From assembly GCF_006363815.1 (NCBI RefSeq), contig NZ_RRYT01000001.1, positions 85,531 through 149,530 of the forward strand: a stretch of DNA of 64,000 nucleotides, given 5' to 3'. The stretch's first letter is position 1; each line of letters opens with the position of its first letter. The stretch comes from Thermomonospora catenispora. GTDB lineage: Bacteria > Actinomycetota > Actinomycetes > Streptosporangiales > Streptosporangiaceae. This document shows positions 1 through 64,000 of the stretch, one piece after another. Position numbers and translations under genes: made by a program. Under the pieces are notes generated by a model. It had not been told where the DNA came from and searched no databases. It saw only the letters and a program-made list of their open reading frames with translations.

Positions 1-896
1 GCCGAGCCCGCGGCGGCCGAGCCCGCGGCCGAGACGTGGGCGCCGCCGAGCGCCGCCAGCGGGAACAGCGACGCCAGCGCCACCGCCGCCCCCGCGAGGG
101 TGCGGACGCCGCGTTCCTCCCAGTCGGGGCCGTACTCGGCCGCCGCGATCGCGTCCAGCTCGGCCACGAACGCCGCCGCGCCCGGCGGGCGCTGCACGGG
201 GTCCTTGGCCATGCCGCGCTCCACCAGGCCCCGCAGCGGCCGGGGCATCTCCTCCGCGGGGATCGGGGCGCCGACGTGCAGCGCCCGCAGCTCCTCGATG
301 CTTCCCTCGTACGGGCGGCGGCCCGTCACGCACTCGAAGAACACGCAGGTCGCGGCGTACACGTCGGTGGCGGGGGCGGCGCTCCCCCCGGCCCACTGCT
401 CGGGCGCCATGTAGGCGGGGGTGCCCGAGCGGTCGCCCGCTCCCGCCGGCACCGCGATCCCGAAGTCGATGAGCTTGCTGAGCCCGTCGGCCTGCACGAT
501 CACGTTGGCGGGCTTGTAGTCGCGGTGGACGACCCCCACGGCGTGGGCTGCGGCCAGTCCCAGCAGCGAGCCCTTGAGCACCACCAGCGCCGCCTCCGGT
601 CCCAGCGCCCCGTGCTCGGCCAGCACCCGCTTGAGCGAGACTCCGTTGACCGCCTCCATCACGATCGCCGCGCCGTGCTCGCTGTGCACCAGCCGGTACA
701 GCCGCGCCACGTGCGGATCGGTGACCCGGCCGAGCAGCATCGCCTCCTGTCGCAGCTCCTCGGTGTTCTCGGCCCGCACGTACTTGATCGCCACCGGGGT
801 TCCCGACTCGATGTGCCGGGCGAGCACGACCCTGCCCTGGGCGCCCCTGCCCAGCTCACGGATCTCCTGGAAGCCGTCGATCCGCCAGTCCCCCAC
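1..896 (-). CDS. Ser/Thr protein kinase, membrane-anchored (partial, C-terminus outside window)
   Basis: Transfers phosphate from ATP to Ser/Thr of target proteins; the kinase domain should be cytosolic with a sensor outside. Seen: glycine loop GRGAQG (about residues 16-21), VAIK lysine near 38, HRDYKPAN near 124-131, DFG near 144-146 and TPAYMAPEQW in the activation segment. A hydrophobic stretch near 265-285 is followed by an Ala/Gly/Ser-rich linker that runs off the window. The GTG start at 896 gives VGDWRIDGF, which aligns with the start of the paralogue at 7102. The HRD loop has Tyr where most kinases have Leu. A divergent PadR operon lies upstream. Family call is secure; the signal sensed is unknown. 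Confidence 0.9.
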   Translation of the reverse strand, partial: MGDWRIDGFQEIRELGRGAQGRVVLARHIESGTPVAIKYVRAENTEELRQEAMLLGRVTDPHVARLYRLVHSEHGAAIVMEAVNGVSLKRVLAEHGALGPEAALVVLKGSLLGLAAAHAVGVVHRDYKPANVIVQADGLSKLIDFGIAVPAGAGDRSGTPAYMAPEQWAGGSAAPATDVYAATCVFFECVTGRRPYEGSIEELRALHVGAPIPAEEMPRPLRGLVERGMAKDPVQRPPGAAAFVAELDAIAAAEYGPDWEERGVRTLAGAAVALASLFPLAALGGAHVSAAGSAAAGS

Positions 897-1118
897 CGTG
901 TGCCCTTTCCTGTTCCGTCGAACACGTCCGGTCCGCCGTGTTAGACCGGCGGAAACCGATCATGGTTCGGGCTGCGGGGGGACGTCGACGGCCGGCCCTC
1001 GATCCCGGCCCGGAGCGCTCTCGACGCCCCCTCGGCGGAGGAGGACGGGGAAGGGCGGGGAAGGCGGGGAAAGGCGGAGGTCGCTCGGGGGATGCTTCCG
1101 TGTGTCCTCCTCCGAGCG

Positions 1119-1152
1119 ACTATTCACTCAGTACATACACCGAGTGTATAGT
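1119..1152. promoter_or_regulatory. Probable PadR operator, inverted repeat
   Basis: ACTATTCACTC (1119-1129) and GAGTGTATAGT (1142-1152) form an imperfect dyad: 10 of 11 bases match, with a 12-base spacer. It covers both predicted promoter hexamers of the padR gene, so binding would block RNA polymerase. PadR proteins are usually autorepressors acting on such dyads. That this dyad is the PadR site is inferred from position. Confidence 0.65.
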
Positions 1153-1158
1153 CCCCCC
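1123..1158 (+). promoter_or_regulatory. Leaderless promoter of the padR-ABC operon
   Basis: The -35-like TTCACT (1123-1128) is separated by 18 bases from the -10 TATAGT (1147-1152). The ATG at 1159 starts 7 bases after the -10, exactly where transcription should begin. No Shine-Dalgarno sequence is possible in that gap. The sequence therefore points to a leaderless mRNA. Confidence 0.6.
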
Positions 1159-1686
1159 ATGTCGATTCCGCACATCCTGCTGGGGCTGCTGACGGAACGG
1201 CCCAAGCACGGATACGAGCTCAAACGCGAGCACGACGAGCGACTGCCCGGCGCCAAACCCGTCGCCTACGGGCAGGTGTACTCCACGCTCCAGCGGCTGG
1301 AGCGGGACGGACTGGTCGCGGTCGCCGAGACCCTCAGCGACGGCGGCCCCGAGCGCACCGTCTACCGGCTCACCGACAAGGGCCGCGAGCGCATCCGCTC
1401 CTGGCTGAGCGAGGTCGAGCCGCCCGCCCCCTACGTCACCGGGGCGCTGTTCACCCGCCTGGTGCTGGCCCTGATCGCCGGCGAGGACCCGCAGCGCTAC
1501 CTGGACCGCCAACGCGCCGCCCACCTGGCGCGGATGCGGGAGCTGACGGCGGTCAAGACCGATCCCGCCCGCACCACGGCCCGGCTGCTGGCCGCCGACC
1601 ACGCCCTGCTGCACCTGGACGCCGACCTGAGATGGATGGAGCTGGCCGCCCGCCGTCTGGCGGACCTCACCAAGGAGATCACCTGA
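1159..1686 (+). CDS. PadR family transcriptional regulator
   Basis: Winged-helix repressor that probably controls its own ABC exporter operon. The N-terminal PadR domain is visible: LLGLLTERPKHGYELKREHD (about 7-26), then VYSTLQRLERDGLV as recognition helix and wing entry. A C-terminal helical dimerisation region (about 85-175) is consistent with the PadR_C/Vir_C type. Length 175 residues is normal. Its TGA overlaps the ATG of the ABC gene (TGATG at 1684-1688), so the two are coupled. The promoter carries an inverted repeat described separately. Ligand unknown; such regulators often sense drugs or cell-envelope stress. Confidence 0.9.
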   Translation: MSIPHILLGLLTERPKHGYELKREHDERLPGAKPVAYGQVYSTLQRLERDGLVAVAETLSDGGPERTVYRLTDKGRERIRSWLSEVEPPAPYVTGALFTRLVLALIAGEDPQRYLDRQRAAHLARMRELTAVKTDPARTTARLLAADHALLHLDADLRWMELAARRLADLTKEIT

Positions 1687-2426
1687 TGCCACCCGTACTG
1701 GAAGCCCGTGACATAGCCAAATCCTTCGGCCCCACCCCCGCCCTGCGCGGCCTGTCGCTGACGATCGACGCCGGCGAGGTCGTCGCGATCACCGGCCCCA
1801 GCGGATCGGGCAAGTCGACGCTGCTGCACTGCCTGGCCGGGATCATCCGGCCCGACGCCGGAGAGGTCCGGTTCGGCGGCACCCGGCTGGACCGGCTGGA
1901 CGAGGAGGCCCGCACCCGGCTGCGCCGCGACAACTTCGGCGTGGTGCTGCAGTTCGGGCATCTGGTGCCCGAACTGACCGCCGCCGAGAACATCGCGCTG
2001 CCGCTGATGCTCGCCGGCGCCGAGCGCGAGGCCGCCCACACCGCCGCCGCCGAGTGGCTCGACCGCGTCGGGGCGGGCGAATGCGCCCGTCTGCGGCCCG
2101 GCGACCTGTCCGGCGGGCAGATCCAGCGGGTCGCGGTCGCCCGGGCGCTGGCCGGCGAGCCATCGGTGATCTTCGCCGACGAGCCGACCGGCGCGCTGGA
2201 CACCATCGCCGGCGAGCAGGTCCTGGCCCAGCTGCTGGGCGCGGTCCGCTCCCGGCGGGCCACCCTGGTGCTGGTCACCCACGACAACCAGGTCGCCGCC
2301 TACGCCGACCGGGAGGTCATCGTGCGCGACGGTCGCCTGGTCGACCCGGTCGAGCCCGCCGGACCGGCCGGAACGGGCGGCCCGCCGTGGGGGATGGACG
2401 CGACGCTGCCGGAGGTGACCCGATGA
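1686..2426 (+). CDS. ABC transporter ATP-binding protein (MacB/LolD-like)
   Basis: ATPase subunit that energises the FtsX-type permease encoded next. Walker A GPSGSGKST, Q-loop VLQFGHLVPE, signature LSGGQ, Walker B VIFADEPTGALD and the H-loop VTHD are all present in order. Length 246 residues is typical, with a short low-complexity Gly/Pro tail. The start ATG overlaps the padR stop, and its own stop overlaps the permease start as ATGA at 2423-2426, so padR, this gene and the permease form one coupled operon. Substrate is not evident; antimicrobial peptide or lipid export would fit the family. Confidence 0.93.
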   Translation: MPPVLEARDIAKSFGPTPALRGLSLTIDAGEVVAITGPSGSGKSTLLHCLAGIIRPDAGEVRFGGTRLDRLDEEARTRLRRDNFGVVLQFGHLVPELTAAENIALPLMLAGAEREAAHTAAAEWLDRVGAGECARLRPGDLSGGQIQRVAVARALAGEPSVIFADEPTGALDTIAGEQVLAQLLGAVRSRRATLVLVTHDNQVAAYADREVIVRDGRLVDPVEPAGPAGTGGPPWGMDATLPEVTR

Positions 2427-3769
2427 GCCCCGCCCTGACCGTCGCCGGAATGCTGTCCCGCGGCGCCTCCCGCGCCGACCGGCGCGTCCGCCGCCTGATG
2501 ATCGCCGCCGTCGCGCTGGCCGCGTTCTTCCTGCTGGGCGCCGGGAACCTGCTGGCCATCCGCGGCACCACCACCGGCTCCTGGGCCGGGCTGGTCACCG
2601 AGGAGGGGCTGCGCGGCGGCACCGCGCTGGCCCTGGCGCTGCTGGTGATCCCTCCGCTGGCGCTGCTGCACCAGGCCGGGCGGATCGCCCAGGCGATCCG
2701 GGAACGCCGGCTGGCGGCGCTGCGACTGGCCGGCGCCACCCCGCAGGAGGCGCGCCTGATCGCCGCGGCCGAGGCGCTGCGCGTCAGCGTGACCGGCGCG
2801 GTGCTCGGCGTCGTCGGATACGTGGCCTGCCAGCAGGGGGCGATGGCCGCGCTGTCGGTCCGCGACACCGCCCGCTACGCGGTGCCGGTGTGGCTCGTCC
2901 CCCTGGTGGCGGCGGCGGTGGCGGTGGCCGGAACGGTCACCGGCCTGCTGGCCGCCCGGCATGTGGTGACCTCGCCGCTGGGCGTCGGCCGGCGGGCGCA
3001 CCGGCCGCCCCCGCGCGCCGTCGCCCTGCTGCCGCTGGGCGCGGGCCTGATCATGCTGGCCGCGGTGTCGTTCCTTCCCGAGGGGTTCGCGCTGTCGCCG
3101 CAGATCGCCGGCGCCGTCCTCACCGTCGTCGGGCTGATGACCGCCGGCGGCCGCCTGGTGTGGGAGTCGGCCCGTCTCGCGGCCCGACGCGCCCGCGCCC
3201 CGCAGACGCTGCTGGCCGCGCGGATCCTGCAGGACGACCCGCGGCCATGGGGCCGGGCCCTGTCGGTGGTCGGTCTGGTGGTGCTGTTCGGCACGGGGGC
3301 CGGCACCATCCAGGCCGAGGTGCTGGGCGACATGCTGGAGGAGGGCTCCTCCAACGACCCGTTCTGGCTGGTCAGCTTCGCCCTGGTGGACTCGGCGCTG
3401 CTGCTGGCGCTGGCGGTGGCCGCCACCGCGCTGGTGGTGCACCGCGCCGAATGGCTGCTGGAGAGCCGCCGGTCGCTGGCGGCGCTGGCGGCGTCCGGAA
3501 CGCCGACGGCCGCCCTGCGGCAGACCGCCCAGCGGCAGGCGCTGATCGCCGGCGCGCCGGTCTGCGCGGTGGCCGCGTTCGCCGGGCTGCTCGGCACGGG
3601 GACGTTCGCCGTGGCGGCGTCCGAACCGACGGCGTTCGTCATCGCCTGGCCGCTGGGCCGGGCCGTGCTGATGGCGCTGCTGGGGATCGGCGCCGCGGCC
3701 GCCGTCACCGCCGCCTCCCGCCGACTGCTGACCGGCGCCGCCTCCCCTGACAACCTGCGCACCGAATGA
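2423..3769 (+). CDS. FtsX-like ABC transporter permease
   Basis: Membrane subunit of the exporter formed with the upstream ATPase. About 448 residues with roughly eight hydrophobic segments: one near residues 28-48, two pairs in the first half, and another group after residue 290. The motif RERRLAALRLAGATPQEARLIAAAEAL (about 92-118) is the cytoplasmic coupling helix typical of FtsX domains, echoed by SRRSLAALAASGTPTAALRQ in the second half. This duplicated layout matches two FtsX modules in one chain. A strong hairpin follows the stop. Function as exporter is inferred from the family; substrate unknown. Confidence 0.88.
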   Translation: MSPALTVAGMLSRGASRADRRVRRLMIAAVALAAFFLLGAGNLLAIRGTTTGSWAGLVTEEGLRGGTALALALLVIPPLALLHQAGRIAQAIRERRLAALRLAGATPQEARLIAAAEALRVSVTGAVLGVVGYVACQQGAMAALSVRDTARYAVPVWLVPLVAAAVAVAGTVTGLLAARHVVTSPLGVGRRAHRPPPRAVALLPLGAGLIMLAAVSFLPEGFALSPQIAGAVLTVVGLMTAGGRLVWESARLAARRARAPQTLLAARILQDDPRPWGRALSVVGLVVLFGTGAGTIQAEVLGDMLEEGSSNDPFWLVSFALVDSALLLALAVAATALVVHRAEWLLESRRSLAALAASGTPTAALRQTAQRQALIAGAPVCAVAAFAGLLGTGTFAVAASEPTAFVIAWPLGRAVLMALLGIGAAAAVTAASRRLLTGAASPDNLRTE

Positions 3770-3775
3770 CGCGGA

Positions 3776-3818
3776 CCCTTCGGGGGGACCGCCCTGGGGA
3801 GGCGGGCCCCCCGAAGGG
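3776..3818 (+). terminator. Hairpin terminator of the padR-ABC operon
   Basis: Arms at 3776-3793 and 3801-3818 pair over 17 of 18 bases with a 7-base loop, starting 6 bases after the permease stop. There is no clear T-run, as is common in actinobacteria. Confidence 0.75.
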
Positions 3819-3966
3819 GGTCACATCCCGGACTTTCCCGACCTCACGGCGGTCGCAGATAACAGACCGGCGGCGCCTTGGTCATCTCCACGCAATGCCA
3901 GCGTGGCGCCGAACACCCCCTTGTTACTTTTCGCAGTGCCCTCATCACCTAGAGCAAGGGGGGATC

Positions 3967-4440
3967 ATGTCAGCTGTCCGTAAGCGTCTGGCAGGCGCGC
4001 TGCTGGCCGCCGCCACGGCGATGACGGTCGCCGCCGGTCCGGCCACCGCCCAGGCCGCCGCCACGACCGCAGCCGACCACCGGAAGCCGCAGTCGTACAG
4101 CCACTACCACCCGTACGGCCCGGGCCACGGCCACCCGCGCAGCCACGCCAAGACGCTGAGCTTCCGCTGCCACGTCCCGGCCCGCGGCTGGAACAACCGC
4201 TGCCTGCGGTTCACCGTGCCGGCGCGTTCCTCGGTGTACGTCTACAACCGGCGCTCCGGTCACCGGCCGGTGGCGTTCCGCGTCCACCGTCACCAGATCG
4301 TCCTGCGCGAGGGCGGGCGCGGACGCGTGTTCTCCAACCGCAGCAACCGCCGCATCACCGTCCACCTGGCGGTGCGCAGCGCCCACCGCGGTCACCGCGG
4401 CCACACCAGCGGGGTGGTCTACATCAAGCATCACCGCTGA
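3967..4440 (+). CDS. Secreted histidine-rich basic protein, unknown function
   Basis: A 157-residue exported protein. Seen: a signal peptide (MSAVRKR, then a hydrophobic Ala/Leu core, with Ala-X-Ala cleavage near TAQAAA at about 29-35), a His/Pro/Tyr-rich segment (SHYHPYGPGHGH, about 50-63), and a mature domain with two cysteines (FRCHVP and NRCLRF) that could form a disulfide. The C-terminus is rich in Arg and His. The start is set by AAGGGGG just upstream of ATG. It is monocistronic between hairpins. I do not recognise the family. Histidine density suggests metal binding or surface association, but that is inference. Confidence 0.75.
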   Translation: MSAVRKRLAGALLAAATAMTVAAGPATAQAAATTAADHRKPQSYSHYHPYGPGHGHPRSHAKTLSFRCHVPARGWNNRCLRFTVPARSSVYVYNRRSGHRPVAFRVHRHQIVLREGGRGRVFSNRSNRRITVHLAVRSAHRGHRGHTSGVVYIKHHR

Positions 4441-4457
4441 CCGCACACCCGCACCGC

Positions 4458-4482
4458 GGCCCCGGCCGACCCGGCCGGGGCC
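4458..4482. terminator. Bidirectional hairpin between convergent genes
   Basis: GGCCCCGGCC (4458-4467) and GGCCGGGGCC (4473-4482) form a perfect 10-bp stem with a 5-base loop, 18 bases after the secreted-protein stop. A second, weaker hairpin (CCCCGGC / GCCGGGG at 4507-4526) lies between here and the convergent minus-strand gene. Confidence 0.65.
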
Positions 4483-4642
4483 GTTCCCTCACCCTCCACA
4501 GAGAGGCCCCGGCTCTCAGGCCGGGGAGGAACGCGCAGGCCGGAGCGGTCATCGAGCCGGCCCCGGCGACTCCCCTCCGGCGGACGTCCCGCCCGGTCCG
4601 GGCCCCCGGCGGGCGGTCCGCCGCCCGGCCCGGCACCGGTCT

Positions 4643-5179
4643 TCAGTCGTCGACCAGGAACTTGACGAAGATGATGAGCGCGCCGATGCCGAGGTTGAAC
4701 AGGCCCGTCACGGCCGCCCCGGCCGGCCGCGCGCCCATCCGCATCCCGCCGACCAGGCCCCACAGGAACAGCCCCGCGGTGTTGGCCACGGCGGCCGTCA
4801 GCAACGCGGCCCCGAGCCTCATCACGCCGAGGGCGGACAGGCAGATCAAGACCAGCGGCAGGACGGCGGACGACAGCAGCGGAGCGGTGACGTAGGCCAT
4901 GCGGCGCCGGTCCGGGCCGTGCGGATGGACGCCGTGAACGATCCGGTAGACCTGCCAGTCGGCGGTGAACATCGCCCCCCACAGCCCGCCCGCGGTGATC
5001 ACGACCACCAACGCGGCATCGGCGTGGGACACGTCCGGGGACCGGAAGAGCCCCATGAGAACGGCGACGATGGTGATCGTCGCGTATATCCGCTCCTTCA
5101 GCCGCTCCGCCTGGGCCTCCGTCAGCGGCGCGACCCATAACGACCCTCCACCGGGCCTGCGATCGGCGGAACCCCCCAC
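4643..5179 (-). CDS. Predicted multi-pass membrane protein, unknown function
   Basis: 178 residues. After a polar N-terminus there is an amphipathic LTEAQAERLKERIY segment, then four or five hydrophobic helices: ATITIVAVLMGLF, ALVVVITAGGLWGAMF, APLLSSAVLPLVLICLSALGV, ALLTAAVANTAGLFLWGLVGGM and a C-terminal GLFNLGIGALIIFVKFLV. The GTG start at 5179 follows GGGAGG at a suitable distance. No characteristic catalytic motif is visible and I cannot name the family. It stands alone between hairpins. Confidence 0.7.
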   Translation of the reverse strand: MGGSADRRPGGGSLWVAPLTEAQAERLKERIYATITIVAVLMGLFRSPDVSHADAALVVVITAGGLWGAMFTADWQVYRIVHGVHPHGPDRRRMAYVTAPLLSSAVLPLVLICLSALGVMRLGAALLTAAVANTAGLFLWGLVGGMRMGARPAGAAVTGLFNLGIGALIIFVKFLVDD

Positions 5180-5340
5180 GATGAGCCACCTCCCACCCTC
5201 ATTGGACTACAGGCGCCACGGACATCGCAGGTCAGGGGCCCTGCGGCGTGCCGGCCGCGGCGGCGGAGCGATGCGCGCGGCCGGTGGGGCGGCGCGGGCA
5301 GTCTCGGGAAGGCGTGCCCGGACGGCGGTCCGGACGGGCT

Positions 5341-5378
5341 CGCACCCCCTTCCCGGCGGGGAAGGGGCAGGGGGTGCG
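5341..5378 (-). terminator. Hairpin downstream of DUF397 gene
   Basis: CGCACCCCCT (5341-5350) pairs perfectly with AGGGGGTGCG (5369-5378). Within it, a smaller TTCCC/GGGAA stem adds to the structure. It begins 14 bases beyond the TAG of the minus-strand DUF397 gene. Confidence 0.6.
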
Positions 5379-5391
5379 GCCGGGCGGCCGG

Positions 5392-5673
5392 CTACACGTC
5401 GTGCTCGCCGGTCTTGATCGAGGCCAGGAGCTCCGCCGCCGCGCGACGGTCCAGCAGCAGGACGGGACCGCGGGGGTCCTTGCCGTCCCGAACGGCGAGA
5501 ACGCCGCCGGTGACGGCCGATTCCCTGCGGCCGCCGCATCCGACGCCGTTATGGACGCCGTCACGCCGCTCGGCGCGCCCCGAATTCAAAGCGACGGCCA
5601 ACTCGACGCAATTGATCTGGTCGGGGCCGCAGTAGGTGCTTCTGCGCCAGCGCAAGGGCAGCATGTCGCTCAT
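5392..5673 (-). CDS. DUF397 domain protein with an internal insertion
   Basis: DUF397 proteins are small actinobacterial proteins, usually encoded beside XRE regulators and in some cases acting as their toxin-antitoxin-like partners. Seen: W-RRSTYCG...NCVELA near residues 9-26, then VLAVRDGKDPRGPVLLLDRRAAAELLASIKTGEHDV at the C-terminus, a full match to the family's conserved blocks. Between them sits an unusual segment of about 27 residues rich in Gly/Arg, making the protein 93 residues rather than about 60-70. No XRE gene is adjacent. The ATG at 5673 gives the family-like MSDMLPLRW start. It may be intact or drifting. Confidence 0.7.
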   Translation of the reverse strand: MSDMLPLRWRRSTYCGPDQINCVELAVALNSGRAERRDGVHNGVGCGGRRESAVTGGVLAVRDGKDPRGPVLLLDRRAAAELLASIKTGEHDV

Positions 5674-5911
5674 GACACTCCATTCATGTGGGCGGGAAAG
5701 CTGATGCGCGAGGGCCGCGCAGATCCGGTCCACATGGTGGTGGGTGGCGTGTTCTGCGAGGTAGGAGCATCAAGGCTGCAATGTTGTCCCCGGCGGGACA
5801 ATGCGTTCATTGCGCAGTAGGGCAATACGGTCGGGGCTCATCGTTTCGGCCCCGCCGCCGTCATCATCCGCCGCCCGAAATCCCGTCAGGAAAAGAGATC
5901 CGATCCCCGGT

Positions 5912-6133
5912 CGGTTCAGGCGGAACCCGCCGCTCCCTCGCCGCGAACGGCGAACGGCCTCGATCTCCCCGGGCAGGACGTGAGGGCCCGCCCGCCGGTC
6001 CGGAAATGCCCGTCTCGGGATTCCCGCCGTCCCGGACACCGGCTTCGCCGGGCACGGCGGCCGGCTCCACGCACTCGCCGTACCCGCCGCCGTGACCGCT
6101 CCCGCCCCGGGCCGTGCCGCCGAAGAGGCCCAT
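5912..6133 (-). pseudogene. Frameshifted DUF397 remnant
   Basis: From an ATG at 6133, one frame reads a Gly-rich start, GYGECVEPAAVPGEAGVRDG and GNPETG, which matches the DUF397 core CVEVA...VAVRDSKDP. The C-terminal half (VLPGEIEAVRR) continues only in another frame, so a single frameshift near 5985-6000 appears to break the gene. Codon quality also falls. The call rests on motif matching alone. Confidence 0.4.
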
Positions 6134-6263
6134 CACGGCCTCCCCCGCCTGCACGGCGGGCCCGCCCCACCCGGAGACCGCCGCGGCCGGGACCGGCCCC
6201 CGCCCGGAGCGGAGCCGCCCCGTCCGGAGAGCACCGCACAGGGCACGCCGGCCCCGCGCCGCG

Positions 6264-6461
6264 TCACAGGTCGTGACGACCGGCCTTGACCTCGTTCAGC
6301 AGAACCGCGAACCCCCGCCGGCTGATCCGCAGATGCCCGGCGTCGGGGTTCTTGCCGTCCCTGACGGCGACGACGCCCGGTGCACCGGCCAGCTCGACGC
6401 AGTTGCCGTGGGAACCGCTGCGGCTGCTCTTGCGCCAGGCGGCGCCGTCGACAGCCCCCAT
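6264..6461 (-). CDS. DUF397 domain protein
   Basis: A 65-residue protein of normal DUF397 length. Seen: AAWRKSSRSGSHGNCVELA (about 7-25), GVVAVRDGKNPDAGHLRISR and FAVLLNEVKAGRHDL at the end, covering every conserved block of the family. The start at 6461 is set by GAGGGG a few bases upstream; an in-frame ATG at 6479 is possible. It sits in a row with three other complete or broken copies on the same strand but has no XRE-family partner. The biochemical role is unproven; many relatives pair with helix-turn-helix regulators. Confidence 0.8.
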   Translation of the reverse strand: MGAVDGAAWRKSSRSGSHGNCVELAGAPGVVAVRDGKNPDAGHLRISRRGFAVLLNEVKAGRHDL

Positions 6462-6565
6462 CGTCCCCTCTGCCCGCATGGCAGATCTCACCCCCGTTTC
6501 GAACGCTCAGCGGCCAGGGCCGCCCTCCCCGGAGGGGCCGGATTCAAGCCGACCGCACCATGGCG

Positions 6566-6718
6566 GAGGTCGTGGTGACCAGACTTGATCTCAGCGAACA
6601 GGACGGCGAGGCGCCGCCGGTCGATCCGGGGCGCCCGGAGGCGGGATCTTCGCCGTCCCGAACGCCCAACCGGGCATGGCGGCCGATTCGGCACGGCCGC
6701 CGTGGACGCCGCCGTCAT
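6566..6718 (-). pseudogene. DUF397 C-terminal remnant
   Basis: The frame reads IDRRRLAVLFAEIKSGHHDL, the typical DUF397 C-terminus and close to that of the neighbouring intact copy, but with no stop after DL. The upstream part (FGTAKIPPPGAP, resembling VRDGKDPxGP) lies in another frame, and the CVELA block is lost. This is a decayed fourth copy. The upstream limit is uncertain. Confidence 0.4.
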
Positions 6719-7101
6719 GACCGCCTTCCCGTCGGGCGACGTCGTCGAAGGCGTTCATGCAGAACGGATCTCCCCGCCTGAACAGCGGATCCCGCTCCCG
6801 GCCCGCGGGTCTGATCCGGGATGCGGCCCGGATGGGACCGGCCGATCCGCATGCCACGCCAAGGGGCGTGAGGACAAGCCCCGATCCCGGTGAGCGGGAC
6901 GGCGGACCCACGTCCGCCGGTCTTCAGCCGCCCGGCGGCAGGGTTCCCGCCGTCGTCCGGCCGCATGGCCCGCGTCCGAGCCCGTGACCGGCGCTCTCCC
7001 GCCGGCGACCGGGCGACGCTCGGGCCGGGCATGCTCTCCTCCCGGAGGATCTCACAGGGAGAAAGCCGGCATCGGCCGCCGTCGCTCAGCACACTGTGCG
7101 A
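6719..7101. other. Gene-free stretch between DUF397 remnant and kinase pseudogene
   Basis: No reading frame here matches a family I know on either strand, and I see no clear promoter or operator. It may contain further decayed coding sequence from the DUF397 cluster. Confidence 0.4.
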
Positions 7102-8494
7102 GTGACCGAGTGGCGAGCGGCGGGGTTCCGCGAGGTTCAGGAGCTGGGGCGGGGCGGGCAGGGCCGGGTCGTCCTGGCCGTCCACGAGGAGTCGGGGACT
7201 CCGGTGGCCATCAAGTACCTGACCGCCGGGGCGCGGAAGGCGGATCAGGACGAGTTCGAGCACGAGGCGCGGATGCTGGGGCAGCTCGACAGCCCGCACG
7301 TGGCGCGGCTGTACCGGCTGGTGCACAGCGAGCACGGCACGGCGATCGTGATGGAGGCCGTGGACGGGGTCTCGCTCAAGCGGATCCTGGCCGAGCACGG
7401 GGCGCTGGCGCCGGAGGCGGCCCTGACCGTGCTGAAAGGGTCGCTGCTGGGGCTGTCCGCCGCGCATCACCTGGGCGTGGTCCATCGCGACTACAAGCCC
7501 GCCAACGTGATCGTGCGGGCCGACGGGCTCAGCAAGCTCATCGACTTCGGCGTCGCGCGGTACACGGGCGAGGCGGGCGGCGGAGGCACCCCCGCCTATA
7601 TGGCGCTCGAGCAGTGGCGGTCCGAGCCCGTCACCCCGGTGACCGACGTGTACGCGGCGACCTGCGTGTTCTTCGAGTGCGTGACCGGGCGGCGGCCGTT
7701 CGACGGCGGGATCGCCGAGCTGCGGCGGTCGCATCTGAGCGCTCCGGCGCCGGTGGCGGACGTGCCGGAGCCGTTGCGCCCGCTGATCGCCAGGGGGATG
7801 GCCAAGGACCCGTGAGAACGCCCGCCGGGCGCGGCGGCGTTCGTCGAGGAACTGGAGGGCGTCGCGGCGGCCGCCTTCGGTGCGGAATGGGAGCACCGGG
7901 GAGTGCGGCTGCTGGCGGGCGCGGCGACCGCCCTGGCGGCGTTGTTCCCGCTCACCGCGCTCGGGCTGGCCTCCTCGGGCGCGCTGGCGGCCGGCTCCGG
8001 AGGCGGTGCGGGCGTCCCCCCGGGACACCACCCTGCAGGTCACGCCCTCGATACGGCTGAACGGTCCGCGTTATCTCTCGGTCCGCTACGACCTCGTGTC
8101 CCACTCGCGGGCGCTGTGGCATCCCACCTGGAACTCCGACCGCACGGTCACCGTGGATCTGCGGACCGGCGCCGTGCTGCGGCCGGTCGACCATCCGGCG
8201 CCGTCGGCGCACGGTCCGGCGGGTCTGTCGACGCTCGGAGAGCTGCTCCGGGAGTTCGGCGCCGGCACCTGTTTCGCCGACGGCCGGCCGCTGCAGCTCG
8301 ATGCCGGCGCCCTGGAGAACGCCGCGATCCAGTTCGCGCTCACCGGACGTCATCTGGAGGTGCTGCCGGACGGACCGGCGCTCGGCCTGGAGACCGCCTG
8401 CGGCCAGCCCACGATCTCCATCCCCTACCAGCGCCTCGGCGGGTTCCTGCGGCCCGACCTGCTCTCCGCCGTCGCCGGTCCCTCGCCGTCCTGA
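7102..8494 (+). pseudogene. Ser/Thr kinase with RsiV-like C-terminal domain, broken by a stop and a frameshift
   Basis: Paralogue of the kinase at the left edge. The kinase half is complete to KDP: GRGGQG loop, VAIK lysine, HRDYKPAN, DFG and TPAYMALEQW. A TGA at 7813-7815 then interrupts, but the same frame continues as ERPPGAAAFVEELEG and a membrane helix (LLAGAATALAALFPLTAL), exactly as in the paralogue. Near 8005-8025 the reading shifts by one base, and the next frame gives an extracellular domain (YLSVRYDLVSH...TVTVDLRTGAVLRPVD) resembling DUF3298/RsiV domains, to a stop at 8494. Upstream of the TGA, a soluble 237-residue kinase could still be made. The start GTG at 7102 matches the paralogue. 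Confidence 0.75.
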
Positions 8495-8678
8495 GCCCTC
8501 TCGCCGTTCCGAGCGACCCGCCGGGCACACCGGGCGCACGGGGCCGGCGATCGCGCCATGCCGTCCGGCCGGCGGTCCGGTGCACGGGCATCGTCCCGCC
8601 GGACGAGGAGCGTTCGTCTCCGCCGGAGGACCGGGCCCGGCGGGGCGGGCCCGGTGCCGTGGAGGGGCGTCGCCCTTC

Positions 8679-8702
8679 GGAGGACGGGCCCCCGGGTCCT
8701 CC
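8679..8702 (-). terminator. Hairpin after the siderophore-interacting protein gene
   Basis: GGAGGAC (8679-8685) pairs with GTCCTCC (8696-8702) around a GC-rich loop, 9 bases past the minus-strand stop. It could serve both convergent genes. Confidence 0.45.
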
Positions 8703-8710
8703 CCGGGCCT

Positions 8711-9463
8711 TCAGTGCAGGCCGTACTTGCCCGGGGTCCAGAACGGCTTGACCTTGACGTCCCTGCGGTCCCAGCCGCGTTCGCGCACCAGGTGGTCGCG
8801 CACCATCTGGCAGGTCCGGGCCTCGCCGGCCACGTAGGCGGCGCCCGGCTCGTCCGGGAGCGGCAGATCGGCGACCGCCGAGACCAGCAGCCGGGAGGAG
8901 GCGGCCGAGGCGCCGTTGCGATGCACGCGGCGCAGTCGATGGGGGCCGGGCAGCGGCGGGTCGTGCTCGGGACCCGCGCTCTCCACCACCCCGTACACCC
9001 GTGCCGACGGTCCCAGCTCGCGGAGCATCGGCCCGAAGGCCGCGGAGGCGGTCTCCTCTCCGATGAAGACGTGGTAGGGGGCCTCCCGGGTGAAGAAGTC
9101 GCCCCGCGGCCACCAGAACGTCACGCGGTCCCCGGCGGCGACCTCCTGCGCCCAGCGCAGGCCGATGCCGTCGCCGCCGTACAGGTGGACGCGCAGCTCC
9201 AGCTCCCGTTCCTCGGGGAGATACTCCCAGATGGTGTACGTCCGCAGCGTCCGGCTCGGGCGGAGGATCCCGTAGACCGACAGCGGGTCGTTGATCTGGA
9301 CCCGCACATGCTGTCCCGGCCGGTAGGGGAACGGGATCGGCTCGTCGGCCACCAGGCGGATCCGCCGCATCGTCGGGGTGACCAGGCCGGTCTCGGTCAC
9401 CGTCCCCTCCAGGGCGTATTTGGTGATGCCCGCCGTCAGGGGGTTGCGCCTGGTACGGCTCAT
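8711..9463 (-). CDS. Siderophore-interacting protein (NAD(P)H-dependent ferric-siderophore reductase family)
   Basis: Likely reduces ferric iron in siderophores in the cytosol using FAD and NAD(P)H. Seen: FAD-binding barrel with PYRPGQHVRVQIND and the flavin motif RTYTIWEY (about 78-85), then DRVTFWWPRGDFF and the SIP domain with FIGEETASAAFGPMLREL and YVAGEARTCQMVRDHLVRERG. The C-terminus KPFWTPGKYGLH is typical. 250 residues is normal. The ATG at 9463 overlaps the stop of a small upstream gene as ATGA, so the two are coupled. A divergent TetR regulator lies just upstream and probably controls both. Confidence 0.88.
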   Translation of the reverse strand: MSRTRRNPLTAGITKYALEGTVTETGLVTPTMRRIRLVADEPIPFPYRPGQHVRVQINDPLSVYGILRPSRTLRTYTIWEYLPEERELELRVHLYGGDGIGLRWAQEVAAGDRVTFWWPRGDFFTREAPYHVFIGEETASAAFGPMLRELGPSARVYGVVESAGPEHDPPLPGPHRLRRVHRNGASAASSRLLVSAVADLPLPDEPGAAYVAGEARTCQMVRDHLVRERGWDRRDVKVKPFWTPGKYGLH

Positions 9464-9576
9464 CCCGCCGCCTCCTCGACGGTCTCCTCCCCGCCGCCGC
9501 GCCGGGCGGCCCACGACAACCCCCACCAGACCGCCCCCGTCAGCAGGAGGAGCCACGGCCATGAGCGTCGGCTCAT
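9460..9576 (-). CDS. 38-residue single-pass membrane protein coupled to the SIP gene
   Basis: The ATG at 9576 follows a strong AAGGAG Shine-Dalgarno. The peptide begins MSRRSWPWLLLLTGAVWW, has one hydrophobic helix (about 6-22) and ends in an acidic tail ETVEEAAG. Its TGA overlaps the ATG of the siderophore-interacting protein gene. The RBS quality, overlap and helix make a real gene likely. It may anchor or assist the reductase, or merely couple translation; no homologue is recognised. Confidence 0.65.
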   Translation of the reverse strand: MSRRSWPWLLLLTGAVWWGLSWAARRGGGEETVEEAAG

Positions 9577-9583
9577 CAGCTCT

Positions 9584-9619
9584 CCTTAGAGTCATTAAGC
9601 TTCCTTAGAGACATTAAGG
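9584..9619. promoter_or_regulatory. Tandem operator-like repeats between the SIP and TetR genes
   Basis: CCTTAGAGTCATTAAG (9584-9599) recurs as CCTTAGAGACATTAAG (9603-9618), 19 bases later, with one mismatch. Each copy is itself a short dyad, CTTA-N7-TAAG. The first copy overlaps the Shine-Dalgarno of the 38-residue gene. Two sites one to two helical turns apart between divergent genes suit a TetR dimer pair. Assignment to the adjacent TetR is inference. Confidence 0.6.
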
Positions 9620-9674
9620 AAACATAGAGGGTCTAAGATGTCAACGGCCGGGCCGAGAGGAGGCGACGAGAACG

Positions 9675-10433
9675 GTGGCGGGCACCAGCAGACGGGACCG
9701 AGCACGCCGGGCGACCCTGGCCGAGATCCGGGAGGCCGTGCGCAGGCTGCTGGTCGCCCAGGGCTCCACGGCCGTCACGATCAACGCGGTGGCGCGGGAG
9801 CTGGGCATGAGCGGGCCCGCGCTGTACCACTACTTCGCCGGACGCGACGAACTGGTCGGAGCCGTCACCGCCGACTTCTTCGCCGAGCTCACCGCGGCGA
9901 TGGAGGCCGCCCGCGACGCCTGCGCCGACGATCCGCCCGGCCGCCGACTGCTGGCCGCCGCCCGGGCGATGCGACGGTGGGCGATCGCCCACCCCGCCGA
10001 GTTCCAATGGATCTTCGCCAGTCCGCTCGCCGAGCCCGGCAAGGAGCCCCCTTCACGGCGCGTGGCCGCCGGACGGCGATTCGAACGGGTCTTCCTGGAC
10101 CTGACGGTCGAGCTGTGGAAGGCCCGGCGGTTCCCCGTCCCCGACCCCGCCGACCTCGCCCCCTCCCTGCTGGAGCAACTGCGCCGCTACTGCACCGCGA
10201 TCGACGAGGTCCTCCCGCCCGAGGCCGCGCACGTCATGCTGACCTGCTGGACCCGCCTGTACGGGCTGCTGTGCATGGAGGTCCTCCACCAGCTCGACTT
10301 CGCCTACAGCGACATGGAGCCGGTGTTCGAAGAGTGCCTGCGAGAGATCAGCGCACGGCTCGGCGTCGATTACTCCCCGCCCGAGCCCGTGCGGCGGAGG
10401 CCTCCGGCGCCCGCGTCCGACCAGGACGTTTGA
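9675..10433 (+). CDS. TetR/AcrR family regulator (WHG-type C-terminal domain)
   Basis: DNA-binding repressor; the likely target is the divergent small membrane protein/SIP operon. Seen: N-terminal helix-turn-helix TLAEIREAVRRLLVAQGSTAVTINAVARELGMSGPALYHYFAGRDELV (about 14-62), with GPALYHYF as recognition helix. The ligand domain contains RRWAIAHPAEFQWIFASPL, characteristic of the WHG-type TetR C-terminal family. 252 residues. GTG at 9675 is preceded by AGGAGG about 11 bases away. The gene ends in a basic Pro/Arg tail. Two direct repeats upstream are candidate operators. Ligand unknown. Confidence 0.85.
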   Translation: MAGTSRRDRARRATLAEIREAVRRLLVAQGSTAVTINAVARELGMSGPALYHYFAGRDELVGAVTADFFAELTAAMEAARDACADDPPGRRLLAAARAMRRWAIAHPAEFQWIFASPLAEPGKEPPSRRVAAGRRFERVFLDLTVELWKARRFPVPDPADLAPSLLEQLRRYCTAIDEVLPPEAAHVMLTCWTRLYGLLCMEVLHQLDFAYSDMEPVFEECLREISARLGVDYSPPEPVRRRPPAPASDQDV

Positions 10434-10594
10434 CGCTCTTTTTCTGAGGTACGCCGTGACACCACAGATCCATGACGGTTCTTGGTGAACGTCTGCGAGC
10501 GCAGAACCCCGCAGTTCGCGCCACGGGCCCACGCGCACCGAGGACGGGACGTGCCGCATGCGGCACCGCCCCGCGCACGTCCCGGGCAGAGGGG

Positions 10595-10903
10595 GTGAAG
10601 ACGATCATCGCGGCATTGGTCGTCCCGCTGGCGGCGCTGATCGGCTTACTGCTCATGCAACGGCTGGAAGCGACCCTGCTCCCTCCCGCCACCGCGTCCG
10701 AAGACCGCACGGCCCCGCCCGAGCCCGCTCCCTCCACCGTCCCGTCCCGGCATCCGGCACGCCGCAGACGCCGCAACGTCCCCTGCGTCTGCGCCGGATG
10801 CGCACACCACCGCCCCCGGACGCACGTCCGGACCCGCCACCACAGGCGTCATCCGCCCACCGACGGCCCCCTGGGCCCGCACGACCCGGCGACCCGCCGC
10901 TGA
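10595..10903 (+). CDS. Possible small membrane protein with basic, Cys/His-containing tail
   Basis: From GTG at 10595 the frame gives VKTIIAALVVPLAALIGLLL, a clear transmembrane helix, then a Pro/Ala linker and a tail with RRRRR and CVCAGCAHH, which could bind metal. 102 residues. The Shine-Dalgarno (AGAGGG) abuts the start, which is poor spacing. The long frame may be a GC-rich artefact, but the helix at a plausible start favours a gene. No family recognised. Confidence 0.4.
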   Translation: MKTIIAALVVPLAALIGLLLMQRLEATLLPPATASEDRTAPPEPAPSTVPSRHPARRRRRNVPCVCAGCAHHRPRTHVRTRHHRRHPPTDGPLGPHDPATRR

Positions 10904-11103
10904 TCTGCGCGCCCGGACCGTCACTGGCCGCGCGGCACCGGGCACGTCGCACACCGGGCGCCGGTGAGAGCGATGCGCATCGCCCGCATCGAGGACCGCC
11001 GAAGGCGGACGCCCGGGCGGCACGGCGTTCCGTGCGCCCACCCGAGCCGACCGGGCGCACGGCGCGCACCCGCGGACGGGGCGGCGCCCTCTCAGGCGGC
11101 CCC

Positions 11104-12423
11104 TCAGGCCGAGACGGCGTCCTGCACGGCGTCGGCGGCCGGGTTGCGGCCCTCCCACAGGGCGGTCAGAGCGGTGGCCGACATGACCCGCACCCCCACC
11201 CCGATGCAGCTCTCGTCCACGTCGAAGTCGCCGCGGTGCAGGTCGTACTCCTCAGAGGAGCCCGGGGTGCGGACGCCGAGGCGGGCCAGCGCCCCCGGGA
11301 TGGACTCCAGATACCAGCCGAAGTCCTCCCCGCCCAGGCTCTGCGGGGTCGGCACCGGCGCGTCCTCGCCGAGCATCAGCGTGGCGGCGTCCCGGAACAT
11401 CTGCACGCTGCCGGGCTCGTTCACGGTCGGCGGGACGCCCCGCACGTACTCCAGGGAGGCCTCCACGTCATAGGCGGCGGCCACCGAATCCAGCAGCGCC
11501 TTCATCATCTCCGGCGCCTTGTGCCAGGCCTCGTCGTCCAGGCAGCGCACGGTGCCCTCGGCGATGCCGTCGTCGGGGATGGCGTTGGCCACCGACCCGG
11601 CGGCCACCCGCCCCCACACCAGCGACAGGCTGGAGCGCGGGTCGACCCGGCGGGACAGCGCGGCGGGCAGCTCGGTGACGATCTTGGCCAGCGCGTACAC
11701 CAGGTCGGCGGTCAGATGCGGCCGGGCGGTGTGCCCCCCGGGCCCGGTGACCTTGACGTACACCTTGTCGCAGGCGGCGGTGATCGGCCCGGCCCGCAGC
11801 CCCAGCTGGCCGACCTCGATCCGCGGGTCGCAGTGCAGCGCGAACACCCGGTCCACCCCGGCCAGCCCGCCGGCGGCCATGACGTCCAGGGCGCCGCCGG
11901 GGTTCTCCTCGGCGGGCTGGAACAGCAGCCGCACCCGGCCCGGCAGCAGCCCGGCGGCGGCCTGCTGGGCCAGGAACAGCCCGGTGCCCAGCACGATCGT
12001 GGTGTGCACGTCGTGCCCGCAGGCGTGCGCCACCCCCGGCACGGTCGACCGGTAGGGCACGTCCTTCTCGTCCATCAGCGGCAGCGCGTCGATGTCGGCG
12101 CGCAGCGCCACCGTGGGCCCGTCGGCGGTCCCGATGTCACAGATCACCCCGGTGCCCTTGGGCAGCACCCGGGGCCGCAGCCCGGCCTCGGTCAGCGCGG
12201 CGACGATCCGCCCGGTGGTGCGCCGCTCGGCGTACCCGAGCTCGGGATGCATGTGCAGGTCGCGACGGAAGGCGATCAGCCGCTGGTCCTGCTGCCCCAG
12301 AAAGGCGTCGAGCTGCATCTGCAGCGCGGCCCCGTTCCACGGCGCCGCACCACCGGACCGCGGCGGCTCGTCCGCGGCCGCAGGCTCAAGCCCGGGCATC
12401 ACCCCGGGTCCCGGCTGCGTCAT
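11104..12423 (-). CDS. M20 family metallohydrolase (amidohydrolase)
   Basis: Zn/Mn-dependent hydrolase of N-acyl amino acids or related amides, cytosolic. Seen: HMHPELGYAE, ALRADIDALP, CGHDVHTT (metal-binding His/Asp), FQPAEENPGGA (catalytic and metal Glu) and SLGGEDFGWYL near the C-terminus, all in family order. A lid/dimerisation domain with VTGPGGHTARPH lies in the middle. I chose ATG 12423 with AGGGGG 5 bases upstream. ATG 12633 also has an excellent GGGAGG and overlaps the upstream gene's stop, but the 70 codons it would add have codon use (AGA, CTA, AAT, CAA) unlike coding DNA here. The exact substrate cannot be told. Confidence 0.88.
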   Translation of the reverse strand: MTQPGPGVMPGLEPAAADEPPRSGGAAPWNGAALQMQLDAFLGQQDQRLIAFRRDLHMHPELGYAERRTTGRIVAALTEAGLRPRVLPKGTGVICDIGTADGPTVALRADIDALPLMDEKDVPYRSTVPGVAHACGHDVHTTIVLGTGLFLAQQAAAGLLPGRVRLLFQPAEENPGGALDVMAAGGLAGVDRVFALHCDPRIEVGQLGLRAGPITAACDKVYVKVTGPGGHTARPHLTADLVYALAKIVTELPAALSRRVDPRSSLSLVWGRVAAGSVANAIPDDGIAEGTVRCLDDEAWHKAPEMMKALLDSVAAAYDVEASLEYVRGVPPTVNEPGSVQMFRDAATLMLGEDAPVPTPQSLGGEDFGWYLESIPGALARLGVRTPGSSEEYDLHRGDFDVDESCIGVGVRVMSATALTALWEGRNPAADAVQDAVSA

Positions 12424-12619
12424 GTGTGCCCCCTGTGCGTCGTCGTCCTCGCCGTTCGATCGCGTCCGTCCAGAGGCGTCCTGCCGGGGCGAGGACGGGT
12501 GGGAGCCCGCTAGATCGCTCCGGCGGGCCGAACCGTGCTCTTGTCTCTCATTCGCCTCAGGCGTCCGGTGCATTCCCGCGGCGGGCGGTCGGGCGGCGTG
12601 CGGCTCGCGGGCCTCGCCG

Positions 12620-13786
12620 TCAGCCTCCGTCATGCCCCACCTCCCGCGGTCCCACGAACCGGTCCTCGGCGAGCTCGATGACGGCCGCACCGACCAGATC
12701 CTCCAAGGTTCCGCCTTCGGCACGGATGGCGCGCTGGCGCTCGTACGGGGCGCCCTGGTCGAGGACCTCCCCGGCGACCTTGAGGTGCTCGGCGCAACCG
12801 AGCCGGTCCGCCACGGGCTCGAGTTCCCTGATGAGCTCGTACAGATCGTCGCGGAGCGGGGTGGTATTCCCGCGGTCATCGGTGATCACGATGGCGTCCA
12901 GGCCGTAGCGCGTGGCCCGCCACTTGTTGTCCCGCACGACCCATGCGGCCGGTCTCGGAAGAGTGTATCCGCGATCCAATTGCTGGTCGAAGAGGGTGAC
13001 CAGGCATTGGCACAGCGCAGCGGCCATGCCGACCTCGCGCAGCGTGGGGACGCCGTCGAACATCCGGATCTCCACGGTGCCGAAATCCGGATGCGGGCGG
13101 ACGTCCCACCACACCTCCTTGATGCTGCGGATGGCGCCCGCCCGCAGCAGCGTGGCCATGTACTCGCTGAACTCGTCCCAGTCCGCCAGCAGATGCGGGG
13201 GCCCGGCGGTGGGCAGCTGCCCGAACACCATCGCCCGGGCCGAGGCCAGCCCGGTGTCGTGCCCCTTCCAGTACGGGCTGGAGGCGGTGAGCGCCAGGAA
13301 GTGCGGCAGATAGGCGGCCAGGGCGTTGACGATGGGGATGACCTTGTCCCGGTCGGTGACGCCCACATGGACGTGCACGCCGAACGTCTGGATCCGGCGG
13401 GCGGGCCACTGCACCTGCTCGACCAGGTCGATGTAGCGCTGGACCGGGGACAGCACCGCGTCGCGCCAGTCGCTGATCGGATGGGTGCCGGTGCAGGCCA
13501 GCTCGATGCCCCGCGGCCGGGTGACCTCCCGCAGCGCGTCGATGCTGGCGGCCAGGTCGGCGACGGCCTCCCCGACCGTGTGGCAGACGTCGGTCACGAC
13601 CTCGACGGTCGACTCCATGATCTCGTGCCGCAGCCGGGGGAACCGCCCCTGCTCGCTGAGCGCGGGCAGCGCGGCGAGCACCTGGCGCGCCTCCTGGCGG
13701 AGGTGCTTGGTCTGCGCGTCGACGAGCTGGAGCTCCCATTCCACGCCCAGCGTCGTGCCCCACGAAGCGGCGAACTCAATGGCCAC
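12620..13786 (-). CDS. GCS2-type carboxylate-amine ligase (YbdK/glutamate-cysteine ligase family)
   Basis: ATP-dependent ligase of the glutamate-cysteine ligase type 2 fold; in actinobacteria members act in thiol or modified-peptide pathways, often with weak GCL activity. Seen: TLGVEWELQLVD (G-x-E-x-E, Mg/ATP site), RPRGIELACTGTHPISDW, GVHVHVGV, SSPYWKGHDTGLASARAMVFGQLP, VWWDVRPHPDFGTVEIRMFD and RDNKWRATRYGLDA. 388 residues. GTG 13786 follows GGAGG; an extension to ATG 13852 is Cys-rich and unlikely. The downstream M20 hydrolase lies about 200 bases on and may be cotranscribed. True substrate uncertain. Confidence 0.85.
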   Translation of the reverse strand: MAIEFAASWGTTLGVEWELQLVDAQTKHLRQEARQVLAALPALSEQGRFPRLRHEIMESTVEVVTDVCHTVGEAVADLAASIDALREVTRPRGIELACTGTHPISDWRDAVLSPVQRYIDLVEQVQWPARRIQTFGVHVHVGVTDRDKVIPIVNALAAYLPHFLALTASSPYWKGHDTGLASARAMVFGQLPTAGPPHLLADWDEFSEYMATLLRAGAIRSIKEVWWDVRPHPDFGTVEIRMFDGVPTLREVGMAAALCQCLVTLFDQQLDRGYTLPRPAAWVVRDNKWRATRYGLDAIVITDDRGNTTPLRDDLYELIRELEPVADRLGCAEHLKVAGEVLDQGAPYERQRAIRAEGGTLEDLVGAAVIELAEDRFVGPREVGHDGG

Positions 13787-14201
13787 GGCCAACCTCCACG
13801 CACAATCCTTGCAGGTCGATGCCTGGCACGTGGCGCAATTGGGCCAGCGCATCCCTAAGCCCGGACAAACGCGAGCCCGGCCCCCGGACCCCACCATCAT
13901 GCGACGTCCCGCCGCCCGGTGCGGATCGTCCCCGCCGTCCCGCGCCACAGTTGGCCCCACCGGACCGCCCCGTCGCAGCGGGGGCCGCCCTTTCCGGCCA
14001 TCCGGCGCCCTCGGCGCACCCCCCGGACGCACTAGTCAGCCCGGTCCCGCCTCGACCGGAACGGACGTCCGCGCCCCCCATGGCCCGCCGCGGGACGCTC
14101 CTGGGCCGTTCCTCACCCAACTCTGGCGGCCCGGCGGGCGTCTGTCGAGACGTCGGGGGGTATCGGCAACCCCGGATGGTCACCTAGTCTTCGGCGGAGT
14201 C
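13787..14201. promoter_or_regulatory. Divergent intergenic region, GCS2 ligase / DD-carboxypeptidase
   Basis: 415 bases without a convincing gene. TAGTCT about 12-17 bases upstream of the carboxypeptidase ATG could be a -10 element. No dyad or riboswitch-like structure was found. Confidence 0.35.
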
Positions 14202-15527
14202 ATGAAGATCACCAGACGCGCTGCGTTCACGCTCACCGTGCCGCTGCTGGCGGCCCCCGTCGTCGCCCCGCACAGGACCGCCCACGCCGCGCCGGGCGAC
14301 GGGCCCGTCGGCGGCCCCCGCATGGGGGAACGAGGGCTGGTCGTCGACCTCCCGCCGGGGGTGAAGGGCCCGCCCAGGGTGGCGGCGGGCGCGTTCATCG
14401 TCGCCGACGCCGGCACGGGGGACGTGCTGGCGGCCAAGGACCCGCACGGGCACTACCTGCCGGCCAGCGCGCTGAAGATGCTGACCGCCGTGGCGCTGAT
14501 CCCGCGGCTGGACCCGAACGCCACCGTCCGGCCGACCCAGGAGACCTGTGACGTCGAGGGCAGCAAGGTCGGGATGACGCCCAAGTTGACCTACAAGGTC
14601 TCCGACCTGTTCCACGCCCTGCTGATGGTGTCGGGGAACGACGCGGCGCTGGCCCTGGCCCAGGCGGCGGGCGGGGTGCGGCCCACCCTGGACCTGATGA
14701 ACGCCGAGGCCCGGCGGCTGCAGGCCTACGACACCCTGGCCGGGTCGCCGAACGGGCTGGACAAGGACCTGGGGCTGACCGTGCGGACCCAGCACACCTC
14801 GGCGTACGACCTGGCGCTGATCATGCGGCAGGGGCTGACGATGCCGCAGCTGCGCGAGTACGTGAGCAAGAACCACCACCACTGGATCGCCCCGCCCACC
14901 AAGGCCGAGCGCAAGAAGGGCAAGAAGATCGGCGGCTATCCGATCTACTCGCACATCCGGCTGCTGCCCGGCCAGCGCTACGCCTATGAGGGGTTCATCG
15001 GCGGCAAGAACGGCTTCACCCTCGCCGCCGGGCAGACCTTCGTGGGGGCGGCCGAGCGCGGCGGACGGACGCTCATCGTGGCGCTGCTGCGCGGCGAGAA
15101 CCTCTGGCCCGATGTCACCAAGCTGCTGAACTGGGGATTCGCGGCGGCCGGGAAGGTCAACCCGGTGGGCCGGCTGGTGGACCCGGTGCCGCCCGAGGGC
15201 GAGAAGAAGAAAGAGGACGGCGGGTCGTCCGGCGCCGAGTCGCCGGCGGAGGGCGCCTTCGGAGGCGGCTGGCTCCCCGTGGCGGGCGCGTTCGGCGGGG
15301 CGGTCGTGGTGGCCGGCGGGGCGGCTGCCCTGCTGCGCCGCCGTCGCGTCCGGGCCGGGGAGGCGCGCGTGCCCGCCCAGGGCGCGCCGCCGCCCGCGTT
15401 CGGCGCCGAGGCCGCGGCGCGCTCCCCGGAGCCCCGCGACGAGGCCGCCGAGACGGGCGGGGCCGACGAGGCCGAGCGGGCCGCCACGGCCGACGAGGTC
15501 GACAAGGTCGACGGGGCCAAGGGTTAG
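14202..15527 (+). CDS. D-alanyl-D-alanine carboxypeptidase (S11 family), membrane-anchored
   Basis: Trims the terminal D-Ala of peptidoglycan stem peptides outside the cell. Seen: signal peptide with RR (MKITRRAAFTLTVPLLAAPV), catalytic SALK (S89-K92), SGN (144-146) and the third box as KNG (269-271) instead of the usual KTG. GFIGGKNGFTLAAGQTFVGAAERGG is otherwise canonical. A C-terminal helix (about 350-368) ends in RRRRVR, followed by a charged Glu/Ala-rich cytoplasmic tail of about 70 residues. 441 residues. Its TAG overlaps the stop of the convergent gene. The KNG variant may alter beta-lactam binding or activity. Confidence 0.88.
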   Translation: MKITRRAAFTLTVPLLAAPVVAPHRTAHAAPGDGPVGGPRMGERGLVVDLPPGVKGPPRVAAGAFIVADAGTGDVLAAKDPHGHYLPASALKMLTAVALIPRLDPNATVRPTQETCDVEGSKVGMTPKLTYKVSDLFHALLMVSGNDAALALAQAAGGVRPTLDLMNAEARRLQAYDTLAGSPNGLDKDLGLTVRTQHTSAYDLALIMRQGLTMPQLREYVSKNHHHWIAPPTKAERKKGKKIGGYPIYSHIRLLPGQRYAYEGFIGGKNGFTLAAGQTFVGAAERGGRTLIVALLRGENLWPDVTKLLNWGFAAAGKVNPVGRLVDPVPPEGEKKKEDGGSSGAESPAEGAFGGGWLPVAGAFGGAVVVAGGAAALLRRRRVRAGEARVPAQGAPPPAFGAEAAARSPEPRDEAAETGGADEAERAATADEVDKVDGAKG

Positions 15528-16561
15528 CGGGCGTCGGCGGGGGTCGGCTCCCGTCCGGCCTCCGCGTCGCGGGACGGGCCGGTCCGGGCGGGCTCCCCCT
15601 CGTCCTCCGCACGCTCCTCCTCGGCGTCCGCGCGCAGCACCGCCCGCCGGGTCGCCGTCCACGCGGCGGCGAACAGCACGAACCGCGACACCACGTGGAT
15701 CCACACCAGCAGCCCGGCCACCACCGCGAACGAGGCGTACACCGGGTTGCCGGCGGTGTGCGCGACCAGCGCCGTGCCGATCAGCTTGAGCGCCTCGAAC
15801 CCGACCGCGCCGAACAACGCGCCGCGGGCGATGCTCCGCCACGTCGCCCGGGTGCCCGACAGGCTGGAGAACAGCACCAGGAAGATCAGCGTGTTGAAGC
15901 CGATCGCCACCCCGACCGACAGCAGCCGCAGCGCCGCGCCCGCCCCGGGGACCTGATCCAGCCCCGCCCAGGCCAGCACCAGGTGGGTGATCCGCGTGGT
16001 GACCGTGGACACCGCCACCGACACGATCAGCGTGCCGCCCAGGAACACCAGCGTGCCCGCGTCCTGCAGCCTCTTGAGGAGGAAGTTCCCGCCGCCGGCC
16101 GGGTCGCCCAGCCAGATGTCGCGCAGCGCCTCCCGCAGCGCGTTCATCACGCCCAGCCCGGTCACCAGCAGACCGGCCAGGCCGATCGCCCCGGCCCTGA
16201 CGCGGGCCTGTGCCACCCGTTCGACCTGGAGTTCGGCGGAGATGCCGGGCAGCAGATCGCCGATCGCCCGGACCAGGTAGGCGCGGGCCTCGTCGCTGAC
16301 CCCGACCGCATAGCCCAGCATCGAGTACGCCAGCGTCACCAGCGGGAAGAACGACAGGAACGCATAGAAGGTGATCGCGGCGGCCAGCCGGTCCCCGCGC
16401 TGCTCCCGGTAGCGGTGAAGCGCCCGGATCAGATGGTCCAGCCACGGCCGCCGGCGGCGGCGCTCCTCCAGCGTCTCCCGCAGACCGTTCCAGCCCGCCC
16501 GCGCCCGGTCGCGCACCCGGCCGATCGCCCGCGCGGCGGCGGTCAGGAGTCCGGCGCGCAC
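15524..16561 (-). CDS. YihY/BrkB family membrane protein
   Basis: Integral membrane protein of unknown biochemical role; older ribonuclease BN labels for the family are not supported. Seen: DHLIRALHRYREQRGDRLAAAITFYAFLSFFPLVTLAYSMLGY, the family hallmark, then helices near 85-105, 135-155, 175-200, 240-265 and 280-305, and a disordered Glu/Arg tail. 345 residues. It starts 9 bases after the 2H phosphoesterase stop, so trpS, the phosphoesterase and this gene likely form one transcript. The TAA overlaps the stop of the convergent carboxypeptidase gene (TTAG). Confidence 0.88.
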   Translation of the reverse strand: MRAGLLTAAARAIGRVRDRARAGWNGLRETLEERRRRRPWLDHLIRALHRYREQRGDRLAAAITFYAFLSFFPLVTLAYSMLGYAVGVSDEARAYLVRAIGDLLPGISAELQVERVAQARVRAGAIGLAGLLVTGLGVMNALREALRDIWLGDPAGGGNFLLKRLQDAGTLVFLGGTLIVSVAVSTVTTRITHLVLAWAGLDQVPGAGAALRLLSVGVAIGFNTLIFLVLFSSLSGTRATWRSIARGALFGAVGFEALKLIGTALVAHTAGNPVYASFAVVAGLLVWIHVVSRFVLFAAAWTATRRAVLRADAEEERAEDEGEPARTGPSRDAEAGREPTPADAR

Positions 16562-16570
16562 GGACCCGCC

Positions 16571-17164
16571 CTAGGCCCTGACCGGACCGGCGGCGCCGGA
16601 GCCGAACACATAGTCCCGCAGCGGGCGCCACACCCCGTCGGGGCCGTGCTCGTACAGCGAGAAGCCCCAGACGGTGAACTGGGCGCGGTAGTCGGCCAGC
16701 TCCTTGAACGCGCGGTCCAGCACCTCCTCGGGGAGGTCGTGGGCGACCGTGACGTGCGGGTGGTAGGGATAGAGCAGCGGGCGGGTCAGCGGGCCGCTGC
16801 GGATCTTGGCCTCCAGCCGTTCGCAGTTGCCGATGCCGTCCTTGAGGGCGATGAACACCACCGGCGACACCGGCCGGAACGTGGCGGTGCCGTCCAGCAC
16901 GATGCGGAAGCTCTGCTCGCCCTCGGCGATCAACCGCAGATGCTCCTCGATCTCCGGGAGCCGGTCCTCGTGCACCTCGGTCGGCGGGAGGAGCGTGATG
17001 TGCGTCGGGATGGAACGTGCCATCCGGTCGCCGAACGACTCCCGCCAGCGCTGCAGCGTCGGACCGTGCGGATTCGGGATCGGGATCGCCACCCCGATCA
17101 TGCGGACCCCGGCCGGCCGGGGCTGGACCAGCAGGCCTCCGGTCAGCGTGTCCTCACCGGCCAC
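16571..17164 (-). CDS. 2'-5' RNA ligase family protein (2H phosphoesterase)
   Basis: Two-histidine phosphoesterase; members hydrolyse or ligate 2',5' or cyclic phosphodiesters in RNA or nucleotides. Seen: the paired motifs [10 protein letters not shown] (about 52-61) and YHPHVTVAH (about 133-141), each with the H-x-T/S signature. About 197 residues from GTG 17164, which overlaps the trpS stop by 11 bases. The family-conserved start is more likely [13 protein letters not shown], beginning at ATG 17101, since the first 21 residues look non-conserved. Downstream of trpS, a role in RNA metabolism is plausible but unproven. Confidence 0.8.
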
Positions 17165-18188
17165 GTCCCACGAATCCCACGCGTTCGCGCACGACCTCCA
17201 TGGTCCGTGCGGCCACCGCGCCGGCGCGGACGGCCCCGTCGGCGAGGATGCGATCGAGCTGCTCCTCGTCGGCCAGCAGCCGCTCGGTGCGCTCCCGGAT
17301 GGGGGTGAACGTGTCGATCAGAAGCTGGGCCAGGTCCTTCTTGAGCTGCCCGTAGCCGTACCCGGCGTACCGCCGCTCCAGCTCGGCGATCGGCACGTCC
17401 TCCAGCGCGGCGTAGATCCGCAGCAGGTTGGAGATCCCGGGCTTGTTCTCCGGGTCGAAGACGATCTCGGTGCCGGTGTCGGTGACGGCGCGCATGATCT
17501 TCTTGCGCATCGTCCCCGGCTCCTCCAGCACCTCGACGATGCCCTGCGGGCTGGAGGCCGACTTGCTCATCTTGATCGTCGGCTCCTGCAGGTCGGTGAT
17601 CTTGGCCGCGGTCTCGGGGATGTAGGCCTCCGGCACCACGAACGTCTCACCGAACCGGTGGTTGAACCGCTGCGCCAGGTTCCGGGTCAGCTCCAGGTGC
17701 TGCCGCTGGTCCTCGCCCACCGGAACCTGCAGCTCCCGTCCCTCCCCCGGCTCGGGGGTGTAGAGCAGGATGTCGGCGGCCATCAGGATCGGGTAGGTGA
17801 ACAGCCCCACGCTGGTGGCCGACGCCCCGTGCTTGGCGGACTTGTCCTTGAACTGCGTCATCCGGCTGGCCTCGCCGTAGCCGGTGAGGCAGCCCAGCAC
17901 CCAGGCCAGCTCGGCGTGCTCGGGCACCTGGCTCTGCAGGAACAGCGTCGAGCGCTCCGGGTCCACGCCCATCGCCAGCAGCTGGGCGGCGGCGACCTTG
18001 CTGCGGCGGCGCAGCGCCTCCGGCGAGTGCTTCACCGTGATCGCGTGCATGTCCACGACGCAGTAGAACGCGTCGTGGGTGTCCTGCAGGGCCACCCACT
18101 GCCGCAGTGCGCCCAGGTAGTTGCCCAGATGGAAGGAATCGGCGGTGGGCTGGATTCCGGACAGGACGCGCGGCGCTGCAGTGGACAT
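17154..18188 (-). CDS. trpS: Tryptophanyl-tRNA synthetase
   Basis: Class I aminoacyl-tRNA synthetase charging tRNA-Trp. Seen: [19 protein letters not shown], which contains the HIGH-type motif HLGN (20-23), [17 protein letters not shown] and [12 protein letters not shown], and KMSKS at 206-210. 344 residues, normal length. ATG 18188. It is first in a likely trpS-phosphoesterase-brkB transcript, with a consensus-like TATGAT at 18232-18237 upstream. No tryptophan leader peptide or T-box is apparent. Confidence 0.95.
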
Positions 18189-18231
18189 GTGCACGATTCG
18201 ATTCTGTCGGTGACCTGGGTGTGCTCCCCAC

Positions 18232-18237
18232 ATCATA
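18232..18237 (-). promoter_or_regulatory. Predicted -10 element of trpS
   Basis: On the minus strand TATGAT (18237 to 18232) differs from TATAAT by one base and would give a 5' UTR of about 37 bases. The -35 region is poorly conserved. Confidence 0.4.
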
Positions 18238-18365
18238 TTCGTCGGCATTGTTCTCCACGCCGGGCGGAGCGGGCCGGCGATCATCCCCTCCGGGGCGAGG
18301 CGGACCGGGCTACCCTGTGAGGTCTCCCCGCTCGCCCCTGGCCGTTCTTCCATGGAGGAGATCTC

Positions 18366-19322
18366 GTGAAACTGCTCGTCACCGGAGGCGCCGGCTACAT
18401 CGGCAGCGTGGTCACGGCCCAGCTGCTGGAGGCGGGGCATCAGGTGGTCGTGCTGGACGACCTGTCGACCGGCCACGCCGACGCCGTGCCGGAGGGCGCC
18501 GAGCTGGTGCGCGGCACGTTGCGGGAGAAGGCCGCGCAGGTGCTGCAGGGGGCCGGGTTCGACGCGGTGCTGCACTTCGCGGCCAAGTCCCTGGTCGGCG
18601 AGTCGGTGGAAAAGCCCGGCCTGTACTGGGACCGCAACCTCGGCGAGTCGCTGGCGCTGCTGGACGCGATGCGGGAGGCGGGGGTGGACCGGATCGTGTT
18701 CTCCTCCACCGCGGCGACCTACGGGGAGCCGGAGCGCACCCCGATCCTGGAGACCGACCCGACCCGCCCGACCAACCCCTACGGCGCGACCAAGCTCGCG
18801 ATCGACGCCGCGCTGACCGAGTTCGCCCGGCTGCACGGGATCGGCGGAGTGTCGCTGCGGTACTTCAACGTGGCGGGCGCCTACGGCCGGTTCGGCGAGC
18901 GGCACGCGGTGGAGACCCACCTGATCCCCAACGTGCTGGCGGTGGCGGCGGGCGCCCGCGAGTCGGTGAGCGTGTTCGGGGAGGACTACCCCACCCCCGA
19001 CGGCACCTGCATCCGCGACTACATCCACGTGGTGGACCTGGGCCGGGCGCACCTGCTGGCGCTGGAGGCCTGCACGCCGGGCCGCCACCGGATCTACAAC
19101 CTGGGCAACGGCGACGGCTTCTCGGTGCGCGAGGTCATCGAGGTGTGCCGCGAGGTGACCGGTCACCCGATCCCGACGACCGTGGGACCGCGCCGGCCGG
19201 GCGACCCGGCGGTGCTGGTGGCCTCCTCGGAGAGGATCCGGACGGAGCTGGGCTGGAAGCCCGAGCACGACCTGCGGGCGATGGTCGGCGACGCGTGGAC
19301 GTTCCTGAAGTCCCGGGCGTGA
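18366..19322 (+). CDS. galE: UDP-glucose 4-epimerase
   Basis: Interconverts UDP-glucose and UDP-galactose with tightly bound NAD. Seen: Rossmann motif GGAGYIG (7-13), DDLSTGH, catalytic FSSTAATYG and Y139-x3-K143 (YGATK), [10 protein letters not shown], and the C-terminal [11 protein letters not shown]. 318 residues. GTG start preceded by GGAGGAGA. Its TGA overlaps the GTG of galK (GTGA at 19319-19322), forming a coupled galEK operon for the Leloir pathway; galT is not in this operon. Confidence 0.95.
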
Positions 19323-20497
19323 CCCACGCGGCGGCGGCCTTCGAGGACGCCTACGGACGTCCCCCCGAGGGGGTGTGGCACGCCCCGGGCCGGGTCAACC
19401 TGATCGGCGAGCACACCGACTACAACGACGGGCTGGTGCTGCCGCTGGCGCTCCCGCAGGGCGTGTCGGTGGCGGCGGCCCGCCGGGACGACGGGGTGCT
19501 GGAGGTGCGGTCCCTGCAGGCCGCCGCCGCGGGACACCGCGTCCGGGTGGCCGAGCTGGCGCCGGGCGCGGTGGCGGGGTGGGCCGCCTACCCGGCCGGA
19601 GTCGCCTGGGCGCTGCGCGAGCACGGCGTCGGCGGCGCGTCGCTGCTGATCGACTCCGACCTTCCGCAGGGCGCGGGACTGTCCTCCTCGGCCGCGCTGG
19701 AGTGCGCGACCGCGCTGGCGCTGTGCGAGCTGTACGGGGCGGGGCCGGACCGGGCCGAGCTGGCCCGCCTGGCGCAGCGGGCCGAGAACGAGTTCGTCGG
19801 CGTGCCGTGCGGGATCATGGACCAGTCGGCGTCGCTGCTGTGCACCGCCGGCCACGCCCTGCTGCTGGACTGCCGCAGCGGCCTGTCGACCCAGGTCCCG
19901 CTGGCGCTGGGCGAGGAGTGGTCGCTGCTGGTCGTCGACACCCGCGCCCCGCGCGCGCTGGCCGACGGCCGGTACGCGGACCGGCGCGCCGAGTGCGAGC
20001 AGGCGGCGAGGCTGCTGGGGGTGGCCGCCCTCCGGGACGTGACCGACCTGCCGGGCGCGCTGCGCGCCCTCCAGGCCGCCCGCCGTCCCCGCGGCCTCCT
20101 GCGGCGGTCCTCCGGTCCGGACACGGCGGCGCTGCAGCGCCGCGTCCGGCACGTCGTCACCGAGAACCACCGGGTGGAGGCGGCCGTGGGGCTGCTGCGG
20201 GCGGGTGCGCTCGGCGAGGTCGGCGCCCTCCTGACCGCCGCCCATCTGTCGCTGCGCGATCAGTTCGAGGTCTCCTGGCCGCAGGCCGACACGGCGGTGG
20301 ACGCGGCGCTGCGGGCCGGGGCGCGCGGCGGCCGGATGGTGGGCGGCGGCTTCGGCGGCTCGGTCATCGTCCTGACCCCCGCCGACCGGGCGGAGGCCGT
20401 CCGCGCCTCCATCGCCGCCGCGTACGCCGAACGCGGCTGGGAGGCCCCGGCCTTCCTGGAGGCCGTGCCGTCGCCGGGCGCCCGCCGGCTCGGCTGA
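19319..20497 (+). CDS. galK: Galactokinase
   Basis: Phosphorylates galactose at C1 with ATP. Seen: the galactokinase signature [15 protein letters not shown] (about 21-35), the GHMP ATP-loop [14 protein letters not shown] (about 114-128), [11 protein letters not shown], and a C-terminal [19 protein letters not shown] motif. 392 residues. Start GTG overlaps the galE stop. galE directly upstream supports galactose catabolism or sugar-nucleotide recycling. No regulator is adjacent. Confidence 0.94.
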
Positions 20498-20702
20498 ACG
20501 CCCGGCGCCATCGCGTCCCCGGGATCCGGGGACCGGCCCTCCCACGGCGGGCGCCGTTCTCGGCGGTGGCGGCGTTCCCCGGCGCCCGGGAGTCGGCCCG
20601 CCCGCCGCCGGCCGCGGCGAGATCCGGGCGGCGGGGCGGGCTCGAGCCGATCACGGGACGCGGTCAGGGCGCCCGGCCGGGAGGCGGAATCGCGGGGCGC
20701 GG

Positions 20703-23336
20703 TCAGGAGGCGAGCTCGTCGCGCATGGCGGCTGCGGTGGCGGCGGCGTCGGTCTCCCCCAGGGCGGTGAAGCCCGCGATGGCCTCCTCCAGCCGGCTCA
20801 GGGCCTCCTCCACCCGGCCCAGCCCCGAGAGGATCCGGGCCTCGTCATAGCCGGTCACGGCGTTCTCCCAGGTGAGGGCGGCCTCGTTGTCGTCGGGGAG
20901 GTCGGCCAGGGCGGCGCGGGCCCGGGCCATCTCCTCCAGCCCCTCCTCGGGGCGGCCGCTCCACGACAGGCACAGGGCGGCGCGGCGCCGGGTGCGGACC
21001 GCGGCGAAGGGGTCGCCGCCGGCGGCGAACGTCTCGGCGGCGAGCGCGTAGCGTTCGGCGGCCAGGGCGTCCTTGTCCGCGGCGGTGAGCACGTCGGCGG
21101 ACTTCTCCCACAGCGAGGCGGCGACCAGGGGGTCCTCGTCGCGTTCGTCCTCGGCCAGGGAGGCGTAGGCGTCGGCGGCGGCCTCCTCCCCCATGTCCCG
21201 CTGGGCCTCGGCGAGGAGGTAGCGGCAGCGGCGCTCGGCGTGCATGTCCCCCATCTCGCGCAGCATCGGGCCGGCCTCCTCGGCGGCCTCGGCGGCGTCC
21301 AGGGGCCGGCCGGCGTCCAGGTAGGCGAACGCCAGGTCGAGGCGGGCGTAGGCGGCCTTGGGGAAGTTCCCGGCGGCGGTGTAGGCGGCCACCGCCTCGA
21401 TCATGTCCTCGACGGCCTCGGCGGCGCGCCCGGCGGTGATCAGCTCGCCGCCGCGCACGGCGTAGGCCGTGGCGCGCATCTCCGTCATGTCGGCCGGGGC
21501 GTTGGCGATCACCTCGTCCAGCAGCGCCCGCACCTCGTCGGCGTGCTCATCGGGCTCCCGCCGGCTTTGGACCAGGAGCTGGACGTGCAGCAGCGCGCAC
21601 TCGGCCAGCAGCGCCGTGACGCCCAGCTCGCGGAAGCCGGCGCAGGCGCGGCGGAACGCGGCGTCGGCCCCCTCCGTCTCGCCCCCGTGGGCCAGGATCT
21701 GGCCGCGGAGCATCTCCAGATCGGCGGCGCCCAGCGGGTCGTCGCAGTCCGCCTCCAGCAGCGCCAGCGCCTCCTCCAGGCGGTGGTGCGCCGCCAGCGC
21801 CCGGGCCAGGCGGATCCGGGCCGAGGCGACATGGCGGGACCGGGGCGCCAGCTCCTCCAGCCGGGCCAGGGCCGACCGCATCCGCTCCATGCCCTCCTCG
21901 AAGCGGTCCAGCCTGCACAGCAGCGCGCCGGTCCGGCTGCGGGAGGTCTCGGCGCGCACCTCGTCCCCGGCCCGGGCGTGCAGGTCGGCGGCCCGTTCCC
22001 ACTCGGCCAGCGCGGCCTGCGGCTCGTCCTGCGCGAACAGCCGCCAGCCCCGGCCGTCGGCGCGGCGGCCGGCCTGCGCCGGGGACGGCCGTTCCACCAG
22101 CCGGTCGAACCGCTCCCAGGCGTCCATCGCCGTCGCCTTCTCGCGGCGGTACCAGGCCTCCTCGGCGGCGTCCAGCAACGCGTCCGGGTCGTCGGTCGCC
22201 GTCGGTTCGGGCCGCGGGGCGGCGGGGGCCGGCTCGGGCCGGCGGGCGTAGGGGGTCAGCGGCAGGTGCTCGATCATCGGCTCGGCCTCCAGCACCGCGC
22301 GCACCTCGTCACCCTGCCGGGCGGTGCCGTTGCGGGCGTCGAACCGGGCGGCCAGCTCCAGCGCCTGCCGGGTCAGCTCCTCCCGCAGGTCGTCGGCGGC
22401 GACCTCGGCGTCCCCGCGGCGCAGCCGCACCTGGTCCGAGACGCCGATCTCGGCCAGCCTGCGCAGCAGCAGCCCCGCCGCGGCCGCGAAGCGCATGGTG
22501 GCGTACGGGCTCGGCGACCGCTCCAGCCAGTCCAGGTGCCGCTGGAGGATCTCCAGTCCGCGCGGCTCGTTCCCGGTGATCGCGCAGAACTCGATGTGCT
22601 GGGCGATGTCGGGCAGGTCCCGCAGGTTGGGGCGGACGAGCCGATAGGCGCGGCGGTGGGCGGTGCCCGCCTCCTCCAGCCGGCCGGTGTGCAGATAGGC
22701 GGGCAGCAGCGCGGTGAGGATGCTCTGCGGCTGCTCGGTGCAGCTCAGCTCCTGGCCGAGCACCGGGGCGGCCAGCTCCAGCGCCTCGGCGTGGCGGCCC
22801 CGCCGGACCAGGTGGCGGACCTTGCCGGTGGGGTCGCAGCCCTGGCAGTCCGACAGCTCGTCGCGCGGGGCGGCGTGCCATTTGGCGTACCACTCGTCGG
22901 CCGCCTCCTCCTCGCCCACGTGCCGCGCCACCAGATGCCGGTAGTGGTAGACCGCCTGCAGGCTGTGCCCGCCGAGCCGGTAGCGGCGCTCCATGTCGTC
23001 CAGCACCGCGTAGGTGCGGTCCAGCGGGACCTCCGGGAACAGGGTGAGGGAGTGCACCATCCACTTGAAGTGCCACAGCAGCCGCCGCCCGTCCCCGAAC
23101 CGGCCCGGGTCGGCGTCGTACTCCGCCAGGCACCTGCTGAAGGTGGCGAACGCCTTGGCCGGCTCCCCGCCGTGCTGGTAGGCGCTGGTCAGCTCCATGC
23201 GCACCGCGAAGGTCAGCCGCTCGTCCCCGGTCGCCTCGGCGCGCCGCAGCGCGTCCTCGATCAGCACCGTCCGGGCCTCCCCGAAGGGCAGGTCACCGGC
23301 CCGGTTCATCAGCTCGTAGACCTCATCGACGCTCAC
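20703..23336 (-). CDS. Large tetratricopeptide-repeat protein coupled to an HSP90-like ATPase
   Basis: 877 residues built of helical TPR-like repeats from about residue 10 to the end, with a less regular Pro-rich linker near 358-382. Repeats are clear in the second half: ALALLEADCDDPLGAADLEMLRGQ, AAEAVEDMIEAVAAYTAAGNFPKA, LAAERYALAAETFAAGGDPFAAV and EEALSRLEEAIAGFTALGETDAA. A CQGC motif sits near 164-167. It has no enzyme domain or signal peptide, so it is a cytosolic scaffold. Its GTG overlaps the stop of the HSP90-like gene (GTGA at 23333-23336), so the two are made together. By analogy with TPR co-chaperones it may dock the HSP90-like protein or present clients; that is inference. Confidence 0.85.
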   Translation of the reverse strand: MSVDEVYELMNRAGDLPFGEARTVLIEDALRRAEATGDERLTFAVRMELTSAYQHGGEPAKAFATFSRCLAEYDADPGRFGDGRRLLWHFKWMVHSLTLFPEVPLDRTYAVLDDMERRYRLGGHSLQAVYHYRHLVARHVGEEEAADEWYAKWHAAPRDELSDCQGCDPTGKVRHLVRRGRHAEALELAAPVLGQELSCTEQPQSILTALLPAYLHTGRLEEAGTAHRRAYRLVRPNLRDLPDIAQHIEFCAITGNEPRGLEILQRHLDWLERSPSPYATMRFAAAAGLLLRRLAEIGVSDQVRLRRGDAEVAADDLREELTRQALELAARFDARNGTARQGDEVRAVLEAEPMIEHLPLTPYARRPEPAPAAPRPEPTATDDPDALLDAAEEAWYRREKATAMDAWERFDRLVERPSPAQAGRRADGRGWRLFAQDEPQAALAEWERAADLHARAGDEVRAETSRSRTGALLCRLDRFEEGMERMRSALARLEELAPRSRHVASARIRLARALAAHHRLEEALALLEADCDDPLGAADLEMLRGQILAHGGETEGADAAFRRACAGFRELGVTALLAECALLHVQLLVQSRREPDEHADEVRALLDEVIANAPADMTEMRATAYAVRGGELITAGRAAEAVEDMIEAVAAYTAAGNFPKAAYARLDLAFAYLDAGRPLDAAEAAEEAGPMLREMGDMHAERRCRYLLAEAQRDMGEEAAADAYASLAEDERDEDPLVAASLWEKSADVLTAADKDALAAERYALAAETFAAGGDPFAAVRTRRRAALCLSWSGRPEEGLEEMARARAALADLPDDNEAALTWENAVTGYDEARILSGLGRVEEALSRLEEAIAGFTALGETDAAATAAAMRDELAS

Positions 23337-25114
23337 TCGGCGACCCCCGGCTTGTGCACGGCCCAGTCCAGCAGGCCCAGGAACGAACGGTTCAGGACGG
23401 CGGTGTCGGCCGCCCGCAGCGGATGGCGGCCCAGCAGCAGCGCCTGCCCGTACAGGCCCTGCACCGCCACCTCGATCAGCCCTTCCTCGGTCAGCGCGGT
23501 GATCCGCCGGGTGAGGGGGTTGCGGTGGTTGAGGACCAGCTGCGGCCGGTCGACGCCCCCGCCGGTCCCGCCGATCTCACCGAGCGCGTCCAGCACGTCG
23601 GCCCACACGCCGTCGGCCTGGCGCCGGGCCTCCTCCAGCTCCTCCCGGTGGCGGGCGGCCCGGCTGGTCAGGTACAGCGCCGGCAGCGAGGCCGGGTCGA
23701 AGTCGCGCACCACGACCTCGCAGCCCAGCGATTCCACGGCGCGCTGCGCGACGGCGAGGAACGGCCGCAGCGCCAGCTCGGCGCCCGGGTCCAGCACCCC
23801 GAAGTGGGTGGCCAGCTCCGCCGGGTCCAGCCGGCGCAGCCGTGCGTCGGGGTCGATCTGCGGGAGGCGTTCGATGATCTCGGTGTCGTAGACGTATCCG
23901 CCGTTGACCAGCCCCACGCCCTGAGCGCCGGACACCGCCGACAGCCGCCGGAACTCGTCCACGTCGGTGGTGTAGCGGCCCTCGGGATGGCGGCGGCGGA
24001 ACTCCGCCAGCGTCATCGGCCCCGCCGAGGTCTCGAACTCCAGCCACCGGTCGACGATCCGCAGCATCTCGTCGTCGTGCAGGGCCATCGCCTTGACCCC
24101 GAGGTGGTGCAGCCGCAGGAACCCGCGCAGCCGGGCCGGGTCGGTCTCCGACAGCGTCACCAGCCACTGGCGGATCTGCTCCCCCAGCGCCTGCCGGGTC
24201 GACTCCAGCAGCTCGTCCTCATACAGCGCCTCGCGGCTGGCGGTGGGCTTGAGCTCTCCGGCGTCGACCACGCAGCGGACGAAGAAGGCCCAGTCCGGCA
24301 GCAGGCCCTCGACGTTCTCGGCCAGCAGCATCCGCTTGAGGTAGACCCGGTGCGCGCCGCGCGTCCCCGGGGCGACCTGCTGGGGGACGACGAACGCCAC
24401 CCCGGTCAGCCCGGCCTCGGGCACCCGGAGGTCGATCACGTCGTACGGCTCGAACCCGTACAGCTCCCGGCAGTAGTCGGCGAGGGCCCGCCGCCGCCGC
24501 GCCGGAGTCGGATGGGCGACCAGCCACGGCGGCCCCTCGCCGGTGATCTCCCGGCCGTCCACCGTGACCGGGTACGGCAGCAGCGACCCGTAGGTGCGGG
24601 CCAGGTCGACGACGGTGGCCGGGGCCGTCAGCTCGTCCGCGCCCGGCCGCGCCCGCAGCGTGACGGTCGTGCCCGGCTCGGCGCGGTCGGCGGGCTCCAC
24701 CCGGTAGCGGCCGTCGGAGGAGCCGACCCAGCGGACCGGGTCGCCGCCGCGCGCCGACCGGCTCACCACCTCGATCTCGTCGGCCACCAGGAACGCCGAG
24801 AGCAGTCCGATCCCGAACTGCCCGAGGAAGTCGTGCCGGGCGAACCCCAGCTCGTCCCGCTTGGAGGACCGCCCGATGGTGGCCAGCAGCCGATGCACCT
24901 CGTCCTCGGTCAGCCCCACCCCGTCGTCGTGCACGCGCAGCTCGCCGGGCCCGGTCTCGATCCGCACCCGTCCGGAGCCGCCGCCCCGCGCGGTGATCGC
25001 GTCCACCGCGTTCTGCAGCAGCTCCCGCAGGTAGACGCGCGGGCTGGAGTACAGGTGGCGGCTGAGCAGATCGACCACGCCGCGGAGATCCACTTGGAAC
25101 GACTGGTCGGCCAC
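23333..25114 (-). CDS. HSP90-family ATPase (compact, HtpG-like)
   Basis: 593-residue cytosolic GHKL ATPase. Seen: YLRELLQNAVDAI (N-box, 28-40), HDDGVGLTEDEV (G1, 62-73), TIGRSSK, LGQFGIGLLSAFLVAD (G2, 98-112), GTTVTL, and the HSP90 middle-domain motif VYLKRMLLAENVEGLLPDWAFFVRCVVDAGELKPTASREAL. The C-terminal part is short and diverged but keeps LVLNHRNPLTRRI and GLYGQALLLGRHPL, like the bacterial dimerisation region. GTG start with AGGAGG upstream. It is coupled to a giant TPR protein and is probably distinct from housekeeping HtpG. Role likely in stress or a client-specific system; unknown. Confidence 0.85.
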   Translation of the reverse strand: MADQSFQVDLRGVVDLLSRHLYSSPRVYLRELLQNAVDAITARGGGSGRVRIETGPGELRVHDDGVGLTEDEVHRLLATIGRSSKRDELGFARHDFLGQFGIGLLSAFLVADEIEVVSRSARGGDPVRWVGSSDGRYRVEPADRAEPGTTVTLRARPGADELTAPATVVDLARTYGSLLPYPVTVDGREITGEGPPWLVAHPTPARRRRALADYCRELYGFEPYDVIDLRVPEAGLTGVAFVVPQQVAPGTRGAHRVYLKRMLLAENVEGLLPDWAFFVRCVVDAGELKPTASREALYEDELLESTRQALGEQIRQWLVTLSETDPARLRGFLRLHHLGVKAMALHDDEMLRIVDRWLEFETSAGPMTLAEFRRRHPEGRYTTDVDEFRRLSAVSGAQGVGLVNGGYVYDTEIIERLPQIDPDARLRRLDPAELATHFGVLDPGAELALRPFLAVAQRAVESLGCEVVVRDFDPASLPALYLTSRAARHREELEEARRQADGVWADVLDALGEIGGTGGGVDRPQLVLNHRNPLTRRITALTEEGLIEVAVQGLYGQALLLGRHPLRAADTAVLNRSFLGLLDWAVHKPGVAE

Positions 25115-25304
25115 CTGCGCAATCCTCCTGATCTGTACGAAACGCGGGGGTAGCCTATCGACCCCCGCCGACGTTCTCCGTCACTTTTCTGCGGCGCCGC
25201 CCCGTCGCCGCTCACCGTCGCCCGCCGGGTGCGGCGCGGCCGGCGGGCGACGAAACGAGGAGGACGAGGGGGGAGGAGGGGAACGAGGGCAGGCGAGACG
25301 GCGA

Positions 25305-25342
25305 GCGCCCGGGGCGGGCGGCCGTGCCGCCTCCCCGGGCGC
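25305..25342 (-). terminator. Terminator of mdh
   Basis: GCGCCCGGGG (25305-25314) pairs perfectly with CCCCGGGCGC (25333-25342), with an inner GGCGGC/GCCGCC stem. It begins 24 bases past the mdh stop. Confidence 0.7.
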
Positions 25343-25365
25343 TCTCCGATCCGGTGTCGCGGAGG

Positions 25366-26547
<1,182 letters not shown>

Positions 26548-26587
26548 TCATCCGCGCCGTGCGCGGGGAGCGTTCGGCGACGCGTTC

Positions 26588-27808
26588 TCAGCCGTTGAGC
26601 TTCTTCTGGAGGTTGACGTCGAGGGCCTCCAGGAACTCCTCCGTGGTCAGCCACGGGGTGTCGTTGCCGACCAGCAGCGCCAGGTCCTTGGTCATCTGGC
26701 CGGACTCGACGGTCTCGATGCAGACCTGCTCCAGGGTCTGGGCGAACCCGGTCACCTCGGGGGTGTTGTCGAGCTTGCCGCGGTGGGCCAGGCCACGGGT
26801 CCAGGCGAAGATCGACGCGATCGGGTTGGTGGAGGTCGGCTTGCCCTGCTGGTGCAGCCGGTAGTGGCGGGTGACCGTGCCGTGCGCGGCCTCGGCCTCC
26901 ACGGTCTTGCCGTCCGGGGTCATCAGCACCGAGGTCATCAGCCCCAGCGAGCCGAAGCCCTGGGCCACGGTGTCGGACTGCACGTCGCCGTCGTAGTTCT
27001 TGCAGGCCCACACGTAGCCGCCCTCCCACTTGAGGGCGCAGGCGACCATGTCGTCGATCAGGCGGTGCTCGTAGGTCAGGCCCTTGGCCTCGAAGTCGGC
27101 CTTGAACTCGTTCTCGTAGATCTCGGCGAACACGTCCTTGAACATGCCGTCGTAGGCCTTGAGGATCGTGTTCTTGGTGGAGAGGTAGACCGGGTAGCCG
27201 CGGTCCAGGCCGTAACGGAACGAGGCGCGGGCGAAGTCCTCGATGGACTTGCGGAAGTTGTACATGCCCAGCGCCACGCCGCCGCCCTCGGGGTAGCGGG
27301 CGACCTCGAACTGGATCGGCTCCGACCCGTCGTCGGGGGTGTAGGTCACCGTCAGCGTGCCGGGGCCGGGCACCTTGAAGTCGGTGGCCTTGTACTGGTC
27401 GCCGTGGGCGTGACGGCCGATCACGATCGGCTTGGTCCAGCCGGGCACCAGCCGGGGGATGTTGGAGACGATGATCGGCTCGCGGAAGACCACGCCGCCC
27501 AGGATGTTGCGGATCGTCCCGTTGGGCGAGCGCCACATCTGCTTGAGCCCGAACTCCTCCACCCGGGCCTCGTCGGGGGTGATCGTGGCGCACTTGATGC
27601 CGACGCCGTACTTCTTGATGGCGTGGGCCGCGTCCACCGTGACCTGGTCGTCGGTGGCGTCCCGGTTCTGAATGCCCAGGTCGTAGTACTTCAGGTCGAC
27701 GTCGAGATAGGGCAGGATCAGCTTGTCCTTGATGAACTTCCAGATGATCCGCGTCATCTCGTCGCCGTCGAGTTCGACGACCGGGCCCGCTACTTTGATC
27801 TTGGGCAT
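26588..27808 (-). CDS. icd: NADP-dependent isocitrate dehydrogenase (homodimeric type)
   Basis: Converts isocitrate to 2-oxoglutarate with NADP. Seen: [55 protein letters not shown] (phosphate/isocitrate loop), the long central domain [28 protein letters not shown] and [12 protein letters not shown] (adenine binding). 406 residues, closer to the eukaryote-like dimeric class than to E. coli Icd. ATG 27808 has AAAGGG about 11 bases upstream. The region before it holds a 12-bp palindrome. Confidence 0.95.
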
Positions 27809-28115
27809 GCTGTTGCTGTCCCTTTCCAACCGGCCAGCAGTCCTTCGTAAGGCTCACTGGCGAGGCTATCCGAGCCCGATCAGAGGTCTAGACCTGGCCC
27901 GGCACTTCCCGACATCACGGCAGATCACGGCCCATCATCCCATGTCGCACGATCTGGGGTGATCGGGATAGATCGGTTCACATCATCCTCGGCGGCCGAG
28001 TGCGGCCCCCTACCCCGCCGCGTGTCCCGCCGACCCCGCGGAGCGGCAAAGTCGCCGTAGCGGGCCGACCAAGAGCCGACCATGGGGCACCGGACCCCGC
28101 CCTCGGCCCGGCCCC
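27809..28115. promoter_or_regulatory. icd upstream region
   Basis: 307 bases between DUF3017 and icd, both minus-strand. No gene is visible. It contains the palindrome listed separately and several GATCGG/GATC motifs near 27950-27975. I could not pick a convincing -35/-10 pair. Confidence 0.35.
27884..27895. repeat. Perfect 12-bp palindrome upstream of icd
   Basis: AGGTCTAGACCT lies 76-87 bases upstream of the icd ATG. It is a self-complementary dyad suitable for a small dimeric regulator. It contains CTAG, a tetranucleotide often rare in bacteria. No regulator is assigned. Confidence 0.45.
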
Positions 28116-28478
28116 TCAGTCGCCCGGAACGACCCAGGCGACCACCGCCAGGGCGATCGCCAGGGACGCCATGGTGAGCACGTCCAGCCACTTCTTGCGG
28201 ATCGCCAGCATCCCGACCTGGCTCTCCGGCAGCACCAGCCGGGCCAGCGCACCGAACATCACTCCGGCCGCCAACAGCGCCGACCCCTTGCGAAAGTGGT
28301 TGGTGGCGAACAGGATCAGCGCCCCGCCGGCCCCGCACAGCGCCAGCAGGTAGGGCAGCTGCCCCAGCCAGTGCGCCGACGAGGCGGCCCGGCCGCGCGG
28401 CGCGGTGCGCCGGCGACGCCCCAGCACGGCCTGCTGCTCGCCCGTGTCCGGACCGTCGGTCCGCTGGTCGGCCACCAC
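28116..28478 (-). CDS. DUF3017 membrane protein
   Basis: 120-residue actinobacterial membrane protein of unknown function. Three helices are visible: LPYLLALCGAGGALILFATN, GSALLAAGVMFGALARLVL and LDVLTMASLAIALAVVAWVV, after a basic N-terminus. The conserved LPESQVGMLAIRKKWLDVL loop matches DUF3017. The family commonly sits between folD and mdh, as here (folD lies 1.2 kb upstream, mdh and icd downstream), though the FHA regulator gene intervenes on the other strand. GTG 28478; the second GTG at 28475 is equivalent. Confidence 0.85.
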   Translation of the reverse strand: MVADQRTDGPDTGEQQAVLGRRRRTAPRGRAASSAHWLGQLPYLLALCGAGGALILFATNHFRKGSALLAAGVMFGALARLVLPESQVGMLAIRKKWLDVLTMASLAIALAVVAWVVPGD

Positions 28479-28672
28479 ACGCTCCCTTTACAGACGTTCC
28501 GGAACCCTTCCGGTCGCCGTCGCCGAGTTTACGCCCGGCGAGGGCGGCGATCACCGGGCGAGCGCCCGCAAACCCCCGTCCCATGGGAGCTACCCGCCAG
28601 TAGGGGGGTGTGGCTGCACCATGGCCGGGTAACCCGCTGGACAGGGGTCGCTAACTAGCTGGGAGGACTGCC

Positions 28673-29419
28673 GTGGAGGGGCCGTTCATACGGATCGAGG
28701 ACAGTGGGATGGTGGTGCCGCTGTGCCCCGACGTGACGACGGTCGGACGAGGAAAGGGAGTCGACGTTCGACTGGAAGACCCTAGTGTGTCCCGGCTGCA
28801 CGCCGAGATCGTCCGGCGTGGACCGTACGTGTACGTGGTCGACCTGGGGCTGTCCCGCAACGGGACCCGGGTCAACGGCCGCCCCATCGCCCGGCGGGTG
28901 CTGGAGGACGGCGACGTGGTGAGCTTCGGCATGGCGCGCTGCCGGATGGGGGGCATCCCGCGCGAGGATGTGGACCCCGACGTCGAGCTGCGGCGCGCCG
29001 TCGCCCCCGAGCTCACCCGGCGGGAGGTGGACGTGCTCACCGCGCTGTGCCGCCCCGCCCTGTCCGACGAGGCGTTCGTGGCGCCGGCGACCGCGCGGGA
29101 CATCGCCAACGAGCTGGTCGTCACCGAGGCCGCGGTCAAGCAGCATCTGCTGCGGCTCTACCAGAAGTTCCGCATCCCCGAGGGGGCCAACCGGCGCACC
29201 CGGCTGGCCAACGAGGTGATCGCGATGGGCCTGGTCCGGCCGCTGCCCCCGGTGCACGTGCCCCCGCAGAACCGCCCCGCGGGGGACGCCCGGCAGGCCG
29301 CCGGGGAGGTGCGGCGCCCGGTTCCTCCGGGCAGGGCGCACCGCACCATCCCGGGACGGGCGGCGGCCACCGGCGCCGGACGCACCACGACGGGCGCACC
29401 GGGACGCCGGGCGAGCTGA
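28673..29419 (+). CDS. FHA domain protein with C-terminal LuxR-like helix-turn-helix
   Basis: A 248-residue candidate phospho-responsive DNA-binding protein. The FHA domain (about 5-95) shows TTVGRGKGVDVRL, SVSRLHAEIV and SRNGTRVNGRPI, the Arg/Ser/His/Asn set that binds phosphothreonine. The second domain (about 112-192) has ELTRREVDVLTALCRP, TARDIANELVVTEAAVKQHLLRLYQKF and RRTRLANEVIAMG, a LuxR/GerE-like tetrahelical fold. The tail is basic and disordered. GTG start with GGGAGG 8 bases upstream. It may translate Ser/Thr-kinase signals into transcription; targets unknown. Confidence 0.85.
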   Translation: MEGPFIRIEDSGMVVPLCPDVTTVGRGKGVDVRLEDPSVSRLHAEIVRRGPYVYVVDLGLSRNGTRVNGRPIARRVLEDGDVVSFGMARCRMGGIPREDVDPDVELRRAVAPELTRREVDVLTALCRPALSDEAFVAPATARDIANELVVTEAAVKQHLLRLYQKFRIPEGANRRTRLANEVIAMGLVRPLPPVHVPPQNRPAGDARQAAGEVRRPVPPGRAHRTIPGRAAATGAGRTTTGAPGRRAS

Positions 29420-29719
29420 GGGCGCGAAGGCCGTGCGGCCGTCGCTCGCAGGGCAGCGCACGCATGCGGCGGCCGCACACCGAGCCGACCTCTCCGGTGA
29501 GGCCGCAGGGCCCTCCGCGGGAGTCGGGTCTCGACGCGGTCCGGGATCGGACGGGCGCGGCCCCGCTCCGATCCCGGACCCCCGTCCGGAGCCGTCCGGC
29601 GCTCCCGGACCTCGACGTCCCCGGGCCCGGTGATCGCCTCCACGGGAGAATCGCCTCCACGGGAGGGGCGCGCCGGGCCCGGACGCCGCCCTCGGCCCGG
29701 CCGCGATCGGGACCGCCCG
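29420..29719. other. Gene-free stretch between convergent FHA-HTH and folD
   Basis: Exactly 300 bases. Repeated CGGGAG/CTCCCG and GATCGG/CCGATC motifs could form weak hairpins (for example GGGAGTCGG near 29520 and CACGGGAG near 29640), but no clean terminator or gene is seen. Confidence 0.3.
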
Positions 29720-30571
29720 TCAGCCGGCGGCGGCCTCGGCGGCCTCGACGACGTTCGTCAGCAGCATCGCGCGGGTCATCGGGCCCACCCCGCCGGGGTT
29801 GGGGGCCACCCATCCGGCGACCTCGGCGACGTCGGGGGCGACGTCGCCGACGAGCTTTCCGTCCACCCGGGAGACGCCCACGTCCAGCACCGCCGCACCG
29901 GGCTTGATCATGTCGGCGGTGACCAGGTGCGGGACCCCGGCCGCGGCCACCACGATGTCGGCCCGGCGCGTGTGCTCGGCCACGTCCCGGGTCCCGGTGT
30001 GGCACAGCGTCACGGTGGCGTTCTCGACGCGGCGGGTGAGCAGCAGCCCCAGCGGACGCCCCGCGGTGACGCCGCGGCCGATCACCACGACCTCGGCGCC
30101 GCGCAGCGGCACCTCATGCCGCTGCAGCAGCTCCACGATGCCCTTGGGGGTGCACGGCAGCGGTCCCGGCTGCATCAGCACCAGCCGCCCCAGATTGAAC
30201 GGGTGCAGCCCGTCGGCGTCCTTGGCCGGGTCGATGAGCTCCAGCACCCGCTTCTCGTCCAGCCCCTTCGGGAGCGGCAGCTGCACGATGTAGCCGGTGC
30301 AGGCGGGGTCGGCGTTCAGCTCCGCCACCGCCTGCTCCACCTGCTCCTGGGTGGCGTCGGCGGGAAGGTCGCGCCGGATCGACTCGATTCCGACGTCCGC
30401 GCAGTCGCGGTGCTTCATCTCCACGTACGAGCGGCTGCCGGGGTCGTCGCCCACCAGGATGGTGCCGAGCCCCACCGAGACGCCGCGCTCTCGCAGCGCG
30501 GCCACCCGCACCCTCAGATCGGCTCGGATCTGCGCCGCCGTCGCCTTACCGTCCAGGATCTTCGCAGTCAC
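29720..30571 (-). CDS. folD: Methylenetetrahydrofolate dehydrogenase/cyclohydrolase
   Basis: Bifunctional enzyme converting 5,10-methylene-THF to 10-formyl-THF with NADP. Seen: [12 protein letters not shown] (catalytic Tyr-Lys pair), [52 protein letters not shown] (NADP loop) and [14 protein letters not shown]. 283 residues. GTG 30571 with a weak AAGG just ahead. Its product feeds PurN and PurH encoded 0.8-3 kb away on the same strand. Confidence 0.95.
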
Positions 30572-30723
30572 CCTTAGATTGTTGCAGCCCGCCCCCGACC
30601 GCTCCCCAGGGTCCCGGACGCCCGCCGGGGCGGGAGAACGGAGGAACGCGGCCCGGCCACCGCCCCCTGACCGTCGCCGCCGGCGAGCGGACGGACGGCT
30701 CCCGGCGGCGGGTGGACGGCCCT

Positions 30724-30891
30724 CTACTCCTCGTCGGGGCGCTGCAGGGCCGTCACGACGCGGTCGGTGACCTGCCAGCCGATGACGGCGGCCACCACGG
30801 CCAGCGCCACGGCCGCCGCCAGGCCCACCGCATGGCGCACCTCGGCCATGGTGAACGAGGACTGCACTATCCAGCTCAGGACGATCTCCAC
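30724..30891 (-). CDS. 55-residue single-pass membrane protein
   Basis: GTG 30891 follows GGGGGAG at good spacing. The peptide has an amphipathic start ([10 protein letters not shown]), one strong helix ([18 protein letters not shown], about 22-39) and a charged tail ending QRPDEE before TAG. Codon use is typical of the genome. It sits between purH and folD on their strand but with wide gaps. Family not recognised; it is too short for many gene callers. Confidence 0.6.
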
Positions 30892-31383
30892 GTCTCCCCC
30901 AACGGACGTCGAGCGGGATTGTCAGAGCGCACCACGAGAGGGCCGCGAGCACGTCGAACGAGGCCCGAGATTACCAGCCCTCCGCCAAAAACTTCTCATA
31001 TTTGACTAAATCAGACCAACGAACCGTCGGGTGCGGGCGCTCGGACCGCGGCGCGGAACCGGCGGAGCGGGGTCGCGCACGAGCCGGCGCGCTCCGCCCG
31101 CCGGCCGACGCGCGGCCGCCGCCCATCCGGCGGGCCGGCCCTCCGACGCGGCGGCCTCCTCCCCGCCCGAAGACGGGGCCTCCTCGGCGGCATCCGACGA
31201 GCGGGGCGAACCGGCGACCGCATGCGGCCCGGCCCACCGCACGGGCGGCATCGGCCGGCCCGCCGCGGCGCGCCGGACGCCGACGGTCCGCGGCGGGCTC
31301 GGGTCGGACGCCCTCCGCCGGAGGCCTCCGGAGGAGGACCCGCGGAGGCCTCTGAGGGAAGGCGGGGCCCGTCAGCGGGAGGT
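30892..31383. other. Gene-free stretch between purH and the 55-residue gene
   Basis: 492 bases. The left end (about 30985-31015) is a distinct AT-rich patch with TTTGACTAAATC that may hold the promoter of the 55-residue gene. The right end has a 12-bp palindrome CGGAGGCCTCCG (31319-31330) and a related CGGAGGCCTC (31343-31352), which may terminate purH. The middle looks non-coding. Confidence 0.35.
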
Positions 31384-32961
<1,578 letters not shown>

Positions 32962-32965
32962 AGAT

Positions 32966-33619
32966 TCAGTCGTCGTCGGACCGCGCGGCCGAACCGGCGT
33001 CATTGCAGGTGCGGCATTTCAGGGACACCCGGCGTCCACGGGCGGTCCAGCCGTCCCGGGCCAGCCGGCCCACCACCTCGACCAGCAGACGGCGTTCCAC
33101 CTGCTTGATCCGCTCGTGCAGGGTGTCCTCGTCATCGTGCCACCGGACCGGCACCGCCTCTTGCGCGATCACCGGACCGGTGTCGACCCCCTCGTCGACG
33201 AAGTGCACCGTACATCCGGTGACCTTGACCCCGTACTCCAGGGCGTCGCGGACCGCGTGCGCCCCGGGGAACGCCGGCAGCAGCGCCGGATGGGTGTTGA
33301 TGGTGCGTCCCCCGAACCGCTCCAGGAACGCCGGCCCGAGGATCTTCATGAACCCGGCCGAGACCACCAGGTCGGGCTCGTAGGCGGCGACCCGTTCGGC
33401 CAGCGCCGCGTCCCATTCCTCTCGGCTGGAGAAGTCGGGGACGCGGACCACGAACGTGGGCACTCCGGCGCGCTCGGCGCGCTCCAGGCCGGCGATGCCG
33501 TGCCGGTCGGCGCCCACGGCGACCACCCGGGCGCCGTAGGCTGGATCTGCGCACGCTTCGAGCAGCGCCTGTAGGTTGGTCCCCGCGCCGGAGACAAGGA
33601 CGACAAGCCGGGCGGACAC
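32966..33619 (-). CDS. purN: Phosphoribosylglycinamide formyltransferase
   Basis: Transfers a formyl group from 10-formyl-THF to GAR in purine synthesis. Seen: [18 protein letters not shown] (phosphate loop), [32 protein letters not shown] (catalytic Asn and His) and [15 protein letters not shown] (catalytic Asp). 217 residues including a short extra C-terminal tail with CRTC and acidic residues. GTG 33619 has AAGGAG 6 bases upstream. It leads the purNH operon. Confidence 0.95.
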
Positions 33620-33743
33620 CGCGACTCCTTATCGGGACGAGCGGCCGACGGCCGCAGGCGGACCGGATCGGCTGGACACCGGCATGAAAGCCTATCGGGC
33701 CACCCGAACGGGCTCGGAGGCGACACCACAGGCAGGAGGATCC

Positions 33744-34208
33744 GTGAGCATCGAGCCGGGGCCGGGCGCCGGACCGGAGCCGAAGGGCCCGGGCACTCCC
33801 CCGGAAGCCCCCCAGGACATCGAGCGCAACGGGCGGCAGGCCATGTGGCTGGCCCTGATCGCCCTGTTGATGATGTTGATTCCGCTGACGAGCGTCTTCG
33901 CCGTGATCCCGGCGGTGGCGGCCATCGTGCTGGGCGTCCGGACGCGCCGGACCGCCAAGCGGATCGGCCGGCAGCCGGTGCCGGGCTCACTGGTCGGGAT
34001 CGTGGTCGGCGCGCTCGTGGCCGCCCTGTTCGCGATGACCGTGGCCGTCCAGCTCTACCTGCACGAGGAGATCACCCGCTACGGCCGGTGCCGGGACGCG
34101 GCCAACACCGTCCAGGAGGAGCGCGGCTGTCGCGAACGCCTGGCGCAGGACGTGGAGCGGAAGTTCGGCCTCCCCGCCGGCTCCCTCAACGAGGAGATGC
34201 TGCCCTAG
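33744..34208 (+). CDS. DUF4190-like small membrane protein
   Basis: 154 residues: a Pro/Gly-rich cytosolic start, two helices (AMWLALIALLMMLIPLTSVFAVIPAVAAIVLGV, about 35-66, and GSLVGIVVGALVAALFAMTVAVQLYL, about 82-107), then an extracytoplasmic tail with two cysteines (GRCRDA and RGCRERL). The loop RTRRTAKRIGRQPVPGS between the helices matches DUF4190-type proteins. GTG 33744 follows AGGAGG. It is divergent from purN. Function unknown. Confidence 0.78.
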   Translation: MSIEPGPGAGPEPKGPGTPPEAPQDIERNGRQAMWLALIALLMMLIPLTSVFAVIPAVAAIVLGVRTRRTAKRIGRQPVPGSLVGIVVGALVAALFAMTVAVQLYLHEEITRYGRCRDAANTVQEERGCRERLAQDVERKFGLPAGSLNEEMLP

Positions 34209-34286
34209 CGCGGCGGCCCTCGGGGCCTCACGGGCGGGAAGACCGGACCGCACCGATCGACGTGCGAAAGGTCGCCGCGGGACGGG

Positions 34287-34344
34287 AGGACCGGACGATC
34301 TCGGGCCAAGGGCTCGGCGCCCCCGGCCGCGACCGTCCGGTCCT
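34287..34344. repeat. Inverted repeat between convergent genes
   Basis: AGGACCGGACG (34287-34297) is perfectly complementary to CGTCCGGTCCT (34334-34344). The long loop contains further GC-rich pairing. The right arm touches the stop codon of the minus-strand gene. It may act as a terminator for both genes. Confidence 0.4.
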
Positions 34345-36101
34345 CAGTCTTTCGGCGGGTCGTTCCGCAGGACGTAGATGGCCCCGTCCCGGGTCTCGAT
34401 GCGCTCGGGCCCCTCGGGCTCCTCCCGGGGCCTCTCCCGCTCCTTCGGCGGCTCGGAGGACGCGGCCTCCTCGGCGGGCCCAGGCTCCTCCTCGGGCGCG
34501 GGCTCCGGCTCCGTGAGCGGGAGCGGGATGGGGTCGTCCTGCTGGTCCTGGACGCGGGGACGGCGGGGCTTGCGGGCGGCCAGGACGGGTTCGGGGTCCT
34601 CGAACTCCAGCGGGTCGGCGAACACGGGGGCGATGCGCGGCCGCGGCGGCGCGTGACTCGGAGAGGGCGCCGAGAGGAGGTCGCCCGCCGGATCGTCCGG
34701 CCCGGTGCGGGCGGCGCGTTCGGCGGCCCCGACCGGCTCGGCGGGCTCGGCGGACGCGGGCCTCCTCCTCCGGCGTCCGCTCGGCGGAACGGGGTCGGTC
34801 CCTTCGGGGGTGCGGCGGAGGATGCGCCAGTTGTAGAGCCAGGCGGCGAGGGCGGCGGCGATGCCGACCTCCAAGGCGGTCAACAGGGCCACGCGCCAAG
34901 GGGACGGGCCCATGACGGTGAGGCGGCCGCCGCCGAGCGGGCCGCCGGAGAGGGCGGCCAGGAGCGCGGTGGCGCCGCCGGTGAGGACGCCGGAGGCGAA
35001 CCCCCAGAGCGGGGCGGCCTCGGCGGCGGGGGTGGGCAGGGTGCGGATGGTGAGGATCCCGGCGACCACCCCGGCCAGGAACGGGGCGGCCAGCGCCGCC
35101 AGGGAGAGCGAGGGGGCCGGCCCGGGATCGGGCAGGGCCGCCAGCGGCGGGAAGGACGGGACGACCTCCAGCAGCACGCCCGTCGGAGCGACCCGGGTCC
35201 CGGTCCCCACGGCGAAACCGGGGCCGACCGCGTAGGCCACGCCCCAGATCACCGCGTTCGGCAGATAGACCAGCTCGACCAGCAGCAGCAGGGCGCTGCC
35301 GACGATCCCCGGCGCCAGCTCCTCGTACAGGGCGCCGGCCTCGGGCGTGTTCATCGCCAGCGCCACGGCGACCAGCACCGCGCCGGCGGCCAGCAGCACG
35401 CCCAGCGCCCCGAGCACGCCGATGACCAGGGAGCGGGGCCGCTTCGGCAGCAGCCGCAGCAGCGCGCCCAGCCCGGAACGGACCCGTCTGCCGCGGGAGG
35501 CGACCAGGGCGCGGGCCGCTCCCAGGCCGCCGGCGACCACGGCCAGCAGCAGGCAGGCGGTCAGCGCCTGCCACACCGACGGCCGCACCGCCGGGGTGGC
35601 GGCGGCCTGCGCCAGCAGCGCCGCCAGCGTCGCGTACGGAACGGCCAGGGCCAGCGCCACGTGCACCACGCCCGCCCGGGAGCGCCGGGCGGTCCGGGAG
35701 GTCCGCATCATCCAGGCCCCGCCGCGGTACAGCAGCGCCCCCGGCAGCACCGTCAGCCCCAGCGGCAGCAGCCCCACCCGTCCGTCCGGGAGGGAGAACC
35801 CGGCGTGATGCGCGACCAGCCAGAAGTTCACCGCCGTCCGGAACACCCCCGGCAGCCCGGGGCCGAGCGCGGTGCGCGGCGCGGCGATCCAGCCGATGAG
35901 GGTGATGGTGACCAGCACGGCCAGCCCGATGCCCACGCACCATGCGGCGGCCACCAGCCCGGCCACCGCCGGCGGGCGCGAGACCGCGCCGCCCCGGTCC
36001 GCGGGCGGGGAGGGGCGCGTCGGCCGCGACCCGCCCGGGGCGGAATCAGGCCGTCTGCGGGGTGCTCGCTGTCCTGGCTTGGTGTCCGACACGGCCCCCA
36101 T
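34344..36101 (-). CDS. PerM-like cell division membrane protein (DUF6350)
   Basis: 585 residues with about ten to twelve transmembrane helices between residues 45 and 450, and a long acidic, Pro/Glu-rich cytosolic tail (about 470-585) ending RDGAIYVLRNDPPKD. Helices include AGLVAAAWCVGIGLAVLVTITLIGWIA and VGLLPLGLTVLPGALLYRGGAWM. Layout and synteny with sucCD and purN match the actinobacterial DUF6350/PerM group, whose mycobacterial member supports division under stress. ATG 36101 chosen; GTG 36092 is possible. The biochemical function is unknown. Confidence 0.78.
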   Translation of the reverse strand: MGAVSDTKPGQRAPRRRPDSAPGGSRPTRPSPPADRGGAVSRPPAVAGLVAAAWCVGIGLAVLVTITLIGWIAAPRTALGPGLPGVFRTAVNFWLVAHHAGFSLPDGRVGLLPLGLTVLPGALLYRGGAWMMRTSRTARRSRAGVVHVALALAVPYATLAALLAQAAATPAVRPSVWQALTACLLLAVVAGGLGAARALVASRGRRVRSGLGALLRLLPKRPRSLVIGVLGALGVLLAAGAVLVAVALAMNTPEAGALYEELAPGIVGSALLLLVELVYLPNAVIWGVAYAVGPGFAVGTGTRVAPTGVLLEVVPSFPPLAALPDPGPAPSLSLAALAAPFLAGVVAGILTIRTLPTPAAEAAPLWGFASGVLTGGATALLAALSGGPLGGGRLTVMGPSPWRVALLTALEVGIAAALAAWLYNWRILRRTPEGTDPVPPSGRRRRRPASAEPAEPVGAAERAARTGPDDPAGDLLSAPSPSHAPPRPRIAPVFADPLEFEDPEPVLAARKPRRPRVQDQQDDPIPLPLTEPEPAPEEEPGPAEEAASSEPPKERERPREEPEGPERIETRDGAIYVLRNDPPKD

Positions 36102-36332
36102 GCTGGCACCACCGGGCAGCGGACCCGGCTCGCCCGCCCGGCGTGTCGCCCTTCGACGCCGATGGGCCTTTTCACCCTCGCCCTCGCCTCCACCCTCACC
36201 GGCCCCCGCTCGCCCGGGCGGCGCGTCCGGAAGGCGGCGCCGGACGAGGACGATGGTGAACCCGCCCGGCGGCGAGGTCACGGCCGAGGCTCCCGACGCC
36301 CCGACGGGCCTCCGACAGGGCTCTCGACGACG

Positions 36333-36367
36333 GACGGGCCGTCCCCCCGCCGGGGGGACGGCCCGTC
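36333..36367 (-). terminator. Terminator of sucCD
   Basis: A perfect 16-bp GC stem (36333-36348 with 36352-36367) with a 3-base loop, 20 bases beyond the sucD stop. There is no U-tract, as usual in this genome. Confidence 0.8.
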
Positions 36368-36386
36368 TGTGAAGCATCCGCTCCGG

Positions 36387-37274
36387 TCAGCGGTTCTGCA
36401 TGATCTCCCGCATGATGCGGGCGGTCTCGCTGGGGGTCTTGCCGACCCGGACGCCGACCTTCTCCAGGGCCTCCTTCTTGGCCTCGGCGGTGCCGGACGA
36501 ACCCGACACGATCGCCCCGGCGTGGCCCATGGTCTTGCCCTCGGGGGCGGTGAACCCGGCGACGTAGCCCACCACCGGCTTGGTGATGTGCTGCTCGATG
36601 TAGGCTGCGGCGCGCTCCTCGGCGTCCCCGCCGATCTCGCCGATCATCACGATCGCGTCGGTCTCGGGGTCCTCCTCGAACGCCTGCAGGGCGTCGATGT
36701 GGGTGGTGCCGATGACCGGGTCGCCGCCGATGCCCACGCAGGTGGAGAAGCCGATGTCGCGCAGCTCGTACATCATCTGGTACGTCAGCGTGCCCGACTT
36801 GGACACCAGCCCGATCCGGCCCGGGGTGGTGATGTCGGCCGGGATGATGCCGGCGTTGGACTTGCCGGGCGAGGCGATGCCGGGGCAGTTGGGCCCGATG
36901 ATGCGGGTCACGTTGCCCTTGGCGACGGCGTGCGCCCAGAACTGCGCGGTGTCGTGCACCGGGATGCCCTCGGTGATGACCACGCACAATCCGATGGCGG
37001 CGTCGATGGCCTCGATCACCGCGTCCTTGGTGAACTTCGGCGGCACGAACACCACCGACACATCGGCGCCGGTCTCGGCCATCGCCTCGGCGACGGTGCC
37101 GAACACCGGCAGGGTCTTGCCGTCGAAGTCGACGCGCTGCCCGGCCTTGCGGGCGTTGACGCCGCCGACCACGTTGGTGCCGGCCCGCAGCATCCGCGCG
37201 GTGTGCTTGGAGCCTTCGGAGCCGGTCATCCCCTGGACGATGACCTTGCTGTTCTCAGTCAGCCAGATAGCCAT
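36387..37274 (-). CDS. sucD: Succinyl-CoA synthetase alpha subunit
   Basis: Forms succinate and NTP from succinyl-CoA with SucC. Seen: [18 protein letters not shown] (CoA-binding Rossmann), [52 protein letters not shown] and [22 protein letters not shown] with the phosphorylated histidine. 295 residues. ATG 37274 lies just past the sucC stop at 37277; GTG 37280 in the same frame would overlap it. Two-gene operon followed by a strong hairpin. Confidence 0.96.
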
Positions 37275-37276
37275 GT

Positions 37277-38467
37277 TCACGCACCTGCCGCGGCGAGCTG
37301 GGCGGCCCGCCGGGCCGCCTCGTCCATGGTGTCCACCCGCTCGACGCCGGGCAGCCCGGCGTCGTCGAGGATCTTCCGGCCGAGCTCGGCGTTGTTGCCG
37401 TCCAGCCGCACCACCAGCGGCCGGTTCACGCTCTCGCCCCGCTCGGCCAGCAGCTTGTAGGCCGTCACGATGCCGTTGGCGACCGCGTCACAGGCGGTGA
37501 TGCCGCCGAACACGTTGACGAACACGCTCTTGACCGACGGGTCGGAGAGCACGATCTCCAGGCCGTTGGCCATCACCTCGGCGGAGGCGCCGCCGCCGAT
37601 GTCCAGGAAGTTGGCCGGCTTCTGCCCGCCGAACTCCTCGCCCGCGTAGGCCACCACGTCCAGGGTGGACATCACCAGGCCGGCGCCGTTGCCGATGATG
37701 CCGACCGAGCCGTCCAGCTTGACGTAGTTCAGGCCCTTCTCCTTGGCCCGGGCCTCGAGCGGGTCGGTGGTCTTCTCGTCGGCCAGCGCCGCGTGGTCGG
37801 GCTGGCGGAAGTCGGCGTTGTCGTCGAGGGTGACCTTGCCGTCCAGCGCCATCACGCGGCCGTCGGTGGTCAGGATCATGGGGTTGACCTCGACCAGGGT
37901 GGCGTCCTCGTCGGTGAACACCGCCCACAGCCGCTCGATCAGCTCGGCGGCGCCCTCCAGCGCCTCGGCGGGCAGCCGGCCGGCCTGCGCGATCTCGCGG
38001 GCCTTGGCCCGGTCGACCCCGGTCAGCGGCGACACCGGGACCTTGGCCACCGCGTCGGGCTTGGTGGCGGCGACCTCCTCGATGTCCATGCCGCCCTCGG
38101 CCGAGCAGATGGACAGGAAGGTGCGGTTGGCCCGGTCGAGCAGGAAGGAGAAGTAGAACTCCTGGGCGATGGCGCTGCCGGCCTCGACCAGCACCTTGTG
38201 GACCGTGTGGCCCTTGATGTCCATGCCGAGGATCTGCTCGGCCAGCTGCTGGGCCTCCTCGGCGGTGTCGGCGAGCTTCACACCGCCGGCCTTGCCACGG
38301 CCTCCGGTCTTGACCTGGGCCTTGACGACGACCTTCTTGCTCCCCGCGGAGAACAGCTCCTCCGCGATCTCCCGCGCCTGGTGAGGGGTGTGCGCCACCT
38401 TGCCGGTGGGCACCGGTACCCCGTACTCGGCGAAGAGCTCCTTCGCCTGATGTTCGAACAGGTCCAC
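37277..38467 (-). CDS. sucC: Succinyl-CoA synthetase beta subunit
   Basis: ATP-grasp subunit that binds nucleotide and succinate. Seen: [22 protein letters not shown] at the start, [38 protein letters not shown] (metal binding), [28 protein letters not shown] and [13 protein letters not shown]. 396 residues. GTG 38467 with AAAGGG upstream. Transcribed with sucD; the 329-base divergent region upstream must carry its promoter. Confidence 0.96.
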
Positions 38468-38796
38468 GAGGGTCCGTCCCTTTACGGATCGATGGTTCGC
38501 ATGCCTGTGGGCATGCCCTTCGTCGGCCGCTCCGGTGATCGCCCGCACAGAGCGCGACGAGGTTCGGGGCGGGCTGTGCGCACGGCGACCAGAGCGGTCA
38601 GCTCCGGTCGTGCAGCCTATAAAACGCCGATCAGTGATCGCGAAAGCGGGTCGGTCACGGCACGCCGGTCGTCCCGTCGCCGGATGGGTCCGGTTCCACG
38701 GCGGGTAAAGACCGGAGAACGAGCGACCCGTCGAGCGGGTGTTGAATGTAGCGATACGTCTTTTTCATCCGTGACGGTGCGGGAGGCGGTTCGACG
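38468..38796. promoter_or_regulatory. Divergent region between sucC and the GH15-like gene
   Basis: 329 bases with no gene. AT-rich islands include CCTATAAAACG (about 38616-38626) and TACGTCTTTTTCAT (about 38756-38769). GATCAGTGATC near 38630-38640 is a small dyad. These are the likely promoter cores; exact hexamers are uncertain. Confidence 0.4.
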
Positions 38797-40194
38797 GTGA
38801 CGGGTCACAGGGCCCTCAGGGTGCGCCACGTCATCGCCCTGTGCCTGGTGGGGCTGCTCGCCGCGACCTGCGGCTCCACGTTCCCGAGCCGGCGTCCCCC
38901 CTGGAGCAGCCCCGGGCTGGTCGGCGGAGGGGGCTGGCCGTTCGCCTACGAGCCGCTGGAGGAGACGGAGGCCGCGGGCGCGGCGTACCTGCCGGACAGC
39001 TCGGTGGTACGGCTGGCGGACGGGCGGATCCGGCTGATCCCGCTGGGCGGCCGGCAGGCGATCACCGTGCCGGCCGACGACCCGCGGGTGGCCGACTCGG
39101 TGCGCAGCGACCGGGCGTGGCTGGCGCGCGGGCGCGTGCCCGGCGGCGACACCGTGTACCGCGACATGGCGGTGCGGGCGCTGCTGGACCTGCGGCTGCT
39201 GACCCGGCCGAACGGCGCCACCACCGCCTCCTGGTACCGGCAGTGGAACTACGTGTGGCCGCGGGACGCGGCGTTCACGGTGGCGGCGTTCACGGTGGCG
39301 GACCACCCGGAGGAGGCGCGGCGGGTGCTGCGGTTCCTGGCCCGGGTGCAGAGCCCCTCGGGGCTGTGGGCGGCGCGCTACACCCCTCAGGGCGCCCCGG
39401 TCGTCGACGGCCGCAAGCCGCAGCTGGACTCGCCGGGCTGGGTGCTGTGGGCGAGCTGGTTCTTCCAGACGCACGACCCCGAGGAGGCGGCGGAGCTGCC
39501 GGAGCTGTGGACGATGGTGCGCCGGGCGGCCGACCGGCTGGCGGGCTCGCTGGACGCGGCGGGCCTGCCGCCGCCGTCCTCGGACTACTTCGAACGCGAC
39601 CCCGCCCGGGAGGAGGACCCGCGGCGGCCCACGCTGGGGGTGGTCGGGCCGGTGCTGACCGGCCTGCGGGCGGCGGCCGACCTGGCGGCGCGCTCCGGGC
39701 ACCGGGCCGAGGCGGCCCGGTGGGGACGGGCCGCCGACCGGCTGGCGGCGGCGGTGTCGCGCACGTTCGCCCCGCTCGGGTACCCGCGCTCCCCCGTCGA
39801 GGGCGGGCTGATGGACACCTCGGTGACGTTCCTGGGCCCGCCGTTCGCCCCGCCCGACCCCCGGGTGACGACGGCGGTGCTCACCGCGGCCGACCGGCTG
39901 CGGCTGCCGAACGGCGGGGTGCTGCCGGGCGAGAGGTGGAGCGGCAACCCGACCGTGGCGTGGACGCCGGAGATGGCGCTGTTCGCCCTGAACGCCGTCT
40001 CCTCCGGCCGGATCGAGGACGCCCTCACCCGGCTGGACTGGCTGAACGAGCACCGCACCGAGCTGGGCGTGCTGCCCGAGAAGGTCGACGCCCAGGGCCG
40101 TCCGGCGGCCGTGGCGCCCCTGGGCTGGACCGCCTCCACCGTGCTGCTCACCCTGTCGGCGCTGACCGAGCCCCTGCCGATCCCGCCCGTCTGA
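38797..40194 (+). CDS. GH15-like (alpha/alpha barrel) exported protein
   Basis: 465 residues. The N-terminus has Arg residues and a hydrophobic core (VIALCLVGLLAATCGS); the Cys near residue 25 suggests a lipoprotein, though Thr at -1 is not a standard lipobox. The body resembles glycoside hydrolase family 15: NYVWPRDAAFTVAAFTVADHPEEARRVLRFLARVQSPSGLW, LDSPGWVLWASWFF, GLMDTSVTFLGPPF and NPTVAWTPEMALFALNAV. It may hydrolyse an alpha-glucan or trehalose-like sugar at the surface. Start GTG 38797 is weakly supported (GGGAGG 14 bases upstream). Substrate unproven. Confidence 0.78.
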   Translation: MTGHRALRVRHVIALCLVGLLAATCGSTFPSRRPPWSSPGLVGGGGWPFAYEPLEETEAAGAAYLPDSSVVRLADGRIRLIPLGGRQAITVPADDPRVADSVRSDRAWLARGRVPGGDTVYRDMAVRALLDLRLLTRPNGATTASWYRQWNYVWPRDAAFTVAAFTVADHPEEARRVLRFLARVQSPSGLWAARYTPQGAPVVDGRKPQLDSPGWVLWASWFFQTHDPEEAAELPELWTMVRRAADRLAGSLDAAGLPPPSSDYFERDPAREEDPRRPTLGVVGPVLTGLRAAADLAARSGHRAEAARWGRAADRLAAAVSRTFAPLGYPRSPVEGGLMDTSVTFLGPPFAPPDPRVTTAVLTAADRLRLPNGGVLPGERWSGNPTVAWTPEMALFALNAVSSGRIEDALTRLDWLNEHRTELGVLPEKVDAQGRPAAVAPLGWTASTVLLTLSALTEPLPIPPV

Positions 40195-40199
40195 GCCGT

Positions 40200-40214
40200 C
40201 CGCCGCGACGGCGG
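40200..40214. terminator. Small hairpin between convergent genes
   Basis: CCGCCG (40200-40205) and CGGCGG (40209-40214) flank a CGA loop, 6 bases after the GH15-like stop. It is short, but the only structure in the 43-base gap. Confidence 0.35.
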
Positions 40215-40237
40215 GCGCCCGGTCTTCGCGGAAGGCG

Positions 40238-41005
40238 TCAGGCGAACTGGTCGTGGGCGAGCTTGAGGACCAGGGCGGTCACCACGCACAGCAGGACGGC
40301 GCGGACGAAGCCGGCGCCGCGCTTGACGGCCATGCGGGCGCCGAGCTGGGCGCCGACGACGTTGCACGCGGCCATGGCCAGGCCGAGGGCCCACAGCACA
40401 TGGCCCTGCAGGGCGAAGACGATCAGGGCGCCCAGGTTGGTGCCGGCATTGATGATCTTGGAGTTGGCCGAGGCGCGGACGAAGTCCGCCCCCAGCAGCC
40501 CGGTGAACGCCATCACCAGGAACGTCCCGGTGCCCGGGCCGATCAGGCCGTCGTAGCCGGCGATCAGCACCCCCGGCACCAGGATCGCCGCCGCCGTCCG
40601 CCACCGGGTCCGCCGCACCGGCCGGGGCACCCGGCCCAGGTCGGGGCGCAGCACCACCAGCGCGGCCACGCCCAACAGCACCGCCATGATCACCGGCCGC
40701 AGCAGCTGCGAGGAGATCAACGAGGCGCAGGCCGCGCCGCCCGCCGCCGAGAGCACCGCGATCAGCCCGGCGGGCCCGGTGACGTCCAGATCCGGCTCGG
40801 TCCGCCGCAGATAGGCGTACGCGGCCGAGGAGGTCCCGGCGATCGAGGCGAGCTTGTTGGTGGCCAGCGCGGCGGTCACCGGCTGGCCGGAGGTGACGAC
40901 CATCAGCGCCGGGAGCTGGATCAGCCCGCCGCCGCCCACCACGGCGTCCACCCAGCCCGCGGCGAGCGCCGCCGTCAGCACCAACGCGATCTGTTCGAGC
41001 TGCAC
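40238..41005 (-). CDS. TauE/SafE family permease
   Basis: Probable exporter of sulfite, organosulfonates or related anions. 255 residues, eight helices. Seen: the repeated family motif AAGWVDAVVGGGGLIQLPALM (about 15-35) and its second-half echo AGYDGLIGPGTGTFLVMAFTGLLG, plus ATNKLASIAGTSSAAYAY and ANSKIINAGTNLGALIVF. GTG 41005 with GGAG 9 bases upstream. Monocistronic; a PIG-L gene lies upstream on the same strand, 58 bases away, and may be cotranscribed. Substrate not determinable. Confidence 0.88.
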   Translation of the reverse strand: MQLEQIALVLTAALAAGWVDAVVGGGGLIQLPALMVVTSGQPVTAALATNKLASIAGTSSAAYAYLRRTEPDLDVTGPAGLIAVLSAAGGAACASLISSQLLRPVIMAVLLGVAALVVLRPDLGRVPRPVRRTRWRTAAAILVPGVLIAGYDGLIGPGTGTFLVMAFTGLLGADFVRASANSKIINAGTNLGALIVFALQGHVLWALGLAMAACNVVGAQLGARMAVKRGAGFVRAVLLCVVTALVLKLAHDQFA

Positions 41006-41063
41006 GGCGACACTCCGGGGGGTAAGGAGTCAAACGAATATGACCCCTGACCCTATCGGAGGC

Positions 41064-41789
41064 TCACACCGTCGCCACGACCTGGAACCCCTCCGCCAGA
41101 CGGCCCTCGGGCAGCCCGGCCGCCCGGGCGTTGGCGGTGAGCCAGCCGCGCAGCATCCCCTCCAGATCCTCGATGTGCCCGACCTGGCTGGCGTGCGACC
41201 GCAGCGCCGCGACCTTGCGCGGGAACGTCTCGGTCACGTCGACGTAGTGGTCGTCCTGCGGTCCGCCGCTCAGCCACACCTCGCGGACCGTCCAGGGGTC
41301 CAGCCCCTCCTCCCGCAGCTCGGGGAACGCATACGGGTTGCGGGCGTCCGGATAGACCGCGTCCAGGGCGGCCGAGCCCACCGCCCGGTGATCGGGATGG
41401 CTGGGGTGGATCCGCCGGTAGTCGCGCTCCGGACTCTGCGTCAGCACCCGGTCCGGCCGCACCTGCCGGATCACCCGGGCGATGTCGCGCCGCAGCTCCA
41501 GCGTCGCCTCCACCCGGCCGTCCGGATAGCCCAGGAACCGCACGTCCGTCACGCCGACCTCGGCGGCCGCCGCGCGCTGCTCCGCACGGCGCAGCTCGGC
41601 CATCTGCTCGCGGGTGATCCCGTCGTCGAAGCCGCCCGCGTCGCCGTCGGTGACCACCAGGTATGTCACCCGGATGCCCCGCTCGGTCCAGCCCGCGATC
41701 GTTCCCGCCGCCCCGAAGTCGGCGTCGTCGGGGTGCGCCGTCACCACCAGCGCCCGCTCGATGTCCCTGTCGTCGATCACAGCCGTCAC
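41064..41789 (-). CDS. PIG-L family deacetylase
   Basis: Zinc-dependent N-acetylglucosaminyl deacetylase fold, as in mycothiol and glycolipid pathways. Seen: [13 protein letters not shown] (metal site, about 17-29), [22 protein letters not shown] and [12 protein letters not shown] (third metal ligand). 241 residues. GTG 41789. It lies 58 bases from the permease gene downstream. Sequence alone does not tell whether it is MshB/Mca-like; the SPER/HPSHPD pattern fits the broader LmbE group. Confidence 0.9.
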
Positions 41790-41896
41790 GGCTTCACCCT
41801 AGGCGGCCGGGCGGTCGGACGGCACCGGCGCATGCCCGGCGGCCCCGCGACCGGCCCGCGATCGTTCCGGACGGGACCGGCGGGTACAGCAGGGAC

Positions 41897-42892
41897 ATGC
41901 GCAAACTCATCAACGACCCCGCCGAGGTGGTCGCCGACGCGCTGCGCGGGCTGGCCGCGGCCCATCCGGAGCTGCGGGTGGACGCGGACGCCGGGATCGT
42001 GGTGCGCCGGGACGCGCCGCGGCCCGGCAAGGTCGGGCTGGTGTCCGGCGGCGGGTCGGGGCACGAGCCGCTGCACGTCGGATTCGTCGGCCCCGGGATG
42101 CTCGACGCCGCCTGCCCCGGCGAGGTGTTCACCTCCCCCGTCCCCGACCAGATCACGGCGGCCACCACGGCGGTCGACGGCGGCGCCGGGGTGCTGCACA
42201 TCGTCAAGAACTACACCGGGGACGTGCTCAACTTCGAGCTCGCCGCCGAACTGGCCGCCGACGAGGACGTCGAGGTGGCCGCCGTGCTCGTCGACGACGA
42301 CGTGGCGGTGCACGACAGCACCCACACCGCGGGGCGGCGCGGCACCGGCGGCACGGTGTTCGTGGAGAAGATCGCCGGGGCGCTGGCCGAGGAGGGCGCG
42401 GACCTGGCGAAGGTCGCGGCGGTCGGCCGGGAGGTGAACGAACGGACCCGCTCCTTCGGGGTGGCGCTGTCGCCGTGCACGGTCCCCACCGCCGGACGTC
42501 CCACGTTCGAGCTGGGCCCCGACGAGATGGAGCTGGGCATCGGCATCCACGGCGAGCCCGGCCGCGAACGCGTCCCGGCCGGGACCGCGACCGAGATCGT
42601 CGCCGCGGCGCTGGAGGCGATCGACGCCGACATGCCGCTGCGCGGCGAGCGGCTGCTGGTGCTGGTGAACGGGATGGGAGGGACGCCGCTGATCGAGCAG
42701 TACGTCGCGTTCGGAGCGGTGTCGGCGTGGCTGGCCGACCACGGCGCCGTGGTGGCGCGGTCGCTGGTCGGCGGCTATGTGACCAGCCTGGAGATGGCCG
42801 GGGTGATGGTGTCGGTGTGCCGGCTGACCCCCGAGCTGACCAGGCTGTGGGACGCGCCCGTGCAGACCCCGGCGCTGCGGTGGGGCCGATGA
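41897..42892 (+). CDS. dhaK: Dihydroxyacetone kinase subunit DhaK
   Basis: Binds dihydroxyacetone covalently through a histidine for phosphorylation by DhaL. Seen: [20 protein letters not shown] (47-66), [30 protein letters not shown] and [12 protein letters not shown], whose His218 takes the place of E. coli DhaK His218. 331 residues. ATG 41897 with AGGGA 6 bases ahead. Its TGA overlaps the dhaL ATG (ATGA at 42889-42892). First gene of dhaKLM. Confidence 0.95.
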
Positions 42893-43521
42893 ACGCCGCC
42901 GACCTGACCGCCTGGATCCGACGCGCCGCGGAGCTGGTGACGGCCGATGCGGAACGCCTCACCGCCCTGGACGCGGCGATCGGCGACGGCGACCACGGCC
43001 ACAACCTGGCCCGCGGGCTGACGGCGGCCGCCGACGCCCTGGCGGAGCTGCCCGCCGACGCCTCCCCGCAGCAGGTGCTGAGCACCGCCGGCCGGGTGCT
43101 GGTGTCCAAGACCGGCGGCGCCTCCGGCGCCCTGTACGGGATGGCGCTGCGCCGGGCCGGCACGGCGCTGAAGGTCGACGAGATCGACGCCCGCTGGCTG
43201 GGCGCGGCGCTGCGGGAGGCGCTGGCCGGCATCCGGAACCTGGGCAAGGCCGAGGAAGGCGACAAGACCATGGTGGACGCCTTCGCCAAGGCGGTCGCCG
43301 CCTATGACGCCGCCCGGCACCGGGGGACGGACCTGGCCGGGGCGGCCCGGGCCGCCGCCTCGGCCGCCGAGGAGGGCGCGCAGGCCACCGTGCCGATGCA
43401 GGCGCGCAAGGGCCGCGCCAGCTACCTGGGACCGCGCAGCATCGGGCACCTGGACCCGGGCGCGGCCTCCACCGCGCTGATCTTCCGTGCACTGGCGGAC
43501 GTGACCGGTGGAGAGGGGTGA
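42889..43521 (+). CDS. dhaL: Dihydroxyacetone kinase ADP-binding subunit DhaL
   Basis: Holds ADP as a cofactor and carries phosphate from DhaM to dihydroxyacetone. Seen: [18 protein letters not shown] (Mg-binding Asp residues, about 27-44), [28 protein letters not shown] and [24 protein letters not shown]. 210 residues. Coupled to dhaK by ATGA and 3 bases upstream of dhaM. Confidence 0.95.
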
Positions 43522-43524
43522 CCG

Positions 43525-43911
43525 GTGGGCAAGGTCGGGCTCGTGGTGGTCTCCCACAGCCGCCGGCTGGCCGAGGGCGTCGCGGAGCTGGCCCGGGAGA
43601 TGGGCATGCACCGGGTCCGGGTCCAGGCCGCCGGCGGCGACGCCGACGGCGGCCTGGGCACCAGCCCCGAGCTGGTCGACCGCGCCGTCCGCACCGTGGA
43701 CGACGGGGCCGGGGTGGTGCTGCTCGCCGACATCGGCAGCGCCGTCCTCATCTCCCGCATGCTCGCCGAGGAGGCCGACACGACCGTGGTCCTGGCCGAC
43801 GCCCCCCTGGTGGAGGGCGCCGTCGCCGCCGCCTCCGCCGCCGCCTCCGGAGCCGGCTTGACGGAGGTGGTGGCCGCCGCGCAGAGCGCCTACCGGTTCC
43901 GCAAGACCTGA
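43525..43911 (+). CDS. dhaM: PTS-dependent dihydroxyacetone kinase phosphotransferase subunit DhaM
   Basis: EIIA-Man-like domain that passes phosphate from HPr to DhaL. Seen: VGLVVVSHSRRLAEGV with the phosphorylated His near residue 11, AAGGDADGGLGTSP and VVLLADIGSAVLISRMLAEE. 128 residues, the single-domain form lacking fused HPr and EI. GTG 43525 with GAGAGGGG upstream. Completes dhaKLM, which needs PTS proteins encoded elsewhere. Confidence 0.93.
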   Translation: MGKVGLVVVSHSRRLAEGVAELAREMGMHRVRVQAAGGDADGGLGTSPELVDRAVRTVDDGAGVVLLADIGSAVLISRMLAEEADTTVVLADAPLVEGAVAAASAAASGAGLTEVVAAAQSAYRFRKT

Positions 43912-43978
43912 CCGCCGACGCCGCGAGGAGGCGCGAACCGGACCTGGGCGTCGGCGGTGCGCCGTACACTCGCGGGTG

Positions 43979-46234
43979 ATGTCCACTGATGCCCCGCACC
44001 CTCTTCTCGACGGCCTCAACCCGCAGCAGCGCGCCGCCGTGGTGCACTCCGGCGGCCCTCTGCTGATCGTGGCGGGCGCCGGTTCGGGAAAGACCCGCGT
44101 CCTGACCCACCGCATCGCCCACCTGCTGGCCGAACGGGACGTGCATCCCGCCCAGATCCTGGCGATCACGTTCACCAACAAGGCCGCCGGCGAGATGAAG
44201 GAGCGGGTGCAGCAGCTCGTCGGCCCGCGCTCGACGGCGATGTGGGTGATGACGTTCCACTCCGCCTGCGTGCGGATCCTGCGGCGCGAGGCCAGGCGGC
44301 TCGGCTTCCCGTCCGGCTTCTCGATCTACGACCAGGCGGACGCGCAGCGGCTGATGGCGCTGGTGTGCCGGGAGCTGGACCTGGACCCCAGGCGGTACCC
44401 GCCCAAGTCGTTCTCGGCGCAGGTCAGCAACCTCAAGAACGAGCTGATCGACTACGAGACGTTCAAGGCCCGGGCGTCCACCCCCATGGAGCAGGTGCTG
44501 GCCGAGGCCTACGAGATGTACCAGGCGCGGCTGCAGCAGGCCGGCGCGATGGACTTCGACGACCTGATCATGACGACGGTCAACCTGCTGCAGGCCTTCC
44601 CGGAGGCGGCCGAGCACTACCGGCGCCGGTTCCGGCACATCCTGGTGGACGAGTACCAGGACACCAACCACGCCCAGTACGAGCTGGTCCGCCAGCTCAC
44701 CATCGCCCCCGGCGAGGACCTGGGGCCGGCCGAGCTGTGCGTGGTGGGCGACGCCGACCAGTCGATCTACGCCTTCCGCGGCGCGACGATCCGCAACATC
44801 CTGGAGTTCGAGCGCGACTATCCCGAGGCCACCACGATCCTGCTGGAGCAGAACTACCGCTCCACCCAGACGATCCTGTCGGCGGCCAACGCGGTGATCG
44901 AGCGGAACACCGACCGCAAGCCCAAGCGGCTGTGGTCCGACCGCGGCGAAGGGCACAAGATCGTCGGCTACGTGGCCGACAACGAGCACGACGAGGCCGC
45001 GTTCGTGGCCTCCGAGGTGGACCGGTTGTGCGACGCCGGCGAGGCCCGCCCCGGCGACGTGGCGGTGTTCTACCGGACCAACGCCCAGTCCCGGGTCTTC
45101 GAAGAGGTGTTCATCCGGGTCGGCCTGCCCTACAAGGTGGTCGGCGGGGTGCGCTTCTATGAGCGCAAGGAGGTCCGGGACCTGCTGGCGTACCTGCGGG
45201 TGCTGGCCAACCCGGCCGACACGGTCTCGCTGCGCAGGATCCTGAACGTGCCCAAACGCGGCATCGGCGACCGGGCCGAGGCGTGCGTGGAGGCGCATGC
45301 GGCACGGGAGCGGATCACCTTCTGGGAGGCGCTGCGGGTCCCCGAGCAGGTTCCGGGGATGGCGGCCCGTTCGATCAAGGCGGTCGGCGAGTTCGTCGCC
45401 CTGATGGACGAGCTGCGCGCCATGGTCGAGACGGCTACGCCCGCGGAGCTGATCGAGGCCGTGCTGACCCGCACCGGCTACCTGGCCGAGCTGGAGAACT
45501 CCCGCGACCCGCAGGACGAGAACCGGGTGGAGAACCTGCGCGAGCTGGAGGCGGTCGCCCGCGAGTTCGAGGACCGGTTGGAGGGGGAGTCCGCCCAGGG
45601 CCGGCTGGTGGACTTCCTGGAGCAGATCGCGCTGGTCGCCGACGCCGACTCCATCCCCGGCGCCAAGGGCGCCCCTGTCCCGCCGGGCGAGCGCGCCCCC
45701 GAGGACGGGCAGGGCGTGGTCACCCTGATGACCCTGCACACCGCCAAGGGCCTGGAGTTCCCGGTGGTGTTCCTGACCGGCATGGAGGACGGCGTCTTCC
45801 CCCACCTGCGGGCCATGAGCAACCCCAAGGAGCTGGAGGAGGAGCGTCGGCTGGCGTACGTGGGCATCACCCGCGCCCAGCAGCGCCTCTACTTGACCCG
45901 CGCCGTCCTGCGCAGCTCGTGGGGCGCCCCGCAGATGAACCCGCAGTCCCGCTTCCTGGCGGAGATCCCCGCCCACCTGGTCCGGTGGGAACGCGAATCC
46001 GCCCCCGCGTCCGCCCCGGCCGCGACGTCGGCCCGTCCCCAGGCGCGTTCCGCCGGGGGCCGGCCCATCCCCTCCCTGTCCCCCGGGGACAAGGTCACCC
46101 ACGACTCGTTCGGATTGGGCACGGTCATCTCGGTGGACGGCGCCGGTGAAAGGTCCGCCGCCAGCATCGACTTCGGCGGCGAGTACGGCGTCAAGCGCCT
46201 GGTGCTCCGCTACGCCCCGCTGGAGAAGCTCTGA
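43979..46234 (+). CDS. pcrA: ATP-dependent 3'-5' DNA helicase PcrA (UvrD family)
   Basis: Unwinds DNA in repair and replication-fork maintenance. Seen in order: Q motif LNPQQRAAV, Walker A GAGSGKT (33-39), LAITFTNKAAGEMKERV (Ia), TFHSACVRILR, ILVDEYQDTNHAQYEL (Walker B), VGDADQSIYAFRGA, LEQNYRSTQTIL, VTLMTLHTAKGLEFPVVFLTGMEDG (V) and EERRLAYVGITRAQQRLYLT (VI). The C-terminus GDKVTHDSFGLGTVISVDG...YAPLEKL is the PcrA Tudor-like domain that binds RNA polymerase. 751 residues. ATG 43979 (GTG 43976 adjacent). Confidence 0.96.
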   Translation: MSTDAPHPLLDGLNPQQRAAVVHSGGPLLIVAGAGSGKTRVLTHRIAHLLAERDVHPAQILAITFTNKAAGEMKERVQQLVGPRSTAMWVMTFHSACVRILRREARRLGFPSGFSIYDQADAQRLMALVCRELDLDPRRYPPKSFSAQVSNLKNELIDYETFKARASTPMEQVLAEAYEMYQARLQQAGAMDFDDLIMTTVNLLQAFPEAAEHYRRRFRHILVDEYQDTNHAQYELVRQLTIAPGEDLGPAELCVVGDADQSIYAFRGATIRNILEFERDYPEATTILLEQNYRSTQTILSAANAVIERNTDRKPKRLWSDRGEGHKIVGYVADNEHDEAAFVASEVDRLCDAGEARPGDVAVFYRTNAQSRVFEEVFIRVGLPYKVVGGVRFYERKEVRDLLAYLRVLANPADTVSLRRILNVPKRGIGDRAEACVEAHAARERITFWEALRVPEQVPGMAARSIKAVGEFVALMDELRAMVETATPAELIEAVLTRTGYLAELENSRDPQDENRVENLRELEAVAREFEDRLEGESAQGRLVDFLEQIALVADADSIPGAKGAPVPPGERAPEDGQGVVTLMTLHTAKGLEFPVVFLTGMEDGVFPHLRAMSNPKELEEERRLAYVGITRAQQRLYLTRAVLRSSWGAPQMNPQSRFLAEIPAHLVRWERESAPASAPAATSARPQARSAGGRPIPSLSPGDKVTHDSFGLGTVISVDGAGERSAASIDFGGEYGVKRLVLRYAPLEKL

Positions 46235-46250
46235 CCCCGGCCTGCGACGA

Positions 46251-46272
46251 CGGGTCCCCCCGGGGGGACCCG
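46251..46272 (+). terminator. Terminator of pcrA
   Basis: CGGGTCCCCCC (46251-46261) and GGGGGGACCCG (46262-46272) form a perfect palindrome 17 bases after the stop. Confidence 0.7.
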
Positions 46273-46289
46273 CCCCGCTCATCGGCGGA

Positions 46290-46490
46290 TCATCCGGCGG
46301 GCGACGGCCGGCCTTCCGATGAGGGGCGCGCCGGATCGGCGGCGGACCCCGCGGCCCGCGGCCGGCGCAGATGCCGGGTGAAGAACCTCACCGCGTCCTC
46401 CCCCGCGGACTGCGGGACGCCGGTGTGCCCGCCCATGGCGGCGTATCGGGTCTTCTCCGCCGAGCCGAAGGCGTCGAACGGCTCCGGCGC
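46290..46490 (-). pseudogene. Alpha/beta-hydrolase C-terminal remnant
   Basis: The frame reads EPFDAFGSAEKTRYAAMGGHTGVPQSAGEDAVRFFTRHL, matching the end of esterase-type alpha/beta hydrolases, including the catalytic-His loop GGHTG. Upstream coding similarity disappears within about 60 residues, with no nucleophile motif, so only a fragment survives. Confidence 0.45.
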
Positions 46491-46573
46491 CGCCCGCCGT
46501 GGCCTCGCCGACGGTTTCCCGCCCCACCGGAACGCCTCCGCGGCCCGGAGGGCGCCGTCCCGTGGACGGACGC

Positions 46574-47473
46574 TCAGCGCTCGGCGAAGACCTCCTCCAC
46601 GGAGGCCGCGGTCACGGCGCGCCGCGTCCAGCGGGTGAGCTGCTCGGGGTCGGTGCACTCCCCGATCCGCCGGCGAACCGCCTCGGTCACCTCGAAGCCC
46701 CGCTCCTCCAGCACCACCAGCAGGCCCTCCGCCTTGCCCTCGACCCGGCCCTCGGCCCGGCCCTCGACCCGGCCCTCGGCCCGTCCTTCGGCGATGAACC
46801 GACGGGCGAAGTCGCTTTTGTACTCATAAGGCTTCGTCAACACCAGCGCCTCCAGCTCCTGCCGTGCGGCTCGAGAGATTTTCCCCATGACGTAGTCGAA
46901 GTACAGTTTGGCCTGCTCGGGCTCGAGGGTGTCGATGCCTTTGAGCATGGCGTGGAAGATCTGTTCCCGGTCCGGGCCGTCGGCATGTCCGAGCGCGGAC
47001 AGGACGGCGAGTTCGGGAGTGCGGGCGGCGCGGGCGGGATCGGTGACCGGGGGGATCATGTCCGGGGCGACGGCCAGGGGCGTGACGCCCCAGCCGGGAC
47101 CGCAGTCGATGGGCCGGGCCGCCCAGGCCGCGACGGCGCTGTCGGGACAGACGACCAGGAGCGCGGTGGGGCAGCGCTCGCGCTTGCGGACGGCGGCCAG
47201 ATAGACCGGCCAGGACCAGCGTTTGCCGTCCTTGGGGTCCTGCTGCACCTCGATGACGACCGACATCACCGGGCGGCCCGCGGAGCGGAAGGTGATCACC
47301 AGATCGGCGAAGAACTCGGCGACGGTGTGCTGGGTCAGGGTGTCCGAAGCGGTCGAGACGGCATCGAATTCCGGAAAAGGGACGGACAGTACCTCCGTCA
47401 TTAATTCGGCCGCCAGCGCAGGGCGCTCGCGGAACAGCTCGATGGGTATCTCGTGGTCACGGGTGGGGGTCAT
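46574..47473 (-). CDS. Rpn-like PD-(D/E)XK nuclease family protein
   Basis: 299 residues, of a family common in actinomycetes and related to Rpn/transposase-associated nucleases. Seen: HEIPIELFRERPALAAELMTEV at the start, ADLVITFR...PVMSVVIEVQQDPKDGKRWSWPVYLAAVRKR with the D...E-x-Q nuclease core (about 56-92), CPTALLVVCPD, LAVLSALGH and YEYKSDFARRFIAEG. A run of EGR/EGK units (about 228-246) is encoded by 12-base repeats. ATG 47473 lacks a Shine-Dalgarno; TATCGT 8 bases upstream could be the -10 of a leaderless mRNA. Nuclease activity is inferred. Confidence 0.75.
   Translation of the reverse strand: MTPTRDHEIPIELFRERPALAAELMTEVLSVPFPEFDAVSTASDTLTQHTVAEFFADLVITFRSAGRPVMSVVIEVQQDPKDGKRWSWPVYLAAVRKRERCPTALLVVCPDSAVAAWAARPIDCGPGWGVTPLAVAPDMIPPVTDPARAARTPELAVLSALGHADGPDREQIFHAMLKGIDTLEPEQAKLYFDYVMGKISRAARQELEALVLTKPYEYKSDFARRFIAEGRAEGRVEGRAEGRVEGKAEGLLVVLEERGFEVTEAVRRRIGECTDPEQLTRWTRRAVTAASVEEVFAER
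46737..46784. repeat. 12-base tandem repeat inside the Rpn-like gene
   Basis: Four units of CCCTCGRCCCGG (46737-46748, 46749-46760, 46761-46772, 46773-46784), alternating A and G at one position to give a 24-base period, plus a degenerate fifth unit. They encode alternating EGRV/EGRA. Copy number could vary between strains by slippage. Confidence 0.8.
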
Positions 47474-47641
47474 GATCTGGAACGATAAAGCACCTTGCAC
47501 ACGCGTTCAGAGGTTTTCTGAAATCGACCAAAAAAGAGCCAAACAATGCCCCCACCAGTGGACGAAATCGACATTTCCCGGATGGGGGTTGATCGGCGCG
47601 GGACGGGTCGCCACGCTGTGAGGGCGGGGAGAGGAGGGCCG

Positions 47642-48094
47642 ATGCGGTACGCGGTGGACGTGACGGCCGTCTCACAGGCCCCGGCCGAGGTGTTGTTCCG
47701 GCACGTGGCGGTGGCGGGCGCCTGGTCGGTGTGGAGCGGGCTGCCGGTCACGGCGGTGCGGGAACGGCCGGGGGTCGGGATCGGCGACGGAGTGGGAGCC
47801 GTGCGGCGGATGGGGCCGGCGCGGGAGGAGACCGTGCTGTACGACCCGCCCCGGCACATCGCCTACCGGATGCTGGCCGGCCTGCCCCTGGACGACTACC
47901 GGGCGGATGTGACGTTCGAGCCCCGGGAGGGCGGCGGGACGACCGTGCGGTGGCGGGCGCGGTTCGCGGCCCGGATCCCGGGGACGGGGGCGTTGTCGCG
48001 GGCGATGATGGACCGCGTGCTGTCGCGCTTCGCCCGCAACCTGGCGGCCCACGCCGAGGAGTGCCGGGCGGGGTGCCCGGCGCATGCGGGCTGA
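47642..48094 (+). CDS. SRPBCC family protein (polyketide cyclase/dehydrase-like)
   Basis: 150 residues with the START-like fold: VDVTAVSQAPAEVLFRHVAVAGAWSVWSGLP at the start, GDGVGAVRRMGPAREETVLYDPPRHIAYRML in the middle, and a long C-terminal helix ALSRAMMDRVLSRFARNLAAHAEECRAG. Such proteins bind small hydrophobic ligands. ATG 47642 with GGAGAGGAGG. Monocistronic. No specific ligand or pathway is indicated by the neighbours. Confidence 0.82.
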   Translation: MRYAVDVTAVSQAPAEVLFRHVAVAGAWSVWSGLPVTAVRERPGVGIGDGVGAVRRMGPAREETVLYDPPRHIAYRMLAGLPLDDYRADVTFEPREGGGTTVRWRARFAARIPGTGALSRAMMDRVLSRFARNLAAHAEECRAGCPAHAG

Positions 48095-48178
48095 CGTCCG
48101 GGCGTCGATCGGCTCACGGAGACCGGGCCCGCGCGGGCGACCGGGACGTCCGGACGCGCCGGAACGAGGGCGACCGGG

Positions 48179-49300
48179 TCAACCGTCCGCCGGGCCGATC
48201 GTCCAGTCCACGCCGTGGGGGACGAGCGAGGCCAGGAAATCGGCCGGGTCGAACGCCTGGGCGGGGACGAGCACGCCGGGCCCGGGCGGGTCGGCGACGA
48301 GCCGGCGGGCGGCCTCGACGGCGATCACCGCCGTGGTGCCGTAGGTGTCCCGGCCCCGGATCACGCCGCGGAGCATCCGGCCGGTGACGCCGGCGGCCTC
48401 CACGACGTAGGTGAAGCGCTGGGCGCGACGGTCCTCCTCGGCCGGTCCGGCGGGCAGGGCGTCGATGGTCTCCGGCGGGAGCGGGGTGCTCAGCCGGGCG
48501 GTCAGCGTCGCCTCGGCCAACCCTTCGACGCACCGGACGTTCACATGCCGGGGGATCGTGACGACCTCGGGAAGGGGGAAGCGCACCACGGGGACGGGGG
48601 CCGCATCGCCGGGCAGCCGCACGGAGGTCCGCCGTGCCGGCGCGCCCGACCGCCAGTCGCCGTCCCGGTAGGCGAGGCCGCCGGAGCCGATGACCTTCAG
48701 GCTCGCCAGCGCGCTGCGCAGCGAGCCTCGGGAGGGGGTCCCGCCGCCGGTGATGCGGTGGACGCTGAAGATCTCCTCCACCGGTTCGGCGAGCCGCTCG
48801 GCGAGCAGGCGGGCGAGCAGGTCCACGGGCACGCAGCCGTCGGTGGCCGCCGGGACGACGCCGACCCCGGCGCGCTCGGCCCGCGCCCCGAGGGTGTCGA
48901 AGACCCGTTTGATGTGGAGCTGCTCGCCGGAGGTGTCGACGTAGTGGCAGCCCGCCGAGACGGCGGCGTCGGCCACGGTCCCGCCCGAGACGGTGAACGG
49001 GCCGGCGCAGTTGATCACCGCGGCGCAGCCGTCGAAGGCGGCCGTCAGCGCCGCATGGTCGGCGGCATCGGCCACCCGGACCTCGATGCCGCCGTCCTCG
49101 GACGGCCCCGGCGCGTCGGAGGGTCCGCCCGGCCGCGCCGCCGGCCCCGCGGCGGCCGGGACGGCGGCGAGCCGTGCGGCGGTCCGGGCGAGGCGTTCGC
49201 CGTCACGCCCCACCAGCACCACGGGGGCGCCGCGGCGGACGAGTTCGGCCAGGACGAGTCCCGCCTGATATCCGGTGGCCCCATAGACGGCGATCTTCAT
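48179..49300 (-). CDS. Saccharopine dehydrogenase-like NAD(P)-binding protein
   Basis: 373 residues with an N-terminal Rossmann fold (KIAVYGATGYQAGLVLAELVRRG, 2-24; LVGRDGERL), VINCAGPFTVSGGTVADAAVSAGCHYVDTSGE, a trans-acting enoyl-reductase/saccharopine dehydrogenase motif, and a C-terminal domain with RDTYGTTAVIAVEAARRL. A Pro/Ala/Gly-rich insertion lies near 48-68. ATG 49300 with GGGAG. Divergent from an AraC regulator gene that may control it; exact substrate is unknown. Confidence 0.83.
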   Translation of the reverse strand: MKIAVYGATGYQAGLVLAELVRRGAPVVLVGRDGERLARTAARLAAVPAAAGPAARPGGPSDAPGPSEDGGIEVRVADAADHAALTAAFDGCAAVINCAGPFTVSGGTVADAAVSAGCHYVDTSGEQLHIKRVFDTLGARAERAGVGVVPAATDGCVPVDLLARLLAERLAEPVEEIFSVHRITGGGTPSRGSLRSALASLKVIGSGGLAYRDGDWRSGAPARRTSVRLPGDAAPVPVVRFPLPEVVTIPRHVNVRCVEGLAEATLTARLSTPLPPETIDALPAGPAEEDRRAQRFTYVVEAAGVTGRMLRGVIRGRDTYGTTAVIAVEAARRLVADPPGPGVLVPAQAFDPADFLASLVPHGVDWTIGPADG

Positions 49301-49419
49301 ATCGGTCTCCCGCGCTTCCGTGGGTACGGTGTGATCGCCACCGTAGGAAGCGCACCGGAAGACCCTCGATACCTGATCGGCTCGCCCGTGTGCGCGATCG
49401 TCTCCCCTGGGCCGCTTCG

Positions 49420-50418
49420 ATGGACGTGCTCTCGGATGTGATCACTGCGGCGCGGGCCGGCCGGCCCCACGCGGCACGGGTGCTGCGGCCGGTCCCCTTC
49501 GGCAGGTCGTTCCCCGCGATGGAGGGGGGCGGGGTTCCATGTCGTGCTCCGGGGCGGGTGCCTGCTGTTCCCGCCGCACGGCGACGATCCGATCCCGCTG
49601 CGCACGGGAGATGTGGCGTTCCTGCCGCACGGCTCCGCGCACGGGCTGGCCGACGGCCCGTCCACCCCGCGGCCCGCGGCGCCGACGCCTCGGGCGGAGA
49701 CGCCGCCGACCCGCAGGCCGCGATCCTGTTGTGCGGGGCGTATCTGCTCGACCGGTCCCGGATGCACCCGCTGCTGGCCGAACTGCCCGAGATCATCCAT
49801 CTGCCGGCGCGGGTCGGGCGGCATCCGGTGCTGCGCGGCGCGATCGAACTGCTCGGCGCGGAGCTGGACGGGGCGCCGCGCCCGGGGGCCGACGCCGCCG
49901 TCTCCGCCCTGCTCGATCTGCTGCTGCTGCTCCACATCCTGCGGGCCTGGCTGCAGGAACGGTCCGCGGCGAGCGAGGACGACGGCTGGAGCGCGGCCCT
50001 GCGCGATCCGGCCGTCGCCTCCGCCCTGCGCGCCGTTCACGGGGATCCGGCCCATCCGTGGACGGTGGGCGAACTGGCCGGGGTGGCGGGACTGTCCCGG
50101 GCGGCGTTCGCCAGGCGGTTCACCGCCCTGGTGGGGCGTCCGCCGCTGACCTATCTCACCTGGTGGCGGATGACGATCGCCGCCCGGCTGCTGCGCACCA
50201 CCGATCTGCCGCACGCCGCCATCGCCCGGAAGATCGGATACGCCTCCGAGCACGCGTTCGCCAACGCCTTCAAACGCGAGTTCACGATGCCGCCCGGCGC
50301 CTACCGGCGGAGCGGGCCGGGCCGCTCCTCGTCCGCGTCGCCCCCGCCCGCCGAGATCACGGACTCGGAGAGGCCGCCGGGCGGAGAGCGGAGACCCGTG
50401 GAGGGAACGACACGGTGA
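49420..50418 (+). CDS. AraC family regulator with two compensating frameshifts in its N-terminal domain
   Basis: 332 residues as read. The C-terminal HTH is intact: WTVGELAGVAGLSRAAFARRFTALVGRPPLTYLTWWRM and HAAIARKIGYASEHAFANAFKREFTMPPGAYRR (about 210-300). The N-terminal AraC_binding_2/cupin-like domain begins correctly (MDVLSDVITAARAGRPHAARVLRP) but from about 49530 to 49650-49690 the true cupin sequence (FHVVLRGGCLLFPPHGDD, GDVAFLPHGSAHGLAD) is found in the +1 frame. The main frame there reads a Cys/Arg/Pro-rich nonsense segment. An extra G in GGGG near 49530 and a one-base loss later would explain it. Possibly a sequencing error or a decayed ligand domain. Confidence 0.7.
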   Translation: MDVLSDVITAARAGRPHAARVLRPVPFGRSFPAMEGGGVPCRAPGRVPAVPAARRRSDPAAHGRCGVPAARLRARAGRRPVHPAARGADASGGDAADPQAAILLCGAYLLDRSRMHPLLAELPEIIHLPARVGRHPVLRGAIELLGAELDGAPRPGADAAVSALLDLLLLLHILRAWLQERSAASEDDGWSAALRDPAVASALRAVHGDPAHPWTVGELAGVAGLSRAAFARRFTALVGRPPLTYLTWWRMTIAARLLRTTDLPHAAIARKIGYASEHAFANAFKREFTMPPGAYRRSGPGRSSSASPPPAEITDSERPPGGERRPVEGTTR

Positions 50419-50495
50419 CCGTCCGGGCGGGCCGCCCGGACGGACGGTCGGGCCGGGCCGCGACGGCCTGCGCCGGTCCGTGACGGGCCGGGCCG

Positions 50496-51125
50496 TCAGA
50501 CCAGGCGGCGGGCGGCGGCCCAGCGGGACAGCTCGTGGCGGTTGGACAGCTGGAGCTTGCGCAGCACGCTGGAGACGTGGGTCTCCACGGTCTTGACGGA
50601 GATGAACAGCTCCTTGGCGATCTCCTTGTAGGCGTAACCGCGGGCGATCAGCCGCAGCACCTCGCGTTCCCGCTGGGTGAGCTGGTCCAGCTCGGGGTCC
50701 GCCGGAGGGGCGCCGGAGGCGGCGAACGCGTCCAGCACGAAGCCCGCCAGCCGCGGTGAGAACACCGCGTCCCCCTCCGCCACCCGCTCGATCGCATCCG
50801 TCAGCTCGGGCCCGGAGATGGTCTTGGTGACATAGCCGCGGGCCCCGCCGCGCACCACCCCGATCACGTCCTCGGCGGCGTCCGACACCGACAGGGCCAG
50901 GAAGCGGGACGGCACGTTGCCGTGCAGGCGGCGCAGCACCTCCAGGCCGCCGCCGCCCGGCAGGTGCACGTCCAGCAGGACCACGTCGGGCCGGGTGGCG
51001 GTGATGACCCGGATCGCCTCGTCGACGTCACCGGCCTCGCCGACGACCTCGACGCCGTCGCCGAGCTCGGCCTTGACCCCGGTGCGGAACATCTGATGGT
51101 CGTCGACCAGCACCACTGTCGTCAT
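50496..51125 (-). CDS. LuxR-type (NarL family) response regulator
   Basis: 209 residues. Receiver domain with VLVDDHQMFRTGV, phospho-acceptor Asp52 in VVLLDVHLPGGGG, LALSVSD and GYVTKTI (Lys switch); C-terminal HTH LTQREREVLRLIARGYAYKEIAKELFISVKTVETHVSSVLRKLQLSNRHEL. ATG 51125 overlaps the stop of the upstream histidine kinase (ATGA at 51122-51125), so the two form a coupled two-component pair. Confidence 0.94.
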   Translation of the reverse strand: MTTVVLVDDHQMFRTGVKAELGDGVEVVGEAGDVDEAIRVITATRPDVVLLDVHLPGGGGLEVLRRLHGNVPSRFLALSVSDAAEDVIGVVRGGARGYVTKTISGPELTDAIERVAEGDAVFSPRLAGFVLDAFAASGAPPADPELDQLTQREREVLRLIARGYAYKEIAKELFISVKTVETHVSSVLRKLQLSNRHELSRWAAARRLV

Positions 51126-52327
51126 CTCTGGCGGCTCGCATTCCTCGTGATCTCCAGGCGGACCTCGGTGCCCTCGCCGGGCGCGGTGCGCACGGTGGCC
51201 CTGCCGCCGTTGCGCTCCATGCGCCCGATGATGGAGCCCCGCACCCCCATCCTGTCCTGCGGCACGGCGTCCATGTCGAACCCCTTGCCCCGGTCCCGCA
51301 CGAACACCGCCACCTCGTCCCCTTCGACCTCGGCGTACACCGACACCGAGGGGGCCTCGGAGTACTTGGCGGCGTTCACCATGGCCTCCCGGGCGGCCTG
51401 CAGCGTCGCGACCAGGCGGGGCTCCAGCGGGCAGTCCCCCACGCACACCACCTCGATCGGGACGCCGTGGGCGTCCTCCACCTCCCCGGCGACCTCCCGG
51501 ACGGCGGCCGCGAACGTCTGATCGGGCCGGTCCTCGGGCTGGTAGAGCCAGTTCCGCAGGGTGCGCTCCTGGGAGCGGGCCAGCCGCTGCACCTCGCGGG
51601 GGTCGTGGGCGTTGCGCTGGATCAGGGTGAGGGTGTGCAGCACCGAGTCGTGGATGTGGGCGGCCAGCTCGGCGCGCTCCTGGGAGCGGATCCGCTCGCT
51701 GCGCTCGGCGTCCAGGGCCTGCCACAGCCGCACCACCCACGGGGTGGCGATCACCGCCAGCCCGGTGGCGATCACGGCGGTGGCGATCAGCACCTCGCGG
51801 ATCTGGTCGGCCTGCACGTTCTGCACCAGGAACCCGGCGATGCCGCCGATCACCAGGGCCAGCCCGAGCAGGCTGCGCAGCCACAGCCGGCGCAGCGGGA
51901 CGGTGGTGGTCCGCACCCAGCGCTGCCGCTGTTCGCGTTCGGCCTGCTGCCACAGGATGGCGACGCCGATCCCGCCGATCAGCAGCGGCCACAGCGCGGC
52001 CTGAGCCAGCCCGCTGGTCCACGAGACCAGGCAGACCCCGATGGCGAGCGCCTTGTAGGCCAGCAGCTGCCCCCAGTCGCGGTGGCGCCGGACGTCCGCC
52101 CCCTCGCGTTCGGGGACCAGCGCCCACAGCGCCGCGTACGCGCTCACGCCCAGACCGCCGGCCCCCATCAGCAGGACGAACGCCACCCGGACGATCATCA
52201 CGTCCAGTCCGAGATGGTCGGCCAGCCCGCAGCAGACTCCGCCGATCAGCCGCCGGTCGCCGCGTTCCAGCCGGGGAGCGGCCGGGACGGCGTCGCCGGA
52301 GGAGGGCTCGGCCATGGTGGAGGTCAT
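51122..52327 (-). CDS. PspC-domain histidine kinase
   Basis: 401 residues. N-terminal PspC domain (LERGDRRLIGGVCCGLADHLGLDVMIVRVAFVLL, about 20-53, then a membrane helix), further helices near 90-125 and 150-200, dimerisation box with His226 (ELAAHIHDSVLHTL) and an ATPase domain with EAMVNAAKYSEAP (N-box) and VFVRDRGKGFDMDAVPQDRMGVRGSIIGRM (G-boxes). HisKA_3 type, matching the NarL-family partner gene it overlaps. A divergent PspC membrane protein gene begins 131 bases upstream. Probably senses envelope stress; inferred from PspC. Confidence 0.92.
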   Translation of the reverse strand: MTSTMAEPSSGDAVPAAPRLERGDRRLIGGVCCGLADHLGLDVMIVRVAFVLLMGAGGLGVSAYAALWALVPEREGADVRRHRDWGQLLAYKALAIGVCLVSWTSGLAQAALWPLLIGGIGVAILWQQAEREQRQRWVRTTTVPLRRLWLRSLLGLALVIGGIAGFLVQNVQADQIREVLIATAVIATGLAVIATPWVVRLWQALDAERSERIRSQERAELAAHIHDSVLHTLTLIQRNAHDPREVQRLARSQERTLRNWLYQPEDRPDQTFAAAVREVAGEVEDAHGVPIEVVCVGDCPLEPRLVATLQAAREAMVNAAKYSEAPSVSVYAEVEGDEVAVFVRDRGKGFDMDAVPQDRMGVRGSIIGRMERNGGRATVRTAPGEGTEVRLEITRNASRQR

Positions 52328-52458
52328 GCTCCGATCGTCACATGAACGGGGCCGGGCCGCACCGGGGCCGTTCCCTGATCTCGGCCGGCCGGGGCTCAGG
52401 GTCGGGTCAGGGAGGTCCCCGATACCGGGGACGGGGCCCGGGACGCGACGATGGTGGC

Positions 52459-53739
52459 ATGGCCGAGGAGCGGTACGTCAGGCTGGCGCGTCCCGGAGAG
52501 GGTCGGATCGTCGCCGGGGTGTGTGCGGGCCTGGGCGCCCATGTCGGGGTGGACCCGGTGGTGCTGCGGGCGGCGTTCGCGGTGCTGACCCTGGCGGGCG
52601 GGTGGGGCGTCGTCCTGTACGTGACGGCGGCGCTGCTGATGCCGTCCGACCCGCGGCGGAACGCCTCGATCGAACAGATGCTGCGGCGGCGGTACGACGC
52701 CGACACCGTCTTGACGCTCCTCGGCGGGCTGCTGGCGATGTTCACGCTGATCACGGTGATCGGGCACGGCTTCTCCGGGCACGCGCTGGCCGAGGTGACG
52801 GTGTTCGCCCTGGTCGTGCTGGTGGCGCACACCCGCAAGGTCGACTTCGCCGAGGTCGTCCGCTCCCTGCCCGAGCGGCTGCAGGGGCATCCGCTGGAGC
52901 CGGAGCCGCCGACCGTCGACCTCACCAAGTCCGGCACCGAGTCCGGTGCGGAGCCGGGCCGGCTCGAGCCGCTTCCCGAGGAGATGGTCGACCTGGCGCT
53001 GCTCGGCCGCCGGCAGCGCCGGGAGGACGAGGAACGCGAGGAGCGTAGGGAACACCGGCGTGGGGAGCGCGAGGACGCGCCGGCGCGGTCCGCTCCCGCC
53101 GGGAAGCCCGACCGGTGCGGGTCGCGCTCCGCGCTCACCGCCGTGACGCTGGCGGGGGCGACGGCCGCGGCGGCGGGGATGATCCCGGTGGTGAACGCCC
53201 AGGACCCCGGCGGCGCGTACGGGGCGAACATGATGCTGGCCGCCGCGCTCACGGTGGTCGGGCTGGGCCTGCTGGTCGGCGGCTGGGCCGGGCGTCCGCG
53301 CGGGCTCGCGACCGCCGGGACCCTGTTGACGTTGAGCCTGCTGGTCTCGACGGCGGTGGCGGAGGCGCCCAGCGGCACCCGCTACGGGGACGTGCGGTGG
53401 CGTCCCGTGGAGGCCGCCGAGGCAGGGCGGACGTACCGGCTGGCGGTGGGGAGCGGGCGGCTGGACCTGACCGCGCTCCCGCTGGCCGCGGGCTGGCGCA
53501 TCCCGGTGGAGGCCGTGGTCCTGGCCGGGTCGCTGAAGGTGATCGTGCCGGAGGAGGCGCGAGTGGAGGTGAACGGGCGGGTGACGTTCGGGGACCTGAC
53601 CGTGGCGGGCCGGCTCAACGGAGGCCCCGGCGCCAAGGTCTCGACCGTGCTGGAGCCGGTGCGCGCCGTCGCCGACCCGCCGGTGATCGAGCTGCGCATC
53701 CGGGCCCGGATCGCCGACGTGGAGGTGCGGCGTGGCTAG
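52459..53739 (+). CDS. PspC-domain membrane protein with C-terminal adhesin-like beta domain
   Basis: 426 residues. PspC domain at 8-60 (GRIVAGVCAGLGAHVGVDPVVLRAAFAVLTLAGGWGVVLYV), then helices near 85-125, a Glu/Arg-rich cytosolic coil (about 183-220) and three helices between about 228 and 305. The C-terminal 110 residues (YRLAVGSGRLDLTALPLAAGWRIPVEAVVLAGSLKVIVPEEARVEVNGRVTFGDLTV) are a repetitive beta structure like the DUF2154/LiaF C-terminal domain. Divergent from the PspC kinase, so likely part of the same stress system. ATG 52459 has a weak RBS. Confidence 0.82.
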   Translation: MAEERYVRLARPGEGRIVAGVCAGLGAHVGVDPVVLRAAFAVLTLAGGWGVVLYVTAALLMPSDPRRNASIEQMLRRRYDADTVLTLLGGLLAMFTLITVIGHGFSGHALAEVTVFALVVLVAHTRKVDFAEVVRSLPERLQGHPLEPEPPTVDLTKSGTESGAEPGRLEPLPEEMVDLALLGRRQRREDEEREERREHRRGEREDAPARSAPAGKPDRCGSRSALTAVTLAGATAAAAGMIPVVNAQDPGGAYGANMMLAAALTVVGLGLLVGGWAGRPRGLATAGTLLTLSLLVSTAVAEAPSGTRYGDVRWRPVEAAEAGRTYRLAVGSGRLDLTALPLAAGWRIPVEAVVLAGSLKVIVPEEARVEVNGRVTFGDLTVAGRLNGGPGAKVSTVLEPVRAVADPPVIELRIRARIADVEVRRG

Positions 53740-53929
53740 GCGGCGCAGGTTCGACCCCGGTCCCGCGACGGCGGGGCTGTTCTTCCTGGCCGTCGCCGCG
53801 GTGTTCTGGGTCCGCACCGTCTCTCCCGGGGCGGGGCCGCCGCTGGCGGTGCTGGCCGCGGGCACGCTGATCGGACTCGGTCTGGTCGGGGTCGGGTATG
53901 CGGCGAGCCGGGGCCGCCGCGACCTTTGA
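53732..53929 (+). CDS. 65-residue membrane protein coupled to the PspC-LiaF-like gene
   Basis: GTG 53732 overlaps the upstream stop by 8 bases. Basic start VARRRRFDPGPA, then two helices (TAGLFFLAVAAVFWVRT and LAVLAAGTLIGLGLVGVGYAA) and a basic end. The overlap and topology suggest it works with the upstream protein. The family is a short uncharacterised actinobacterial membrane protein. Confidence 0.7.
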   Translation: MARRRRFDPGPATAGLFFLAVAAVFWVRTVSPGAGPPLAVLAAGTLIGLGLVGVGYAASRGRRDL

Positions 53930-53937
53930 CGGAAAAC

Positions 53938-53968
53938 TTGACCTTGAATTTCCTACCAAATGTATGGG
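53938..53968 (+). promoter_or_regulatory. Possible promoter of the dicarboxylate symporter
   Basis: TTGACC (53938-53943) and TATGGG (53963-53968), 19 bases apart, lie in the only AT-rich patch between the genes (about 53930-53975). A start near 53975 would leave a 30-base leader. Confidence 0.35.
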
Positions 53969-54004
53969 AATCTCCGGGGGAGGCACGCCCCACAGGAGGC
54001 CCTC

Positions 54005-55339
54005 GTGAGCATCGTCCGCAAGCTCGCCGCCGTGCCGTTCTGGCAGCAGGTCCTGCTCGCCCTGGTGCTCGGCACCGCCGTCGGCGCCCTGATCTACAAC
54101 GTCGGTTCCGAGGACGTCGTCGAGGACTGGCTGGACCCCTTCGGCGGCGTCTACGTCAATCTGCTCAAGCTGATCGTGCTGCCGCTGGTGTTCAGCGCGA
54201 TCGTGGTCAGCCTGGGACGGCTGCGCCGCATCGGCGGCGTCGCCCGGCTGACCGCCAAGACCATCGGCTGGTTCGTCATCACCTCCACCGTGGCGGTGGC
54301 CATCGGCCTGGTGGTCGGGCTGCTGATCCGGCCCGGCGACGGGGTCGGCGACCTGTCCGCGGAGCAGGTGGACGCCAAGGAGGTCACCTGGACCCAGGTG
54401 CTCGGCAACCTGGTCCCGGGCAACCCGGTGCAGGCCATGTCCGAGGGCAACGTGCTCGGCGTGGTGTTCTTCGCCGGCCTGTTCGGGGCGGCGCTGGTGA
54501 CGCTCGGCGAACGCGGACGGCGGCTGAGCGAGCTGTTCGAGGAGCTGTACCTGGTCGCCCAGAAGCTGGTGTGGTGGGTGGTGCGCCTGGCGCCGATCGG
54601 GTCGTTCTTCCTGATCGCGTCGGTGGTGGCCACCTACGGCCCCGGGTCGCTGGCGCCGCTGGCGAAGTTCACCGGAGCGCTCTATCTGGCCGCGGCGGTG
54701 ATGCTGCTGGCCGGCTACCCGCTGCTGCTGGCGGTCTTCGCGCGGGTGTCGCCGGTGAAGTTCCTGCGCAACTCCTGGCCCGCGCTGCAGTTCGCGTTCG
54801 TGTCGGCGTCCTCGCTGGCCACGCTGCCCATCTCGCAGCGGGTCTCGATCGAGCGCAACGGCGTGCAGCCGGAGTACACGGCGTTCGCCCAGCCGCTGGG
54901 GGCGACGGTCAAGTTCGACGGCTGCGGGGCGATCTATCCGGCGCTGGCGGCGCTGTTCGTGTCCCAGTACACCGGGACCGCCCTGGGCTGGACCGACTTC
55001 GCGCTGATCGCGGTGGCGGCGGTGATCGGCCAGCTCGGCATCGGCGGCACCCCGGGTCCGGCGCTGGTGGCGTTGACGCTCACGCTGACCACGGTGGGCC
55101 TGCCGCTGGAGGCGATCGGATACCTGCTCGCCGTGGACCGCGTCCTCGACATGGCCCGCACCACCGTGAACGTGGCCGGCCAGCTCGCGGTGCCGGTGCT
55201 GGTGGCCCGCTCCGAGGGGATCTTGGACAAGGAGGTGTTCGACCGTCCGCCGGTCGACATCACCGCCGCCCCCGCGACGGAGGAGGCCCCGGCGGAGGAG
55301 AGGGCCGCGGAGCAGGAGCCGCAGCCGGTTCAGGGCTGA
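54005..55339 (+). CDS. Dicarboxylate/amino acid:cation symporter (DAACS family)
   Basis: Imports glutamate, aspartate or C4-dicarboxylates with H+ or Na+. Seen: LLKLIVLPLVFSAIVVSLGRL, VVFFAGLFGAALVTLGERG, a variant of the HP1 serine-rich loop SASSLATLPISQR (about 284-296), GATVKFDGCGAIYPALAALFVSQ (NMDGT-type motif altered to KFDGC) and GTPGPALVALTLTLTTVGLPLEAIGYLLAVDRVLDMARTTVNVAGQ. 444 residues. GTG 54005 with AGGAGG. A Glu/Ala tail ends the protein. The altered NMDGT motif hints at changed substrate or cation coupling. Confidence 0.9.
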   Translation: MSIVRKLAAVPFWQQVLLALVLGTAVGALIYNVGSEDVVEDWLDPFGGVYVNLLKLIVLPLVFSAIVVSLGRLRRIGGVARLTAKTIGWFVITSTVAVAIGLVVGLLIRPGDGVGDLSAEQVDAKEVTWTQVLGNLVPGNPVQAMSEGNVLGVVFFAGLFGAALVTLGERGRRLSELFEELYLVAQKLVWWVVRLAPIGSFFLIASVVATYGPGSLAPLAKFTGALYLAAAVMLLAGYPLLLAVFARVSPVKFLRNSWPALQFAFVSASSLATLPISQRVSIERNGVQPEYTAFAQPLGATVKFDGCGAIYPALAALFVSQYTGTALGWTDFALIAVAAVIGQLGIGGTPGPALVALTLTLTTVGLPLEAIGYLLAVDRVLDMARTTVNVAGQLAVPVLVARSEGILDKEVFDRPPVDITAAPATEEAPAEERAAEQEPQPVQG

Positions 55340-55513
55340 CCGGCGGCCGGCACGGCCGGTCGCCTCAGGGGCGCCGCATCGGCGCCCTCCCCCGCGGCCG
55401 GCCGGCACGGTCGGGCGGTCGGGCCGCGCACGCGGTCGGACCCGCGCCCGCCGCTGCCGCCCGAGAGGTTCCGCTCCCCCGCGGGCGACCGGTCGAGCCG
55501 TGTGTGCAGGGTG

Positions 55514-55945
55514 TCAGCCGAGCTGCGCGTGCAGGGTGACGGCGTAGGCCGGCCCCGGGTTGGTGATCTCGTGGGCGCGGCCGCCGTGCACCCGGATCCG
55601 GTTGGCGCGCAGCGGCCGTTCGGTGACGCCGTCGGCGCCGATGACGATCTCGATCAGCTCTCCGGCGATCACGGTGCTGACATGGGTGCCGCCGTGGTCG
55701 TGCACGTCGGTGCGGTGTCCGGGCGGCCAGGTGGTCAGCCAGATCCGCACGCCGTCGTCTTCCAGCACCACCTGGTCGGGCCGGCCGGGATGAGGGCGCA
55801 CCAGGTGCCACCACTGGTCGGGGCGGCCGGCGAGCCGGTGGATGCGGGCGGCGAGCTGGCCGACCGTGGGCGCGGTGGCGGTGGCCAGGCCGTGCGGGTC
55901 GTCCCGCCCGCGCATCGTGATGTCGGGAATGGTGTCGAGACTCAC
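55514..55945 (-). CDS. Cysteine dioxygenase-like cupin
   Basis: Probable iron-dependent oxidation of cysteine to cysteinesulfinate. 143 residues. Seen: WLTTWPPGHRTDVHDHGGTHVSTVIAGELIEIVI, whose HDHGGTH supplies the first two metal histidines, and VHGGRAHEITNPGPAYAVTLHA with the third (AHEI). The short form is typical of actinobacterial cysteine dioxygenases. GTG 55945 with AAGGA upstream. A polycysteine leader ORF lies 80 bases upstream on the same strand, which supports a cysteine-related role. A wider cupin role is the alternative. Confidence 0.85.
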   Translation of the reverse strand: MSLDTIPDITMRGRDDPHGLATATAPTVGQLAARIHRLAGRPDQWWHLVRPHPGRPDQVVLEDDGVRIWLTTWPPGHRTDVHDHGGTHVSTVIAGELIEIVIGADGVTERPLRANRIRVHGGRAHEITNPGPAYAVTLHAQLG

Positions 55946-55974
55946 CGAGAGGTCCTTGATCTGTCGTCATCGCG

Positions 55975-55999
55975 CACGCCCTCGACGGCACGGGGCGTG
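55975..55999 (-). promoter_or_regulatory. Leader hairpin between polycysteine ORF and cysteine dioxygenase gene
   Basis: CACGCCC (55975-55981) pairs with GGGCGTG (55993-55999) around an 11-base loop. TGATCT at the leader stop (56028-56023, minus strand) is also complementary to AGATCA just before the Shine-Dalgarno (55962-55957). Together they could form alternative structures that expose or hide the dioxygenase RBS, depending on ribosome position. No U-tract is present, so a translational or Rho-dependent mechanism is more likely than intrinsic termination. Inferred. Confidence 0.45.
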
Positions 56000-56025
56000 A
56001 TCGGTCGGTCGTACGAAGGCCGAGA

Positions 56026-56112
56026 TCAGCGACAACAACAGAGACACGGACACGGCGCGACGGCCACGGGGGTCAGATCCCGCTGGCTGGGAAGGCAGAT
56101 GCGCGCCGACAT
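56026..56112 (-). CDS. Polycysteine leader peptide ahead of the cysteine dioxygenase gene
   Basis: 28-codon ORF starting MSARICLPSQRD and ending APCPCLCCCR, with five cysteines among its last eight residues and six in all. The stop lies 80 bases before the dioxygenase start on the same strand. Mycobacteria use short, often leaderless, polycysteine ORFs as cysteine-responsive attenuators; this has that form. A consensus -35 TTGACA lies about 37 bases upstream, and an in-frame GTG at 56118 would fit a leaderless start. Regulation by Cys-tRNA supply is inferred. Confidence 0.7.
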   Translation of the reverse strand: MSARICLPSQRDLTPVAVAPCPCLCCCR

Positions 56113-56446
56113 GTGCACCAGGAGACATGCCCTCACGCACCGTTGTCAAGTCGATCGGGAACATCGGCGCGGCCCGCCCGCACCGCCCCGGAACGGCCCG
56201 AACGCCGGGCGCCGCTCGACGCCGTCCCGCAGGCCCCGCGAAGCGCACGAGCGAAGGGATCGGGCGCCGGGACGGCCCGTCCGCCGGCGCGGGCGATCAT
56301 GGGCCTCGCCCGCCCTTCGATGCTCTGATCTGGGATGATGTGGGCGCCGAAGGTCGGATCCGGCCCTGACGCACTAGCGGGACGGGCAAGGCCCGCCGTA
56401 TGGTCACCAACGTCGACCCCCCGACATGAAGGGCAGGAAGTCGCTG
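56113..56446. promoter_or_regulatory. Divergent region, polycysteine leader / CoxG-like gene
   Basis: 334 bases. TTGACA on the minus strand near 56145-56150 is the likely -35 for the leader ORF, with a weak TGTCTC-like -10. The right part (56330-56446) carries the promoter of the CoxG-like gene; no clear hexamers there. No gene is convincing. Confidence 0.4.
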
Positions 56447-57700
56447 ATGGAGTTCGACCACGACTTCACCGTGCCGGTATCGGTGGATCAGGCCTGGTCG
56501 GTGCTGCTGGACGTGGAACGAGTGGCGTCGTGCGCGCCGGGCGCCACGCTCGACTCCATCGACGGCGACGAGTGCAGGGGTCGCTTCAAGGTCCGGCTCG
56601 GCGCCATGACCATCACCTACCGCGGCACCGCCCGAATCGTCGAGGCCGACGAGTCCGCCCGCACCGTGGTCATCGAGGCGCAGGGCAAGGAGGCCCGCGG
56701 CTCCGGCACCGCCGAAGCCGCCGTCACGGCCCGCCTGTCGGAGGAGGACGGCGCCACGCGCGTCGCCGTGCACGCCACCGTGCACGCCACCGGCCGCCCC
56801 ACCCAGGTCGACCGCGACACCCTCGCCGAGGTCGGCGCCCGTCTGCTGAACCGCTTCGCCAAGGCCCTCGCCGCGGACCTGGCCGAGAACCCGCCGTCCG
56901 ACGCCCTTGCGGAGCAGCCCTCCGCGGAACAGGCCCCCACGGAACGGCCCTCCTCGGAGCAGGCCGCCGCGGAGCGGCCCCCTGCACGAGAGGACTCCTC
57001 AGCGCGGTCCTCGGCGGAGCAGACGGGGGACGCCGCCGCCGAGGCGGCGGCGAGCCCGGCGGAGGAGGGCACCGGCGCGTCCTCGGACGCCGCCGGCGAC
57101 GTCTCCTCGACCGGGACGGACGCCCCCGGCGACGCCGTCGACGCCGGCGCCGGCACGGGGCCGACGGCGGCGGACGGCGACACGACCGCCGAGGCGGCGG
57201 ATCCCGGTTCCGACGCCGGCGCCCCGTCGGGCGAGGCGGCTTCGGAGGACGGGACGGCCTCCGGAGAGGCCGCGCCCGCGGACGAGGCGCCGGCGGACCG
57301 GGGGGACGATGCGGGCCCCGCGGTCGACGGCGAAGCCGCCGGGCGGGTGCCCGGTGTGCTCGTCGAGCCCAAGGATCCGGTGGGGGGCGTCGGGCTGTCG
57401 CTGGGGCCGCAGGTGCCGGCCCCGCGGGAGGCGGCGGATCGGCCGGCGGCCCCGCACGCCTCCGACGGGGACGGCGGGACGGCCGAACGGCTCACGGCGG
57501 TGCCCGCTCCCCGTCCGGCGGCGGACGACCGGCCGCGGCGCGGCGGCGCGCACCGTCGCCGGGATGACGACGCGGTCGACATGCTGCAGGTCTCGGGCCC
57601 CTCGGTGGCCAAGCGGGCGGCCCCGGCGCTGGGAGCGCTGGCCGCGCTGCTGGCGGTGCGGTATCTGTTCCGCCGGCGGCGGGGTCGGCACCACCGCTGA
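56447..57700 (+). CDS. CoxG/SRPBCC-type protein with long acidic linker and C-terminal membrane anchor
   Basis: 417 residues. The CoxG-like carbon-monoxide-dehydrogenase subunit G fold occupies about 1-150 (MEFDHDFTVPVSVDQAWSVLLDVERVASCAPGATLDSIDG, RGTARIVEADESARTVVIEAQGKEARGSGTAEAAVTARL). Then follow about 200 residues of Ala/Glu/Asp/Pro/Ser low complexity, a Pro-rich patch and a C-terminal helix SVAKRAAPALGALAALLAVRYLF ending in RRRRGRHH. ATG 56447 is set by AGGAAG 8 bases upstream; ATG 56426 has none. It probably tethers the lipid-binding-like domain to the membrane. No CO dehydrogenase genes lie nearby. Confidence 0.8.
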   Translation: MEFDHDFTVPVSVDQAWSVLLDVERVASCAPGATLDSIDGDECRGRFKVRLGAMTITYRGTARIVEADESARTVVIEAQGKEARGSGTAEAAVTARLSEEDGATRVAVHATVHATGRPTQVDRDTLAEVGARLLNRFAKALAADLAENPPSDALAEQPSAEQAPTERPSSEQAAAERPPAREDSSARSSAEQTGDAAAEAAASPAEEGTGASSDAAGDVSSTGTDAPGDAVDAGAGTGPTAADGDTTAEAADPGSDAGAPSGEAASEDGTASGEAAPADEAPADRGDDAGPAVDGEAAGRVPGVLVEPKDPVGGVGLSLGPQVPAPREAADRPAAPHASDGDGGTAERLTAVPAPRPAADDRPRRGGAHRRRDDDAVDMLQVSGPSVAKRAAPALGALAALLAVRYLFRRRRGRHHR

Positions 57701-57796
57701 CCACCCCCGGTCCACCACTGTCCGTCATTCGCCTGGTACGTTCCGTAATACAGGATGCGGACGACCGCATTGGCGTATGTCTGTCCGGTGGGGGCC

Positions 57797-58498
57797 ATGG
57801 ACACGGTCGAGATACAACGCGTTGTCGCGATCGAGGACGACAACTGGTGGTACCGGGAGCGCCGGGCGATCGTCGCCCGGGAGCTGCGCAGGCTGGGCAC
57901 GCCGGGCCGGGCCGCCGACATCGGCGCGGCCGGCGGCGGCAACACCCGGGTGCTGCTGGAGCACGGCTGGGAGGCCATCGCCATCGACGCCTCCCCGGCC
58001 GCGGTCGAGCTGGCCAGGCTGCGCGGGATCGACGCGTACCACGGTGACGCCTGTTATCTGCCGCTGTCGACGGGCGACTTCGACTTCGTGATGGCGCTGG
58101 ACGTCCTCCAGCACATCACCGACGACCGCACCGCGTGCGCGGAGCTGGCCCGGGTGCTGCGCCCCGGCGGCACCGCGCTGATCTCCGTGCCCTGCGACCT
58201 GGCGCTGTGGTCGGCGCACGACGTGGCGCTCGGCCATGTGCGGCGCTACTCGCGCGAGTCGCTGACGGAGGTCATCGAAGGTGCGGGCCTGGTGCTGGAC
58301 CGCATGTGGAGTTGGAACGTTCTCCTGCGCCCGGTGGCCAAGTGGCGCAGGCATCGTTCCTCGCCGCCCGACATGGAGCGGCTGCACCCGCTGGTGAACG
58401 CGGGGCTGCGTGCGATCGCCATGCTGGAGCGCGTCCTGCCGCTGGGCGGCCTGCCGGGCGTCACCCTCTTCGCCCGCGCTCACCGTCCCGAGCTGTGA
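57797..58498 (+). CDS. Class I SAM-dependent methyltransferase
   Basis: 233 residues, UbiE/Methyltransf_11 type. Seen: RAADIGAAGGGNTRVLLEHGWEAIAIDASPAAVELARLRG (SAM motif I and the acidic loop, about 38-77), DFDFVMALDVLQHITDDRTACAELARVLRPGGTALISVP (motifs II and III), then a C-terminal lipid-facing region with hydrophobic LLRPVAKWRR and a long helix. Start at ATG 57797 with GGTGGGGG. Neighbours encode a CDP-alcohol transferase and glycosyltransferase, so the substrate may be a lipid or sugar, but this is inferred. Confidence 0.87.
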   Translation: MDTVEIQRVVAIEDDNWWYRERRAIVARELRRLGTPGRAADIGAAGGGNTRVLLEHGWEAIAIDASPAAVELARLRGIDAYHGDACYLPLSTGDFDFVMALDVLQHITDDRTACAELARVLRPGGTALISVPCDLALWSAHDVALGHVRRYSRESLTEVIEGAGLVLDRMWSWNVLLRPVAKWRRHRSSPPDMERLHPLVNAGLRAIAMLERVLPLGGLPGVTLFARAHRPEL

Positions 58499-58678
58499 GC
58501 GACGACGCCGTTCGCCGGGGGGAGCGGCCCCCACGCCCTCTCGGCGAGCGGCGTCACCGTCTGTGCGCGGACCGAGCCGGCCGAGCGGATCGGGCGGACG
58601 CGCCCGGAAGCCCGCGGCGGCCGTCGCACGGGCCGCCGCCTTCCCGGGCGCCGCAGCGGGCCGCGGCGGCCCGGCCGT

Positions 58679-59611
58679 TCAGTCCTGCTCGGCGCCGGCG
58701 GGGGCCAGTCCCCGGTGCGCCACCGCGGGGCCGTATCCGGCCTCATGCCGCCGGGCGCGCTCCTCCAGGGCGGCCATCAGCCGGTCGTGCGCCCGGGTGG
58801 ACAGCCAGAACTTGTAGATGATCACGAGTTCGAAGAACGCCAGCCCGGCGCCGGCCACCGCCACCGCGGGGATGATCGCGCCGGTCAACGGGCCGATGAT
58901 GAACACCGCCATCTGGAACTCGATCCCGCTCACCAGATGAGTGCGCACCCGGCGGCGCAGCAGGAACCGGCGGATCCGGCGGTACCAGGGGAAACGGCTG
59001 TCGAAGTCGCGGTGCAGATCCGGCTCGAGGCGAGCGGGCGGAGCGGCGCCGACCGGGGCGACCGCCTCCTCGGCGGCGGTCTCCCCAGGCGCCTGCGCCC
59101 GCTGCCGCGCCGCGTGCAGCGCCGACCGCATGGCGCGCCGGGCCTTCACCAACTGCGGCCCGTTGACGTAGCGGAACATGTCCAGCGCCAGGATCGCCAT
59201 GCCCGCGTACAGGTACGCCGCCTGGCCGGTGCGCGCGTACTGGCCGACGGTCAGGGCGAGCGCGCACAAGGTGTCGCGGACTCGGTCCAGCATGAAGTCC
59301 AGCCAGGCCCCGAATGTCGTGCCGGTGCCCTTGAGCCGGGCGATCTTGCCGTCCATGCAGTCCACCACGAAGCCCACGTGGTAGAGCAGCGCGCCGAGCA
59401 TCAGCCAGCCGGGGGAGGTCAGCGCGAAGCAGCCCGCCGCGCCCACGCCGAGCGCGAAGGCGACGGCGGTGAGCTGGTTCGGGGTGATCGACGTCCGGTT
59501 CGCGACCACCAGCGTCAGCCGGATCGCGATCGGATCGACCAGGAAGACCGTCCACCACGCGTCCCGCCCCTTGCAGACCCTGCGCACGTCATCCAGGGAA
59601 AACGTCGCCAT
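58679..59611 (-). CDS. CDP-alcohol phosphatidyltransferase family protein
   Basis: Membrane enzyme that transfers a phospho-alcohol from a CDP-linked donor to a lipid or sugar acceptor. The signature D-x2-DG-x2-AR-x8-G-x3-D-x3-D is clear in DCMDGKIARLKGTGTTFGAWLDFMLDRV (about 84-111). Hydrophobic helices follow near 115-155 and 245-285. An Ala/Gln/Glu-rich insertion lies near 170-190. 310 residues. Start at ATG 59611; ATG 59623 is possible but has no spacing from the RBS. Substrate is not determinable from sequence; the nearby glycosyltransferase suggests a surface polymer or glycolipid. Confidence 0.87.
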   Translation of the reverse strand: MATFSLDDVRRVCKGRDAWWTVFLVDPIAIRLTLVVANRTSITPNQLTAVAFALGVGAAGCFALTSPGWLMLGALLYHVGFVVDCMDGKIARLKGTGTTFGAWLDFMLDRVRDTLCALALTVGQYARTGQAAYLYAGMAILALDMFRYVNGPQLVKARRAMRSALHAARQRAQAPGETAAEEAVAPVGAAPPARLEPDLHRDFDSRFPWYRRIRRFLLRRRVRTHLVSGIEFQMAVFIIGPLTGAIIPAVAVAGAGLAFFELVIIYKFWLSTRAHDRLMAALEERARRHEAGYGPAVAHRGLAPAGAEQD

Positions 59612-59697
59612 GCGGGTAAGCATCCCTACTTGGGGCGATCATGCGTGCACGCATCGCGATTGCCACACGATCGTTTGTCCCACCCTTGACCGGGCGT

Positions 59698-60945
59698 CTA
59701 CACCGACAGCCGGGATCCGGGCGGACGATCGCCCATCCGGTCGGAACGGGCGTTCAGCAGCTCGGCGAACAGCGCCTCCCAGCGGGCGCGGATCTGCGCC
59801 GGACCGTATTCGGCGGCGGTGCCCACAGCCGCCGCGCCCAGCCGTCGCCGCAGCGCGCGGTCCTCGATCAGCCGGCACAGCGCGGCGCCCAGCGCATCGA
59901 CGTCCTCCGGCGGCACCAGCAGCCCGTTGTCGCCGTCCCGGATGACCTCCCGGGGGCCGGTGGGGCAGTCGAAGCTCACCAGCGGCAGCCCGCAGTTCAG
60001 CGCCTCCAGCACCACCATCGCGAACCCCTCGAACCGGCTGCTGAGCGCGTAGATCGAGGCCTGGGCCAGTTCGGCGTCGAGGTTCCGCGCGGCCCCCATC
60101 AAGAAGACGTGGTTGTACAGGTGCCGACGGTGGATCAGCGTGCGCAGCCGCTTCTCCTGCGGTCCGGAGCCGTAGATCCGCAGCGTCCAGTCCGGGTGCC
60201 GCTCCACCACCCGGGCGAACGCCTCGATCAGCAGGTCGAAGCCCTTCTGCTTGGTCAGCCGTCCGGCCGCCGCCACGACCTTGGCCTCATGGTCGGTGCG
60301 CGGCACGTCCAGCGTGTGCAGCGGGTTGGGGATCTGCGCGGTGCGCACCCGGTCGCCGAGCGCCCGGCGGTACTCGGCCTCGTCCTGGCGGGTCAGCGAC
60401 ACCACCGCGTCCAGCTTCGGGTAGTCGGCCAGGATCGCCTCCCGCACGGCGGGCTTGTAGCGGCCCAGGTGCATGTGGTCCTGGGCGACCCGGACGATGT
60501 GCCGCGGGCCGTGCCGGGCGGACATCAGGTTCAGCCCGGGGCGGGTGGTGACCAGCACGTCCGTCTCGAGGGTCCGGAGGAAGGCGAGGAAGCCGTCCTC
60601 CACCTCGCGGGTGAACGTGGCCTTGGCGGCCTCTCCCACCGGCACCTCGGTCCCCGGTCGGTCGCCGGGCGAGAGCACGGTGCGGCCGCGTCCCAGCAGC
60701 CGCGCCAGCAGCCGGGCCGCCCGGCCGTCGGGAGGCGCGGGCGGGGCGGGCCGGCCGCGCAGGTCGGTCAGGGTGACCATGTGGACCCGCGGGTCGACGG
60801 GGAACTGCGGGGTGTCGCGGCGCCGGATCACGCTGGCGATCCGGACCTCGTGGCCCGCCTCCGCCATGGCGTTGGCCTGGTTGATGACGGTGCGGATGGT
60901 GCCGCCCATGCCGTAGGCGTGCAGCAGCGCATAGGTGATCTTCAT
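59698..60945 (-). CDS. GT4-family glycosyltransferase
   Basis: 415 residues with two Rossmann domains. N-terminal MKITYALLHAYGMGGTIRTVINQANAMAEAGHEVRIASV; C-terminal VVAAAGRLTKQKGFDLLIEAFARV, GSGPQEKRLRTLI, and the E-x7-E motif in SSRFEGFAMVVLEALNCGLPLVSFDCPTGPREVI (about 318-350). It transfers a sugar from a nucleotide donor; inverting or retaining substrate unknown. ATG 60945 overlaps the stop of the upstream gene (ATGA), so they are coupled. Confidence 0.9.
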   Translation of the reverse strand: MKITYALLHAYGMGGTIRTVINQANAMAEAGHEVRIASVIRRRDTPQFPVDPRVHMVTLTDLRGRPAPPAPPDGRAARLLARLLGRGRTVLSPGDRPGTEVPVGEAAKATFTREVEDGFLAFLRTLETDVLVTTRPGLNLMSARHGPRHIVRVAQDHMHLGRYKPAVREAILADYPKLDAVVSLTRQDEAEYRRALGDRVRTAQIPNPLHTLDVPRTDHEAKVVAAAGRLTKQKGFDLLIEAFARVVERHPDWTLRIYGSGPQEKRLRTLIHRRHLYNHVFLMGAARNLDAELAQASIYALSSRFEGFAMVVLEALNCGLPLVSFDCPTGPREVIRDGDNGLLVPPEDVDALGAALCRLIEDRALRRRLGAAAVGTAAEYGPAQIRARWEALFAELLNARSDRMGDRPPGSRLSV

Positions 60946-61445
60946 CGGGCCCGGCGGCTCCCGATCGCGAGATGGTTGTCGGCCGTGTAGTAGGGGCGCA
61001 CCCGGAACCGCGGACCGTGCGCGGTGGTGCGCTGGCCCGGGAAGGTGATGACGCGGGCGCGCCGCGGCACGCCGAGATGGCGGCCGAGCCGCAACGCGCT
61101 CCCGTCCGGCCCGACCAGGCAGGGCCGCCAGTGCCCGGAACGCAGCGGCCGGGGCAGCACCAGGTCGTTCACCGGCACCGCGGTGTGGAACCGGCCGCCG
61201 GAGATGACGACGTCGTAGGGCCCCGGGCTCCGCCGGCCCGACATGCGCACCCGCCATATCCGCCGGTGCAGCCGGGACCGCACGGTCGGCCGCGCCTTCG
61301 GCGGGACCGGATCCACCCGCAGCCGCCAGGGGCCGGAGTCCGGGTCGGCGCCCTGCAGGCTCCCGGTCAGTGTGATCAGGCCGTCCCTCGCCCAGACCTG
61401 CTCGATCTCGGCCCAGGCGGCGGCCGTCACCGTCACCGCGCTCAT
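60942..61445 (-). CDS. Hypothetical protein coupled to GT4 gene, possibly teichoic acid transferase-associated
   Basis: 167 residues, mostly beta structure. Seen: a start MSAVTVTAAAWAEIEQVWARDGLITLTGSLQG, a basic middle (KARPTVRSRLHRRIWRVRMSGRR), then GRFHTAVPVNDLVLPRPLRSGHWRPCLV and a terminal FRVRPYYTADNHLAIGSRR. The end is reminiscent of non-catalytic modules of actinobacterial CDP-glycerol glycerophosphotransferases, but I am not certain. No catalytic motif is visible. Its TGA overlaps the ATG of the GT4 gene, so it likely contributes to the same surface-glycan step. Confidence 0.65.
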   Translation of the reverse strand: MSAVTVTAAAWAEIEQVWARDGLITLTGSLQGADPDSGPWRLRVDPVPPKARPTVRSRLHRRIWRVRMSGRRSPGPYDVVISGGRFHTAVPVNDLVLPRPLRSGHWRPCLVGPDGSALRLGRHLGVPRRARVITFPGQRTTAHGPRFRVRPYYTADNHLAIGSRRAR

Positions 61446-61793
61446 GCCGGTGAGATGCCCTCGGTCAAGCACGGTCACCGCCGGTCGAGGAAGGTTTGCC
61501 CGGCTCCTTACCGGCGTCCGGGACAGGCCCGTCCGGCTTTGCGCCGGCCGGTTCCGCATCAGGCTCCCGGCTTGAGCTCCCCGGAGGGAGCCCGGTGACC
61601 TGGACTGGTCGGCGCGACCGGCGCCCGCCCGCGCGGCCCCGGGAGAAGGCCGGTGACCTGTTGCGGAACCGGCCGGCCGCGGACGCACGCCGCAGGGCGC
61701 CGGTGCGGGGCGACGCCGTCACGGCGGCCCCGGCGCTCCTTTCGGGAGCGCGTTCGCGGGGTCCTTCGAGGAGCGCGTTCGCGGGGCGCGTCC
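61446..61793. other. Gene-free stretch with a 17-base direct repeat
   Basis: 348 bases. GGAGCGCGTTCGCGGGG occurs at 61745-61761 and 61770-61786, 25 bases apart, with a degenerate third copy at about 61795 overlapping the oxyR stop. GGAACCGGCCGG-type dyads are present near 61675. No coding match is seen. Confidence 0.4.
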
Positions 61794-62726
61794 TCAGGAG
61801 CGCGCGGGGGTCGTCGGCCGATCGTCGACCCGGACCTCGGGGTGGGCCTCGGCGACCGCCTCGCGGATGCAGCGGGCCAGTTCGTGGAAGTCCTCGGCGC
61901 GCGGGGAGGTCTCCCGGAACACCAGCCCGATCCGCCGGAACGGGGCCGGGGCGGCGAAGGGGCGCACCGTCAGGCGGTCGCCGCGGCGGCTCTCCACGGG
62001 CACCGCCGTCTGCGGCAGCAGCGTCGCCCCCAGCCCGCCGTTCACCAGCTGCACCAGCGTCGCCAGGCTCGCCGCATAGGTGGCGGCGGTGGCCCGCGCG
62101 CCGACCTCCCGGCACACGTCCAGGGCCTGGTCGCGCAGGCAGTGCCCCTCGTTCAGGAGGATCACATCCAGCTTCCCCAGGATCTCCCGGGGCACCGGGG
62201 AGGGCAGCCCGCCGAGCGCGGCGGGGGCGGCGAGCAGGAACTCCTCCTCATACAGCGGCACCTCCCGCACCCCGGAGGCGGGGGCCGGCAGCGCCAGGAC
62301 CGCCGCGTCGATGTGGCCGGCCACCAGGTCCGCGATGAGCTGCTCGGTCTGCTGTTCGCGCACCGACAGCTCGGCCTGGGGGAACTCCCGGGTCAGCCGG
62401 GGCAGCACGGCGGGCAGCAGGTACGGGCCGACGGTGGGGATCACCCCCAGCCGCAGCGGCCCGGCCAGCGGGCCGCGCACCGCGCTGACCTCGTCGACCA
62501 GGCGTTCCAGCTCGGCCAGCACCGCCTCGGCGCGCTTGGCCACCCGTTCCCCCGCCGGCGTCAGCAGTACCCGGCGTGTCGTACGCTCGACCAACCTGGT
62601 GCCCAGCGCCTCCTCCAGCGCGGCCACCGAGCCGGACAGGGCCGGCTGGCTCATCCGCAGCGCCGCGGCGGCCTCGCGGAAATGCAGATGCCGGGACAGC
62701 GCCAGGAACGCCCGGAGCTGCGCCAC
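61794..62726 (-). CDS. oxyR: OxyR peroxide-sensing LysR-type regulator
   Basis: 310 residues. N-terminal LysR HTH (AQLRAFLALSRHLHFREAAAALRMSQPALSGSVAALEEALGTRLVERT); regulatory domain with the redox pair Cys196 and Cys205 in LNEGHCLRDQALDVCREVG. Hydrogen peroxide oxidises the pair to a disulfide. Divergent ahpCD is the expected target. The GTG at 62726 lacks an RBS; AGGAG at 62748-62752 is spaced 6 bases from an in-frame ATC (62741) that would give (I/M)NRPTVAQLRAF, a typical OxyR start. A rare ATC start or a leaderless GTG are both possible. Confidence 0.92.
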   Translation of the reverse strand: MAQLRAFLALSRHLHFREAAAALRMSQPALSGSVAALEEALGTRLVERTTRRVLLTPAGERVAKRAEAVLAELERLVDEVSAVRGPLAGPLRLGVIPTVGPYLLPAVLPRLTREFPQAELSVREQQTEQLIADLVAGHIDAAVLALPAPASGVREVPLYEEEFLLAAPAALGGLPSPVPREILGKLDVILLNEGHCLRDQALDVCREVGARATAATYAASLATLVQLVNGGLGATLLPQTAVPVESRRGDRLTVRPFAAPAPFRRIGLVFRETSPRAEDFHELARCIREAVAEAHPEVRVDDRPTTPARS

Positions 62727-62736
62727 GGTCGGCCTG

Positions 62737-62757
62737 TTGATAGTGATCTCCTATCAA
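62737..62757. promoter_or_regulatory. OxyR-type palindromic operator
   Basis: TTGATAG (62737-62743), a 7-base spacer, and CTATCAA (62751-62757) form a perfect 21-base dyad containing ATAG-N7-CTAT, the core spacing of OxyR half-sites. It overlaps the Shine-Dalgarno and start region of oxyR, so autoregulation is likely, and it lies 131 bases upstream of ahpC. Assignment to OxyR is from the motif and location. Confidence 0.75.
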
Positions 62758-62853
62758 TCTCTCGTGCCTCGGCGATTTCTCGTTTCACATTAGCTGCGGC
62801 AGTCTTGATGCTGTTCACCAGCCCCGATGTTCAGCCGCACCCCATCGGGACGC

Positions 62854-62871
62854 TTGTGACACAATTCACAA
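62854..62871. promoter_or_regulatory. CRP-type palindrome upstream of ahpC
   Basis: TTGTGACACAATTCACAA is a perfect dyad of TTGTGA/TCACAA with a 6-base spacer, identical to the classical TGTGA-N6-TCACA CRP consensus. It ends 16 bases before the ahpC ATG, next to the AGGAG Shine-Dalgarno. This position favours repression or roadblock rather than activation. The binder could be an actinobacterial Crp; this is inferred. Confidence 0.65.
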
Positions 62872-62887
62872 ATCGAGCAAAGGAGAG

Positions 62888-63448
62888 ATGTCCGTGCTCA
62901 CTGTCGGTGACCAGTTCCCCGAGTACGAACTGACCGCCTGCGTCTCGCTGGACCCGGACAAGGCGTTCGAGACCATCAACCACAAGACCTACGAAGGCAA
63001 GTGGCGCGTGGTCTTCTTCTGGCCCAAGGACTTCACGTTCATCTGTCCCACCGAGATCGCCGAGTTCGGCCGCCTGAACGACGAATTCGCCGACCGCGAC
63101 GCCCAGGTCCTCGGCGTGTCCGTCGACAACGAGTACGTGCACTACGCCTGGCGCAAGGACCACCCGGACCTGCGCGACCTGCCGTTCCCGATGCTCTCGG
63201 ACATCAACCGGGAGCTGACCGGCGCCCTCGGCATCCTCACCAAGGAGGGCGTCGCCCAGCGCGCCACCTTCATCGTCGACCCGGACAACGAGATCCAGTT
63301 CGCCATGGTCACCGCCGGCTCGGTCGGCCGGAACGTCAAGGAGGTCCTGCGGGTCCTCGACGCCCTGCAGTCCGACGAGCTGTGCCCGTGCAACTGGAAC
63401 AAGGGCGAGGAGACCCTGGACCCCAAGAAGCTCATGGCCGGCGCCTGA
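62888..63448 (+). CDS. ahpC: Alkyl hydroperoxide reductase subunit C (2-Cys peroxiredoxin)
   Basis: Reduces peroxides with a peroxidatic cysteine and is recycled by AhpD. Seen: VVFFWPKDFTFICPTEIAEF with peroxidatic Cys53, VDNEYVHYAWRKDHPDL, and C-terminal DELCPCNWNKGEE containing Cys166 and Cys168, the CxC pair also found in mycobacterial AhpC. 186 residues. ATG 62888 with AGGAGAG upstream. ahpD follows 165 bases on; a CRP-type and an OxyR-type dyad lie upstream. Confidence 0.96.
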   Translation: MSVLTVGDQFPEYELTACVSLDPDKAFETINHKTYEGKWRVVFFWPKDFTFICPTEIAEFGRLNDEFADRDAQVLGVSVDNEYVHYAWRKDHPDLRDLPFPMLSDINRELTGALGILTKEGVAQRATFIVDPDNEIQFAMVTAGSVGRNVKEVLRVLDALQSDELCPCNWNKGEETLDPKKLMAGA

Positions 63449-63613
63449 TCCGCCTCCTCACACGATCGGCCCGCTCCCGGCGGCCGCCCGGCCGCCGGGA
63501 GCGGGACGCACCGGTCATCACCGGGCCCCCCGCGGGGCCCGGCGCCCCGGCCCCAAGCCCCGCCCGGCCGGCCCCGCCCGCGGCCGGCCGCTCTCTGAAA
63601 GGAAGGCCTCGCT

Positions 63614-64000
63614 ATGAGCGTCGACGCGCTGAAGAACGCCCTTCCGGCGTACGCCAAGGACACCAAGCTCAACCTGGGCTCGGTGATCACCACCTCGCAG
63701 CTCACCGAGCAGCAGCTGTGGGGCACCGTGCTGGCCTGCGCGCTGGCCACCCGCAGCTCTCAGGTGATCCGCGAGCTGTCCGAGGAGGCCGCTGACTACC
63801 TGTCCGCCGAGGCCTTCGAGGCCGCCAAGGCCGCCGCGTCGATCATGGCCATGAACAACGTGTACTACCGGGCCACCCACCTGATCGGCGACGAGAGCTA
63901 CAGCACCCTGCCCGCCCGGCTGCGGATGACCGTGATCGGCAAGCCCGGCGTCGAGAAGGCCGACTTCGAGCTGTGGTGCCTGGCCGTCTCCGCCGTCAAC
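63614..64000 (+). CDS. ahpD: Alkyl hydroperoxide reductase AhpD (partial, C-terminus outside window)
   Basis: Reductase partner of AhpC, using a CxxC thiol pair. Visible: [102 protein letters not shown]. The CxxC and His of the active site should follow immediately beyond the window, after AVN. 129 codons are present. ATG with AAAGGAAGG Shine-Dalgarno. Divergent oxyR supports peroxide control. Confidence 0.95.

Follow-up and report, generated by a model that had tools for sequence, protein, structure and literature searches.

A conserved polycysteine leader ORF upstream of a cysteine dioxygenase-like cupin gene in Thermomonospora catenispora, and its predicted role as a cysteine-responsive translational attenuator

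A short open reading frame (ORF) that ends in a cluster of cysteine codons lies just upstream of a gene for a short cupin related to cysteine dioxygenase (CDO) in Thermomonospora catenispora. This leader ORF is real and conserved, and on the basis of folding models we propose that it forms part of a cysteine-sensing, ribosome-mediated translational attenuator, predicted to switch the CDO-like gene ON at low cysteine. We give this reading a probability of about 0.72, because the computed effect on the Shine-Dalgarno (SD) sequence is only moderate in the genus of the window, i.e. of the whole 64,000 nt stretch of DNA that was analysed (contig NZ_RRYT01000001.1 of assembly GCF_006363815.1, positions 85,531 to 149,530).

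The original prediction placed a polycysteine ORF of 28 codons 80 nt before a CDO-like cupin gene on the same strand, and this arrangement is confirmed. The leader (MSARICLPSQRDLTPVAVAPCPCLCCCR) runs with its stop codon from 56112 to 56026 on the minus strand and ends in CPCLCCCR, i.e. five cysteines in eight residues; its Cys codons are numbers 21, 23, 25, 26 and 27, and all are TGT. The gap of 80 nt between the leader stop and the GTG start of the cupin gene at 55945 contains the SD sequence AAGGA (55957-55953, minus), which is partly paired in the folding model. The cupin (55945-55514, minus) has 143 amino acids. It scores 24.2 bits against the Pfam model CDO_I (PF05995), above the cut-off of 23, and the profile of its family finds CDO structures with a best E value of 1.2e-6. 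Convergent with the CDO-like gene there is a gene of the Sodium:dicarboxylate symporter family (53960-55339, plus; PF00375, 356.9 bits), a family that includes cystine carriers.

Orthologues of the window cupin are termed type 2. A search of 297 genomes of the family gave 84 with a match at 1e-15, of which 74 were counted as type 2; borderline genomes were assigned by score and reading rather than from a tree. With two named records these genomes provide 76 distinct upstream regions. Upstream loci were taken at 72 bits or more and exact upstream duplicates were skipped. Four loci were excluded manually: L018 and L118 belong to the type-1 paralogues, whereas L019 (83 bits) and L020 (73 bits) are not members of the family and have no Cys cluster. 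Two more stand outside the 75 loci used for statistics, L117 (type 1) and L104 (mis-anchored), the leader of L104 being present when read by eye. The loci are related to each other, so that the counts given here are not independent. Of the named orthologues found, that of Thermomonospora echinospora is the closest (81% identity), with others in Actinomadura, and among 394 genomes of the class type-2 matches above 100 bits occur in four only, all of them in the family of the window.

Conservation of the Cys cluster before orthologous CDO-like genes in relatives was the check proposed with the original prediction: all 76 regions have a short ORF with two to six cysteines at its C-terminus just upstream of the type-2 gene. 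The last ten codons contain two cysteines in 7 of the 75 leaders, three in 31, four in 26, five in 10 and six in one. By comparison, three or more are found before 34 of 4719 control stop codons in the same loci; together with the conservation this rules out a chance origin of the cluster. In the genome the pattern TGYTGYTGYCGNTGA has six matches, of which only that in the window reads TGTTGTTGTCGCTGA; by reading of the listed frames, none of the other five matches of TGYTGYTGYCGNTGA has a short ORF before a recognisable cysteine gene. No same-strand neighbour of the type-2 gene is constant in the 24 loci inspected (two of which are the same region), an ABC transporter gene being next in five. 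In two more genera a Cys-cluster leader precedes a protein sharing a PTVGQL-type sequence with type 2; the first 160 residues of the one examined gave no Pfam match. L166 and L171 have Cys-cluster leaders with TTGACA promoters and the SD sequence CACGAAGGA; the type-2-like proteins that follow them are very divergent, and no HxH could be recognised in them.

Outside the cluster the leader peptide is variable (consensus of 20 leaders MPARxxxxSxVALxRVAxALCPSCCCR). A functional small protein that binds a metal or takes part in redox chemistry could be imagined, since 68 of 75 leaders have at least three cysteines close to the C-terminus. This variable body, a start that adjoins the promoter and the coupling in cis to the ribosome binding site (RBS) described below make such a role scarcely credible.

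In most loci the leader starts at a similar distance from a conserved TTGAC. In the window the -35-like TTGACA (56149-56144, minus) lies 37 nt before the leader ATG at 56112. It is followed by a putative -10-like TCTCCT (56125-56120), without the usual A at position 2, for which the flanking GTGT..CCT is conserved in the 41 loci with the 37-nt spacing. A strict sigma-70 scan found no promoter at the window leader. In 69 of 75 loci a start codon follows TTGAC at a distance of 35-38 nt (36 or 37 nt in 62 of these), and a start chosen by this distance alone shares its frame with the Cys tail in all 69, with 12 different lengths between 39 and 108 nt. In the remaining six loci, by inspection, a start codon comes 6-7 nt after a TANNNT hexamer. 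If read from a start directly following TANNNT, L095 and L098 would have leaders of about ten codons (MFSAFSCCCR) shortly upstream of the cupin, perhaps the shortest of all. The place of the -10-like element predicts that the transcript begins at or next to the leader AUG, and we infer that the leader is probably leaderless. The leaderless start of the original prediction may hold, but not at the GTG that it had suggested; this codon is present six bases further upstream, and the conserved start is the ATG.

This retention of frame is also relevant to whether the ORF is translated. An untranslated RNA element, with the tail kept for base pairing only and the ORF incidental, would accord with the conservation of the tail as nucleotides and with the leader body, where a codon-position test revealed no excess of third-position changes (mismatches 1117, 873 and 1034 at positions 1, 2 and 3). 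For this last reason translation is argued from the keeping of the frame and from the Cys codons. The in-frame starts over 12 lengths, together with a stop codon that is TGA in 74 leaders and TAA in one, and Cys clusters that stay when the register of the anti-SD pairing changes, make an untranslated element very unlikely.

In the minimum free energy (MFE) structure of the window a 14-bp helix is formed between 56042-56029 and 55973-55960, and GUCC in the first Cys/Pro codons (56051-56048) pairs with GGAC (55955-55952) over the SD sequence (all on the minus strand), so that the RBS is covered. The 5′ arm of the helix, i.e. the anti-SD strand, comprises Cys codons 25-27 with their flanks and is predicted in MFE, centroid and duplex calculations; the 3′ arm, just upstream of the SD, is predicted in duplex and MFE calculations. 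The overall stability of the fold is unremarkable (z = -1.34, with 19 of 200 shuffles as good). The original prediction proposed a different switch, between TGATCT at the leader stop and AGATCA before the SD. Both hexamers are present in the window, but by inspection they are not kept in the other four loci of the genus, and the predicted partners are the two arms given above. No intrinsic terminator was found in 55900-56260, nor any Rfam family at gathering scores in 55500-56500.

Pairing between the Cys run and the SD region is also computed for the relatives. Within the common tail TGTCCTTCGTGTTGTTGTCGCTGA lies CCTTCG, which is complementary to the SD sequence CGAAGG; 55 of 75 loci have both. 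On folding from leader to SD, the mean probability over the 75 loci that the SD core is unpaired is 0.06 when the RNA is free, 0.32 when the Cys run is held unpaired and 0.30 when it is shuffled. The native Cys run pairs with the SD region more strongly than the mean of its shuffles in 72 of 75 loci (the exceptions are L016, L095 and L112), and in 59 its pairing is reached by 5% of shuffles or fewer. Masking the run increases the accessibility of the SD in 70 of 75 (not in L009, L014, L064, L110 and L115). When SD regions were swapped among 15 genus groups the pairing energy of the native combinations was reached in none of 20000 permutations, with or without the genus of the window. Scored by helix length the exchange gives a less marked result, with 97 of 20000 permutations, or 1055 of 20000 if that genus is left out. 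The leader Cys codons are TGT rather than TGC in a ratio of 246:18, compared with 22:160 in 38 long ORFs of the window with high GC3, and the anti-SD pairing may explain part of this bias.

The genus of the window has its own register. Its tail lacks CCTTCG, and the Cys run pairs with the segment just 5′ of the SD, forming helices of 14, 13, 13, 13 and 10 bp in the five species. The SD core is unpaired with probabilities of 0.21, 0.46, 0.44, 0.36 and 0.22 in the free RNA (L007 to L011) and 0.47, 0.51, 0.35, 0.48 and 0.30 when the run is masked. Thus L009 changes in the opposite direction, and the effect, 0.21 to 0.47 in the window itself, is smaller than in the collection overall. Taken with the family-wide models, the leader region appears to sequester the downstream RBS, and a ribosome on the Cys codons to relieve this, more weakly in this genus.

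The computed exposure of the SD depends on where the ribosome stands. In a scan of ribosome footprints the mean SD opening is confined to positions with the A site from about ten codons before the stop to three after, a range that takes in the Cys cluster and the stop codon itself. From this we infer stalling and the direction of the response, as follows. Transcription would begin at or next to the leader AUG. With charged Cys-tRNA plentiful, ribosomes would clear the leader, the free stretch of Cys codons would pair with the region around the SD, and translation of the CDO-like gene would be low. Under a shortage of Cys-tRNA, a ribosome would pause on the Cys codons and cover the anti-SD strand, the SD region would open and the cupin would be translated. 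Pausing at the Cys codons exposes the SD in this model, so that the gene is expected to be ON at low cysteine.

The leader could instead control transcription, for example by Rho-dependent termination in the untranslated gap. Such control has been suggested for actinobacterial cys leaders without hairpins in PMC1262725, and would agree with the lack of an intrinsic terminator at the locus. Set against that, it is the SD region itself to which the Cys run is complementary, and the pairing is kept; we consider transcriptional control improbable.

The original prediction took the target to be a gene of cysteine degradation, and reasoned that high cysteine should turn it ON by an opposite wiring. 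The premise is a weak one for the family, judged from its sequence motifs. All three iron-binding histidines are intact in 27 of 75 type-2 proteins (i.e. not in 48), compared with 17 of 17 type-1 paralogues, and the YSP motif with its tyrosine is found in 0 of 75 compared with 15 of 17. A simple check for any HxH in the region agrees, giving 29 of 75, two of which are out of place by inspection. Neither the window cupin nor the type-2 family has the C-terminal YSPP segment, the CDO structure 8qfr running on into YSPPL where the type-2 match stops; we take this segment to carry the active-site tyrosine of CDO. The type-2 protein nevertheless seems to be maintained, because all 75 proteins keep WW and 71 of them AGE. 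It is probably not a housekeeping enzyme of cysteine degradation in much of the family. One guess would be a cupin that binds thiols or cysteine, with catalysis confined to the members that retain the three histidines. Structure prediction for the CDO-like cupin gave a pLDDT of 44.5.

In one respect the premise may survive, in that the window cupin keeps all three histidine ligands. It may therefore be active and degrade cysteine, so that being ON at low cysteine would be odd, and this is the main doubt about that direction. In an inverted switch the catabolic gene would be ON at high cysteine, e.g. if ribosomes reaching the stop opened the RBS or reinitiated downstream. These histidines favour it, and in the model the SD opens as well (mean 0.35) when the A site of the footprint is on the stop codon; furthermore, the canonical CDO-rhodanese operon of the same genome likewise has a cysteine leader before it. 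But termination is brief, and pausing on Cys codons should keep the anti-SD strand covered longest when Cys-tRNA is short. Moreover, the MFE structure of the window has no alternative helix of the opposite sense, and many orthologues lack the iron site. We therefore think an inverted switch unlikely. In the models the SD region pairs with the very codons that specify Cys, and this is the ordinary anatomy of a gene ON at low cysteine, not the opposite wiring.

The original prediction had likened the leader to mycobacterial polycysteine ORFs, and by anatomy the predicted wiring is indeed of that kind. Canestrari and colleagues reportedly described in 2020 leaderless ORFs of this type in mycobacteria, in which paused ribosomes free a sequestered RBS. 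Both have a short ORF at the 5′ end with a Cys run, followed by a gene of the cysteine field, the SD here being masked by the Cys-run region in our models. The present leaders differ in belonging to another bacterial family and in their target, a CDO-like cupin often without an iron site. We file the element, by its anatomy, as a conserved candidate variant of cysteine-responsive translational attenuation.

Many type-2 leaders have an RVxSALC-like core that resembles the HVDLxRxxSALC of two NCBIfam models, NF042934 (cis_reg_atten, 'putative leader peptide') and NF042936 ('Ms4527A family Cys-rich leader peptide'), but their Cys cluster is longer and has the anti-SD built in. For the window leader there is no hit to any NCBIfam model, and that of a relative (L038) scores 13.2 bits against the NF042934 cut-off of 27. 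Six leaders in the genome of the window exceed this cut-off, several before sulfur genes by reading. The genes that follow, of which CDO alone was confirmed by search, read as a 2-oxoacid:ferredoxin oxidoreductase, a type-1 CDO with rhodanese, a membrane protein with thiosulfate sulfurtransferase, a sulfonate-type ABC permease, and acyl-CoA dehydrogenase-like and sulfite reductase-like proteins. The oxidoreductase-like target of the first of these leaders (L138; contig 109, 283596-283649, plus) is not itself an obvious cysteine gene, and a link to Fe-S demand is a guess.

The canonical CDO-rhodanese operon (L047; contig 14, about 18324-18873, minus), thought to be catabolic, has the single-Cys leader MRPDVLQWRRRHVDLRRQASALCPVP (NF042934, 34.5 bits). 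It is thus also preceded by a cysteine leader, but one with a single terminal Cys, and its CDO has the full active-site motifs. The leader motif was found in 9 of 19 type-1 loci. SD masking is not shared with type 1, for in the five foldable loci the SD is unpaired at 0.22 free and 0.23 masked. Among the 297 family genomes type 1 (at least 145 bits) is present in 65, type 2 in 74 and both in 49. The 25 type-2 genomes without type 1 at this threshold exclude type 2 as its obligate partner.

In passages of the published literature, Cys codons near the stop of short upstream ORFs are noted for acnes and for cbs in B. longum (PMC1262725), and a Cys-rich upstream ORF precedes cysA2 (PMC4633059). 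The window leader shares this position of its Cys codons, but those targets make or import cysteine, and SD pairing is not described in those passages. The cysteine leaders of M. smegmatis are cited as translational attenuation in excerpts of PMC13236596 and PMC9031893. A search of open-access literature gave nothing recognisable on the type-2 leader or on any leader for CDO.

The module as a whole might, tentatively, be a pseudo-enzyme induced by cysteine starvation. The CDO-derived cupin would have lost catalysis in many lineages while still under Cys-codon control, acting as a cysteine- or thiol-binding regulator or as partner of another CDO, with sensor codons and anti-SD in one stretch whose register shifted together in the genus of the window. 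If the attenuator is correct, cysteine-responsive ribosome-mediated attenuation would reach beyond the mycobacteria, the 76 sequences providing a set with natural variation, and a single stretch of codons would be both sensor and anti-SD. It would also place a family of decaying cysteine dioxygenase relatives under apparent starvation control, so that their function would become testable.
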